From Branchiostoma floridae (taxonomy: Eukaryota; Chordata; Leptocardii; Amphioxiformes; Branchiostomatidae): 64,000 nucleotides of DNA. Position numbers and translations under genes: made by a program. The stretch is taken from the NCBI RefSeq assembly GCF_000003815.2, contig NC_049986.1, positions 17,001,375-17,065,374 on the forward strand, written 5' to 3'. The notes under the pieces are model-generated. The model ran no database searches and was not told where the DNA came from. It worked only from the letters and a program-made list of their open reading frames with translations. Every line of letters begins with the position of its first letter. The stretch's first letter is position 1. This document shows, piece by piece, positions 1-64,000 of this stretch.

Positions 1-640
1 CTAGTACTGCGTGTGTCCTTCACAGGTTCAAGTCTGCTTCGTTTTAATCCCAGTGCCTGTAGAGCTCTTGCACAGATTCAGATAGCAATCTATCACAGAT
101 GACATATAGAAATGAACTGCACATGCAAAATATGTCTTAAAACATTAGCAATCAACAGTCCACAGCACTAACTTGACCTAAAAGAGTAAGACACCAGTAA
201 AGAAATTGGTTGAAACTTTGAGTGTTGTTTCTAAAAGTCCTGACCAAACTAACTGTGACAGTTTGGAATGCAAAAATGCTTGAATTTATTTTAGAAAAAG
301 GGGTGTGGGTGGCAAGACCTTGGCCCTTAGTACTCCATGGGGCATGGGGCCATTAAAATTTTATAGCTTGTACATAACAGGTTAAATTTCAAGGTGGATT
401 ACTTTACCTGATAAAGTCTCTTACAAAGAATCTCTTTCATGATAAATGTTTGTGAGGAATTTTGTGACACAGATAGGGGTCTTAGTAGACAGGCTTTGTG
501 CACAGGGACAAAGGGAGAGGACTTAGGATCAAGGTTCAGGGGTACCAAGGGGGGTATTAAGTGGTTCTTTGGCTGATATGATATCATTACACATTTATCT
601 TGTCTGTACTCTGAAGAGCTCTATGGTATGAATGGGATAA

Positions 641-779
641 TACTGTAACTGCATTTAAGTTTGTGGGGATTCAATTTTGTGGTAGGGCAAAATGGAGTGT
701 TTGCAAAGGTTTGTGGCAAAATGGTCACTACTAGAAACATGCACATAAAACTACCACAAAAATTTATGCATTTACAGTA
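641..779. repeat. MITE, TACTGTAAATGCAT-end family, copy 1
   Basis: The left end reads TACTGTAACTGCATTTAAG and the right end is its near inverse, ending ATGCATTTACAGTA. The interior has the TTTGTGG/CCACAAA complementarity seen in the family's other copies at about 12.5, 18.9, 27.4, 30.9 and 39.8 kb. It encodes no transposase and is short and non-autonomous. Confidence 0.75.
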
Positions 780-1452
780 TATCACTGATGAAAAGCTGTT
801 ACATTGTCATGGTGAAATCAAAGTGGATTTTACATATCAATCAGAAAATTCCCTAAATGTGAATACAGTTTTTACTTGCTATCAACGATGAGTACACATT
901 CATGTATTACAATGTACCAGTTGTTAACATATCACATTTGCAAATACTGAGATTTTACAATAACAGCTGAAAAAAAACAATGCAAACACATGTCATATAT
1001 ACACTCAAAATACAGCCATCTACAGTATTGTGCCCTCTCTGCCCTTGTCAGTGTTAAGGAAGCACCAGGGGGATATTAAGCTATCAAATCTGACAGGACT
1101 GCCACTGATCCATTAATAATATCCACATGCAGAGCTTACATCATTTATTATTCATTACCCTGTACCAGTACATACCCACCTGTGCAACGGTAAACATTCT
1201 TATCAGTGTTACTGTGTTATATAAACTTTGAGGTACTGATTTAAGTGAAAGTAGGGTAGAGTGAAAAATATAACAAAAAGCAATAAATGTGATTACGCAG
1301 CAATTCTGCACTAAAACTTAGTACAAAATTGATAATAAGGGACATTTAGTGTAAGATAAGATGGTAAAAGATATAAAAACAAGATATATCTTCATCTTCA
1401 ATACGAATTACATCATGTACACTGCTGCAGTTATGGCTGATTTAAATTAAAG

Positions 1453-1498
1453 CAAGGAGGTTGAAAAAGAGAAGGCCTTCCCTTTTCCAACCTCCTTG
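1453..1498. repeat. Loop-less 46-bp palindrome
   Basis: The 23-nt arms meet at an AAGG/CCTT centre at 1475/1476 and differ at only two positions. The left arm begins CAAGGAGGTTG and the right arm ends CAACCTCCTTG. It could form a perfect cruciform or RNA hairpin, but the absence of a loop argues against a microRNA precursor. No function is assigned. Confidence 0.7.
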
Positions 1499-1713
1499 TT
1501 TAATTATCAAAGCAAAGGCTTTCTGATATATAAGTCACCGACCTTACACTGACAGAAGTAAGCTAGTAAGAATACTTGAAAAAATTGAAGTGATGAGTTC
1601 TTTAAAAATTGTGTATGGTGAATCTTAGCCCTTATCTTGTGACTTAATGGTACATTTAGATTGTTACTGTTGTTGTTGTTGTTGTTTAGAAAGTACATCT
1701 ATTTTATGCTTAC

Positions 1714-4700
1714 CTGGTCCTCCAAACTTGCTGCCTGTAACAACAGGGCCACTTTCAGACTCTCTCCACTGGCAGTAGCTGTGAGAGTAGGGTCCTCCTC
1801 CCCCTCTCCAACAAATGGGTCAGGCCCATTTCCTGCAGACATTGCTGTCTGGGTCAGTCTACTATGAGAGGGCTGGGGTGGGGACAGGGTAGCTACAAGA
1901 ACAAAGATGAGAAATTGATTATTTTCAAAACACTCTGTCAAATTTATTGAAGGAACATTCTTTGAAAAATGATCAATATTTTTATGGTAATGAAATATAG
2001 CCGGAATCCATTTCAAAAAGATTTCACACAAAGAGCTATTTGAATTTAAGTTTTCTTTAACCACCTGTGTTTTCCCACAACCTTACACAGAAACTGTTAT
2101 CACAAAAGCCAAAAGCTAACACCTGAGACAGCTTGTAACATAACATCTGTAACATATCCCATATTCATAATATGAACATGTACAATATTTAGACAGTGTG
2201 AAAGAGGCATTTAGCCTTGGAAAGCAAGTTCTAAATGCCTATACAATTAAAAAGTCTATACCAGTGATATGAAAAGTACAAGAAACGTCGAGTTGTCCAA
2301 CATGTTGTGACATCATTTCCGAGCCTTGGCAACTTGCTGTATCAATGTAGATCAAGACCTGCTTCAACGCAATCATTCCCATCACAATAGAAAACTCTAA
2401 CTACTGCATCATGATAACAAAGTGAAGCCCTGAAGTGTTGTAACCGACCTGTAACAGCTTGTTCCCCTGTCCTGTCCAGTTGTGCCCGCTGGCTCCGTGG
2501 GATGTCCACCATCTGGATCTTATGTGGCTGTGGGCAGAAATAAGAAATGTTCTCTGGTGAAACGCATGTGTTGTCAATGGAAAATTTATGATGATAAACT
2601 ACAAAACTGTTGTAACATATTAGTCACCAAAGCATCAATAATTAGGCACACAACCACAGAACATCTAAACTGTTACTTGTAAGTGGTACTTGTAGAGAAT
2701 TCTAATTGAAATGTTGCAAGTACATCTCTTAATAGTTATACTAAATCCTGATTAGATTACCAAAATTTGACATGTCAAATTGAAAATGTCATCATCAACA
2801 TACTTAGTAGATGTGAAACATGTCTTGAAATGCTGCAAGATGCACATTAATAAATCAGCATTACAAAAGGTCAAGCTATTCTGTATTCAGTTCATAAAAG
2901 CTCTCCTTTGTAGAAAAATTAATCTTCTGAAAGGTTAGGATGTTGGCTTGTTCCCAAAATAACATCACTGTAACTTCCTGTCATGATTGACTGATTACAT
3001 ATAATACATGTACTAAGTGTTAATCATTACTGTCAATGGTATGAATAATGGTTCTCATGCAATAATTACACCACACAAAATACATCACGCTGAGATATGC
3101 ATCTAAATACAAATGATTATTGATACTAACAGTAGTACTGGTAGGATATATCAAAGGATATGGGTTGCTTTGTAAACAGTATACAGGCTTTCCATTGATA
3201 TAAATAATAATAATTCCCATAATAATTATAATTTGGATCCCCTGGAGACCATGTTGGCGGATAATTGGATTTAGCAATTTGGCATCTTCGTGCAGACGAA
3301 CACTGTTAGAGTGTAATCCAACATGGCGCAGGTGACGTCAAATGAAAAGCCTGTATAGCCCATAGAAGTAGAAAATAACTCGTTACCTGAGGAATAGAGC
3401 CCACAAATGCTGGTGCAGGTTTAGGAGGATCCGAGTACAAGTTGACCTTTGCCCCCAGTCTCAGATGGTCGATGGTCACCTCCGCGAGGGCGTACTTAGC
3501 CAGCAGGTTGTCATATTCCTCCTGTAGTTCTCGGAGCTGCTCCGATGTTTCCGTCTTGCTCTTTACCTCGTCTTTCAGTCGCTGGGACAGCTCCGAGCGA
3601 GAGATGCTCGAGCGCCCGCTACCGTCCAAGTCCAAATCGCTCACAGACGTCTCCGTTTCGGTTCTGTGTTGTGACTTTGACCCTGAGTCTCCACGACTCA
3701 TCCTGTTTCTCCTTCTCCTCTCTCTTAAGGAAGTGTTCTTACTTGGATCAGACTGAGGAGTAGACTGAGAAACACCGAGGATCCTCCCGCTAGAACGGTC
3801 AATCTTAAAGGAAACATTACTCGCCTTCTTGGGACTTTCTGTCGGAGGAGTCCGTTGTGATTTTGGAGGCGAAACTTTTGGCTCGGCTCCGTATGTGGTG
3901 AACCTCGGTCTCAAAATGGCAGCATCCCTCTTCGCTATCTCCGACACTCTCTCATGGAAACCGCTATATGACAAGTCCGAGTCGGGTCTCCTGACTGGAG
4001 TTCTGCTGTCTGAGTCCTCGTCCCTGACAGACTGTACAGAGATGTCAGGTCTTCTACTGTCAGGAGAATTTGGCGTACTTGTTAGGGGAGTCTTGGAAGG
4101 GGGGACCAAATGATCCCCGGAGCTCTGTATGTCTGATACTCTACGATTGGAAGGACTCGGTGTAGAGTTTTTGGAATGATCAAATGTTGGTTGAGGGGTT
4201 TTCTCAAAAGTACTATCTGACGCATTAATAGGAATCACTGTGTCATTTAAGAGTGAGCTGTCTAAAAAAGAATTCCTGGGAAAGCTTTCCTCGCCAACCA
4301 ATCTGCTTACATCCTCTCCAACATCCCCTTCATTTGCATACTGTCCATCATAGCTCCTTGCTGATTGGCTGCCGTACTTTGCTGCAAAGTCATCCAGCCC
4401 TAGAGAGTGGTGCTCAGCGTCTTCACCCCCTAAGGAGAATTCATTCCCTGATCCACCATGCTCCTGTTCCGAGAGATACTGTTCGTACTGATCAGCAGCT
4501 GAATTCTCGAATTCGTTACTCTGGAAGGAAATGTTGTCCCTCGATCTCTCGCCTGAGTTTTCCCTGCTTCTTTCAAATAAGGCACTCCCATGTGAGCCGT
4601 CTTGTAACAGATTCTGCTCTATTGCTTCAAACTCAGCCAGACTGTCCTGTGTTTGTGAACCACCCCGTACCCTCTTAAAGGCCGCAGGTTCGAATCCCAC

Positions 4701-4946
4701 TCCGTAATCTACACCATCTTTCCCGAATTCCTCTTCAGACTGGCCACCATCTCCGTAGTCTATCTCTTCCTTGATGGAATCCTCAAACTCACTCAGATTG
4801 AGAGTAGGTTCATCCGTGAACGGATGCGAATCGTCGAACGTCACATCGCGCTGACGGCCTCCCCGCTGTCTGACCGGCTCGTCATCGTCCAGTAGAATCC
4901 CCTGGTCGTCCAGTAACAGTTCCTTCTTACCGCCCCTGTGTGCCAT
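1714..4946 (-). CDS. AKNA: AKNA-like protein, 5' part of gene (3' end outside window or unrecognised)
   Basis: Coding exons on the minus strand: 4946-3387 (520 codons, ends CAG|GTAACG), 2527-2449 and 1892-1714, with consistent phases (0, then 1) and good AG/GT signals. The first exon starts MAHRGGKKELLLDDQ. Residues 1-400 are acidic, Ser/Pro/Arg-rich and probably disordered, with repeated SRE/SRD runs. Near residues 465-515 is a coiled-coil segment containing YDNLLAKYALAEVTIDHLRL followed by GAKVNLYSDPPKP, which is the AKNA signature motif. Vertebrate AKNA organises microtubules at the subdistal appendages of centrosomes and also carries an AT-hook; no AT-hook is evident here. The last visible exon ends SLEDQ at a clean donor, so the C-terminal part is missing. 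The family is assigned from the one motif; orthology to AKNA rather than AKNAD1 is inference. Confidence 0.8.
3205..3355. repeat. Dispersed repeat with CCATGTTGG/CCAACATGG ends, copy 1
   Basis: This segment, from ATAATTATAATTTGGATCC through GACGTCAAATGAAAAGCCTGT, is closely matched by 43915-44050. An inverted CCATGTTGG/CCAACATGG pair suggests a short MITE. It sits about 30 bp past the splice donor of the first AKNA-like coding exon and would add a spurious tail to that reading frame if the donor were ignored. Confidence 0.65.
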
Positions 4947-5171
4947 GTTTTCTTTTCCGCATGCTTGACTCAGTCAGAGTTGCACTTCAAATTCCCCTCA
5001 TATTGAAACATGCAGGCTCTTATGGCTGTACTTGGCTGTATAAAGGCACTCCTGTGTGTGTTCCGCCCAGGCTTTTGTTCTAGTGCTCTCATGCATACCT
5101 TCCGTTTTTAAAAACTAACCAAGTGGGTCAAAGGTCATAGGCCTACATCCCCGTCTCCACCTAAAGCATAC

Positions 5172-8100
5172 CTGGAACGATAACAAAGGAAAACAATGGA
5201 TTATTCAATAATAGCAATGATAACACACAATCAGTTATATATGAAGACAAGTCCCCATGGATCTGTTTCATTACATTAGCACATGATGTATACAAAACAC
5301 TTCTTATCTGCTATATAAAGAATCTATCTTGATATATGACATTGCTCTTTGACATTTATGTTCTACTTCTAGACAACACAAAGCACGTAAAAACCATACT
5401 GTAAAAATCATAATCTGTCTCTACCAAACTGTGATAGTAGCTTACAGCATTGTTGGGGTTCAAATCATAATGTGATAATCATGTGATGAATTCTAAAGAT
5501 TCTGCTAACATGGCTAAAATCAGCTACATCTTATCTCTTGGGAGGGTGTGTGTGGAAAGGCAAGGGTTTAGGATTCACGGAAGGTTTAAAGGTTGATAAT
5601 TTGAGCTTAACTCATCGATGTATCTGGGTATGAACTATGCAAACCTAGAACTAGTGACTTAATCTGAACAGTAACAGAAATCGCATTTTGATTGGTCCAT
5701 ATACCACAAAAGACATGTACTATGTATGCAAATATAAATAAAGATAATTGAGTATATTTGTCAAAGGCTTTCCTTAAAACCAATTTATACTCATATTATT
5801 AGTGTGCCTACCTTACAATTACTTAACTTAGTTATAGTATAAGTTATTTAGTATGGTTTATTAGTAATCTAGTATGGTACTTTACCTCAAGGACATGAAT
5901 GCAATGAGCCTAAACACACAAACTGTGACGATTTTATATACATTGTATTACATTTTAACTTGCTTTAAGGTACAGTTACTACCTACAGTAACAGGAATGT
6001 GTCCTGGTATAGAATAGTAACAGTTGGATCGGTTGTTGACGTTTGTGTTTTTCGTCAGTAGCGCCAATATAATCCCATGACTTTTGCATGGTCCTAGTCA
6101 CCTTTCAACAACCCATTCACTAAAAGGCCCTAATCATTAGTAATGAGCAAAAAATGGCCTGTATCCTAGCAGAGATACCCACTTGTTGCTAACACTAACA
6201 GCTTGTTCAATATAGAGAAGTGTGACACATTACGGGGTCAAATGGCTGATCTAAATTTAAAAGACAAATGAAAAATGTGGCAAATTGACCCCCTTCTAAA
6301 ATTAATCATTCATTTTTTCCAAAAGAACTTTGCAAGATACACTCATTGTACTTCAAATTTCACATGCTACATGTGTGTTTAGTGTGTATACTACAATTGT
6401 TCCTTGTCATATCAAAGTGAACCAACGTTACCACTCAAGAACCCACTTATAACAGTTGGACATATTGTCAGTTGGCGAAAGCAAACACGAGCACAGTTTG
6501 TATGTAAACACAGGAGCAGTAACTAATCTGTGTTGACATAACTAACTACAGTTTAGAAGGGGGTCTGCAATATACAAGTAGGGCAACACTCAATACTATA
6601 AACATGTAAACTGTGATCAACACAGAGGGTCTTACTTGCTCTCAGTTCAGTACATGATGATAATAATATACTGTATCCGAGATAGGCAAAGATTTAAAAT
6701 TTATGATACTTATACTATAGTAATAGACATTCAAAATTTGCAAACAGGCTCGCAATTTAAACACTTGAATATATGCACTAGGAACAACTTATATCGTCAA
6801 ATAAAAAGCCAAAACTAAACATAGTATAATTTCAACAGGTTTTGCTACAAGTAACTAACTACAACTTTCATTTTTTTTACCACTTTTGTTAGCTTTAATC
6901 TAAAGTTTAAGATTCCAAACAATTTAAAGTAAGCATTTTAAATTATTCATGCCTTCTTACTCTTAGTACTGCTGTTTGTTATTTTGCAGGCAAAAACAAA
7001 CATTTCTCTTGTAATAGTATCTGTACCTGAACTGGATACAGGCTAAACGGTAAAACCGCCTTTTATATCTAGTTATGAAGAAAGATACTAGTAGTACTAG
7101 TACCAGCTTTGCACGCTCGTGGTAACAGCTGGCCACATTACAATTCATGAAAAGACACATCAGTACTAGTATTGTTCACAATTCAATATAAAGAAGAGGC
7201 TTTCTGTGTTTGATGATAACAAAATAACACATTCTGAATGTTGTAAAAAAAACACTTAAAACGTTACAAGTAAAAGTCAACTGTCTGCTCTTCTTTGGGG
7301 GGCTGGAGAAAGAAAAACGAATTTCTGTCATTTTCTACACTTTCTTTGTATTTTTTAGTACTATACATAGTAGCAAACAAACTATAAAATGACAGCTAGT
7401 TCTAGTTTCTGTATCTGCCCAACTGTTGCATGCAGAGGTGCACAGAAAATTGCTTAAAGTCCCGTACAACATACAATTGTGCACCTACCCAACAGAACTT
7501 CTTAAAGATAATTTAAAGAAGACTGTAACCATGCACATGACTGTGCATGTGTACCAAGTGTGTACCCAACACACACCCAGCCCTAGATACGTCCACATGT
7601 TTAACATTCTGGTCAGACCTGGAGTCTGTGTTGTCAGCCGACTGTCAACAGTCCGTGTGGCATGTCTGCAAATAATGCACACAGCGCTATCCTAGCCTGG
7701 AGGGATGTATCTCTGGCAACAGGAATCTGTCACTCATGGTGCTTACACTCAACACAACTGTCCAACATTACTAGTCTACAGATCTTAGAGTCTATTATTA
7801 GAGAAGAACATGCACAACCTTTTGGAAGTACATTTGTAAAAGGTCATCTCATTCTGGATATAGAATTAGAACTTGGAGTTAGAGAAGCCATGAAAAACAT
7901 GACACAGTCTTCGTTCAAAGGTTCCAGATGGCTTGGCAGCCAACAAGTGATCATCCAACCTGACATAGCTATAATTTTCTCTTGTCTTGGTTCATGATAA
8001 TTTTAATTCGCCTTATCTAGATCTATGTGAACAATTTTTCAAGAAAAATTGATCATATAATTTACGACTTTGTGCTGCTTGGCACAAAAAAAGTTCTTTT

Positions 8101-9280
8101 CTTTGAATGTTCACTTGAGAATGCCAAGCTGTCTGACAAAGAACTTGACAAATTGATACAATAACTCAGCCTACCATTGCTACCCAGATACTAAAGTGGC
8201 ATACCATGTAATCATGTTAAACTTGCCAAGACATTCAGAAAGTCTGAGACCTACATTTCACAACAGCGAAAGAATAATTATTCAGTTCCTATGGCAATAA
8301 CAGTCAAAAGTGGGTCAAAATCTGCATAAGAGGCAAAAGAACAACTTATTATTTACAAGGACTTAGGTGTATAGAAGGTACACTCTATACACATTGAAAT
8401 TTATTACAAAATGTAACAAAGTGCAAGGAAAAAGAACAAAAATGTAAATGTGAAATGGTTGAAGCTCTGAACAGGATTTATCATGTCTCTACGCTTCAGT
8501 AATTTTGACCAGTGCAAGAGACAGTAGTTACTGTTTGAATAAGTGACCTGATATTTGCCTATGAATATATTTACTATGTAAATAGTATGATCACTACACA
8601 ATACAGCGTTGTCCTAAATGCAAATATACTACTTTTAAGTCTCAACTTCTAATTGTTTAATCGTTTACACATATAGCATTCAAGAATTTTGGTTAGAATT
8701 AAAAAAGGATTGCATGCACTTGTGACAATTTATCAAGATCAAAAAGCAGCAGAAGAAAATGGCCTCTTTTTTTTGTCATGTCCAACAATTGATTTCTGAG
8801 ATTCTGGTATGACTAGGATCAGTCAGGGTAATCAAAAAATGAGTTGAACCCATTTTACTTCAACATATTTTTCTGCATGATAAAAGCACGAAACCCACTT
8901 ATTGACTGAAGCTAAGACTTTAAAGTCTTAAGTACAATCATCATTGTTAAAGCATACATTTTAGCTACATTCTAAACATCTGTGTATGATGATTCTAGTG
9001 CGCCCCCCTCCCCAACTCCGACTACTCGGGCAGAGTGCGGAAGTGAGATTTAAACTTTGCTATAATCTCATCAAATTTGTCCCTCCATTGCTGAGAAGCT
9101 GTTGCTCACGTTGGCAGATATGCCTGTAGTATGTTGATGATTATAGGAGTGAGAAAGTTGCTCCGATCCTAGCAGAAGGAACCACAAAGATGCGGATCAA
9201 AATCGTCAACAAAGCAGGAACGCACCTGCATACGACGCTTCTAAAAATCTGTGCAACAAAAATCACTCAAACTTCCTTAC
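5172..9280 (-). other. AKNA-like 5' intron
   Basis: The minus-strand acceptor at 5172-5173 follows a pyrimidine-rich tract ending CGTTCCAG, so the exon carrying the start codon has a 5' UTR at 4947-5171. A strong minus donor CCCAG|GTAAGG at 9281 is the natural partner. The roughly 4.1 kb between is AT-rich; I see no coding exon or named element in it. Confidence 0.5.
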
Positions 9281-9400
9281 CTGGGCGAGATGTGAAGACT
9301 TAGTTGTTGCCTAAACAATCAGACACTCGAGGGGAGTTTTGGTATAAACACCGGAAGCTGAAAATTTCGCCCCTAGAAGTATGAAAAAGTCACAACGAAC
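9281..9400 (-). promoter_or_regulatory. Candidate AKNA-like noncoding first exon and promoter
   Basis: The minus donor GCCCAG|GTAAGGAAGT at 9281 bounds a non-AT-rich stretch extending to about 9.4 kb. The right border is unknown because a transcription start cannot be read from sequence. On the plus strand an ATGGCTGCC context follows at about 9438, but no convincing downstream exon was found, so divergent transcription is only a possibility. Confidence 0.35.
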
Positions 9401-9552
9401 GTAAACGTAAACGTGCCCACTTTCAAATTAGCATTCAAAATGGCTGCCCAGCCTCGTTTTCGACGCTTCTTTAGCGTACATGCAGTTCAGATCAAAACAG
9501 GCAGAGGACAGTTAAGCACGGTGATGCGGTCAAGTCAGGCATTAGTGCTTGT

Positions 9553-9681
9553 TAATCTCCAACCAGATCCACGGTGCGTAATGTATAGTATCAAACTTAC
9601 CATTTGACTCCCTTAGCCGGTTATACTCCCTGGCCAGCTTTGATACTATCTTATGGCACGGTAGGATCTGCTTGGAGATTA
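9553..9681. repeat. Mutator-like MITE with 9-bp target duplication
   Basis: The ends are TAATCTCC and GGAGATTA, with roughly 55-bp imperfect inverted arms containing ATAGTATCAAA. It is flanked on both sides by the identical 9-mer AGTGCTTGT (9544-9552 and 9682-9690). Long TIRs with 9-bp duplications are typical of Mutator-like elements. A related copy lies at 61070-61245. No transposase is encoded. Confidence 0.8.
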
Positions 9682-9690
9682 AGTGCTTGT

Positions 9691-12448
9691 TACCTAACAT
9701 CATTGTTGTTATGTAGACAGCTTGGCTTTTGGTAATTGTAAAGATTAATAGACAGGAAACCAAAAAAATCCGAAGTCATCAAAATGACATTTAGAATTGT
9801 TTTTGATTTTCAAAAATTTCTTTGCAAGTAATCAAACTAATCAACTCACCTCACGATACAACCAGCAGAGACAACCAATCGTAAAAAGTGCATTTTTCAG
9901 ACCAATGACAGGCCAGGATTCCCTCGAGCTCAGCAGGTGACAGGTGGCAATATTCGGCGTGTGAGGAAGGTGACTTCAATACCGTGCGGCTTCTTGTCTT
10001 GAAGGACAACAAAAACTCGACTTTTGACTGGGTGACATTGCCACTGTGAGTAGATCATGTGAAACTTTCTACGACCTAACAATGCACGGGTAAACTCACC
10101 CCATAGACCCTGTGAGAATTTGGTCACGCGCCACCAACTGAACCTCACTGTCAACGGACGGGAACGCACTAACATGTCCGCACTCTCGGACTTGCCTCAG
10201 ATTATCTCTAAATGGTAACATCGTGCAGTTTTCACCAGTGTCTTTATAAGAAATTTACCAACAATTTGACATACTACTAGTAGTAAATTGCTACTTGTTG
10301 CCATTTTGAGAACTTTTTTGTTGGCGTAAATTGCACAAGACTATATCGACCAAACTCTCACAGGAGTCTGCCTTGACAAGATCATGTGAAACTTTGCCCG
10401 ACCTAATGATGGCAACTACATCAAAGCTTTCAGCAAAACGTTAGCCTGGATGTCTCTTTCATAATTGTCTGTGATTCATTGCAGTGATCGACAGATGTTC
10501 ACGCTGGGAAGAACTTCTCACTCTAGCAGCTTCCACCATTCAGAGATAAACGTTTCAGAGATAAACGTTAACACCAGGTACGGGCACGGGATCTTGTTGC
10601 TGCCGTTAAGTCCGGATTTCGACAACGGTATCACTACTCATGGCGGGTAGACAAATCACGAGGCTTATAAAGTGCCTAGACTGAGACCGCCATGGCTCCA
10701 TGCCCAGAACGGTCGATGTTCGTGTGTGCGCCCTGCCAGAGGACAGTGTAAGCAGTGTTAAAATCATTCTAACCTCCTTACCAACTTTTCCGTACAGCAT
10801 TGACCGTCATTCGTAGAGAAAGCCGTTTTATTCAATTTTTAGCGTTGAGGTGACCAAATTCTGCGTAATTGTGTTCCTCGACTTTATACCTAGGATGTTC
10901 TTCTGAATTTTGCATAAGTCAAAGCGTTATCAGAATATCCAAAGCCATGAAAACTCCTATTTAACTACCTTTTATTATCATCATTTTCAAACATGTATCA
11001 AGCCATTACCGTACAGGACTCACGATTTCTAGCGCTAAAAGTTTCCTGTTTTGTCTTCACACTTAAGAGGTCTTTTGTTCTCACCAACAGCCGTTTTTGT
11101 TTCACGTGTCATGCTTCCGTTCTTGTACAAGAGTGCTGAACAGTTTTAGCAAATGTTGACAATGTCGGTGTATTCGGTGTTGAGGTAGCTTAGGGTCTTT
11201 TGTACTTGAAGTCCTGTGGAAAGTTCGCTGCTGAAGGTTTAGGCTGACGTTCGAGACACTTCATATCACGCACTAACACAGCCACGCACATACCGTAGAA
11301 GCACACAGACCACACATTAGCATCTAACACTTGCACTTTGCATATTAACGTCTACTTCCACCACCCAGCACAGTAACGTATTAATACACTGACACTTTAG
11401 GAACAAATGTCTGAGCCTTTCAAAAGCAGCAAAATTAATTCCATGGGCCTTAAAGTACGGAAGGCTTCAGGTTGCCTCCGCCAATGCACAGACGATATCA
11501 GCATTTACTAATTCTGAACTGATGGCCACTTTTGTCAAAGAATGAAGGTGAAATACGTGAATACACGAGCTTTGAGAGCAAAGGTATTTTTTTCTCAAAT
11601 TAGGTCTTTTATATATATATTTGTAAGATTTGCTAAGAAGTCGTCAGTTGTGTACTTCAGCAATGATGTTGCGTAGACTATTTTCTTATTTTGGCATGTA
11701 AAGATGAAGTATCGCTAGCTTAGTTCTTGTTCGTGACCTTTGTAGAAAGTGTTAAGCCTGAGCATGTGAAAAATGATATGGTAACCTTGCCTACATGTAC
11801 CTACATGTAAATGTTACGTAGTCCTTTGCCTTGGTCGAATTTACTACCATCATGCGCACTTCGTGTACCCGTTTTCAGTATTTGTATGTAAATATAGTGT
11901 AGATAGACGACGGCAGTGTGTTGTTGTCAGACTGGAGTGACTGAAAATAAATATTTGTTTTTGTGTCAATTCATTTAGATTACAGTGACAGTGAATAAAA
12001 GTCTTTTGCTCTCACTTAGCCTTCATAATTCTTCTGTTTCTTGACATTATTGTACAAGAGTGGCCACATTGTCCTAGAATGGCAGCAAAACACTTGACTG
12101 CATTTATGTTGAGTGCTATGAGAGCAAATGTCTTCTTTTTTTTCAGAAATCGGCTTTATTAGTATATTAATTCGTAATCTTCGATTGTTAAATCGATATT
12201 GAATATCATAGATGCAGTTTTACTGCAAATTTCAGCGCTAGGGTACTGCTACACCTAAGAAATCGAAGAAACTGTAAGCTGGGGTCAACTGTTACATGTC
12301 ACATTTTTGGGGTAATTTACTCTTGTACTGATGGTCATTTTGAATGCCAGAATGATTTCATTCCCTGAGTCTTAATGGAACCCAGTCCATTTTCCACCAT
12401 TTATCTTTCGTGTACAATATTTTTTATGTACTTGAAAAAAGACAGTTG
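9691..12448. other. Intergenic region, no gene recognised
   Basis: A few splice-like signals occur on the plus strand. One short exon-like stretch at about 10485-10577 is bounded by ATTGCAG and ACCAG|GTACGG and contains a duplicated CAGAGATAAACG. AATAAA sites occur near 11.95-12.0 kb. These could belong to a noncoding transcript. No reading frame here shows family similarity that I recognise. Confidence 0.35.
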
Positions 12449-12580
12449 CTACAGTACCATGCACTGTAGTATCTTACTGACATGGAAAATGTTCGCGGTG
12501 GTTTTAAGTTCGCGGTGAAGTGGCCACCGCGAAAACCGCGAACATCAAACCACCGAGAAAGTTTTCTGGATTTACAGTAA
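12449..12580. repeat. MITE, TACTGTAAATGCAT-end family, copy 2
   Basis: The interior has the GC-rich self-complementary core of the family (TTCGCGGTGGTTTTAAGTTC, then GGCCACCGCGAAAACCGCGAAC), and the right end is GGATTTACAGTAA. The left border is uncertain. The core would fold into a strong hairpin. Confidence 0.7.
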
Positions 12581-12603
12581 TTCGTGCTGAACTAGTCATT
12601 ACC

Positions 12604-12966
12604 TCAAGGAGTTTGAGTTCTACGGACACCTGTTTTTATCGTTTGCAGCGATGAAGCGGTATTTTTTAAGCATTTCTTCAGTATTGTTTTTAAATGACTA
12701 CTTTGATATTTGGAAGGACGCGTCCCGACGTTGCTCCGAAGTGTCCCAAGAAAAGGGACATGTTTATCTATGACGTCATCCTCGTGTCGGGGAAGACCTG
12801 CTAGTGCATTGTGGGTATTAGCAGTCACAGCCAAGACAACGTGAAGCTGGGTGAAAAGGCTAGAAAATGTCTTAAAATTGGGGTAATCATCAAGATATTG
12901 AGAATTAAGGGGCTTCGGAACAGCCCTAGATTCTTCAGACACCAACGAACTATGCAAAGATGACAT
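12604..12966 (-). other. 120-codon open frame, unrecognised, probably not coding
   Basis: An uninterrupted minus-strand frame begins MSSLHSSLVSEESR. It matches no family I recognise, directly abuts a MITE, and has no splice-bounded neighbours in a consistent phase. It is recorded because it is one of the few longer frames between 5 and 18 kb, but it is most simply chance. Confidence 0.12.
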
Positions 12967-13736
12967 GGTAAGTGATTTAGTAGGAGATAGCCCAATGTTG
13001 TCCCTGTTGCCCCCCTCCCCACCCCACCTGTTTCAGACTGCGGATTTTTAATATTCTAGCCGAATAATAGCATAATAATATGGTGGTTTGTTGTTTTTCT
13101 CGTTATGTGGCGTTCAGAGGGACTGATATTTTTATTCCTAAAACAGGTTTTTCACCTAGACCAAAAGCAGAAAATTATAATCGTAAAATCCTGAAAATGA
13201 TGTGTGCTCAGAAAAATATTAATTTTTCTTGCATTATAATGTTTCTCTTTCCTTTCTCATATCTTATCCTGTTGACTACGTCACGAAGTACTAGTGTAGA
13301 GCGTGCTACTTATGGCTGAGAACCCAATAAGTAGGATTACCCTGATTATAGAGATTATCCATATATCACATGTAACGTTAGTGTATGTATAAATTTATGT
13401 ATTCATTTATGATCAGTGGTTTTCTGCTTTTACGTGATAGCATAGAGCACTAAGTTTTAAATACGTCATGAGATTTTTTTTTCAGTTACCTTGATTTCTT
13501 ACATAATCGGTGCTAGGACATTATGTATTTAGTCTAATGAAATGTCCTTGATTTCTGTTGGATAATTTTGTAAATACATTTTTTGTTGTTGCCCCAAAAT
13601 TTCATCACTTTCATGTTATGAAGTTCAGTTTTTTTATGAAAATTGGGCGAGGTGACATTTTTCCCCATTCCAAGTGTAACCGTGGGGGGTTTAAGTAGCA
13701 TCAAACTTCAGCCGGAATTGGCTGATCAGCCTTTTC

Positions 13737-13810
13737 TAGCGCAGTGGTTTCGCTGCTGGGTTGTAATCTGCCGACCCGGGTTTGATCCCTGGTGTCTGCA
13801 TGTTTGTTTC
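13737..13810 (+). repeat. tRNA-derived SINE head with Pol III A and B boxes
   Basis: TAGCGCAGTGG at 13737-13747 matches the A-box consensus exactly. GGTTTGATCCC at 13779-13789 matches a B box, with the usual spacing. The anticodon and acceptor arms are not intact, so it is not a functional tRNA. The SINE body probably extends to about 13.92 kb, where I see no clear poly-A or simple-repeat tail. The apparent 91-codon frame across it is incidental. Confidence 0.7.
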
Positions 13811-14149
13811 TTTCTGTTCCTACTCGCCCCTCTGAATTCTTACACAAGGAGCATGTTCCAATCTAGGCCAGAGAAATGGGTCCTGGAGACTGCCCTGCTC
13901 CAATCTATTGGAGTTTAGACATGATTAGTCCTAAATCCCCCGTAACCTACAGTACACTGACCTTGGGCATCTGAACCAATGTCAGCGTCCATTTACACGT
14001 TTAGGAGTTGTACAGACTGAAGTATAAATCAGTAAATCAGCAGCATGTGATCTGTGCACTTTGCTCATGGGCTGGCCACGTGAAAATGGGTTGGACGCTT
14101 CGGCCCTTTACTAACACTGGTCAACTCAGCCCAAGCAGGCGGTCACTAT

Positions 14150-14320
14150 GTAGCGGTCTGTCAGTTTGCATAAGGTTGGTGCTTATCACATAAGATTCGT
14201 GTGTGTCACATAGCGATTTGTGCGTATCACATAAAGTCTGTATGTTTTTGCATAGTGATTTGTGTGTATCACATAAGGTCCGTATGTTTTCGGATACTGA
14301 TTTGTGCGTAATATATTTGT
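14150..14320. repeat. Short degenerate tandem repeat, about 45-bp period
   Basis: Two to three imperfect units built on a CATAGTGATTTGTGTGTATC core followed by ATAAGGTCCGTATGTTTT. The copies differ by several substitutions. No gene overlaps. Confidence 0.6.
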
Positions 14321-14479
14321 ACGAAGGTTCGTGCAAATGCTTACTAGTTGGCCATTTACTTGTAGGATGTTGGGCCAAGTTGGCCACGGTGTTGGGCTGA
14401 GTTTACTGAACTGAGTTGCTAAAGTTGCTGATTCCTATCTATGTTTAAACACATGGGCAATACAGGAAAAGCCTCGCTA

Positions 14480-16187
14480 CTCTCACCTCTCAAAGAGAAG
14501 TACCCCCTGGAATAAAAGTACCCCCCGGACAAATCTTCAAAATCTAATAGTAGGTAGGTTCTCTTTATTTATTTGTGCCTGAGTACCGTATCAGTTAATT
14601 GTATATATAATGAACAGAATAACCATAGTTATCTTGTTCGATATATTATCTTTTTTTTCCATTTTGTAATAAAAGGTAATATATAAGATTGATTTATAGT
14701 ATTCGTAATTTTGTGAAAATTTACATGATACTTGTAACGTTACATACATTTTCTACTTAGAACTTGAAGCAAGTGATTATGGAAAATTTTTGTAATACTT
14801 CAAAAAGAATGGCTACATCACACTGCCATAATCTTAGAATGTTTATCATATTTGGACTTTTGTAATTGGTTAGATTGGGCCTTGAAAAATGTCATATATA
14901 TATATATAGAGAGAGAGAGAGAATAATACATTTGACCTGTACATATGTAATCTATTCACAATTTGCTGTGAGCTACACGTAGTTATTACATCCCATGGTC
15001 CAAAATACACGATGGAAGAAGAAGTGCACTGACCAAGTGAAGCTTTTAATATGTAAAGGCTAGCTACAAATATCAGCACCTATTCCTCTCTGCGTTTCTT
15101 GTTATCAATTCTAGAAATTTAGTGAGAGAAAGAAGTCAAAGAACACAGAAAATATTTAACATTTTACACCTCCCCCTACATTCATATCGTATTGCTGATT
15201 CCTCTGCAGGCATTACCGCAAGGTAGAAAACAAGCAGTTTCCTTTGAGCCCTTTGTAAATTTTGACTCCAGCTTTGAAACTGATACACACCAAATATGGC
15301 TTAATGTATTCATCTATGAGGCAGGGAAACACTTTCCCACGGCTTATATGCACACTGCCCCGCCCACTGCACCATGCCTGCTGGCGGTAAAAGTCCTAAA
15401 AGGCCTGAAGAGACTTGACTCCGCCCCTTTGGGGGCGTTGTCCAGTCAGGTTTACTTTTGGGGAGTGCTGACGGCATTTGGATGTTCCAAAACATAGAAT
15501 GAAATCGGGTGGAACTGACAATAACTGATGATTAAATGACAGTAACAGACGCTCAGAAACATATCTGATGACAACAGTGCTCCAACTTTTCAAAAATATT
15601 TCGTATTATATATTGTTAGTTTAGTTTCTACTTTGATAAAATGACCAAAAGTATCTGCTATCGTGAAGAACTTTCAACAGCCTCCCACGGCCTGATCGGA
15701 ACGTACCAAGTGTCTGAGGGACAAGTGTCTGATTATATATTTTTTGCCTCCATAAAAATTATACTAATGCTGTTAAGTGGAGGAAGGCGCGGAAGTTACG
15801 AGGAAAAAGTGTTGAGAACGAGGAGGAAACAGATTTGTACTAGTAGTTGTATTTTTAAGTTCCACGAAAAAGATTGTCATACAAGAACACTCCCTCGGAA
15901 AGCCGACACTCTTGGCTTGCCACATGGGAGACCCGCCCTGTGCGTACTGGGGGACCTGGTAAGTCATGTCAGGCAGCTCCCCCCAAAATAGTAAATTTTG
16001 AGCAAAAATACCACGGAAATATCGGCAGAAAAACCCAAAATTTCAATATTTTTGGGGTCCTAGGTTAGTAATGAAAGCCCCAATTTGAAAAAATAAATAA
16101 ACGTACCGTCTAAAATAAGAATGTACCGGGTGGATTTTGAGGCTGAAAAAAATAAACGTACCGGTACGTTTATTTGAGAGGTGAGAG
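14480..16187. mobile_element. Candidate 1.7-kb DNA transposon with TA target duplication
   Basis: The left end CTCTCACCTCTCAAA (14480-14494) is the exact inverse of the right end TTTGAGAGGTGAGAG (16173-16187), and TA flanks both ends. Inside each end lie further partially complementary GTACC-containing sequences. A TA duplication would suit a Tc1/mariner-like or related element. No transposase-like frame is visible, so it is non-autonomous or decayed. A TA/GA microsatellite (about 14894-14922) lies inside it. Confidence 0.6.
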
Positions 16188-16189
16188 TA

Positions 16190-18547
16190 AAGTTCTGTCA
16201 TTACTTAGAGCCTATAGTCTAGAATGGGAGGCTGAATTATTCTTCTTGTCACACAGTATTATTTGACAATTGCAGTGTGGAGGACAGTACTTAGCTTTAT
16301 GCATGTATAATTATAATGCAGTGAATACTATTTTAGTTTATTCAGTTGTGGATCTAACTTTTCCCTGCGACTTTTAGCTGACATCGTATCTACAGACCCC
16401 AGCAGAATGAAATATTTATCGTATTAATGGATCCAGAGTTGACACTCGGCGCCAGTTGGTGCCAAATATCAGTCCCAGTGGGTTTGATGGCTATCCTTCC
16501 TGACTCTGCAACCTTCCCTCGGAAGTCATGCCAGGATAGTTCTACAACTACTATTAGCACTAAGAACGAAGTTAGTATTAACTGTTATATTGTATACATG
16601 TCTTAAGTCATTTATCATACATCATGAATTGGAAGCGATAACGTTTGATTCAGGTGTCCTGGACCAGTCTGTGTTTTAGAGAATCCCACATGCCTCTATA
16701 CAAATTACAATAATTCAGATGGACTTTTGTGTGCCAAATGTGTGCTTTGTTGGGTGGGTATGACGTCCCCTTGGTCCCAGTTCCCTTATGGATCACCCAA
16801 TGGCCAATCCCGCAGTCAGGCTAGTACCTAACTAGCACATACCCTACTAGGTTGATATGGAATACATCTCTATATACATCTATACAATGATTCAGATTTT
16901 AAGAATGAATTGGAAAAGATATAATTTATGATCATTATTAAGTGAACTTCAGAAATTTAATTCCAATACATTTGTATTGAAGGACATCATTTTGGTTCTA
17001 ACTAGTTGTGTTAGAACAAATGTTTTTTTGACAGACCTAACCTATATTCCAGTTGCCAGATCCTAGTTTCAGAACATTTCTGTAAATCTGAATAAATAAA
17101 TAGTAAATAAAATGTTGGTGGAATTTAATTGAAAAGTGTGTGTGTTTGTGGGGGGGGGGGGGGGGCATGGGAATCTGTACTTGAAAATAGAAAGGGTAAT
17201 GATTTTTGTGCTTGAAGGTTAAAGAAGAAAGCCCCATACTCATGCACATAGGTATTGATCATATGGTGATATTGATTGATATACATGTTGTAGCTAAAGC
17301 TGATTGGATAGAAATTTGGCAAGCCGAGTAATCTGTACCAACCAATCAATAATGATTGATGACCAACGTCTCACAAACTTCCCAAGTATTGCAAAACAGC
17401 ACTGGCAAATTCTCCAAAAATCTCAGACATTTTAGATATGTTGTTATTAATTATTCTAATCTAAGCTCTCCATTAAAGTGTTGCATATAGGTCTGCACGC
17501 AGTATGCCTCAGTTTTCATAATGTAATTCATCATGTAGAAGTGAAAGAAATCTAATACAGCGTACATTTGGTCTAAACTATTTTTAGAAGCCGTTGCCGG
17601 TACCATTTTTAGTATGGCCCCAATGATAAGCTTCTCGTTCCACATTAGCAGCAGATAACATGTGAATTGTAACCCAGATGATAAGAGGGGGAGGAATTTA
17701 CTAATGTAATCATGATGAGTCCCTGGCCTGGTGACTAATCTGAGTTAGGAGTGGAGAGGACACTTACACCAGTTGGAGATGCAGGAACATCGTGTATGGA
17801 TTAACCAGGAGTTACCACACACAGGAGTAGGACAGGGACAGGCTGGGTGGAATGGTATACTACATCTGATCTGATCTTATTTCATTGCTCTTCTGATGAA
17901 GTTCTATAATACTATACTTCAGTTACATGAAAAATTGAGGTATTGTTTTGGGTGTGTCCGATCTGTGTGTTTGCCTGACAGTGCTTCTGGATATTAAGTG
18001 TGGTCAGTAGCTATAGTGGTCAGCATAATGTAAGAACCTTGGATGGATTACAAAAATCAAGGTTGATCTTGGACCCCAGGCATTTTTTTCATGTTTATAA
18101 CTTTTGGCTTCACTGTAAAGCCTAGCCCGTGACAATGGTCAATATTGACTGAAGGAGGCCATATAAAGATTAAGATATTGTCTGAATTCAACTATGTTTA
18201 TTTTTAAAATGTTTGACCCTATCTGTTGACCAAGCTTTCTCCTTTTCAAACTGCTCTTTTTTTTTAGATCTCAGTCATAATTGTATAGTCATTATACTGA
18301 CTGAAGCTGTCGACCGTCTCGTGAGACGACAAGAGCCGAAGACTAGTAGACATGGTATAGTAAAGCACTAGAAGGTGGTGTACTATTTGGTTTTTTGAAC
18401 CCATAGATATTGTTATGTATTTCTATGTTCTGAGACTGAGAAGTATGGTACATTTATGTACACAAATACATGTATGTTACAAATTTAGTTATTGTATTAA
18501 AACCTTGTACATGTCCATCTGTTAAACCCCTCCCCTTGTTCCCATAG
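16190..18547. other. Intergenic / possible ZDHHC23 5' region, no gene recognised
   Basis: It holds a 16-nt G run near 17149-17165 and otherwise AT-rich unique sequence. The first recognisable coding exon of the palmitoyltransferase is preceded by an acceptor (CCCATAG at 18541-18547), so a noncoding 5' exon must lie upstream, possibly in this stretch. I could not place it. Confidence 0.4.
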
Positions 18548-18561
18548 CTGAAGCTCAGAAG

Positions 18562-21500
18562 ATGGGTGAGAGCCATCAGAGTCAGGAGGAGGAGGGGGAG
18601 ATGGAGGGACTGTGCTGCTGTGAGTACATCAACACTCAGGGGGAGCGCAGCCACCTGCTCATGTCCTTCTGTGACTGTGAGGACCTGGACAGTGCTGCAG
18701 ACAGGTAAAACACAGTCCCTATATTTTTAGTAATAATGTACAGAAAACAGATAAGGGTACAATTGTACACAGTCATGTACATGTAGTCACATATTACTGT
18801 AAATGCAAAAACTTTCGCGATAGTTTAATCAAAATGTTCACGGTTTTCGTGGTGGCTGCTTCACCGCGAATTTAAAACCACCACAAACATTTTTCCATGG
18901 CAGTAAGAGACTACAGTGTATTGTGCTTGAAAAGTCCTTATTCCTGCTACCGCAAAATTAAATCCCGCGATCTTAAAAGTTAAATGCATTTACAGTAGCT
19001 TGTTTTAGGCTGTGGAGCCAGTGTGTTGTTCTCCACAGACTGTAAATACGACATGGTATTGAAAGGCAGAGCCCATCCCTCTCCTTCCACCATCTCCCAG
19101 CTTCCCAGTTGCAAGTCAGGTACTCAAATTTACACCTGTATGAAATGTGCAAAGTCATGTCAAGTGCCATTCACAAATATAGCAACTATCTAGGAATGCA
19201 AGGAATCAAAGGCATGACCTCCCTATCTCATGTCTGTTAGCCCCAGGCCATTCGGCCAGTGAACACCATGGACAGTCCCTATAGAGTTTTAGATAAGGGC
19301 TGGTATCCTTTTGGGAGAATGAAACATTTTCCCTTTAATAGAGTTCAGATCTGTATGCTTCCTAAAAAGTCTAATTAGATTGAAAAGCTGATAATCAAAC
19401 TCAAATCAAGCATGTACAACATGTCTCTTGTCACTTAAATCAACACCCTGTCTTTCTGTGTTTGTATCCCTCTATCTTTCAATTAATGTTCTCTTTTTTT
19501 CTCTCTCTCCTTTACTTGTAAATAGTTATTCATAGGTCAGAGAATAGACAGAAAAAGGTCTGCTAAAACATGAATTTCAAACTGTCACCATTTTGTTTCA
19601 AGATTTTACAGTTACAGTAAAAGAATGCTATAAATGTGGCAACTTGTTTTGAGCCACATCTTTGTCTGAAATGTTTGTAACTGTAGAAAACCTGGTGACT
19701 TTCAAAACATTCCTCAGAGCAAATCAGTAAGCCCCTCTCCTGCTGATGTCAAGTTCCCAGCTTTGCAAACAAGTCCCACTCTTTGAAAATAGTGACAAGT
19801 TGCACAATGTTGCCTGCCTATAGCTAGTATAAGCAATAAAAGTTTTGTTTCTGAATGCATGGTTTGTATTACAGTATAATTGAATTGAAGCTCTCCCTCA
19901 TTGACATTTTGCCAAGCCTGTCTCCAATCAATGCTCTTTATGCCAATATGTCTTCAAAAATTCATGAGGCTTTTGTATCAAGGATAGGAGGACAGTTGAA
20001 ACACGTCTATTTCAGTCCATGAAATGGGGGCTGATGTCATTTGAGTGACAAATGGCCGTGCTAGTCATTGTCAGTCTATCTGTATGAAGGACTAAGGAAA
20101 GATATTCCCAGTTCACGTCTGCTTGCAAAGTCCCACTGCTTTGCTGTGAGGGTTTGGTAAGGATCTGTAACCTGAAAGGGCTTGCTGACTGCTTTGTGCT
20201 ATCTTCATATAATGATAAGATGGCCCTTTTGATAGAACGCGAATGTCTACATCTTCCAATATGTAGGGAATTATAGGGGCAGTTCGCTAATCAGTGATCA
20301 CTGATTTTAGAATTAGTCATGTTGGTTCTGTTATGTATTATACTGTGGTCACCTCATTTCATCACACCTAACATTTTCATGCTGACCATGGTACAGCTAC
20401 TGACTGTCATGACTTCTTTTTCAGATTGTCATATTTAATTCCTAGTTTTTCAGATCTGGTTTTAGGTTTCCATTACATAATCATATCGTATTACATGTGT
20501 AGCCAACATATGGCATTACTCATGACATTATGATTTAGTTCTTCCGCAGATGACCTCTCATGGATATGTATCACTTTAGTTTTATCATCTTCCCAGATGT
20601 TACAGATTTTTGTCTTTTTCTTTTAGTTTCCTGTAGAAATGAGTGGTTATGACATTATCTATTGCCCATGCCGGCATGTTATCATTGTTACTAGACCACC
20701 TTGACAACTGTGTTTCCACACTCCCAGGAATCGCAAACATCGCGTGGTGTCAGCGTGGAACTACCAGGAATTTTACAGGAACTACAAGGAAGGGACGAAG
20801 CTACACAACCACTCCTATATCAAACGGTCGCCAAGGTGGATAACCAGCAATAATCTTGATTTTCTCCTTTGTTATATGTAAGTTTGTTTGTTTCCTTTCA
20901 GCCTTTAAAGGACAACGTTTCAGGACTGAAATGTTGGGAATGGAGAAGGAGGAAGGAGTTATCAAAACCTGTCTTTGAAAAATTTGTACTTTTTCTTTAG
21001 ATCTCAACAGTGCATGTTTTGCATGAACGTTTTTTTTTTCCTTTAACAGTATCATCTATGGGCAGCTCTTTTCTCCTATATTTAAGTTTATAGTATCATC
21101 ATGTCTTGTGCGACCTTTTGAAGGATGTAATACTATATTACTATTATTAGAACCTGTTTTTATTTCATAGGTTTGATTTTGGTATATCTGACGTGAGAAA
21201 AAATGAATGCAATTTTTCTACAGGGTATTCAAAAGACAGAAAGTTCCCAGCAGTAACTACGAGGCACTATACATGACCCTAGAAGACCGCTTACGCATCC
21301 CCTGGTGTTCTGGAAAGGGGGCCAAACAAGTCAACCCCCAAGTCATCCCACCTCTGCTCCTGGTGCCACTGTCCCTCAACATTGCTGCTATCCACCCCCT
21401 GCTGACTGCAGTGGTACTGGTCCTCCTCCCCATCCTCCTCATAAGGTAGGAAGGATGCATTATGTCCTAAGAGGGGTCAATGGCTAGCTTTATGCTATAC

Positions 21501-24500
21501 TAACAGGAATGTAAACAGAACTCAGTATTGAAATTGTGTAGATTGTTTGTTTAATGCAAATGCAAGCATTTGAAAGAAGTTTTCCATCCAAGCTGAGCTT
21601 AGGGTAGGCACTACATGCATTTCTCCAAACCATATATATGGACACATTCTGGCTAGATCCAGACTTGTACAGAAACATTTTATGGCCTGCTTGTATTTTG
21701 TATGCTTGTAATATTTTACAATGTGCAGCATTTGCACCTCTGTCCCTGAATGAAATGTTGCAATATGTTCTCACAGGTACTACTTCCGATTCATCAAAAT
21801 ACGCCAAAGCGGGCCTTTCTTCCTGAGTTGGGGCCTCGTGTCCGTCGGTTACCTTTACTCGCTATACCTCCGTCTTGTGGTTCCCCTCGGAATCGTGACA
21901 TCCACAGAAACATGCCTCCTCACGGTCTTGATGGGCGCCATGCTCGCCGCGTTAACTTCAGCCAAACAGAACCCCGGCTTTATCAGCGGAAAAAACAAGT
22001 TAGGAGCTGACAGTAAACAAGGTCCTGCCTTCCCAAAAAATGGGGTAAAAAATACACACGAGGAGAGCTTGCAAGGTAATGGCATCCAGCTTAGGAGCTC
22101 AGCAGACAGAAACCACGCCATCTCAAATCCTGTGCAGAACGGTGGCAAAGTGGGCAAGGCAAGTTCAATACAGTCCACCGACGCCCCCTATCAGAATGAC
22201 AGCACTATGCAGTCCACCAAAAGGCCCCTCCAGAGGAATGGAAACAACAACAACAGGGACAAGCAGGACCTGGGTCAGGATGCAGTGATTGATGTAGAAG
22301 GACAGAGAGTCGCAGCTCAGCCCCTCTGGTGCCACGTGTGTAAGATGCCCAGGCCACCTCGAGCTGGACACTGCATGATCTGTAAGCGTTGTGTCTTAAG
22401 GCTGGACCACCACTGTATATGGTAAGTTCAAACCAGGGCTATTTCCAGGACCTGTCAGTCCATCCTAGGACACAAATGTCACCAGGTCCATCCAAAAATT
22501 GATCTTTATGACAAGAAATTGATGAAAATGTATTTTTCTTCTTATCAAAAATGACAAATACTAACAATATGGGGTCCATAACAATGATTGAGACATACAA
22601 AAATTTGATACTGGAGACAACCCTCAGGCACATTATGTCTGTTAGCATTTCTGTACCTTTAATGCTAATGATATCAACATTTTAGGAAGTCCAGCTGGCA
22701 CATATTTTGCAGTTTGTCATCTAAACTATAAACTAGAAGGTTTCAAACTGCCGTGCCTCCAAGGCAACAAAGAGAAAAGTCTGTTAGACTCTAAAATGTA
22801 TATTTAGAAGTTGTATATGGAAATCCTACTTGAGCTGAGGCCATGGAAAATACCACAAAACCACATTATGATTGTCATATGATGTCTGCCTTCAGGATCG
22901 ACCACTGTGTGGGGAAGAACAACCACAGGAGCTTCCTCCTGACACTGGTGCTGTTCATGTCGTCAGCTGGGTACGGAGTCTGGCTGTCCCTCAACAGCAC
23001 CTGTCCTGGCTGGTACAGCAAGAGGTGGATCCCCTACTGTCCTCAGGCGTACAGCACATCCAGGTGTGTTATACCGTACTGTCCTCAGGCATACAGCACA
23101 TCCAGGTGGGTTATACCGTACTGTCCTCAGGCATACAGCACATCCAGGTGGGTTATACCCTACTGTCCTCAGGCATACAGCACATCAAGGTGGGTTATAC
23201 CCTACTGTCCTCAGGCATACAGCACATCAAGGTGGGTTATACCCTACTGTCCTCAGGCATACAGCACATCCAGGTGGGTTATACCCTACTGTCCTCAGGC
23301 ATACAGCACATCAAGGTGGGTTATACCCTACTGTCCTCAGGCATACAGCACATCCAGGTGGGTTATACCTTACTGTCCACAGGCATACAGCACATCCAGG
23401 TGGGTTATACCTTACTGTCCTCAGGCATACAGCACATCCAGGTGGGTTATACCTTACTGTCCTCGGGCATACAGCACATCCAGGTGGGTTATACCTTACT
23501 GTCCTCAGGCATACAGCACATCCAGGTGGGTTATACCTTACTGTCCTCAGGCATACAGCACATCCAGGTGGGTTATACCTTACTGTCCTCAGGCATACAG
23601 CACATCCAGGTGGGTTATCCCTTAATGTCCTCAGGCATACAGCACATCCAGGTGGGTTATACCTTACTGTCCTCAGGCATACAGTACATCCAGGTGGGTT
23701 ATGCCTTACTGTCCTCAGGCATACAGCACATCCAGGTGGGTTATACCTTACTGTCCTCAGGCATACAGCACATCCAGGTGGGTTATGCCTTACTGTCCTC
23801 AGGCATACGGCACATCCAGGTGGGTTATACCTTACTGTCCTCAGGCATACAGCACATCTAGGTGGGTTATACCCTACTGTCCTCAGGCATACAGCACATC
23901 CATGTGGGTTATACCGTACTGTCCGCAGGCATACAGCACATCCAGGTGGGTTATACCTTACTGTCCTCAGGCATACAGCACATCCAGGTGGGTTATACCT
24001 TACTGTCCTCAGGCATACGGCACATCCAGGTGGGTTATACCTTACTGTCCTCAGGCATACAGCACATCCAGATGGGTTATACCTTACTGTCCTCAGGCAT
24101 ACAGCATATCCATGTAAATTGTTTGTAGTATTTGTTGGCAAATCTTTTCTACTGCAGAAAACAGCCACTGAAATACTGCAGATTATTGGATCGTAGGTTC
24201 CCATAGACCAATCTGATGGCTTGTTTTAACAGAAGTAACTAGTGATGAATGATTTTCTTTCCACTCCCCCCAGCTTTGCCCCAGCCTTCACTCTGATGGT
24301 CCTGACTACCATGTCAGGTATCCTCATTTTATTGGTCAATACATTTCTGTTTGCCAATCGGTTGGCTTGTTTCAAAAGAAGATCCAATAGTAACAGTTGT
24401 TCTTTCCATTTCCCTCAGTTCTGCCCTAGTCTTCACCTGCTGCTATTACACCCTGATGGTACTCACAGCCATGTCGGGTATCCTCGTCTCACAACTCATC

Positions 24501-24680
24501 AACATCTCCTGGAACATGACTGGCCGCGAAGAGCGCGTCGCCATCCGCAACAAGACCTACAAGGTTCGCTGCTGCGGCTTCTGTGTCTACACCGACAAGT
24601 ACGACAAGGGCTGCGTACAGAACTGGTGGGAGTTCAGCCAGAAACCCAAACTTGAGAAACCAGCAGTACAGATGGTGTGA
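18562..24680 (+). CDS. ZDHHC23: ZDHHC23-type palmitoyltransferase
   Basis: Multi-pass DHHC S-acyltransferase that transfers palmitate from acyl-CoA to protein cysteines. Coding exons: 18562-18704, 21224-21445, 21777-22421, 22896-23063 and 24419-24680, all joined in phase 2, giving about 480 residues (human ZDHHC23, about 409). Exon 1 has the family's N-terminal [14 protein letters not shown] and FCDCEDLD. Exon 2 has LEDRLRIPW and the first membrane segments. Exon 3 has a long Ser/Asn-rich insert, then the Cys-rich domain ([20 protein letters not shown]) ending in the catalytic DHHC. NPG replaces the usual DPG. Exon 4 has the third membrane segment and the luminal loop [10 protein letters not shown]. 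Exon 5 has the fourth membrane segment, then [13 protein letters not shown] (TTxE-like). Vertebrate ZDHHC23 (NIDD) associates with neuronal NOS. Oddities are the splice-donor minisatellite after exon 4 and a duplicated exon 5 start. Confidence 0.9.
18795..18997. repeat. MITE, TACTGTAAATGCAT-end family, copy 3
   Basis: The left end is TACTGTAAATGCAAAAACTT and the right end is AATGCATTTACAGTA. The interior has GGTGGCTGCTTCACCGCGAA and related GC-rich inverted segments. It lies in the first intron of ZDHHC23. Confidence 0.8.
20728..20835 (+). other. Candidate optional 36-codon exon of ZDHHC23
   Basis: An open segment preceded by CACTCCCAG and followed by CCAAG|GTGGAT. It is 108 nt and phase 2 at both ends, so it would fit in frame between coding exons 1 and 2. 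It reads as a basic, aromatic-rich peptide ([20 protein letters not shown] and more). Human ZDHHC23 has nothing here, and direct joining of exons 1 and 2 already gives an alignable protein, so this would be a cassette exon or a chance frame. Confidence 0.3.
23064..24113 (+). repeat. 42-bp minisatellite carrying a repeated splice donor, 25 units
   Basis: Units of exactly 42 bp repeat without indels: the CAG|GT junctions checked by position (23064, 23106, 23148, 24072, 24114) fall exactly on 23064+42k. Each unit contains the last 29 bases of ZDHHC23 exon 4 (from TACTGTCCTCAGGCATACAG through CATCCAG) and then GTGGGTTATACC. The first unit edge is the native donor (CAG|GTGTGT) and the last is CAT|GTAAAT. 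Because 42 is a multiple of three, the exon frame stays open as a [14 protein letters not shown] 14-mer until a TAA at about 23623, and three other frames are open as well. Confidence 0.95.
24208..24499 (+). repeat. 146-bp tandem duplication of the exon 5 acceptor and start
   Basis: Copy 1 (24208-24353) and copy 2 (24354-24499) both contain GGCTTGTTT, a pyrimidine tract, CAG and then related coding sequence. Copy 1 reads [18 protein letters not shown] and copy 2, the functional exon 5, reads [20 protein letters not shown]. Copy 1 has lost 15 bp relative to copy 2 and has no donor comparable to a normal exon end, so it looks like a decaying duplicate acceptor. If used, it would stay open through the intervening sequence but then enter copy 2 in another frame. 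Confidence 0.75.
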
Positions 24681-25039
24681 GAGAGGATAAGACATGATCA
24701 CATAAAGCACACATAAAGTAGTCATCTGTGGAAAGGCACACTCTGCAGATGTGCAAAATTCAGTGCAAAACAACATAAAGCATAAAGGGACCTATGGTCT
24801 AGATTACTGGGTGTGGATACAAAATACTCCAAAAATTCCTGCAAAAATACATACTTTTTTGTATAAGTACAATGGTGTAGTTTTCTTTTTTCTGTATTCC
24901 TTAATGTTTTCCATCAACATTACCTGCACCTTAGATTCTCACATAATTTGTTTCCTCTTTTTGCATGTGTGTACAACAATCATAAACCTAAGTGAATCTT
25001 TAGCATTAGCATCACTTTGGACAACTTAATTATCATGGT

Positions 25040-25740
25040 GACAGCATTCTTAGCTTAAGTACCAGAAAGGCATGTTCAGAACCAGGAACAGCAGCCTTGG
25101 TACTAGAGACAACATCTCTTAGTATGTGGATAGCATGTTCAGCACTAGGGGCAGCACCCATGTTACTGAAGACAGCATTCCTCGCATGAGAATATCATGT
25201 TCAGCACCAAGGACAGCAGCCACCTTGTCACTAGAGACAGCATTCCTAGCTTGAGAATAGCATGTTCAGAACTAGGCACAGCACTTTCAGCGCTTGAAAT
25301 AGTATTCTAAGCATGTGGATAGCATGTTTAGCACCAGAAACAGCACCTTGTCACCAGAGACAACATTCATAACTTGAGCATAGCATGTTTAGTACCAGGG
25401 ACAGCGACCATAGTACCACAGGCAGCATTCCTGGCATGGGGATTTCATGTTCAGCACCAGAAACAGCACCCTTGTCACCAGAGACAACATTCCTAGCATG
25501 AGAATAGCATGTTAAGCACTAGGGACAGCACCCTTAGCGCTAGAGACAGCATTCTCACCATGAGAATAGCATGTCCAGCAACATGCACAGCAACCATAGT
25601 CGGTAGCTTTCCTAGCATGAGGATATCATGTTCAGCACCACGGACAGCACCCTTGGCATAAGAGAGCATCCTTAGGATAACATGTTCAGCACCAAGGAGA
25701 GAACCAATTGAAATATACAGCATTGTAAGCATGGCTATAG
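25040..25740. repeat. Degenerate 62-bp tandem repeat, about 11 units
   Basis: The core ATCATGTTCAGCACCA with GGACAGCACCC and AGAGACAGCATTCCTAGCAT recurs. CATGTT landmarks fall at about 25071, 25134, 25196, 25261, 25323, 25384, 25446, 25508, 25570, 25627 and 25681, mostly 61-63 bp apart. It follows the ZDHHC23 stop codon by about 360 bp and may lie in its 3' UTR. Confidence 0.85.
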
Positions 25741-26119
25741 TGTACAGAATCAAAGTCTAAAAGACATTTTATTTTGTAACTGTTGATTACTATCATCATA
25801 ATTGATTCTTTATAAATCTTATTTTTGTATTGCTGTCTGCAATTTAAGTTTGTTGCAATGTTTCGTTTATGTTATCTGTTTTTATGTTCTAAGCTAATAC
25901 GACACTGCTTGAATATTGTCATATGCACTTTTTTTGTGAGTTAAATACAGTACTGTTATGTGAATAGAATTACTTTTAGTTTGGAACAATATTTTTATCT
26001 TTTGATTTATTTTTTTCACTCCTACCTCATCAACATCGGCTTTTATTCCATTCCAAATTGTAGTATATATTAAAAACATACTTATTTACACACCCTATCC
26101 ACCCCTCACCAAGTTCTTC

Positions 26120-26125
26120 AATAAA
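26120..26125 (+). terminator. Candidate ZDHHC23 poly(A) signal
   Basis: AATAAA in an AT-rich context about 1.4 kb past the ZDHHC23 stop codon. Later AATAAA sites (about 28025 and 28318) are alternatives, so the true 3' end is uncertain. Confidence 0.35.
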
Positions 26126-28916
26126 CAGTTTATAATGGTACAATATGATACCTTCAAGGCTAATGAAGTCATGGGAATGCAGGATAAAGCAGAATGTCTA
26201 TAGTTGTAGACTTGCCTTAGTAAGCACTAACAGGTTGGGACTGCTGCACCCAACTTTTACTGATAGAAGCTAAAAAGTGTACATTACATTTCTAAAGAAA
26301 AATGTACTTAACGCTAGTGGGAAACTCTATGCAGAACATTTAGAGATCAGACATTTAGATTGACTTAAACAATGAGTAACTCTGTGACCAGTTTATGCAA
26401 AATGCTTCATTTTTTTTTTCTTTGTTGTGCTGGGAAATGGATTGGGCAGTTACATATCCTAAGGTTTTCAAGGAAAGGTGTTGATTCGTGACTGGAATAT
26501 GTAAAATAATGTTATGTATCCCTCCACACCACCCATTGGTCAGTGCATGTAGATCTTCTAACCAGGGCACTATAATAGATATATTGCAAATACCAAACCT
26601 CTATAGAGCAGTGTTAAAATACTGGTAGGTATGCTTAGTAAATAAGGTCTTTGATACCAACCATCTTACCTGACAGGTATAGCCTCATCTATCAAACTTG
26701 ACCTTAACCTTCTGAGTGCTGAGTTAGTCACTTGGCACCAGGGTGGGATTGTTAGCAAGACAAAGCAGCAGGGAGGAAGGTAAAAGCAATGCTTCAACAT
26801 GTAGTAAAGATTGCAACTCCTAGACAAAGGGCTAATATATACACAATGTAAGGGGATAACTGTACCATCATTACCTATGCACCGGTAGATGTAAAAACAA
26901 AACTATGACAAGACAGGTCCTTCTTGGTGTATACACAATACATAGAAAGTCCATACTATTAATTAAGATTAAGAAGTATATATTTGCTATCAAAAGTTAC
27001 ATGATAAGGTAGATGTAGAGAAACAATATGGCTGTGTCAATATGCATACTATTAGGAGCGTTTTAGCTTTTCACATAAATGTGTGTGTCAAAGTTCATAT
27101 ACCGGTAAATTTAAAGTGATATATAGTTGTAGTGCTTGATAGAAATAGGGAGCAAAAGCAAGTGTTGTTTTAGTTCAATGGGACACAAGCTGTTGTATGA
27201 AACTCCTGAAAAAAAACTACAACTCCATCTTTAGACATGCATGTTCAATGGCATTTGCTGCTTTTTCTGTGTCCGATACTGTAAATGCATAGTAAGTTTG
27301 TGGGGATTTAGTTTCGCGGTAGCGGAAAAAAGGACCTTTCAGGGTGGTTTTAATTTCGCGGTAGCACCATGCCCTGTAGTCTCTTTCTGCAGCCATGGAA
27401 AAACGTTTGCGGTGGTTTTAAGTTCGCGGTGAAGCGGCCACCGGTAAAACAGCGAACATTAACCACCGCAAAAGTTTCTGCATTTACAGTATACCACACA
27501 TTACATTGAGGTTTTAAATCCATTTTGAATGCTTTTCATATTGTGAGTCCCAACATTGCTGCTGTTTGTTAAGCTGAAGCGGAGGATAGTGTACATGTAG
27601 ATGGGTACATAGAGCCAGTGAGTGCCTTGTGTTGTTGTATTGCTTGTGAGCAGCGTACTAAGTCTTTGTGTACTGTAAGCTAAGTGTGATTTCCAGAGTT
27701 ATATCAGAGATCATGTGACTGTGTGTATACACTGAAGTTCCTACTCTTCCAACAGCTTTAGTTTTGTTTGCCTATGGTAGATGGGGGCATACTTAAGGCA
27801 CCGTAAGCTTTACAAGCCTACCAGTAGTGGTTTAGGGACAATATCATACTCCTTCATAATCCAGAAAAGAATGTAATAGAGCATATGTCACATTGACCAT
27901 TTGATGGATCCCTAAGCGTGTTTTAAGAATGCATTAAAAAGTGCTGTGAGGTGATTTTAAAAGTGGATGTTTATCTATGCAAGAACAGACCTTACACTCA
28001 GCGATCATTTAAGGCCACATACTTGCATCATCCTGTGTCAAATAAAGTTGAAAAATGCAATTGTAGCAAATCTGTATGCACATAAATACTATTAGGTAGT
28101 GTATGTGTGTGTGTGTATTAGTGGTAAGATATACACTTTCAGGAAGTCCTGTTATGAAAACGATCATTGTGTCATTGAATGACCGGTAGTTTTATTTTAT
28201 TTGTTTAATTTCTGTCATGATTGTATGACTTGAAAGAGAAGATTTGCCAAAAGAGAAGTATGAGTCAGATACCATGCCTTCTGTACTTCCTGTAACTCTG
28301 AAGTTCATGTCAGAAACAATAAATGTTTTGCATTTAACATGATTGCAAGTTTCACAGATTTCTCAAGGCTTACATGATGCTTTTAGATTCATATTCATGT
28401 GTTTTGTGTTTCAGAAGAAATCACAGGACTTTTTGTGTATCTTTGTAAATGATGTGAGCTGCATCCAACAGTATCAGCCATATCTTAAGTTATTTTTACC
28501 TCAATATAATGTTTTTAGCACCACTCAATAGAGTAAAGTAATTCAAGGCTCTAGGATTATAACAATCTTGTTGGGACAATCATCAGATGGTTGGGAATAC
28601 ACATTATGCATACAGAGGTGCTACCATCATCCCTAGGGATGGAAGGATGCCTGCTACAAGCTTTTAAATATTACCAGTACTACTAGGATATTGCATATCT
28701 CAGAGGGTAGTTGGCAAGTTGGCACATGGAACAAATTAAAGTCTGCAACTCACAACTATCTTGTGTCTCTGTATTCATTTCACAATTATGCTTGGAGGTA
28801 AATCTTTGGTCCTGTGTGTACATATCCTAATACAATGTAGCATATAATTGGACTGTGTCTATTAGTGTTATTACATTCGTAATCAAAAGAAACATCTATC
28901 TGTAATAACAGGGAGC
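26126..28916. other. Region between convergent ZDHHC23 and GOLGA1 3' ends
   Basis: No protein-coding exon recognised. It contains a MITE (27277-27491) and a short TG microsatellite near 28100. Parts may be untranslated sequence of either convergent gene. Confidence 0.4.
27277..27491. repeat. MITE, TACTGTAAATGCAT-end family, best-preserved copy
   Basis: The ends TACTGTAAATGCATAGTAAG and CTGCATTTACAGTA are inverted. The interior carries TTCGCGGTAGC twice and TTCGCGGTGAAGCGGCCACC with complementary segments. Of the copies in the window this one is the most complete. Confidence 0.85.
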
Positions 28917-28922
28917 TTTATT
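28917..28922 (-). terminator. Candidate GOLGA1 poly(A) signal
   Basis: AATAAA on the minus strand (TTTATT on plus) about 1.7 kb past the GOLGA1 stop codon. Other weaker sites lie between, so this is a candidate only. Confidence 0.3.
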
Positions 28923-30624
28923 CAATGTAGAAAGGATGATACAACTTTCACAGTTCATTGAATTTCCTTAGAATGTCATAATTTACCAGTATTTGCCCCA
29001 TTTGAATATACATACATGTACAAGCATGACCTGTTCATACCTAAATGTATAGAATTATTCTTATAAACCGCCTCCTTGCCGTAGGGTACTTTAATTAATT
29101 AATTGAAATTCCTGTGTTTCTTCTTCTAATGATTGCAGCAAGATAAATGAAACACTGAATACATTGTACTATGTAAAAGTTGAATAAAAGGTAATACCTG
29201 CAATAATACATAACGTCCTTGCTCCAATATGATAAATTACACAGTGGTTAACGTTTACATGTTACAGCATATAATTGTTCAAACATAAGCTAAGGAACCT
29301 AGCAGGAGGGGCTGCATTGGTATTACTAAAAGCATTTTACAACCATGTGAAATTTTTACATCCAAAGAGTTGAAGTCCCACATTCAGTTCTATGTAATGT
29401 CAAACTTAACACCAGCTATGTATTACAACAAAACGCCAAGATATCAATATTGCACTGGTTCTATAGATACATTTTATAGAATACACAAACATAATTTAAA
29501 ACTACACATAATTGCATGAGTCACCTATTAAACATATTTTCTTACATGCAGGAAAGTATTAAAGTAATTGCCTAAAAAATAATCATACTGTGTACTTCTA
29601 GTGCATGTCACGATGGTTGATGTCTTTCAACACAATATTACACAAAATCTTAATATCCATTTGGGCAAAATGTATTACTGGCCCAGGTACACAATGTCCA
29701 ACTGTGATACTCAGACAAAAACAACAACAACAGTAACTTAATCATCATATTTCAGTTGCCAAGGGCTAGCCCCTGTACATTAGTTCTTAGTCTTCACAGC
29801 ATGGTTAAGCAGGGATAGTGTTACAGTATCATGACCTAGACATGAGAAAGTCCTACTGAGAAAGTTCAAACCTATGAAATACACTGAGTAAGTTTGAACC
29901 TATGAAATACATGTACCATGCATATCCCTGAGATTGCTGTATTGGTGTAATTCCTTAAATACCCAGAGAATGCTTCCCACATATAAACATATTAAGAAGT
30001 AATGAACCCTTACAGAGTTTTTACAATTCTATTGTGTGCCAAATTTTTCTTTACAGCTACACTAGAACATTAAATTTCATAAGAAGGCAAAATATAAATT
30101 TGGCAAGCAAGGAACCAAATTGAATATAACTTGCTCTTTCATTTCTTAGTACTAAGAGGAACTTTAGGCTCATTGAGAATTCTTTGTGAACATTTATAAT
30201 TTTGGATCATGGCACCAAAGTTCTAAGAAGACCCCAAAGCCTCAGACTTTTATCTTCCAACACTCAATATAACCTTATCTAAATGTACTTGCACAATATG
30301 TTAGTTAATATTTGTATGTACATGAATGAAGCTGTTCATTTGCATTAATGCTTTAGAAATATCTACAGGTTTTCATCTATCTTTTCCTCATTCCAAAGAC
30401 CCTTTCAACAGCCAGTAACAAGCTTAATACATCTTTGAAAGACTTGGCTAGTGGACTCATCCAAACATCAAAGAAATGAAACAAGTTGAACTTCACTGTT
30501 TCCTACCAGGCTGATGGCAAAACATTTGGCTATGTTTTATTTTGCTGTCTGACTTAAAGGTTTGTGTACAAAAAGTTTGGGAATAAGGAACTATGTTCTG
30601 GAGATCCACAGCTCTCACAGGCAG

Positions 30625-33600
30625 CTATGAAAAGTTGGGCCCAGGCAGGCCCTTGGACTGGGGAGAAGCAGAAATGACAGATGGTCTGATGACAGCTGTT
30701 GGTTTTGTGCCAAACCACGACATCTGGAAGCAAAGGGTTGTATGGAAAGAAACATGTGAGAGGCGCGATGCTTCATCAGAGGCCTGCACTCAATACGATA
30801 TTCCTATATTACTATCACTGTACTGTAACTGTAAATGTACCCAGTGGTTTTGAGTTCGCAGTACTGTAGCACCATAATACAAAGTCTTATAACTACAGTA
30901 ATGGAAAGTGTTTGCAGTGGTTTTGAGTTCATGGTGGCCACTTCACCATGAACTTAAAACCACTATTAACAATTTTTTATTACAGCATGTCACTACAGTA
31001 TGTGGCGTTACCACGAACTCAAAACCACTGCCAACTGAATTCCTTCTTGTAAGAGCAAAACTTAATGACATCACTCTTAACCTTGAGAAAGGATATTGTG
31101 CCAACCTTGATCCTTACAATAATGCCCATCATGTACATGTATACGGTATCATACAAAAAACTAATTCTTTTCTACTGTGACCCATAACCTTTAAACTTTA
31201 AACTTTGCCCTTCTACTGACCTTGTACTGGATCATGTCCTTGACCATCCTCTCCTCCTCAGGAGTGAACTTGAGCAGCATGGACACAGCTCTCACCAGCT
31301 GGTACGCCTGCAGACATGGTGGGGTTTCAATCAGAATGTTAATGACAGTTAGATATGGCATTTATTGTTAACCCTACGAACCCTTACCAGATGTCTAATA
31401 CCTTAAAGAATTACTGTGCAACTTGACTAGGGAGTAACGGGACATTTCAAAGCCAAAAAGTTTTGCCATCATCTGTAAAATCTAAAATCCTTCAATCTTC
31501 TTTTGTTAGCACTATATGGTTACTGAGGATAAGATTAAGATTCCTTGTCTTCTGGTTGCCATAACAACTTGGTGATGAAATGTCTGGAAACCACTTTGGG
31601 GAGGGGGAGTCCATTCTGCCCTTGCTAATGGAGCTAACCTAGCTAGATGTATGCACAGAACATGTGACTGGAAAGTTCATTTCATTCAATTTGATAGTCA
31701 TTAAGTACTGTTTATCAAAAGGATGAATATATGATGGAATGATACGAAAGAATAAACCATACAAAGAATAAACAAACTCTTTCTCACTCACCTCATGGTC
31801 CCTACTGGCCACAAACCTCAGCACCACATGTTTGAGGTACCTGAAGTTGATCTCGTTCTCGTCTATGTCCATGATAGCAGGCATGAGGGGGTCGGGCATG
31901 CCCAGGTTGGGGTGGGACGGGAACGGCTTGACCGTTGCCATGGCAGCACCAGCTGTTGCACCCTGAGGAACGACTAGAGGGTCTCGCTCCTTGGGAAGGT
32001 CTCTCAGCTCAGGGGTGTCACCATCAACTGGTGTGATTTTCTATAGGAAAGACAAACAGAATTTATTCCAAAATGGAACAAGACATTACCCTGACCCTTG
32101 AGGCAGTACTGCTGATGTTTGAGGGTCAACATATAAGACAGAAAGCATTACATAGGCAATGGAAATTTACATATTTCTAACATTTATGTTCAAGATAAAA
32201 TTTTAAAACAGAATTCTTATTCTATATTGTGACAATTCAAGTGAACAATTCTTCATGATTTCTTCAACTTCAAAGATCACCACGTCTTACTGTTTCATTC
32301 CCATTCATTTTTAGCTTTAGGTGTCAAAATATGCACATTTCATACCAACATGTAGCTGCAATAGCACTTTCTCTTTCAATCTTTACATTATTCCTTATCT
32401 AATAACAAGAACACACAACTAAAATATCTCCACATCTCTAAACACACAGTGTCAGTTTGTGTTAATTTATAGAAGTTGGTGTATGAATTGTAGGCCATTT
32501 ATGACAAACTGTACTTACCAATTCTCTCTGAAGTGTTTTCTTGAGGTCCCCTAATCTTTGTTGCTGCATCTTTATTGTCTAGAGTAGAAGATAAAAGATT
32601 ATTCAACTTTGCAAATGGGAAAGTTAGAAGACTTAATAAAATGCAGCAATTTCATACCTTATTTCTATATCTAAATCTTGCAATATTGTTAAGTTAGCAG
32701 ATATGTCATAATCACATTATCAACTTAACTCACCTTGTTTTTATCTGCTAACTGTTCCTCTAGATCTGTGACTTCTTTTCTTAATTCTAGAACCTGGAAA
32801 AAGGATTCAAGGCATCAACATTTGCCTTACATTGGGATCTGCCATTTCATATACAATCATATTCATAGATGTGCTAGGTAATACTATGGTACCTTAGCCA
32901 TGTCACTGTTACAAGTAAAAGTCTTAAATAAGACTTTACCTTGGGATCTTCTTCCCTCCCCTCCTCATCGTCTGCTGTAGACACACAGACATCCTTCCTG
33001 TCTTCTCTTCTCCTCCTGTCTGTCTCTGCAGCATCTTCAAGACTTCTTGACTGGTAAGTCACAAAAATGTAAAATGTTATTACCATTGACTGAAGCATCA
33101 AAGATTCCCTCTATTAACAGATCTAATTTAAAGACTTCTCAAAAATTTTACATGAATGTACTTGCAAGTATGTACTAAGTAACTCCCTTTGACCATCTGT
33201 CTACTGAGACTATTTCTCAACCTCCCTTAAGTGTTCACAGGTTTTAAAAGTGTTGTGCAATAAAATTTGACTTGACAGGTTGCAATGTACATGGAATCTC
33301 TACTGAGTGGCCACCTGTCTATTGAGACCATTCTTTGTGTCCCTTAAGTGTTCACAGGTTTGACTGCACATGATAACTGAGGCCACACTTACTTGATTTG
33401 TTGGTTCTTGGATTTTTTAAAAACAAAAACATAGCAAGTGGACATCATAAAGGCAAGGGCAGGGAGGAAAAATTAAGTATGACTCAGTATTCACATCATA
33501 AAACCGTGTGCCCCAAGGCAATAAATCTGCAGACTTTGTTTTTATTATATTTTTCAAGTTAAGCATCTAGTCCTTTTTATACATTCAAAATCCGAGAACA

Positions 33601-36600
33601 AACAAATGACATTGGTGTGGTCTGAACTGACCTGCTCCTGTGCCTCGGCCAGCTCTGCCTCCCTGACCGCGAGGGTCTCCCCCAGGGAGGTGATGGTGGT
33701 CTCCTGGTCCCTGATGGAACCCTGGGTGATACACCGTGTTGTATTCTAATTTATTACTAACCGTACATGATAACTGACTGACCTGCTCCTGTGCCTCGGC
33801 CAGTTCTGCCTCCCTGACCGCGAGGGTCTCCCCCAGGGAGGTGATGGTGGTCTCCTGGTCCCTGATGGTGCCCTGGGTGATACACTGTGTTGTATTCTAT
33901 ATTGACCGTACAGGATAACTGCACTAACCTGCTCCTGTGCCTCGGCCAGTTCTGCCTCCCTGACCGCGAGTGTCTCCCCCAGGGAGGTGATGGTGGTCTC
34001 CTGGTCCCTGATGGTGCCCTGGGTGATACACTGTGTTGTATTCTAACTAACCGAACAGGATAACAGACTAACCTGCTCCTGTGCCTCGGCCAGTTCTGCC
34101 TCCCTGACCGCGAGGGTCTCCCCCAGGGAGGTGATGGTGGTCTCCTGGTCCCTGATGGTGCCCAGCTGCCGGTCAGTCTGCAGCTCCAGCTCCTCCAGCC
34201 GCTGCTGAAGGTCAGGGATCACGTTATTCTCCAGCTCCAGACTGGACACCAGGTACCGCAGGTGGTCACCCTCTGGACAAATACAAGTGTAATATTGTAA
34301 TAAGAAATGGCAGTTAAAAAGTACCATCCTCCGTAGTGACCACAAGCAACTATGGAGAATGGTGCTCAGGGTTAGTAGTCAGATCTTATGACTCTGTTAT
34401 GGGTGTTGAATCCATTTTTTAAAGATTAGTTGTAATTTTCAAGGTAAATTTTACAGTGTCTCCTAGGTCTTATTAAACTCTCCCTATCTTGGAAATCTCC
34501 CAAAGTATCCAACACCGAGGAGAATAAATGTACAATCTGAAAATAGGGAGTTTACAGTTCTTCATATTTACCTTTTGAAACATCCCTTAGCTGTTCTTCA
34601 GTCTCACTTGTTGTGGTTTCCAGTTCAGTCACCTGTTCTTTCAGGGAAGACAACTCCCCGTCCCTTGATGACATCTGTATTGGAAAAAATGTTTTCCATA
34701 GTCAGCATACTCAACAAACAGCAAAAGAAAAATGAACCTATAAAAGTATAAAGGAAAAGTTATCATAGACTAGTATAGGGTATCTACTTTACTTACTTAG
34801 CTTATGATCACAATTGAATTATCACTACATCTTGTTAGTATCTAGTAGTCTCTATGTTCACTATCTAACAGCTTTAAACAAGCTGCAAACCTACTTGTTT
34901 TTTTAGGTCCTCAGAAAGAATCTTGGCATCTTCCAGAGCATGGGCCAGCTGCAGATTCTCCTTTTCATGTCTGCTTACCTCCACCTGAAGATAATGTACA
35001 ACAGGCTTCATTGTTATGATCCTACATGTATTTGAAACTGGAACATTACATTAGCTGCAAATAATAACTAGTACTGACGTGTGCCAAATGGCCAGTGTAT
35101 AATGAGTGCATGATGAGCAAAAAAAGACAGAAAAAAGGCACCAGAGAGCCTGCTATGGCTGCTACCAGATGGCCATGTATAAGAAAGCTCCTTTGTATAT
35201 TAAACAGCAAGTATACTACATCATACTTACAACTACTGCTGCTGGTCTGACAGGCTCTCTACTGACCTTGAGCTGCTCTTTCTCCTCCTCCAACCTGCTC
35301 ATCTGATGCTCCACCTCAAGCTCTTTCTCCAAGTACTCTTCTTTCAGGTTCTCTAACTGGGTCTGGAATGGGCAACACAGCAAACTGAGTCTAGTCTACT
35401 CCGCATAAAAATTCTTACATGCACATGGAGGTCCTGATATCAAACAAAACTTGCTAGGGATCCCAAACCTACACAGGTGCACCAGTTTTTCCCAACATAA
35501 AAGCTATCTTCCCCAAAACTCAAGACCACAGCGTGTCAAGGACAAAAGATACAAAAAAACTTCAGTAGCAGCAGTACCGAGGTTAGCCCCTAGGAGGCAC
35601 AAATTTTGTGCCCATAACATCATCATCATCATCATCAGTCGGCTGCTGTGCAGTCGGTCACGATTCTATTCCACCTCAGTCTGTCGGCAGCCAATACAGC
35701 TATAGCAGTGGGGTTCAGGTCGCCCTCCGCGTCCCCCAGCAGGTTTTGTATATACGTCAGGTAGTTCGTCTTCTGACGACCGGGGCGTCGTTTGCCGTGG
35801 GAAGGGACATACAAGGCATAAGTCCGCAGAGGCTCTTCTAAAGGCATTCTAAGAGCATGTCCAATGAAGCGTAATTGGCGTTGCCTGACTTTGCAGATGA
35901 GAGGCTGGGTGTTTGTCACTCTGTATATCTCACTGTTGCTAACACGCTGGAGACGCTTAATGTTTAACATGATTCTGTAGCATGATGTAGCAAACGAGTT
36001 TATCTTATTCTCCATGTCAGACGACGGTACCCAAGATTCACATCCGTATAAAAGCACTGGCACACAGGTAACATTAAAGAGCTTGATTTTTGTGGAGGTG
36101 GGAAGTGAAGTACTACTCCAGATCTTTTGCAGTTTCCAGAAGGCAGTCCATGCAAGAGCCCTTCGCCTAGTGAGATCGTTTTTACTGGATGCCATCATGC
36201 TACCCAGGTATCTAAAGTTGGTTACATTTTTGATTGGCTGGCCGTACACCTCCAGTGGTGGCTGCGGGCTGCAGTTGATGGTCATGTACTCAGTTTTAGG
36301 GACGCTGATGACCAGGCCCAGTTGTGTCCCTGCAGCAGCAGTTCTGTTAAGTTGTTCTTGTGCTTTGGGGATGGAAGACTCTAGCAAGGCGATATCGTCA
36401 GCAAAGTCCATGTCGTTTAAAATCCTAGCGGGATATCTTCTAGACTGACGAGGGTGAGTAACTATGCCAGAGTCAATATCTTCTGTCGATCTTCTCATCA
36501 GAAAGTCGATGAGCACAATGAACAAGAAGGGAGCAAGGACATCACCCTGCAATACTCCTGTGGTGACTTGAAATGGGTCAGAGATGTTACCATCCACCAT

Positions 36601-39600
36601 AACAGCGCTTTTGGAGTTGTTATAAAGAACATTAATGGCATTGACAATTGTGAGCGGGATGCCGTAGTGGCGGAGAACAGCGAGCATAACCTTCCTATCG
36701 ATCGAGTCAAAATAACACCTACCCACATAACACCTACCCACATGACAGACATCACCACACTATCCATAGGTTTTTAAGTCACTGCTGCACAAACATTGTA
36801 CATTCATGTATGCACACACATACAGAGCCCAAAAAAATTTTCATGAGTCAATTCTTTTCCAGTAGTAGGAACTGCACACTACTGACCAGTTTGTGTTGTG
36901 AGTTAGTCTTGTCAAATTCCCTGGCTGTCTCCAGTTCTGTGACCTTCTGTTCCAGAGTGTTGACCTTGTCCTGTAAGTGCCTCTGTGTGTCTGCAGCCTG
37001 TTGTTGAGCCCTGCTCAGTTCTGTGCCATGTTGTGTTTTCTACAGGAAGACAACAAACGTCTTCTTCTTGACATGCTAAAGTTCATCCCAACTAAATCTA
37101 GGTTCTAGAACCTTTCCACTTGGGAGAGAAGGCACAAACAGCTCAACAGTGAAAGATTGTGTAACACAGGCTAACTTAGGTTCAGCTTGTCATGTCAAAA
37201 GTTTAAAGACAGTCAATGTCAGTCAAACTAAAGCTATCTTGTTATTATAGTACATCCTCATAGTGCATGTATAGTGTTGCAACTGCTATTTTCTCCTCTA
37301 TCATATAATATCAATTATCACAACAGAAATTTTCCTCCTGTTTAAAAAAAAATATGCTAGTAAACTATTATGAAGGCCTTCAGCAATCTCTCACTGAATA
37401 TTTCAATATCACATAGTTAAAACACAATGTAAATAAGATATCAAATACCTGTTGGTCTATCTGTTCTTGTCTCTCACTCGCTAATCTTTCATTGTCTGCT
37501 GCCTGCTTTTCTGACTCCAGTAGTTTAGTTTCTAACTCTGACATCTGGAACAAACATACAAAACATGTTAAGCTTTTTAGATTTCTGTATTTTATATCAA
37601 GAGGCTTTTCATTCTCCATAATAAAGACAAATCAAATTAAACTTTGATAACACTACTCCAACTATTAAGGTTACCTTCTTTTGGAAAGCTGCTCTTTGCA
37701 ATTCTGCTTCTTTCTCAGTTCTTGTCAACTCTGCACTGTCTTCTGCCATCTTTGTATTCAGGTTGGCAATCTGCAGACACAAGACATAGATTAGATTCTA
37801 AAGACATAGTATCAGAACATGAATGTGATGATTGTGCCAGTAGCCTATGAAGTACTCACCTGTAGTTCAAGGCTGTTGATTTTCTCGCTCCAGTTACTCT
37901 TGATGTCTGTCAGCTGCTGACGAGCCTCCTCTAGTCTCAACTCCAGCTGTTTTCTCTGAATAGGTCCACAAAACAAAATCATAATCAAAGATAGAATGTA
38001 TGACTGTGTATCATGATATCAGCCAAGCAGAAACAGCGGACGTATTTCAACAAATAGCCGGTCAGGGTAAGACAAGCTATCCATCAGTCCATCCATCCAT
38101 TGGTCCTTCAATTCATCCCTTCATCCAATAAAGCATCGGTGCATTTGTCCATCTGTAAATCCATCCATTTGTCCCTCTATACATCCATTCATTCATCCAC
38201 TAAATAATGAATGCATCTGTGCATTTGTCCATCTGTAAATCCATACATACATACATACATCCCTCCACCAATCCATCCATCCGTCCGTCCTCTCTTCCCC
38301 CTTTATTTTTTCCCTCTCCATCTGTCAATCCAACCGTCCATCGGTCCCTCAATCCATACATCCATCCCTTCATCCACTAATGCATCTGACAATGAGCATT
38401 TGTCCATCTGTAAATCCATCCACCATCCCACTACCAATCCATCTGTTCATCCCCCTTTCTTTCTCTTCCCTATCTCTATCTGTCATTTCTTTATCAGACC
38501 CACCTCGTCGATGAGAGCCTGTAGTTTCTCATCCCCAGACATGTCCTCCTGGTCCTGCCTCCTGTTTAATGTGGAGACTTTCTCCTGGAGATGCTGGATC
38601 TCATTATCCTTCTCCTCCAGCTGAGTTTCGCACTGGGGACAAGCACACGAATTCAGTCAGTCACATTTTACGACAACAAAACCCTGCATCTTGATATGAT
38701 TTACTTAATGTTGTTCCCAAGATTATAGGTATGGTTTTGATGCTGTACATATGTCAATGTAGTATATGTATTATAACTTTTAGTGGTCAAAAGACACTTT
38801 TCATGGATTAAAAACTCCAGAGGCATGCAAACATATACAATTCTAAAAATGCAGATTAGCAACTAGATACATTAAGCACAACTTAATGTTTAGATTGCTC
38901 TTTACTCATTTTGTGTGTTTTGTATTTATTTAGATTGGTAAAAGGAAAAATTATTATTGAATTGTATAGTGGCCACCTGGACAGTAGGCAATGTGCAGCT
39001 GAGTAGCATAATTACCAGTTTAAATGAATTATTCATCTGGGTGCATGGATGAAATTATTTCAGTTTTAATACTTAATCATTAAATGCAGTGTGCATGTAC
39101 AAAAATATGTAGATTGCAGGACTGTATGTTACGTGCAAAAGTAAGGGGAACAGCCAGGGTTTGTTATTTGGGAGTGGAAAAATGGGAGCATAAGTTGGAA
39201 TGTCAGAGGCAGGGGCAGAGCATACACAGCATGCAGCATTGTCATCATGATGTTACAGAATTAAAGCAAAGACACTCGGAAAATATCACCTTATGTTTGA
39301 AAACGTCATTTGTTCTCTTTAGAGCATCGTAGTCATCTTTGAGCTCATTGTGTACACGCTGTAGGCTGGAGTAGTTGGCTACTTGCTGAGAACCAAACCA
39401 GCAAAACACCCCATTGAGAAAGTGTGCGTTTTAGAGGTAGAAAAGAGCCACGTGCAAGATGATAATTATATTAGTACACCAGTTTCACAAATGACTACAT
39501 TCAAGTTACCCCTAACTATTGATATTATCCTTCCTACCATGACAAGAATTTGTTAGCTGAATTCATTCTTGTTTAATACTTCCCAAATTGATAATCTGTT

Positions 39601-42600
39601 ATACCTATTTATGACATGCACAATTATCAGGCATGCTACAAAATAATTTTAAAATTATCAGATTATAAGAGTTTTATGTGTGCAGTGTTTTCTGAGACCT
39701 CTTCACTACAAACTTGTAATCACAGCATTTCTTGATCTTTCTTTTACCACCTAATGTTTCAACTGCAAACTAAAAACCACTGCAAACTCTCCATTTTCTC
39801 CCTGCCACAAAATCAAATCCTCAGAAACTTTAGGGCATTCACAGTAAGTGAAACTCTACCACCTCCTGTAACTGTTTGTTCAGAGATTGCAGGTTGTCCT
39901 CCAGTGTGGAATGGTTGTCCTCTACTGTCCTGGCTAACTCATCCAACTTCTTTTTCTCCACTTTACATGTGTCCCTGTATATGTACAATATAGCTATACA
40001 TCACTGCATTTCTATTTTATTCATAAAATGTAAAATGTGTACATTTTAAAATGTACATGTATCACAAATATATGATGCGATTTAATTTTACATTCCTACT
40101 ACTGTCAGTTAGTCTATACAGATAAGGACAAATACCTGTACTGTGCAAACAACAACAATACAAAAAAATGTTCAAACAGGCAAAACATATAACTCTGAAG
40201 TTCATGAAACAGTTTAGTGCTTTTACACAAGACCATAGTGTGATATTTTATCATTCTTGGTCTTATTCAACTTAAAGTTAAAGTTAACTTAACACACAAG
40301 GAAAAAGTTGTTAAAATTTTTTCATCTCAGACCTTTCATTTTTCACTGTCTCCAGCTCTTCCTTTAACCTGGTTACTTCAGCTTCAAACTGCTGTGTTTT
40401 CCTGCCGTCCTCAGCAGCCTGTGTTTCCAGGCTAGTGATCTTTTCTGACTTCTGCTGCAGTTCTGCTTGGCACCTACTGAGTTCTTCTTGACTGTTTAGC
40501 AACTGTTGGAAAGGAAGTCATATATGAAGGATCAAGCAAATACAAAAATGTATTGCTTTCTCTGGATTTCATATACTGTACGTCTGTCATTTTTATATAA
40601 CCTCTCTTCTTTCATAATTGACTTCTCTTGAATTTCAATCTTTATCAAGATTTGCTTGAAGGCAATCAATGAAACTTCAGTCAATGTACCTCTGGACCTA
40701 TAACTCTCACTTTAACTCTCTTTTGCATCATAGTGCTATGCTAAGCTTTCTTCCAACACAAAGGTATACACGGATCAAATTTTCAAAGACCACTTCAAGA
40801 TCAATACAGACCAGGCTCTTCCAAACTTAAAAACTCTCTTTGATTGTCTCTCTCTTATTACCTCCATCTTCCTCTCCTTCCTTCCTTTTGTTTGTTATGT
40901 GAATTAAATGTTGATTGGTAATCAGTATTGATTTTGAAGAAAATTTCATTCATGTGTACTTTTGTGTTGGAAGAAAGTTTAGCATTGTGCTATGAATTTA
41001 GTGCTGTCCACCAAGCCTGTCAATCAAATCTCACCATGTGTTCTTTCATTTCCTTAGTTTGTTGTATGTGAATTGAATGTTGTCCAACAAGCCTGTCAAT
41101 CAAATCTCACCATGTGTTTGACCTTGGCCAGCTCCTGAGTCTGGAAGCCCTCCAGCTCCTCCTTATCCTCCTCCTGCTGGTACAGCTTAGCTGTGGTTTC
41201 TGCTGCCCGAGCCACCTGCTTCTGCAGATCGGACTTCTCCTGACAGTGTGCAGAAAACAGTCATGCAATGTCTTAGAATTGTAAAGATAACTCCTACCTG
41301 ATTATGATCACCACAATCTTCATTTACTAAAGATCAAGAAAGACAAACATGTTTGCCAATACAGTCAAACCTGGTGATACAGAAGACTACTCTGAGGACT
41401 GATACTGTAATATCTGGCCAGGTGGTCTTTATGCAGTGGTGGTCACCAGTACAGGATTGACTGTATGATAGTATGTTCAGTAGTATTTAGCACAATCTGT
41501 GACTTAGACTTGTATAGTCATGTTGTTTGTCCACGTACTTTTCTTCTTAACTTAATTACCTTCTCAGCTGCTTCAATTGCTTCTTTGACTTCCTGTGGAT
41601 AGAACAGAAACAAACAGTTAGGCAGAAAACTCTTACAATGTAGCAAAAGATAGACTATGATCATCATGTAAAATTTTGAGTCAGACATTCCTATTTATGA
41701 GTTAACTGTATTTGAACGAAATACAATACAAGTTCCTTCCACAGAGGTCTATTTATTGAAGAAAGAACCTGGTGATCACCTTATCTTTTTTCTCTAAAGC
41801 TAAGTTCATATTTTCTGCCATCTTGGAGCGCTCAGCCTGGTAGCTTTCATTCATATCCTGGATCTTTTTTGCCATACCTGGAAAGTAAAGAGATTTGAAT
41901 AACAGTTCCGTGAATTGTTCAATTTGCAAAATCATGCCTGAAGGCTAATTACATGTGCAGTCTCAAAGTAAGGGTAAAGTAATGAAGTACCTAACACTAA
42001 TGAACAATGAACAATGACTTATAGTATAAGGTACTACATTTACTAATTAAGGGGTTTAACTTCTTCTCTAAAGACAGTGGTTAATGAGCTGTCTTTTGGT
42101 AGTCTACTATTTATAAATAGCAAAGCTCACTACAATAATTGTAACAAAAGGTACATGTAGACATACTGTCCTGTGTGTTCTCCAGAGCCAGTTCAAGTTT
42201 GTCTTTTGCCTTTGTCACTTCCTTCAGTGATGATATGTACTCTGGAAAGACGAAGTTGAGAAAGGTAAAAATATCACTGTTGCAGAACGTTTTCTTTGCT
42301 CTTCTATTCAATAACAATCCCGTCCTTTCTAATGAAGAACCAGACATGGACACAAACTCAAGATCCCAAAGGCAACTATCCTGATGAGATATGGCAACCC
42401 AATGAAATATTTGACTAATTTTCTAATCAAATATGGTTATTAGTATTTTGTGCCATAGATGAGGATTTTGATAACAATTATTATTCTGTGAAATAACAGT
42501 TACTGTTATATCTGTTATTTTTCTTAATCTGTGCAGCTTTTGTTCAGTTTTTAACTGTGACAAGCCAATAAAGTTGGCTTAAATCTTGAATACCTGCCCT

Positions 42601-44624
42601 TTTTGTAATCCTTTTTTTCTTGATTTATCACTCCCCTTACAGCTCATTTTTGGCATATCCTGGACATATTATATACCAGTTGCAAGCCATATTTCATATC
42701 TGACATACATATAACACAGAGTACCGTAGCTGTTATAGTAACTACAATGTACTGATTTTTGTCCTAGATAATGTTAGCCTCTCTGCACAAAACACAACTA
42801 CTATAAACATCCTGATTGAACATCCTGCAGTTACAAATAAACATGAAAACACATATACAGGATCCTAGGTGCTTTATCCAAATAAATAGAGCATTAGACT
42901 ATAACTAAATACTCACCATTGAGTTTGGCTTCTAGTTTTCTGACTTGATCCGTTCTTCTGATCAGCATGGACAACACTTCCTCCTTTGTGGCATCCTTAG
43001 TCTGCAATACAGAGAAACATAGAACAAATTACATCTCCAGCTATGCCACACAAAGTAGCTATAGTATGCTTGTTCAACACAAGAATGAAAATTAGCTGCT
43101 GAGTTTCTAGTATGGTATACACAGGGTACTTTATAACATGCAAGAAAAGTGGGTTGGACTTGGGCTTGCCATCACAATATTAATCTATTCCTTGAAACTC
43201 ATTCAATTTAATGGATTTTCCTTGTTTGAGATGTTTATCATCCAGTAGCTGTTCATGTTAGAGTACTTTGTTATCAGTGTTGTGGGTCCATTTAATCCAC
43301 AGGGAAACCAATCAGTAAATGGCACTCTGTATTGATTGTTCCACCAGACCTCATGATCAGGGCAATGGGTTCAAGTTTAGTGTATTTTAGCAAAGCATGT
43401 AGGTAGAGATACTGCCATCCCATTTGGTATGCCTAAAAGAACTGTCAAATGACACAAATCATTAAGCCAGATATCAGTTAAGCCATAAATGCTAACAACC
43501 ATAGGTCAATGCACTTTGACATGGGGAAAGGTCAACAACCCTTGGTACCATGCCATTATCTCTGACTTTACTTTCAACAAGGAAAATGACTACGTCTTTT
43601 CACTGAACAAATGGGCAGTGATGGGTAACAATACTCAAATTGGTAACAGCTTGCCCTAAATTGGAAATCTCTATAAAGCATGTAAGACTAAGGGCCTTTC
43701 ATAAAGAAACTGTGTCAGTTGTCAGACAGTTGGTACCGGTACATGTGGATGACGAGATATTGTCCAATTAAGCTTCATGATGTCATCAAATACAATGTAA
43801 GCATATTGAGAGGAAAACTGTTTCTACTTCCTATTGCAGTTGAGTATCTGGATAATACACTGTGCAACATTCAAGCTTGTGTTTTACTATACAACTACAA
43901 GGTTTTCATTGACTTCGCACTAATTATAATTTGAATCCTCCTATGACCATGTTGGCGGGTAATTGGATTAAGCAGTATCATCTTTCTGTGGTTTACAGAT
44001 GTACGCTGTAATCCAACATGGTACAGATGGCGTCAAATGAAAAGTCTGTATTAAGACAGATGGCAGCATTTGTGTTGGCATCCATCTGTCTCGGAAGACA
44101 ATGGTAGATAGACAGTTATTTGCCATTTGCATGGCCTGTATTTGACTTTTTAAGGTGAAGGAGTCAGACACTTCCTTCTCCATCCTCTCGTCTACTGGCG
44201 CACTTAAAGTTCCACAGAGACAGAACTGCATGCCACATGTAAGATGGCCCCAGCATATGCAGGTTTGTTATTTGGAGTTTCTGTCTCCTAGGAGGACTTC
44301 CGACCAAGGATGCAAGGTTTCTCCTACCCATGTCTCATGTATGGCTGGTGCGTCGTGCCTGAATATGCCCTTAAGGCCATGACAGCATATAAAATCTTTA
44401 CAACAAGATGATGCAGACGTTGTTGAAAATATGCTCACCACAGCCTTGGTTAAATCTGTCTGGCTGCTACTGGGGGACATCCCGGCCCCAGCGTTACCCA
44501 CTCTCCCAGCATGCCCCACCGGAGAGGCGTGGCCGGGCGTTCCGAAGCTTTTACGGCCCTCCGCAGGAGGCATGACCTTCGACCCCTCCTCCTCTGCTAG
44601 CTTCTGCTTCAGTTTGGCAAACAT
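30625..44624 (-). CDS. GOLGA1: Golgin-97, GRIP-domain Golgi tether
   Basis: A trans-Golgi tether that captures endosome-derived vesicles and binds Arl1-GTP through its GRIP domain. Phase-consistent exons (minus): 44624-44439, 43001-42917, 42241-42167, 41877-41780, 41592-41560, 41239-41111, 40502-40333, 39974-39863, 39385-39290, 38632-38504, 37955-37860, 37770-37675, 37544-37449, 37039-36887, 35362-35267, 34984-34895, 34674-34572, 34272-34073, 34018-33929, 33872-33783, 33721-33632, 33050-32940, 32793-32734, 32578-32519, 32040-31792, 31307-31221, 30723-30625. Together they give about 992 codons (human about 767). The start MFAKLKQKLAEEE is golgin-97's N-terminus. KAKDKLELALE and DKEELEGFQTQELAKVKHM match its coiled coil. 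NEINFRYLKHVVLRF, AYQLVRAVSMLLKF and MSWFGTKP form the GRIP domain and tail, with the conserved Tyr kept. A noncoding first exon ends at 45937. Three extra 30-codon exon copies account for part of the added length. Confidence 0.95.
30821..31038. repeat. MITE, TACTGTAAATGCAT-end family, degenerate copy
   Basis: Starts TACTGTAACTGTAAATGT. The interior has CAGTGGTTTTGAGTTC several times, with the inverse GAACTCAAAACCACTG at the right end. It lies in the last GOLGA1 intron, between the two final coding exons (30723 and 31221). Confidence 0.65.
33381..33622. repeat. Harbinger-like MITE with 3-bp target duplication, copy 1
   Basis: The left end GGCCACACTTACTTGATTTG is the near inverse of the right end, which finishes CATTGGTGTGGTC. 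TGA flanks both sides (33378-33380 and 33623-33625). It is related to the better copy at 51190-51555. Its right edge lies only about 10 bp from the donor of the last duplicated GOLGA1 exon copy (33632). Confidence 0.75.
33632..34162 (-). repeat. Four-fold tandem duplication of a GOLGA1 coiled-coil exon
   Basis: Near-identical 90-nt coding segments occur at 34162-34073 (the 3' part of a 200-nt exon), 34018-33929, 33872-33783 and 33721-33632, with unit spacing of 144-151 bp. Each encodes a 30-residue block beginning GTIRDQETTITSLGE (GSIRD in the last). The three downstream copies each have an acceptor (ATCACCCAG) and a donor (CAG|GTTAGT or GTCAGT) and are phase 0 at both ends. The introns between copies are only 54-61 nt. 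Any number of copies could be included without a frame change. Confidence 0.9.
35635..36741 (-). mobile_element. 5'-truncated RTE-like non-LTR retrotransposon (reverse transcriptase fragment)
   Basis: An intact frame of roughly 360 codons covers the C-terminal half of a reverse transcriptase: FDSIDRKVMLAVLRHYGIPL, then TGVLQGDVLAPFLF, the catalytic FADD (in NDMDFADDIALLES), and a C-terminal segment with RQRQLRFIGHALRM and RPGRQKTNY. The TGA stop runs directly into a (TGA)n tail (CATCATCAT... at 35619-35636 on plus), so there is essentially no 3' UTR. A very short 3' UTR and short-repeat tail are hallmarks of the RTE clade. At the truncated 5' edge a TGTGGGTAGGTGTTA segment is duplicated in tandem. 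The element sits in the GOLGA1 intron between the exons at 36887 and 35362, antisense to the window but in the same orientation as GOLGA1. Confidence 0.85.
38080..38460. repeat. Degenerate TCCA tetranucleotide microsatellite
   Basis: An imperfect CATCCATCCATC / CATACATACATA tract in the GOLGA1 intron upstream of the exon at 38504. It has the look of an old, mutated simple repeat. Confidence 0.85.
39700..39847. repeat. MITE, TACTGTAAATGCAT-end family, fragment
   Basis: It contains AACTGCAAACTAAAAACCAC and ends AGGGCATTCACAGTA, resembling the family right end. The left end is not recognisable. It ends 16 bp before the low border of the GOLGA1 exon at 39863, just past that exon's donor. Confidence 0.5.
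40728..40995. repeat. 268-bp MITE with roughly 70-bp inverted arms
   Basis: The left arm starts TCATAGTGCTATGCTAAGC and the right arm ends GCATTGTGCTATGA. CTTTCTTCCAACACAAA occurs near each end in inverse orientation. No clear target duplication was found. It lies in the GOLGA1 intron between the exons at 41111 and 40502. Confidence 0.7.
40988..41139 (-). repeat. 76-bp tandem duplication including a GOLGA1 splice donor
   Basis: GCCTGTCAATCAAATCTCAC with CATGTGTT occurs at 41015 and again at 41091, preceded in both by related TGAATT...TGTCCA sequence. On the minus strand the second copy holds the real exon end CACATG|GTGAGATTTG; the first repeats the donor downstream inside the intron. Confidence 0.75.
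41360..41465. repeat. Short MITE with TACAGTCAAACCTG ends
   Basis: The left end TACAGTCAAACCTG and right end ACAGGATTGACTGTA are inverse. Related right ends (ACAGGTTTGACTG) occur near 33350 and at 59592-59606, so this is a family in the window. Confidence 0.65.
43915..44050. repeat. Dispersed repeat with CCATGTTGG/CCAACATGG ends, copy 2
   Basis: Runs from AATTATAATTTGAATCC through GCGTCAAATGAAAAGTCTGT and is highly similar to 3205-3355. It lies in the intron after the GOLGA1 start exon. Confidence 0.65.
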
Positions 44625-45191
44625 GATGCCAAGAGCTGGATGCAGAAAAAACACATCATGAAAAACATCCAAGTATGTACTACACGTATAACGTTATAGA
44701 TATCAAACTGGATATACATGTATGTACATTTGTATAGATGGAGGTAAAGCTAGCCCACACAAAGCTTTTCACAAAGTACAACCATTGCAATTAGCTACAC
44801 ACTTAATACAAGCAAGAGGAACTGACAGTGTCACATGGTTCATATTAATCATAAGGACAGGATAGAAATGATGTGCACATGTCTGCCAGCTTTCTAACAA
44901 ATACCTGTTGACCACATAATGATATGTAACTTTAGCCACACAATTTATACTAATTATAGTAGAGGACTTTGGATTCCTTAGGATAAAAGTTGCAATGTTA
45001 TAATGCAACAATGTAAGCATTTGTGGCTTTTCAGAAACACAATTTCAAAGATTTGACTGAATTTTCCAAGCAGATGTTAACGTTACATAATTTTATAGGC
45101 TGTCCCACTTTTCAGACAGAATACAATGGTCGGCATGGCCATGTGTCAGACAGATGGAGCAGCCAGAACACAGCTGTAGTTCTTCTGTATC

Positions 45192-45557
45192 AGGGCTCGA
45201 AATTCATTTTTGGGATTGGGTGCACTGGTGCACCCAACTTAAAAAATTGGGTGCACCAAAAAAAATTTGGGTGCACCACTTAAATTTAAGTAGAATGTCA
45301 AGAAAACCTAACAACAAAACATAGTTACAAGCTATCAAATTCTTATACAATTACAAGTAACATGACAGACATTTCAGTTATCTTTCTAACACTTAGATGT
45401 CAAGAATCTGATGTATACTAGCATACTTGATATCTTTCCATACATAAACCTAAGAAAATATTTGGGTGCACCCTGTGCACCCACTGAAAAAAATTGGGTG
45501 CACAGTTCCAATTTTGGGTGCACCTGGGTGCACATGCACCCAGTATTTCGAGCCCTG
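45192..45557. repeat. 366-bp MITE rich in TGGGTGCAC, with 5-bp target duplication
   Basis: The terminal repeats are CAGGGCTCGAAAT and ATTTCGAGCCCTG. The flanking 5-mers are TGTAT on both sides (45187-45191 and 45558-45562). TGGGTGCAC or its complement recurs about ten times near both ends as a subterminal repeat. The CAGGG end resembles hAT elements, although hATs normally duplicate 8 bp. It sits in the 5' UTR intron of GOLGA1. Confidence 0.8.
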
Positions 45558-45936
45558 TGTATTCTCTTTCCTTTTATGTTTTTTCTTTAGCCAACTCAGA
45601 GTCTTGTTTGGTATAGAATAGAAATTTAGCCCCTTTAATAGTAAAGTTGATTTTAAAAATTCACGTTTCTCTCAAACAAATAATATGAACTTATTATAAA
45701 GCATTATAGAAACCACTGTATCTAAAGCTTCATTTGTTGGATGAGTTGCAACACTAGAATAGCATAATAGTACAGGGGAAAAAAACGATCAATATTTTAG
45801 TGTATGCTTCTTTTTCAACTCAAATATCAGGACATGTTGGTAAAGCGTTCTGCTCCCCTCCCCACGCCACATAGCGTTCTGTCAAATGTACCCAAGACAC
45901 GCTAATAAACAAACATTTCAGAGAATCTATACTCAC

Positions 45937-46374
45937 CATCAAAGTCTCAAGGACTTAGACCAAACGCACAAAGGTCCAAGGTTTCTCTCTGAGCGCGATT
46001 TGTTTGGGTTTTTTTATCGTCTGCGAATGTTTTGATTTTCGACTTCCGCCCTGTTGGCAGCCGACAGTCGCGAGGGCACCGCATCCAACCCTTCAAGAAG
46101 TTATGAACTATAAAATAACTAAAAAAATTAAGATAAATGAACAAAAATATCAACTTTAATAACATAGATGTAATTTATTATGCTAGTTATATATGTGAGT
46201 ATTTATTTCTTGGTGACAAAATATGACGACGTTCTGTCCCTGTTGCGTTAGGTGATGAAGAGGTCAGAGGTCGTGAGTTTGACAAATCCAAGTGGGGAGG
46301 GCGGTACTGTTGTTGCTGATACAATATTTTTGCTGAATATGTAACGTTTAAATCATTCTCGTGGTATCAGTCAC
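45937..46374. promoter_or_regulatory. Head-to-head promoter region of GOLGA1 (minus) and FKBPL-like (plus)
   Basis: The minus donor TTTGATG|GTGAGT at 45937 ends a noncoding GOLGA1 exon that joins the acceptor at 44635. The plus donor CAGTCAC|GTAAGT at 46374 ends a noncoding exon that joins the acceptor ahead of the FKBPL-like start (46840). Both starts therefore lie between about 46.05 and 46.3 kb. No TATA box stands out. Confidence 0.6.
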
Positions 46375-46850
46375 GTAAGTAGTTTCATGTTACAAACGTG
46401 TATTATTTTGTGCAAAAGATATGCATAGCCGTTTGCGGTCATTTTGGCTCATGTAACAACAATATCGATATGCTGAATATACAATTCTTAGTGTTTACAA
46501 GGAGGTTACAAAATATATGCAGTTTTTAATGTAGCGCAATTTACCTCCAATAATTGCAATGCCTTTTAGGAATATTATTGTTACTATGTAATGTTTTTAA
46601 TGTCACATACAAGACAGCAGCTGAGCTGCAAAAGTACTGCCTACTACTACTGGTAAAAATATATAGATGGAAAAAGTTTATTCATTTTTTCAAAGGATAA
46701 CATGAGTATGATCAGAAATGAGAAAAGCAAATTTTTATTTTTGCATTCAAGAAACTACAGCTTCTTATAGCGAAACAAATTGGGCAGAATATTGCAACTT
46801 ATTTTTGATGACTCACTTTGATTTCCTCAATTTCTACAGATCACACTATC

Positions 46851-47783
46851 ATGGTAACCATGGAAGACACACCCACTGTCACAACCACACCTAGTGATGT
46901 TGCAATCGCAACATCACAGTCAAAAGATCCTGTGACACATCCTAAAAGATGGCAAGCTCCGGACCAGTCCTTTGCAAAGTACATTTTAGAAAAAGGCAGA
47001 GGAATAGAAACACCTAACCTGGGTGCAAGCTGTGTTGTTCAGATTCTACCATTGGTTAGCGAGGGTCTGGAACAAGGGCTTGTAGGGTACCCAATGTATG
47101 AGGAGAATGAGATAGTTTTAGGTGAAGGGGATACAGAGATTTCCGAGGTCCTGGATGCCTGTTTTGAGACTATGCAGGCAGCCGAGGTGTGTGAGGTGGA
47201 GGTGGCTAAGGAAACAGTTGGTATGGGCACTGGTGATGACCCCATCAGGTTCCAGTTGGAGCTGAAAGAGTTCACCCGTAAGGACGACCCGTGGCACCAG
47301 GGAGCTGACGACATACTGGCCACGGCTGCTCACCACAAGAACAAGGGAACAGAGTGCTTCAAAGCGGCAAAGATCCGTCCCGCCATCCGCCGCTATTCCC
47401 GAGCACTCAAGCTTCTTGTCATGTTAGGAAAGAACATTCCAGAGGACCAGAAGGCAGCGTATAACAGCCTGAAGATAGCGTGTTATCAGAACTTAGCAGC
47501 CTGTCAGATGAAGATGAGTCAACATGACTTTGTGATCAAGAACTGCAGTAAGGCACTGTTACTGGACTCCAGTCTAGTGAAGGCACTGTACAGAAGGGGC
47601 TGTTCATACACTGCTATAAATGAGTTTGATAAGGCAAGAGAGGACTTGCAGAGGGCACTGGAGATTGAACCAGGAAACAGGGCAACAATCGAACAATTAA
47701 AAACCCTGGAGAAGAAATCAAAAGCCCAGGATGAGAAGTATGCTAAAGCTATGGCCAAGATGTTTGGTGGGCCAGTGAAATAA
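46851..47783 (+). CDS. FKBPL: FKBP-like TPR co-chaperone
   Basis: A 310-residue protein encoded in one exon that follows an acceptor (TTTCTACAG at 46831-46839). The start MVTMEDTPTV is the first ATG after that acceptor. Residues about 35-165 form a degenerate FKBP-type region (DQSFAKYILEKGRG, then LGASCVVQI, then EVCEVEV) lacking an obvious rotamase active site. After ELKEFTRKDDPWHQ come three TPR units: KNKGTECFKAAK, then NLAACQMKMSQHDFVIKNCS, then KALYRRGCSYTAINEFDKA. The end KMFGGPVK matches the FKBPL C-terminus. TPRs of this class bind the Hsp90 C-terminus, and the clamp-type Lys, Asn and Arg positions look conserved. Human FKBPL lies in the class III MHC region. A general FKBP4/5-type relative is possible, but the length and inactive FKBP half favour FKBPL. 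Confidence 0.85.
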   Translation: MVTMEDTPTVTTTPSDVAIATSQSKDPVTHPKRWQAPDQSFAKYILEKGRGIETPNLGASCVVQILPLVSEGLEQGLVGYPMYEENEIVLGEGDTEISEVLDACFETMQAAEVCEVEVAKETVGMGTGDDPIRFQLELKEFTRKDDPWHQGADDILATAAHHKNKGTECFKAAKIRPAIRRYSRALKLLVMLGKNIPEDQKAAYNSLKIACYQNLAACQMKMSQHDFVIKNCSKALLLDSSLVKALYRRGCSYTAINEFDKAREDLQRALEIEPGNRATIEQLKTLEKKSKAQDEKYAKAMAKMFGGPVK

Positions 47784-48118
47784 GCCATGTGGCTTGTGGT
47801 ATGTTGAAGTTTAAAGAATCTCTTGTATCAAACATTTTCCAAATTGTACAGGAATTATTATGTCTGAATATATACTCATACCTATTCACCCTCTAAGGAG
47901 ATTGCATCAAATAGTATCGAAGTATATATGTACATGGTACACAGTTGTATAAAGTATGTCTGAAGGTCAAAGGAGCCAACGACTTGTCCACAAACTTACA
48001 AACCACTGACACATGGTGCATTACTAGTAATGTATTCATTCCGAGTCTTCCATGTATTGTGTGTGCTTTCTCACTATGTTGGAGATCACATGGAACCTCA
48101 GAGATTTATTCTGCAGAT

Positions 48119-48124
48119 AATAAA
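48119..48124 (+). terminator. Candidate FKBPL-like poly(A) signal
   Basis: AATAAA about 335 bp after the stop codon, the first canonical hexamer on the plus strand there. Confidence 0.5.
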
Positions 48125-51074
48125 TGTAGCATTTTTAAGGATCAATTTCATGGCATTTACTGCTTCCCCCTTTTTACAAGTAGGGTCAGTCTGAAAATTT
48201 CTCTCTCATTCTCTCAACTCCTTTGCCTTTCTCATTTCTCTTTGTTTTCTTTTTCATTAGCTGAGTCTCGGGGAGAGGCTTGTGTTTTGGGTGGTAGTGT
48301 GTACATGTGTTACTCATTTAGGTACATATATGTAAGGCTCAGTGTCAGTGTTATGTTGAGGACTTTCCGTAGTTGACTTTACATAACACCGCTTGTACCC
48401 AAGGTTTTAAAATCAACAAGGACAAAACACCACACCACATTGTTGAACAGGATAAGCACCAGTGTATTCCAGCCAACCTTTATCAATATCAGTAGTTTGT
48501 AGGAATGTTCAGTCCGCAACATTACCTTTACCTAGACCCAACCAATGTAGAGGTAATCCATTCAAAATGCTCAATGATGACTATACCTACAAATTTCCTT
48601 CATAGTCAGACAAGGATGAAGTGAATTTTGAATGATATTGATTGAAGAGGATAATGATTAAAGAATGTATGGCATGATTTTCAACACACATGCATTGTTT
48701 TACTTGGTCTGCAATGTTTTGTTTATACTTCTGTCAGTTAAAAGACCAAAGAATGGTGGATTTCTTAGGTATGGTTAAATGGTACCGTGACAAATATTGG
48801 TGCAGTTCAAATAACATGTAAAATGCAAAAGACTACACTTTCAAAGCAAACTTTGTTCTTAAAGCAAGAAAAGATGTAGAGGTACAATTCCAGCAAGTCA
48901 TGGGGGTGGAGGTGAAAGGGCATGGAATTTAAACTGAAGCAATGCATAATGCTAATAATTCTACATGCATAATGGACATGTAGCTTACATGTTTACTGTT
49001 TTATGCTATAGCTAATACCGGTACCCCAATGTTTGAAGTCATAGCACGTAGTGAAAAGGACCATATAGATATCTATGCTACACATTCTGCCACTCCTTGG
49101 CAATAAAGTTTTACACAAAACATTTGGTAGGTTGGCACAGGTGTTAACTGACCAACTGGTAATTATCCAAAAGCGAAAAAATCACAGGATAACAAACCTG
49201 ATTATAAAACATCAAGAAACAAGTCTTAAATCTCAACAGACCACTAATGGACCTAGAATATAATAGAGTGCAGCTTTAATAAAAGTAATACAATTAGGTG
49301 TTAACATAGTATAATCTGGCAAGCTTAACAAAGGCAAATTCCGCCTTATATGTTTTTGATCACATCAGCACACATCTAGAATGAATAGTGATCATAAAAG
49401 TCAAAGAGGAAAATAATGTTTATCATTGTGCAAGGCTGATGAGTTCCTTTTACGTTTGTTTTTGTTGTGATGATACAAATAGATTTCCTTACAGACAGAG
49501 TATTCCTGACAGTCTCATACAAACCTCTTGCTATCAGATAGAATAATACCCTAAATCCAAGAAAAGATTTGGTTGCTGCTTTTTAGGGAAAAGGGCTGTG
49601 TACCAAAACAAAAATGCAGGACCTGGTACAGATACATCACCGGTACATGTGCCAAAAGTTTGCTCAGTTATCTGTATTGCTGTATTTCAGTAATAAAATT
49701 GCCATCTTGGAAATTTACATATGTGAATATCAAAACAAGCCAAATTGCAATTATTGAAAATTTTCAACACCAAATTTATCAAAATAGTAATCTATGAGAC
49801 GAGTCGACCAGTTGTCTACCAGTGGTTTAGTTTGTTCGGGTACTAGTACACCAGATGTACAGGTCCAGACCTGTACCGAAACAAGTTTACAGCTATGGGT
49901 ACAGGTACAGGTATTGGGTATGTAGCCCTACAAGGGAATCTTGGCATGCTTTGGATTTAAATTTAAGGAACCTAGTATACTTTCAAAAGGACCTTACACT
50001 GTCCTGTATCATTTCAAACAACACCATTCTGACAGTATATCAAAAGAGTCACTGGTGTCTCCTTTTACCAATTCAAATTTCAATGTAACACATTAAGTGC
50101 AAAAGTCAATTCATGGCATGGTAGGCCTACTTCAACAATAGGGAATGCCTCATCAGCAAATAAATGTACTAAGTACATCATCAAATGTAACCCAGCTAAT
50201 AGAATCTTATATATCATAATACACTAAAGAAGATATCTTATTACAGATACACAATTGATTGATAGGATAATTCTACCATTTAAGGGTACTTATCATAATT
50301 ACTTAGTACAAAAGTACCATAAAATGTACATTGCATATAAGGGGCACCTATCCCATAACCTCATCTTTTAATTATTGGAACCAAGTGCAAAGATTACAAC
50401 ACTGTTCAACCAATCATAGCAATCCCACCTTGAAAAATCTATATCATACAAGTGCTTATTCTAAAAGAACTGCAGTCTTCAGATATTTAACCATGAACAT
50501 GTGTATGTTTGAGTAATTTAACATAAGAGTTGTCAAGTGTGGTAATTAGCATAGTGTAACACATCGATGAAGGTTAGACATCCAGGTAATGAGATACGCC
50601 AAATAGCAATTAGTCAAGCACTTGGATATGATTTTGGAAATAGTAAGACGTTTCAGATAACATTAATTATCTTTCATCAGTGGAAATATAACAGATGTTA
50701 TCTAAAAGGTCTGACCAAAATAATATCCAGTTGTTTAAGCTAAGTAATTGCTATCTGGCATAGTGTAACACCTTACACTGCCAGGCAACTATATTATTAG
50801 AAATATTGGATTTACTGTTCTCATAAGACTTTATAGAAGTCCTCTACTTTTATGTAGGTTACTGGCCACAGTGAGACTTTGCTCATACAAATAGTACCTT
50901 AATAACCAAATAGTTGCACATGAACAAGGGCTCTCTCCTATGATACAGTTAAACATAGTGTAATCTCTGCCTTTGCTACCAAATGAATCATGGGATACAA
51001 AATGGATGCCATGACTAAAAGACATTATTATCGAGTGGAAGATGTGATGTGATGATTGGTGGGATCCTGGTGCA
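48125..51074. other. Region between convergent FKBPL-like and ARPC5 3' ends
   Basis: AT-rich sequence with no coding exon recognised. The right part probably includes ARPC5 3' UTR. A few short poly-purine stretches are present but no bounded repeat was identified. Confidence 0.4.
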
Positions 51075-53618
51075 TCATACTGTTTTCCTGTCAGTCAACA
51101 CACGCACTATTGAGCCAAGTCCTCCAACTGCATATGCCTGGGAATAAGAAGAGTAGAAAATTTGGAAAAAAGCAGACAAATAAGTCTAAGGCCACACCAA
51201 TTTAATTTCTTGGTTCACGGATTTTTCATAATAAATATGGAGCGAGAGGGCGAAATAAAAATAAAAATAAAAATTGTAAAATGGTTGTGGTAAAGGTAAT
51301 GGCTAATCCAAAACATAAAGAAAAAAAGTTTTCAGCTTGAAAAAAGTACAAAAACACTATTATTGTACAGTAACAGCACCTGTACCCACACTTTAAGGAG
51401 CTTATAGTATAATGGCCAATTTGCTACACCAGAAAGCTGGTGAATGGTTTCATTAGTGGTGAAAATTTGCTGAGTGGTAATTTTTATTTTTATTTTTTTT
51501 CCCAAAAAATAGGAGCGAGCGAATCCGTGAACCAAGAAATTAAATTGGTGTGGCCTAAAGATGAGTGTATTTACATAACCATCCAACATCTGCATCAATT
51601 CACTACTGTGTTAATCCAAACATCCGATTATCAATTGGATGAAAAATTAATGTCTTTTTTTTAGGAAAAGGCAGGAATGAATCTGTACACATTTGGTGAA
51701 CAAAATGACTGTTTTCCAATCAACATAAGTTAGATGACAACTTATGAGAACCTGTGTTTGAGGAGAGCTACAGTTCGAGCATGCAAAGGACCCAACAATT
51801 TCAAAAAGCGTAGAGTCCTTCACAGCGTGAGTAGATCTTTATTTCTTTATTTCTTTATTTGAATTTACCACATGCAAAAACAAGTGGAAGGGAGGACAAA
51901 ACAGGTGTATCAACACCTTTACAAGTTGTCCTCCCAAACCTGAAATGATAATAGAAAACAATACGAAACCAAATTAAACAATAAACATTAGACATCAAAA
52001 ATCAGTAGACATGAATATACAATTCGGAAACAATTATACACAGAATTGATTACATGTGTAAACAAAATTATCAAATATCATTATGTACAGAGTAAAAAGC
52101 TAATTATAATACTAATGTGGCCTTAAAGCAGAGCATGAGGCACACCCACAAGATGTGGACCAAGAGCAGGGGACGTCGATATTGAACTGGGTGTCAAATC
52201 TCACAAACGTGGCTCTCACAAGCGATCGCTTGAATGTCAAGATGTTAGACTTTTCAGTGGCTTGAACCCCAATATTACGGAGGACAGGACTCAGCTGATT
52301 CTAGATGGTGACCAGCCATCAAACAAATCTGTCAAACAAATCTGTCCATACATGCAGCTTTTACTGTTCAATACAAACATGTTGTGTTACACAATGAGGA
52401 GGTTAAGCTGTTATGCAACACAAAAGAAATATCCCACCTTTTCATGCCAGATCAGAAGTGCACTACTGCTACTGTCGTCTGCTGGGTTCGCGAAGCCTCT
52501 GTAGATATACTTCATCAGGAGGTCCAGCTGTTGGCTGTCTAGTGCCTTGATGCCTTTATCCACTTCAGACTTCTTAAAGGTCAAAAGGACCCTCAGAACC
52601 AGACGGCCTGCTTGGTCCTGAAGTTGAAGAAGTCGTACACAGATTGTTTAACATATACTACAAGTCTAAATGCAAGATCTATAAATTTTCTACAAAAAGT
52701 TTCACAAAATCAATCTGATACTACCATAAAAAGCTGCATGTCCATAGCTGCTAGATTTACAAGACAACATATCGAATAAATGAATTATTTTTAAAAATGG
52801 GTTTCTTATAGTGCATAGGCAATGGTACATAATTGTTATGCAGCAATACAAATATTCCAACAGCAAACCTCATGGAACCAATTTATAAGTAATATTAAAA
52901 CATACCTTTTCTGCCTGGTTCTTGCCTCCAGTTGGTGGGTTAGACAGCACTCTTTTTAATGCTTCGACATTCTCACCTGTAATCTCTTGGTTAAGGAACA
53001 ATACTAATAGAATACTCAGACTTTAAGTGCTGCAGCCTGGATATACAGGCAAACCATGGGCAGAACTGTTTTAAAAGTGTGTCAAATTCTCAACAATGAC
53101 TGTCATCACAATTATTTCTGAAATTTACCTTACAGACTGTAATGAGTACTGACCTCCTAATCTACACATTCAGCATTTCTTCCAGGACCTAGCTACCCAA
53201 GCATTTATCATTTTGTTGTATAAATATCATTAAACGTTGTTATCATCGAATGATCAACCACGGAAGTAAGGAAGGGAGCCAACGCCCCCCTCCCCCAATA
53301 TGTTTACTTTGTCAGAAATCACGCGACCGGATATCGTGTTTCTTTCGCTACAAAGCAACTACACACCCTAGAATACAACACGAACTTCAAAATTACACCA
53401 ACAACTTTCTATCAGACCTAAAGCACGTACGGAATGCAGTAAGCGTTAACAAAACTTCAGAAAAATGCAGAAGGATATTGCTGAAGTAGGCTGTTCACTT
53501 CCTGTTCGTTCGGTCCGGTGCCTGTTGGCGTCTCGTCTACGTCTTCTACGTATTTGTTTTCGTCGAACTCGTCGACGTCGACCTTCCTAAACCTCGATGC
53601 TCCCGTGTTCTTCGACAT
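51075..53618 (-). CDS. ARPC5L: Arp2/3 complex subunit 5 (p16)
   Basis: The smallest subunit of the Arp2/3 actin-nucleating complex. Exons (minus): 53618-53479, 52978-52906, 52617-52438 and 51137-51075, giving 151 residues, the family length. The start MSKNTGASRFRKVDVDEFDE is nearly the mammalian N-terminus. The next blocks are EVNSLLQ/QGENVEALKRVLSNPP, GRLVLRVLLTF, LDLLMKYIYRGF and LLIWHEK, ending in GGLGSIVRVLTDRKTV. The exon 1 to exon 2 junction only gives the family sequence if the intron is read as a U12 AT-AC intron. The last intron carries a MITE. The gene is head to head with RPL35. Human has two paralogues, ARPC5 (1q25) and ARPC5L (9q33.3); this single gene may be ancestral to both, and the symbol follows the conserved neighbourhood. 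Confidence 0.93.
51190..51555. repeat. Harbinger-like MITE with TAA target duplication, copy 2
   Basis: The left end GGCCACACCAATTTAATTTC is the perfect inverse of the right end GAAATTAAATTGGTGTGGCC, and the arms extend over about 35 bp. TAA flanks both ends (51187-51189 and 51556-51558), the usual PIF/Harbinger duplication. It lies in the last ARPC5 intron, about 50 bp from the acceptor of the final exon. Confidence 0.88.
51560..52437 (-). other. ARPC5 intron with unclassified repeat-like tract
   Basis: A TTTATTTCTTTATTTCTTTA tract at about 51837-51860 followed by sequence to about 52.2 kb looks like the reversed 3' end of an old retrotransposon. I cannot assign a family. No exon is seen in this interval. 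Confidence 0.3.
52979..53478 (-). other. U12-type AT-AC intron of ARPC5
   Basis: The donor reads ATATCCTT (53478-53471), an exact match to the minor-spliceosome AT-AC 5' splice site. The branch-point sequence TTCCTTAAC (52998-52990) matches the U12 consensus, and the intron ends in AC about 12 nt later. Joining CAGCA to AGGTGAG keeps frame (phase 2) and yields LLQQGENVEALKR, matching the family. No GT-AG combination gives this protein. Confidence 0.9.
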
Positions 53619-54034
53619 GTCTTAAGATAAAATGAGGACAAACCTTCGGAAACTTGCCAAAGTTCAGAAGTGTGAACCATGCACCTCCCAGTTTTTTTCT
53701 AGGATGGCGGAAGTGGAGCCTCGTTTTCAATCCCGTTCTACTGTTCACCTCAGAAACAGATGTACTTTATGTACCCAAATTTCTTCGCCGTTTACGGATA
53801 TAAACACGCTGTATAAGACATATAGGGATAGTTCATAGAGTCTAGATATGTATCTATATCGATTGAAGTATAGAAACTCGATCTGGTTGCTCACAAAATA
53901 GACAAAATTGTCAGAGAAGCGAGGTTGGGGCAATGTGGGAAATGGGTAACTCTACTGCCTACTGAGGTAAGTCCTGTGATCTCGCGAGATTTTGACCTGT
54001 GCGAGACCTCTTTTTCCCATCCTGAAAATCCAAG
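53619..54034. promoter_or_regulatory. Bidirectional ARPC5-RPL35 promoter with TCTCGCGAGA motif and TOP start
   Basis: About 415 bp separate the two start codons. TCTCGCGAGA at 53980-53989 is a perfect palindrome known from TATA-less housekeeping promoters. About 20 bp downstream is CCTCTTTTTCCC (54007-54018), a 5'-terminal oligopyrimidine start as expected for a ribosomal protein mRNA under mTOR/LARP1 translational control. No TATA box is seen. Confidence 0.75.
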
Positions 54035-57000
54035 ATGGTGGGTAAAAATTTATTCTTCCGATATCCACGTCAATCTTCAATATCTAATGGGATTTTGGTA
54101 TTTGTACGCAGTGTATAGAAAGCTAAGATATTTTACCCGCTAATGCCGATGGTATTTTCGCCGCTTACGCGTTCTGATCACTTAGATTGAACATCATCTC
54201 AGGTTCATTTTGAAGCATCGCATCGGTCACAACATGCCCATACATAATTTTGTATCGCGATATAGACCCCCGACTTATCATCATTATAAACACACCTAGC
54301 CATAGATCAACTATAAAACCATCTCTTCAAGTCCGACGACCTTATTGTAAGACGTGTGAAAATACACCCTGGACATGGATATTTGTTATCGCACTAAACT
54401 GTACCGTACACAGTGCACGGGGAAGTCGGGTTGTTAACGGGTTGGTAACGTAATTATGTAAGATTTGTGTCGGATTTTCACATTCAGATTTTCCGACGTT
54501 GGATCCGACAGAAATCCAGAAATCAGGCCAAATCAATGGCGCCCGCCCATTGTTTTCCCGCGGATCCCGTCAGCCTTCCGATACGTGCCCGATAGATGTC
54601 GGAAATGTGTCGGTTTTCACGCACCGACTGGAGGTCACTTGAGGTCATGATAGGCGTCAGGCCCCGATTAACAGGATAATGTAGGAATATGTCGATATCA
54701 GTAAACGAGCTACAGAGTTGATGCTGTTTTGTTGATTACCATACATATTTCTTTTAACGTTACATTTTTTTTAAACCAGGGAAATTAATAATTTTACGGT
54801 GCCCGCTTTTTTAACCACTGTCACTTTCGGTGGCTAGTTGACCAGTGCATTATGTTGATCATGACTAATGTCGTGTATTCCCGTTCTTCAGGTTCGTCAA
54901 TACCGTCAAAGTTTGAGGATGGAGATGTGCTGTCACGGAAGAACCGATTTATCTTAAATTGTCTATTGATTTATCCGTTTTGTTCCCGTTGAGTTTGATT
55001 TCGTGTTCATTTGTTTCACTGTTTTTCTCAAAAGTTCGTTTTGTCTCTTAAACACTAACTCTCTAATACTAACACTAATCCTGGAACTAACACGTTTCGA
55101 AAGTTAACATGAACTCAGCCAAAGACAGTTTACACAGACTATAGTTTATTAACAAGATATGGATATTATCACTTGATAAAAAAGACAAAGTCAAGCATTT
55201 GCCGGACCGTAATAGTACAAGACAGATCAAAGGGATCACCAGAAAACNNNNNNNNNNNNNNNNNNNNNNNNNNNNNNNNNNNNNNNNNNNNNNNNNNNNN
55301 NNNNNNNNNNNNNNNNNNNNNNNNNNNNNNNNNNNNNNNNNNNNNNNTGTGCGTCGAAATGGGTCCATGAAATCCATGAAGATATTTTGACGCAAGAGGA
55401 TGACATAAGTGCTTTTATAAAAGAATACAATCGTATATGTGTCATCAGTAACGGCCACGAAATGCGCTTCAAGTTTCTGCAGACGTTCCGGTTCTTCCGC
55501 TAGTAGACCGTCCCATAATATTCCGCAATACTAGTACGTCGTGCAATCTTCCACAGAAGTTAGGATACGTAAAGTTACAAAAACTTCTGGACGTCCCGAA
55601 ATCATCCGCAGAAATTGTATGGAAGACGCCACAAGGTTTCCGCAAGAGATACGTTGTACATGTACATAAATTCTTACCGTGGTCACCGCGGCCGTGCGAT
55701 TAACAACAGCTCACAGAACTGTGACTTACTTAGTTGGAGTTATTTACCCACATAAAGATATGGTTGTAAAGCAGTGCAAAAAGTTAGCGATAAAATCCGA
55801 TGTTACAAAAATTGTGTCAGCATTTTTTATATGTATCAACGGAACACAGAAAAATACGGTAAGATATAAAGAACAACGCAAGCTAAAGGTTGGACCCGCA
55901 CGTACCTCAGGTGTAAACAAACACGCATGTTAGCGGCACATTTTTTCTGTGAGTACAACTCTTCAAATTGCAATTGATATAGCCAAATATTTGATTGAAA
56001 TTTGAGCGCTGTAACAAAAATAGCGAGGATCGTCTGGGATCTGGATAAAACTGAACTATAGATTATGAGATTTGATACTACATCAGCAAACAGCAGCTCC
56101 GAGATGGCCACTACAAATGAACACTTTCCCACGGTGCGTAGTCTTGATTGACAGATCTTGGCCTTTTGAAGATCGTGCCGCCGGCGCCGGACTGTCTGAA
56201 ACTTTGCCTAACGCAAATTCAATCATTTTTGACAGGCAATCAGCGAAAACTGACAGCAAAAATAACCTGATACTTGTCACGTATAAACGAGGTTCTGTCA
56301 CAGGCGTTTCGTGGCGAACTCCGAAACATAACTCACAAAAGACGTGTTGTTTTTCTATAAGACTAAAAGAGAGACTTGCAGTTCCAAATGTAGAACCGGC
56401 GCCGGTAAAACAAAAATTTGTGGCAACCAAACACCGAGACAAATCTCAAAGAGGGACTAGCTCATGCACAAATGAATTACGTTTGTCCACCAGCCGCGCC
56501 CATGGACAGTGACAAGACATTAACTAGCGTAAGCGGTGCCAAAATATTCCATGCAAGAAACCAAGGCTGAACTGTTGTCTGATTTATTTATTTTAACAAG
56601 TTGAAGGCAGGAGGTCCATTACAGATCAGTCAGAAACGATTTTTATTTCCCAAACAAAGGTACTTTAATCGAGAAAGTACGGTATTCATTTTCTGTCCGT
56701 CTATCTATGATAAGCAACTGGGTTGACGGCTCGGCAAGAGAAAACGCTCATAAACTGGACCTTATTAACATAATTTATGAAATGTTTTTATTTATTGAAT
56801 TACTCTGATAATAAACATGTTTTGTGAACGGGTTTGGCGTACGATGAAATATACGCAATTGTTATTGTCAAAATCACTTAAATCAGTTTCTTTTTATACA
56901 GTTTTGTGAAAAAGATGTAATGTTTTTATTTCAATAACCACATACAAAGTACGCAAGCGTAGACAACTATATGCATGAGTGGTGTTCACACCCACTTGTG

Positions 57001-59897
57001 CTCGGGACCTCATTAACATAATTTATGAAATGTTTTTATTTATTGAATTGCTCTGATAATAAACATGTTTTGTGTACGGGTTTGGCGCACGATGAAATAT
57101 ACGCAATTGTTCTTGTCCAAATCACTAAAATCAGTTTCTTTATGTACAGCTTTGTGAAAAAGATATAATTTGGCCACTTTAAGAACCACATTCTGAAGTA
57201 TGCAAGCATAGACAACCTTCTGCATGAATTGTTTTTATAACTCATATTAGGTCGGCACTTGACAGTTAGGAATCACGAAACCCGTACCATCTGGCGCACA
57301 GCGTCAGCAGGCATTCACGCTGATGAAGTAAAGCCGAAGCGTGATGTCTGCCCTGTGGGTGGTTGGAATCTTGACATAATCTTGACATAATCGCCTTGAT
57401 CGCCCGCAAGGTGCTAGGGGAAGAGCCTTCGGGCCCACCCTGTCTATCATCAACCTCCTTGATCTCAGGGAGCTTTCGAGCTTGCCTGGTTTGGTCCAAG
57501 GGTCTACATATATATATATATACCGGCTATCCCAGCGTGATGCCGGTAGGCAAGTTTTATACTTTTGACTTGATTCCGTTTCGGCAAGTGTTTCCAAAGG
57601 AAGTTGGGACTTCGGAATTCGTTTTGTTTTTCTACCCCAACAAAATGGTAACCATATATTTTGCCCTTCAAAATAATGTCGCACCAAGGGCTCGAACCCA
57701 CACTTTCTGGTTTCAAAGTGATCGTCTGAAGTTTCCCTTTTCTTTATTTATTCATATTCTTAACGCTACCGCTGAGAAAACAAACTCTGCTTTCATTCTA
57801 TAACATTTAGCACGTAGAAATGTGGATACGCCACTCCACGCTATATAATGGAACGGATCACGTGGTTGCTTCGTATGTCAATCATTCAGTAGCCATGGTA
57901 ACCAATAAAGAGGCTACACGTCACTCAGCGGCGTTGCCATGGCCACATCCAAGCGGGGAAATCCCATCTGCCATGTCTGTTACTTGTTGCCTTGGCGACC
58001 GCCATCGGAAATCTGTGGGAAAAAGAAACCGATGTGATACCGATAAATTTCGTGGAAAACCATCGGATTTATGTTGGAAATTGTTTTCCCATCGGAAGGT
58101 CATCGTTGCTGTATCGGAAAACGTTAAGTGGCCGACACAGTTCCGACGCAGTTCCACATGAACACAAACTATGATGACAATACGCAGAGTTTTCCGATAC
58201 ACTTCCAGTTATTAGAGACGATGTATTTCCGATACGGTTCAGATAATTCCCGATATCCCCGTGCACTGTGGTACCTAAAATGGGGGAGGGGGGTCAGATC
58301 CATGTGTAACTTTCAAAATAAGACAAAGTTAAAAGTAATTTCATGGAAGTCTGGAAGTTTGTGTTGTATGTTTTAGTGTATTTGATACTGCAATGAATTT
58401 AATAGTAGTTTCATTGAAATCTGCTGTTTGTGTTGCATGTTTTTTATTGTATTGGATATTGCACACAAAAAATTATGAAGTACCACACAACTCATTTGAT
58501 CTTAACAGCCCTCACTTTGAACACTTTAAAATTATGTTTCTTTAATTAGGTCAAGATCAAGGCCCACGAGCTCCGGGGCAAGAAGAAGGAGGAACTCCTG
58601 AAGCAGCTCAGTGAGCTGAAGGAGGAGCTGTCACAGCTGCGGGTCGCCAAGGTGACGGGCGGAGCTGCTTCCAAGCTCTCCAAGATGTGAGTAGAGTTAA
58701 CGGCTTAATCATTTTTAATGGTCCAACGTCCAACCCTCGTAAGTTGGGGAACAATGGACGCTTTACTGGAGACAGACAGAGAGAGAGAGAGAGAGAGAAA
58801 GAAAGGTTATTAGATGTGATGGTGGCGGGCTGTTACATGATAAACATATAACAAGCCCACAAGCCCCCAAACTTGGTCTACAATAATGTCTATTACTTTT
58901 AATTGAAGCATACCTGCACGTAATACACAATCTGTTACTGTTCAGTTGAAGGGCTGCTAGAAGCGTAAATTTGTCGGACTTTGACTTTATTAAAGTTGTA
59001 ACAGGTAGTTTGGCACAATACAATGTAGATACTAGACAGCTACCTAGCTGACATTGTAACCACATGATATACACAAAGTCGACATGAATGATCAGTTTGA
59101 TTATGATAAGTCTGACTCCTTGACTTCCTCATTCTTTACCTTTACATATTTTCTTGCATTTGTAAATTCATCATGCTGAAAAGAATATTCACAAAGCAGA
59201 AAAAATGAAGGTATAAAATTACAAATACCTGTACAGATATGAGTTGTTATTCATTATAAGCATTGTTGTGATCCTCTGTATGTTGTTGCTTCAGCCGCAT
59301 TGTTCGCAAGTCCATTGCCCGTGTCATGACAGTCATCCACCAGACACAGAAGGAAAACCTCCGCAAGTTCTACAAGGTACTTTACTCTTTCCTTTATCTA
59401 GTACTTCGTAGCATTAAAGAAAATGTCATACCCGTCAAAGATGACCACTCTGTATCAAAATAATCTGGTCTGTGCCAACAGGTGGTCACTATACTATCTA
59501 TAGACAGGATTTTTTATGCTTGTTGAAGGGTAAATTTGTCAAAGTGACCACCAAAAAGTTGTCACAATTCTTGATGGTCATTCCATTTGTACAGGTTTGA
59601 CTGTATCTGGTAGTAATGTGCTGTGTCAGGCAGCCTTCAAGTAAGCTGGTTGGAAGGCATTTTTCATCAACTATCATTAGATTTGATAGGCTTATTACCT
59701 ACTCCAGATGTTGCCATGACTATATTTTTCTCCATTTTTTTCTGCAGAAGAAGAAGTACATCCCTCTGGACTTGCGCTACAAGAAGACCAGAGCGATCCG
59801 ACGTGCACTAACCAAGGGCGAGAAGAACATCAAGTCCAAGAAGACACAGAAGAAGCTCCGGTTGTACCCCATGAGGAAGTATGCCGTCAAGGAGTAA
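54035..59897 (+). CDS. RPL35: Ribosomal protein L35 (uL29)
   Basis: Large-subunit protein uL29, located near the nascent-chain exit tunnel. Coding exons: 54035-54037 (the ATG alone, followed by donor GTGGGT), 58550-58686, 59295-59376 and 59748-59897, with phases matching. The protein, 123 residues (the usual length), reads [20 protein letters not shown], then [40 protein letters not shown] and [17 protein letters not shown], ending [11 protein letters not shown]. Placement of exon 1 is inference from the TOP motif and the common ribosomal-protein pattern of an intron right after ATG; exons 2-4 are certain. The roughly 4.5-kb first intron is long for such a gene and is mostly occupied by a mobile element. 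An ATTAAA at 59921 is the likely poly(A) signal. Confidence 0.93.
55248..55347. other. Assembly gap of 100 N
   Basis: Exactly 100 unknown bases, a typical placeholder length for a gap of unknown size. It lies inside the large inverted-repeat element, so the true element length is not known. Confidence 1.
56072..56512 (+). other. 146-codon open frame inside the RPL35-intron element, unrecognised
   Basis: A frame without introns beginning [15 protein letters not shown], overlapped on the other strand by a 119-codon frame. I recognise no domain. The GC-rich GCCGCCGGCGCCGG segment inside differs from the surroundings. It could be element cargo or chance. Confidence 0.15.
56758..57253. repeat. 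248-bp direct tandem duplication
   Basis: Two adjacent copies begin GACCTTATTAACATAATTTA (56758) and GACCTCATTAACATAATTTA (57006) and stay closely similar through GTTTTGTGAACGGGTTTGGC and the CAAGCGTAGACAAC region, with a 248-bp offset. It lies inside the large element. Confidence 0.85.
57688..57698 (-). repeat. B-box-like Pol III motif, minus strand
   Basis: GGTTCGAGCCC on the minus strand matches the tRNA B-box consensus, but no matching A box or intact cloverleaf is seen upstream. It is at most a tRNA-derived SINE fragment. Confidence 0.35.
59430..59606. repeat. MITE-like copy with ACAGGTTTGACTGTA end
   Basis: The right end TACAGGTTTGACTGTA (59591-59606) is the inverse of the family left end at 41360. 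The interior contains GTGGTCACT and AGTGACCACC as an inverted pair. The left border is uncertain. It lies in RPL35 intron 3. Confidence 0.5.
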
Positions 59898-62264
59898 AGG
59901 AGGCTACTATAGATCGGATCATTAAAAAAGTTCATAAATAGAAGTTTGTTTTGTCTGTTTGTTACAAGTTTGTTTGTAGACTGTGTTTGTATGACACTAT
60001 GCAGCATAGTATGCTGCATAAACTGCAAAAGACAAGGTTTGATCCACTCACACCATGTCCCTACTTGACAAGTGCTTTCAGCATATTCTTCAAGGAAAAC
60101 AATGTACAAGTGCCACAGCCAGTACATTATTTTCCATAAAAAATATGAAAAGAAAGTGCCTAGTATTTAGAAGAGTAAAGGCTACCAAAGATCAGTTATT
60201 TTGACAAATTAACCTGTTATTGTTGGTACTATTTGTTCTTGTTCCTTTCATAATCCACACATAGCTGTCCCGTGACCATTATATTCATTAGGTGGGAGGT
60301 GCCTCTGCCAAACCATCCGATCAAAGTGGCTACCCATAAATGAGCATGTCTTCTTTGGCACAAGCCAGTCAGTGCCCAGTTACTAGAAACGTCCAATATA
60401 TGTTCGCTGTGTGCACATATACTTTTTGTTTTGCATTACATAACAGTGTCTTTTGTACACATGTATATTCGATCAGCATGCAGTGATACCATGGTTTCTA
60501 CCCACAGTTTTGACAGTTAAATTTGGTACCTGACATGAAATTTGGATGCAGGAAGGGCTTTCCAACATTTGCATGTGCTCTTGTCTTGGTCATAAATATT
60601 GACAAGTTTACCTTATTTGGTACCTGAAAACAGTTAATGGGCCATTCACTGATTGGCTGGAAGTGGTCCTGCTCCCAATAGCTCTTTGGCTGGTTTGGCA
60701 GAGGAGCTCTGGCCTAACATGAATAAAGAGCGTGGGACGGAGATGGTGAGAATGGTTCCTTTTCAAGAGAACCGAACTGAAATTCAGCATAGAAGAAAAC
60801 TGATTTAGTATTAAAACGAGGCAGTTAAAACAATTTGACTTTATTGAACACCAATGTTCAGACTTGGCATTGATTGTGTGGCAACCCAAGAAGCCTGGCC
60901 AGGGTGACGTCCTTATTAGTTTACTGGGGTTCCCGAGTTGGTAAGGGGAAATTATGGGAGGCCTGGTAAACTGGTTAGCCTCCACCAGGCCTTCCTGCGG
61001 TGTTACACATTGTATAATCATGGAAAATGAAACCCTATGGTGGCCAAAGTAGCAACTATTCTCTCTAGCTAATCTCCAGGCAGATTTACCAGTGGCATAA
61101 GATAGTATCAAAGCTGGCTAAGGAGTGTAGCTGGCCAAAGTAAGTCATCAGCCACTGGGTAGCCAAACACACTTCTAGGCCGGCTTCACTCCTTTGGCAG
61201 CTTTTGATACTATTTTATGCTACTGTAGGATCTTCTTGGAGATTGCTTCTAAACAGTGTACATGTATTTAGTCTGGCAGAGACAATAAACTACTTAGGAT
61301 GGCACCCAGGTCACAGGAAGCCAGGCCTGGGTGTCCTTTCACACCCCTCCCAGGAGACCTTAACTCAACCCTCAAACAAGTTGTTGACTAACACAGATAT
61401 GAAGATTTAGTTAGGCTAATGAGGCTAGCTAGGGTGACTGATCCCACAGGAGCCTGGAGAGAAAACACTGAGCTGAGAAATGTCAACATGAACTTGAAAA
61501 AGAGCCACGGCCAACATTTTTGGTGGAGTTGAAGGTTGATGGCACTTTGCCTACGTTTCTTTCATTGAAATACACTGCAGGGTTTGTGAGTTGTATAACA
61601 CGAAAACTGCAGCCTGGGTTTGCGACTGGCGCCTCCCCATCTAGGAGGCTGGCTGGATGTTGGGGTAGACCACTATTATCAGAGTACAGCCTATACAGAT
61701 GTGCATGAGTTCCACTAGTATTTCTAAAACATGCATAATAAGCGCACAGCCACTGTCACTACATTACACACAAAGCAAATGTCTCAAACACATTTTCATA
61801 AAATTGGTACTTTGTTTATTTTTGATCCCTGAAAATACATTGACGTTGCAGCAAGTTGGTTTTAAACAAATCACTGCACTAATAAAGATAGTCTATTCAC
61901 ACTCATTTCATTTTACCAGATGTGCATAAAAACTATAAAAGCTGCCTCCATAAAATCATAAGATTGTCCTTTTTAAAATACATTGGTTTATATCTCAACA
62001 AAATTCAGACAATGAGATGAGCACTGCCTCCTGAGACATCTACAGAATGAGTTAGAAGTGGTACCCTTGTATTGTTGGCAGTGTACATGCTAAATTTGGT
62101 CAGTGAATTTGTCACACACAAGGTCGACAATACAACAAATCCAACACATGCATTCAGTACAGTTCTAGTTGACCTGGGAAGCAAATACAATCTAAAATAT
62201 TTCTAATAGTTATGAATTGACAATAATTTGATGAATCTAAATCTGTCAAAGTCAATGTTTGCCT
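59898..62264. other. Region between RPL35 and the ATPase-nuclease gene
   Basis: It contains the RPL35 3' UTR, a Mutator-like MITE copy (61070-61245) and repeat-like sequence around 60.6-61.7 kb that yields several stop-free but unrecognisable frames. TTTATT at 61815-61820 is a candidate minus-strand poly(A) signal for the next gene. No exon identified. Confidence 0.4.
61070..61245. repeat. Mutator-like MITE, copy 2
   Basis: Ends TAATCTCC and GGAGATT with inverted arms of roughly 57 bp containing ATAGTATCAAAGCTGGC and its inverse. It is the same family as 9553-9681. The flanks do not show an intact 9-bp duplication, so the copy is older or damaged. Confidence 0.7.
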
Positions 62265-63965
62265 CTATCTCTTCCTGGTCCTTTTTGCTGGTGGTGGTGT
62301 AGCTGTCTCCTTGTTTGGCACGACTCTGTCACAAATGTGTTCTAGAGGTTTCGGTTTGCCTCTGTTTACTGGCTGTGAACAATGCACTATTGCAACATGC
62401 CATATTGGCTTGTCTGTGTCAAAGAATGACATCTTGTCATAACCTTTAGCTGTGATTTGGTCCATGGCTTCTTGTAGCAGCTTCTTCACATCAGACCTCT
62501 TTGTCGTGTGTTTTAACTCGAAGATGTACTGGACCTGTTTTCTCGCTGTGACCACGCAGATGTCTGCACGTCCTGAGGCAGTTTGTGGCTCTGATATTGG
62601 CCTGTTGTTAGATATGTACAATGCTGTGTGGAAAATGATGTGAACATAGCCCTCTTTATCGTTTATATGTTTGGAAGCGTCATATGGGATGGATGTGACT
62701 AAGTCGGCCATTTTAGCTACAAAGTAATCAGGCTTTTCCTCGTCAAGGTCGGTAGATATGCCCAGGAATTTGTTATTGTTCCTCTGTAGCAGGTTGGGTG
62801 CCTCGCACAAGTACTGTACGTTGGGTGAGTACACGCCTTCTCCTTTCTCCAGCAGGTAGTTGTCCACTAGTCTGTACTTGAAGCTGTCCTTGATCATGTC
62901 GTCGGGGTCACAGTTTTCGTTGTACTCGTCCAGCCAGGACTTCAGGTCCCCGTCTGTGATGTCCTCGATGGCCCAGAGATCGTGCTCGTTGTTGGTTTTC
63001 TTCAGAACGTCGCTGTACTTGGCGATCATCCTGGTCAGGACGTACCAGTGCGCGTCTGTGAAGTGGTCGGTGTTGAAGCGTGGGCGTCTCTGTCCCTCCC
63101 AGTCCCCTCCCATCTCCGCCAGGTAGACCAGCCGGCCGATCGCTCCCCCCGTCGTGCGGAAGATGGCGATTAAGTCCTTGTCTGATGGTACCCAATCCGT
63201 GTCTCTGACGATCTCCCAAAGCTTGCGTATGTCACTGGGGCTCCTCAATGTATAGAGGTAGCGTTCCTTGTACTTGCTGTCGTTGAGTGAGGGGTACTGG
63301 ATATACTTGTCAAGGATATCTTCGTACCCTGCGTGTTGATAGGCCAAGGCTATCACTGACCGGGTACTGCCCGTGAGCCAGCCCAGGGCGTCCCGAGACT
63401 CTCCTATCGCACACAGCTGCTTGACGAAGTTTTCCCCTTGGATTTGCTTGTCTCTGTGTTCATGTGTTTTGATGTAAGCCTCTTGCAACTCGTCTACTGC
63501 AACTATTGGTCTCTTACCAGCGGAAACTAGGAAGCTAATCATTTCATTGATGTCTCTCCGAGTGATCTGTTGTAGTTCGACGGGAAGGGAGTTGAACTTC
63601 TCCCGCAGAGGCTGGCATTTTTGTACCTCCTCATACAAGGCTTCGGAGGGAAGTTTGAGGCCACTTGAACACAAAACGTACGCTGTGATAAATCTATCGT
63701 CTAGCTTCCTCCGGACCACTTGTCGGAGAGACTCGATCAAAAACGTTTTACCGACCGACTTCCATCCCGTGAGAAGAACCCCATTGTGATTGTGCCTACC
63801 TTTGTACAACGAATAAATGGAATGAATTAAGGTGTCAACACTGGCCCGATTTCTGTCAGACACGAAGTAAGGTCCGATACTGTCTCTGGGATCGTTCTGC
63901 AGTTCTTCCCAACACTGGTAGAAACTTTCTGAGAAGCGTCTCTGGTCCGTGAAGTCGATACTCAT
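62265..63965 (-). CDS. P-loop ATPase fused to PD-(D/E)XK nuclease-like domain
   Basis: A single open exon of 566 codons. The start ATG at 63965 follows the acceptor-like AATTTTCAG, so an upstream noncoding exon lies beyond the window. Residues about 35-280 are an AAA/STAND-type ATPase: Walker A GWKSVGKT (67-74), Walker B IVAVDE (154-159), and a sensor-like LTGST (197-201). Residues about 285-400 form a helical linker. Residues about 440-535 resemble a restriction-endonuclease fold: SGRADICVV (464-472), the FELK core (482-485, Glu-x-Lys) and a following helix ending AMDQITAKGY, the arrangement seen in PDDEXK_9/DUF1703 proteins. The basic tail PPPAKRTRKR could be a nuclear localisation signal. 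ATPase plus REase proteins are common in bacteria, fungi and Crinkler-type eukaryotic effectors, and some are transposon-linked. The function here is unknown; the catalytic residues I can check appear intact. Confidence 0.75.
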   Translation of the reverse strand: MSIDFTDQRRFSESFYQCWEELQNDPRDSIGPYFVSDRNRASVDTLIHSIYSLYKGRHNHNGVLLTGWKSVGKTFLIESLRQVVRRKLDDRFITAYVLCSSGLKLPSEALYEEVQKCQPLREKFNSLPVELQQITRRDINEMISFLVSAGKRPIVAVDELQEAYIKTHEHRDKQIQGENFVKQLCAIGESRDALGWLTGSTRSVIALAYQHAGYEDILDKYIQYPSLNDSKYKERYLYTLRSPSDIRKLWEIVRDTDWVPSDKDLIAIFRTTGGAIGRLVYLAEMGGDWEGQRRPRFNTDHFTDAHWYVLTRMIAKYSDVLKKTNNEHDLWAIEDITDGDLKSWLDEYNENCDPDDMIKDSFKYRLVDNYLLEKGEGVYSPNVQYLCEAPNLLQRNNNKFLGISTDLDEEKPDYFVAKMADLVTSIPYDASKHINDKEGYVHIIFHTALYISNNRPISEPQTASGRADICVVTARKQVQYIFELKHTTKRSDVKKLLQEAMDQITAKGYDKMSFFDTDKPIWHVAIVHCSQPVNRGKPKPLEHICDRVVPNKETATPPPAKRTRKR

Positions 63966-64000
63966 TCTGAAAATTGTTGCCAACTCAACCCCAGCAACAG

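Follow-up and report, generated by a model that had tools for sequence, protein, structure and literature searches.

Minisatellites that extend across exon–intron boundaries, termed mirages, have been described in amphioxus in the Adh3, globin, troponin C and PGBD5 genes, the PGBD5 case having been added, and that of troponin C cited, in PMC3902484. As far as the available text of these reports goes, many mirage units, but not all, carry the AG/GT signals of a splice site, and regular splicing is reportedly unaffected in Adh3, globin and troponin C, whereas the globin authors considered that the mirage splice sites could yield alternative transcripts. In the case of PGBD5, a gene prediction placed an exon within the repeats, which was omitted by the authors as lacking transcript support (PMC3902484). 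The boundary repeats for which dimensions appear in the same portions of the literature have periods of 157 bp (BflGb9) and 150–160 bp (BflGb6), with unit counts of 3 and 6 in the two haplotypes of BflGb6, and of 2–7 and 3–6 in PGBD5. No literature pairing ZDHHC23 with amphioxus was found, and a word search of the multi-lancelet genome paper (PMC4284660) for minisatellite, tandem repeat and mirage gave no match.

Here we describe an array of this kind at the end of an exon in the 64,000-nucleotide stretch of Branchiostoma floridae DNA that was analysed as a whole (the window). We consider it very probable that the array is an amphioxus mirage, i.e., a minisatellite that spans a splice donor, arose by tandem duplication and is tolerated, with the first donor mainly used.

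Array and host gene

The preliminary description had named the host gene as ZDHHC23, and what was confirmed is membership of the DHHC palmitoyltransferase family, by the match of the joined exons to Pfam PF01529 (60.8 bits). Taken singly, the Pfam DHHC matches lie at 22321–22425 (43.9 bits) and 22897–23046 (22.3 bits, which by itself is below the cut-off). The former belongs to a predicted forward-strand exon (21777–22421) that holds the DHHC cysteine-rich core, ends in ..LDHHCIW with the donor ATG|GTAAGT, and is joined in phase by the next exon. That exon, with the repeated end (22896–23063, forward strand, 168 nt, numbered exon 4 in the preliminary description), finishes in AG and reads in frame into the predicted last exon (24419–24680, forward strand), which contributes the second membrane segment after the DHHC motif, the residues ..NMTGRE.. 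and the stop codon. Among eight matched PDB sequences, only the alignment with ZDHHC9 (8hf3_A) runs through the whole loop between the two membrane segments, with three one-residue gaps overall, whereas the other seven alignments stop before or within it. The loop is situated between two hydrophobic segments after the DHHC motif, but the earlier numbering of these as membrane segments 3 and 4 is uncertain, because hydrophobic stretches also precede the motif (residues 38–82 and 107–137 of the partial product); from general DHHC topology we take the loop to be luminal. A close paralogue without the array was not found among eight scored candidates, the best of which, the gene's own two exons aside, had E = 0.68.

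The repeat was defined by Tandem Repeats Finder as a 42-bp unit present in 25.7 copies at 23035–24112 on the forward strand, with 96% matches and 0% indels. Each unit consists of 29 exonic-type bases followed by a 13-base linker that starts with the donor (GTGGGTTATACC), and the resulting 26 junctions follow one another every 42 nt, in fixed register, from 23063|23064 to 24113|24114. A GT dinucleotide is present at 25 of these junctions (unit 25 has AT) and the full AG|GT at 23, the exceptions being units 21, 25 and 26; the exact sequence CAG|GTGGGT occurs at 18 of the 26, AAG|GTGGGT at three and TAG|GTGGGT at one. The first donor reads CAG|GTGTGT (23064–23069), and the internal donors 2–24 span 23106–24035, with the G of each GT at 23106 + 42n and AG|GT in 22 of 23, unit 21 having CAT|GT. 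The architecture reported earlier, a unit of 29 exon-end bases plus a CAG|GTGGGT-type donor repeated about 25 times in register, is thus borne out. Its start needs correction: rather than beginning exactly at the donor, the array begins inside the exon, 29 nt upstream by Tandem Repeats Finder or 35 nt upstream by the origin model preferred below.

Over the first 41 unit positions, units 1–25 carry between 0 and 2 substitutions and unit 26 carries 9. The most diverged copy is accordingly the one at the 3' edge (24085–24120, forward strand), which contains CAT|GTAAATT and would represent a remnant of the original intron start; the unit at the 5' edge has two substitutions, no more than unit 16. 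The units also carry private variants, which stand in an ordered pattern. When the array was searched against one genome (513,431,437 bases), the matches listed lay only at its own locus.

A typical Sanger read is shorter than the array, and the copy number, or the array itself, might be supposed to be an artefact of Sanger assembly and of merging two divergent haplotypes. We regard this as very unlikely in view of the ordered private variants and of the similar arrays at other loci, some of which have support from re-sequencing or RT-PCR in the published text available. The chromosome assembly does combine approximately tenfold Sanger coverage with haplotypes merged by HaploMerger2, according to the portion of PMC7269912 available, and because it is Sanger-based and haplotype-merged, the exact copy number is uncertain.

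Four possible products were compared by their Pfam DHHC scores: 60.8 bits for donor 1, 58.4 for donor 2, 48.4 for donor 4 and 51.6 for an exonic pseudo-donor. The product of donor 1 tops these scores, which makes donor 1 the preferred candidate for the ancestral exon end, by a narrow margin of 2.4 bits over donor 2; donor 1 is taken here as the authentic, predicted donor. The pseudo-donor belongs to a candidate older repeat copy within the exon ('copy 0'), the alignment score of which (37.5) was reached by none of 2000 shuffles but by 1 of 1942 real windows; this copy is not claimed.

The intron that holds the array also shows a single duplication on its acceptor side. An extra, diverged copy of the intron end and the last-exon start (24208–24326) aligns with its counterpart (24354–24486, acceptor ..CCCTCAG|TTCTGCC), both on the forward strand, with 90 identities, 27 mismatches and 16 gap positions, a score reached by none of 1000 shuffles. 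The frame of the extra copy is open from the donor phase, and six of the ten differing codons are synonymous (binomial p = 0.02 against an expectation of 25%, which does not allow for constraint on the source exon). Instead of being a dead copy, it may provide an alternative last membrane segment. Some 400 nt past the stop codon lies a degenerate 62-bp tandem array (25070–25669; 9.7 copies, 69% matches).

Boundary repeats elsewhere in the genome

A second donor array is found within the window itself, on the reverse strand (33626–34163), where Tandem Repeats Finder gives a 146-bp unit in 3.7 copies that repeats the end of a coiled-coil-like exon, ..GCACAGGAGCAG|GT[TC]AGT. In the genome at large, we surveyed direct copies of exon sequence within approximately 1.5 kb of exon matches to three families, namely DHHC (28 of 28 matches, of which five fell short of the family cut-off), ADH_N (20 of 28) and globin (10 of 10), a copy being counted only if it had E ≤ 1e-6 and included 8 nt or more of the match. 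Direct copies were present at 9 of 58 exon loci, the array locus included, and inverted copies at 1 of 58 (L024), and it is this asymmetry that argues against chance as the source of the boundary repeats. The 58 loci correspond to 45 gene-like groups, and the nine positives to seven groups, again with the array gene included. The rate over three families is biased upwards because the ADH and globin families served as positive controls; among the DHHC genes only, 2 of 19 gene-like groups besides the array gene were positive. A looser screen (48 loci, E ≤ 0.001) added L012, L052 and L054, all of which fail the stricter criterion and are not counted. Boundary repeats are apparently not rare in the B. 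floridae genome, as far as can be judged from a small survey in which the DHHC family was examined because of the array gene.

The globin loci can be compared directly with the published dimensions, as given in the text available. At L067, the copy of the 3' boundary of a globin exon lies exactly 157 bp away, the period reported for BflGb9, and at L071 three upstream copies of the acceptor side are spaced by 158, 155 and 150 bp, as in the range given for BflGb6. The ADH family provides two examples: L044 (G000:C6:27454842-27455066), an exon repeated independently at both ends, in 59-bp copies on the acceptor side and in 33-bp copies on the donor side, and L061 (G000:C2:5232121-5232285), with three upstream acceptor-side copies that are 82–83% identical. 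The donor array of L044 runs up to an N in the assembled sequence.

The two positive groups among the other DHHC genes differ in the boundary involved. In L017 (G000:C4:3455802-3458903), the end of the DHHC exon, TGCCCCTGGGTGGACAACTGCGTGG|GTGAGT, recurs many times, in units of 48 and 68 bp. On the opposite side of that exon, a long array of approximately 20-bp units of the ACAGGTGTGTGTTT type is observed. The second group is a single DHHC gene with acceptor-side repeats (L022, L026 and L030), in which L022 (G000:C3:22123836-22126988) has upstream copies of the start of the DHHC-core exon together with its acceptor, one of them shortened. A further DHHC gene, L031 (G000:C11:5643157-5646237), contains a 181-bp tandem pair that ends near the likely exon acceptor; it is not counted as positive.

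Origin of the array

The array would have begun with the tandem duplication of a short segment that straddled the splice donor, followed by expansion and homogenisation through slippage or unequal exchange. The founder segment was most likely 42 bp in length, taking in the last 35 nt of the exon and the first 7 nt of the intron, and would be composed of ATCCCC from the exon, the 29 exonic nucleotides and GTAAATT from the intron, with no indel required. With such a founder the last copy would be followed by GTAAATT, as is observed, and the proposed founder agrees with the repeat consensus at 36 of 42 positions. Of the flanks, which are the informative part, agreement is lower: the exonic part matches at only four of six positions (4.5% by chance) and the intronic part at two of five free bases (35% by chance), so that the intron part of the model is weak.

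A founder that was purely exonic, running from an exonic AGGTGG at 23023 to the true donor, would likewise generate a mirage, and in that case the repeated 'donors' would derive from Arg-Trp codons, compare the Rogers model in which new splice sites arise from exonic AGGT duplications. The form of the linker that has C as its last base (units 3–7 and 20) does align with the exon upstream of the array (GTGG---ATCCCC / GTGGGTTATACCC), with a score reached by 4 of 3935 GT sites and none of the 216 AGGT sites of the window, and the resemblance extends to the protein level (RW-IPY versus RWVIPY). However, the linker of the first unit is a poor match, equalled by 192 of 3935 GT sites and 12 of 216 AGGT sites; the majority linker, with T as its last base, scores 7.0 versus 11.0 and was not ranked; and such an origin requires 39 nt plus a 3-nt insertion. 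Nor is any such similarity visible by eye in L017 or in the second array of the window, and the more general proposal that mirages are AGGT-to-AGGT duplications was dropped on that account. We consider the exonic founder somewhat unlikely, and prefer the founder across the donor, with low confidence, because it is more parsimonious.

Use of the internal donors

When read in the frame of the exon, the array reads as a 14-residue block that is repeated with few changes. As 42 is a multiple of three, the first 14 donors are in frame, as had been predicted, and the frame remains open until unit 15, the first codon of which is TAA (23623–23625, forward strand), the stop that had been placed near 23623. 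The open frame by itself is not remarkable, because a 13-nt linker beginning with GT stays open with a calculated probability of approximately 0.65 and one period in three is divisible by three, which gives a chance of approximately 1 in 5 (0.65 × one third) for an open, in-frame unit. The four other donor arrays of the genome lose their frame in the first or second copy: L044 closes at once with TGA, L067 closes within the linker, the second array of the window has an in-frame TAG in its first linker, and L017 has TAA in the linker of the second copy.

Donor strength was assessed as the calculated pairing with the 5' end of U1. Donor 1 pairs with −7.7 kcal/mol, the commonest internal donor, CAG|GTGGGT, with −11.4 kcal/mol, and the variants AAG|GTGGGT and TAG|GTGGGT with −9.9 and −9.8 kcal/mol, respectively; the two exons upstream have donors that pair with −9.1 and −9.2 kcal/mol. 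Among the 3938 other GT sites in the window, 59 reach −7.5 kcal/mol. Judged by U1 pairing alone, the internal donors would beat donor 1, and on this measure they are plausible splice sites.

This strength is the main point in support of the idea, put forward in the preliminary description, of a length-variable splice-choice device, in which donors 1–14 would be variously used to add 0–13 extra 14-residue blocks to the loop and copy number would alter the protein. Further in its favour are the frame that is open for 14 units, set against the early closure in the four other arrays, and the retention of AG|GT at 14 of 14 proximal versus 9 of 12 distal junctions, a difference that is not significant (Fisher p = 0.085). 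Against it stand the published mirages, which reportedly leave splicing undisturbed in the text available, the likelihood of an open unit by chance, and the loss of DHHC family match that accompanies the extra blocks (2.4 bits for a single block). In addition, exonic-type and linker positions have changed at similar rates (12 of 696 versus 4 of 288, Fisher p = 1), with no sign of selection. While the frame arithmetic of that idea stands and the internal donors are plausible, nothing found shows a device, and we consider one improbable. The companion suggestion of a decoy or U1 platform, in which U1 would bind to intronic donors that are not spliced and would in this way affect the choice of donor, premature polyadenylation or the retention of the intron, appeals to the large number of strong donor sites spaced evenly along a single intron. 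Since the same sites would be expected of a neutral mirage, the sequence offers nothing past the sites themselves, and the initial 294 nt of the array fold worse than shuffles (z = +2.1) rather than into a special structure, this suggestion appears to us the least probable of the readings considered. A mirage that has become coding, such that the number of loop blocks varies by tissue and individual and an acceptor at 24274, with open frame, adds the alternative last membrane segment, is likewise hard to credit.

We therefore return to the tolerated mirage as the reading that very probably applies. Duplication across the donor would keep the original donor at the 5' edge, with every further copy following inside the intron, and because of this arrangement the array would have been tolerable from the start. 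By analogy with the published cases, splicing would take place mainly at the first donor. If splicing slipped to one of donors 2–14, the only consequence would be extra 14-residue blocks in the loop that follows the first post-DHHC membrane segment, whereas use of the donors beyond 14 would bring a premature stop. With approximately two dozen near-identical donors set at an exact 42-nt register, a natural gene here offers a ready test of donor choice, in which position is pitted against strength, and boundary repeats more generally bear on the origin of new splice sites and introns.

Some coding minisatellites vary in copy number, for example the mucin tandem repeats, and the array shares with them an in-frame 14-codon unit and a copy number that may be variable. 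The difference lies in the donor carried by nearly every unit, because of which the repeats would be intronic by default and untranslated. Like the AGGT-duplication cases of potato RdRp, ATP2A1 and fission yeast (PMC4974935, in the text available), the array multiplies AG|GT in a coding gene; unlike those cases as described there, its copies are placed at an existing donor and lie mostly inside the old intron, and no new intron is evident. The closest correspondence is with the mirages: a tandem repeat lies over a predicted exon–intron boundary of a lancelet gene, the units carry a splice signal, and the internal copies are alike while one edge copy, unit 26 at the 3' edge, has diverged. It has more copies than the globin (BflGb6) and PGBD5 mirages for which counts appear in the available text, and, unlike L044, L067, L017 and the second array of the window, its frame is open for 14 units. 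As a single case the array mostly extends a published phenomenon; it is a further member of the mirage class, and a large and unusually readable example of it.
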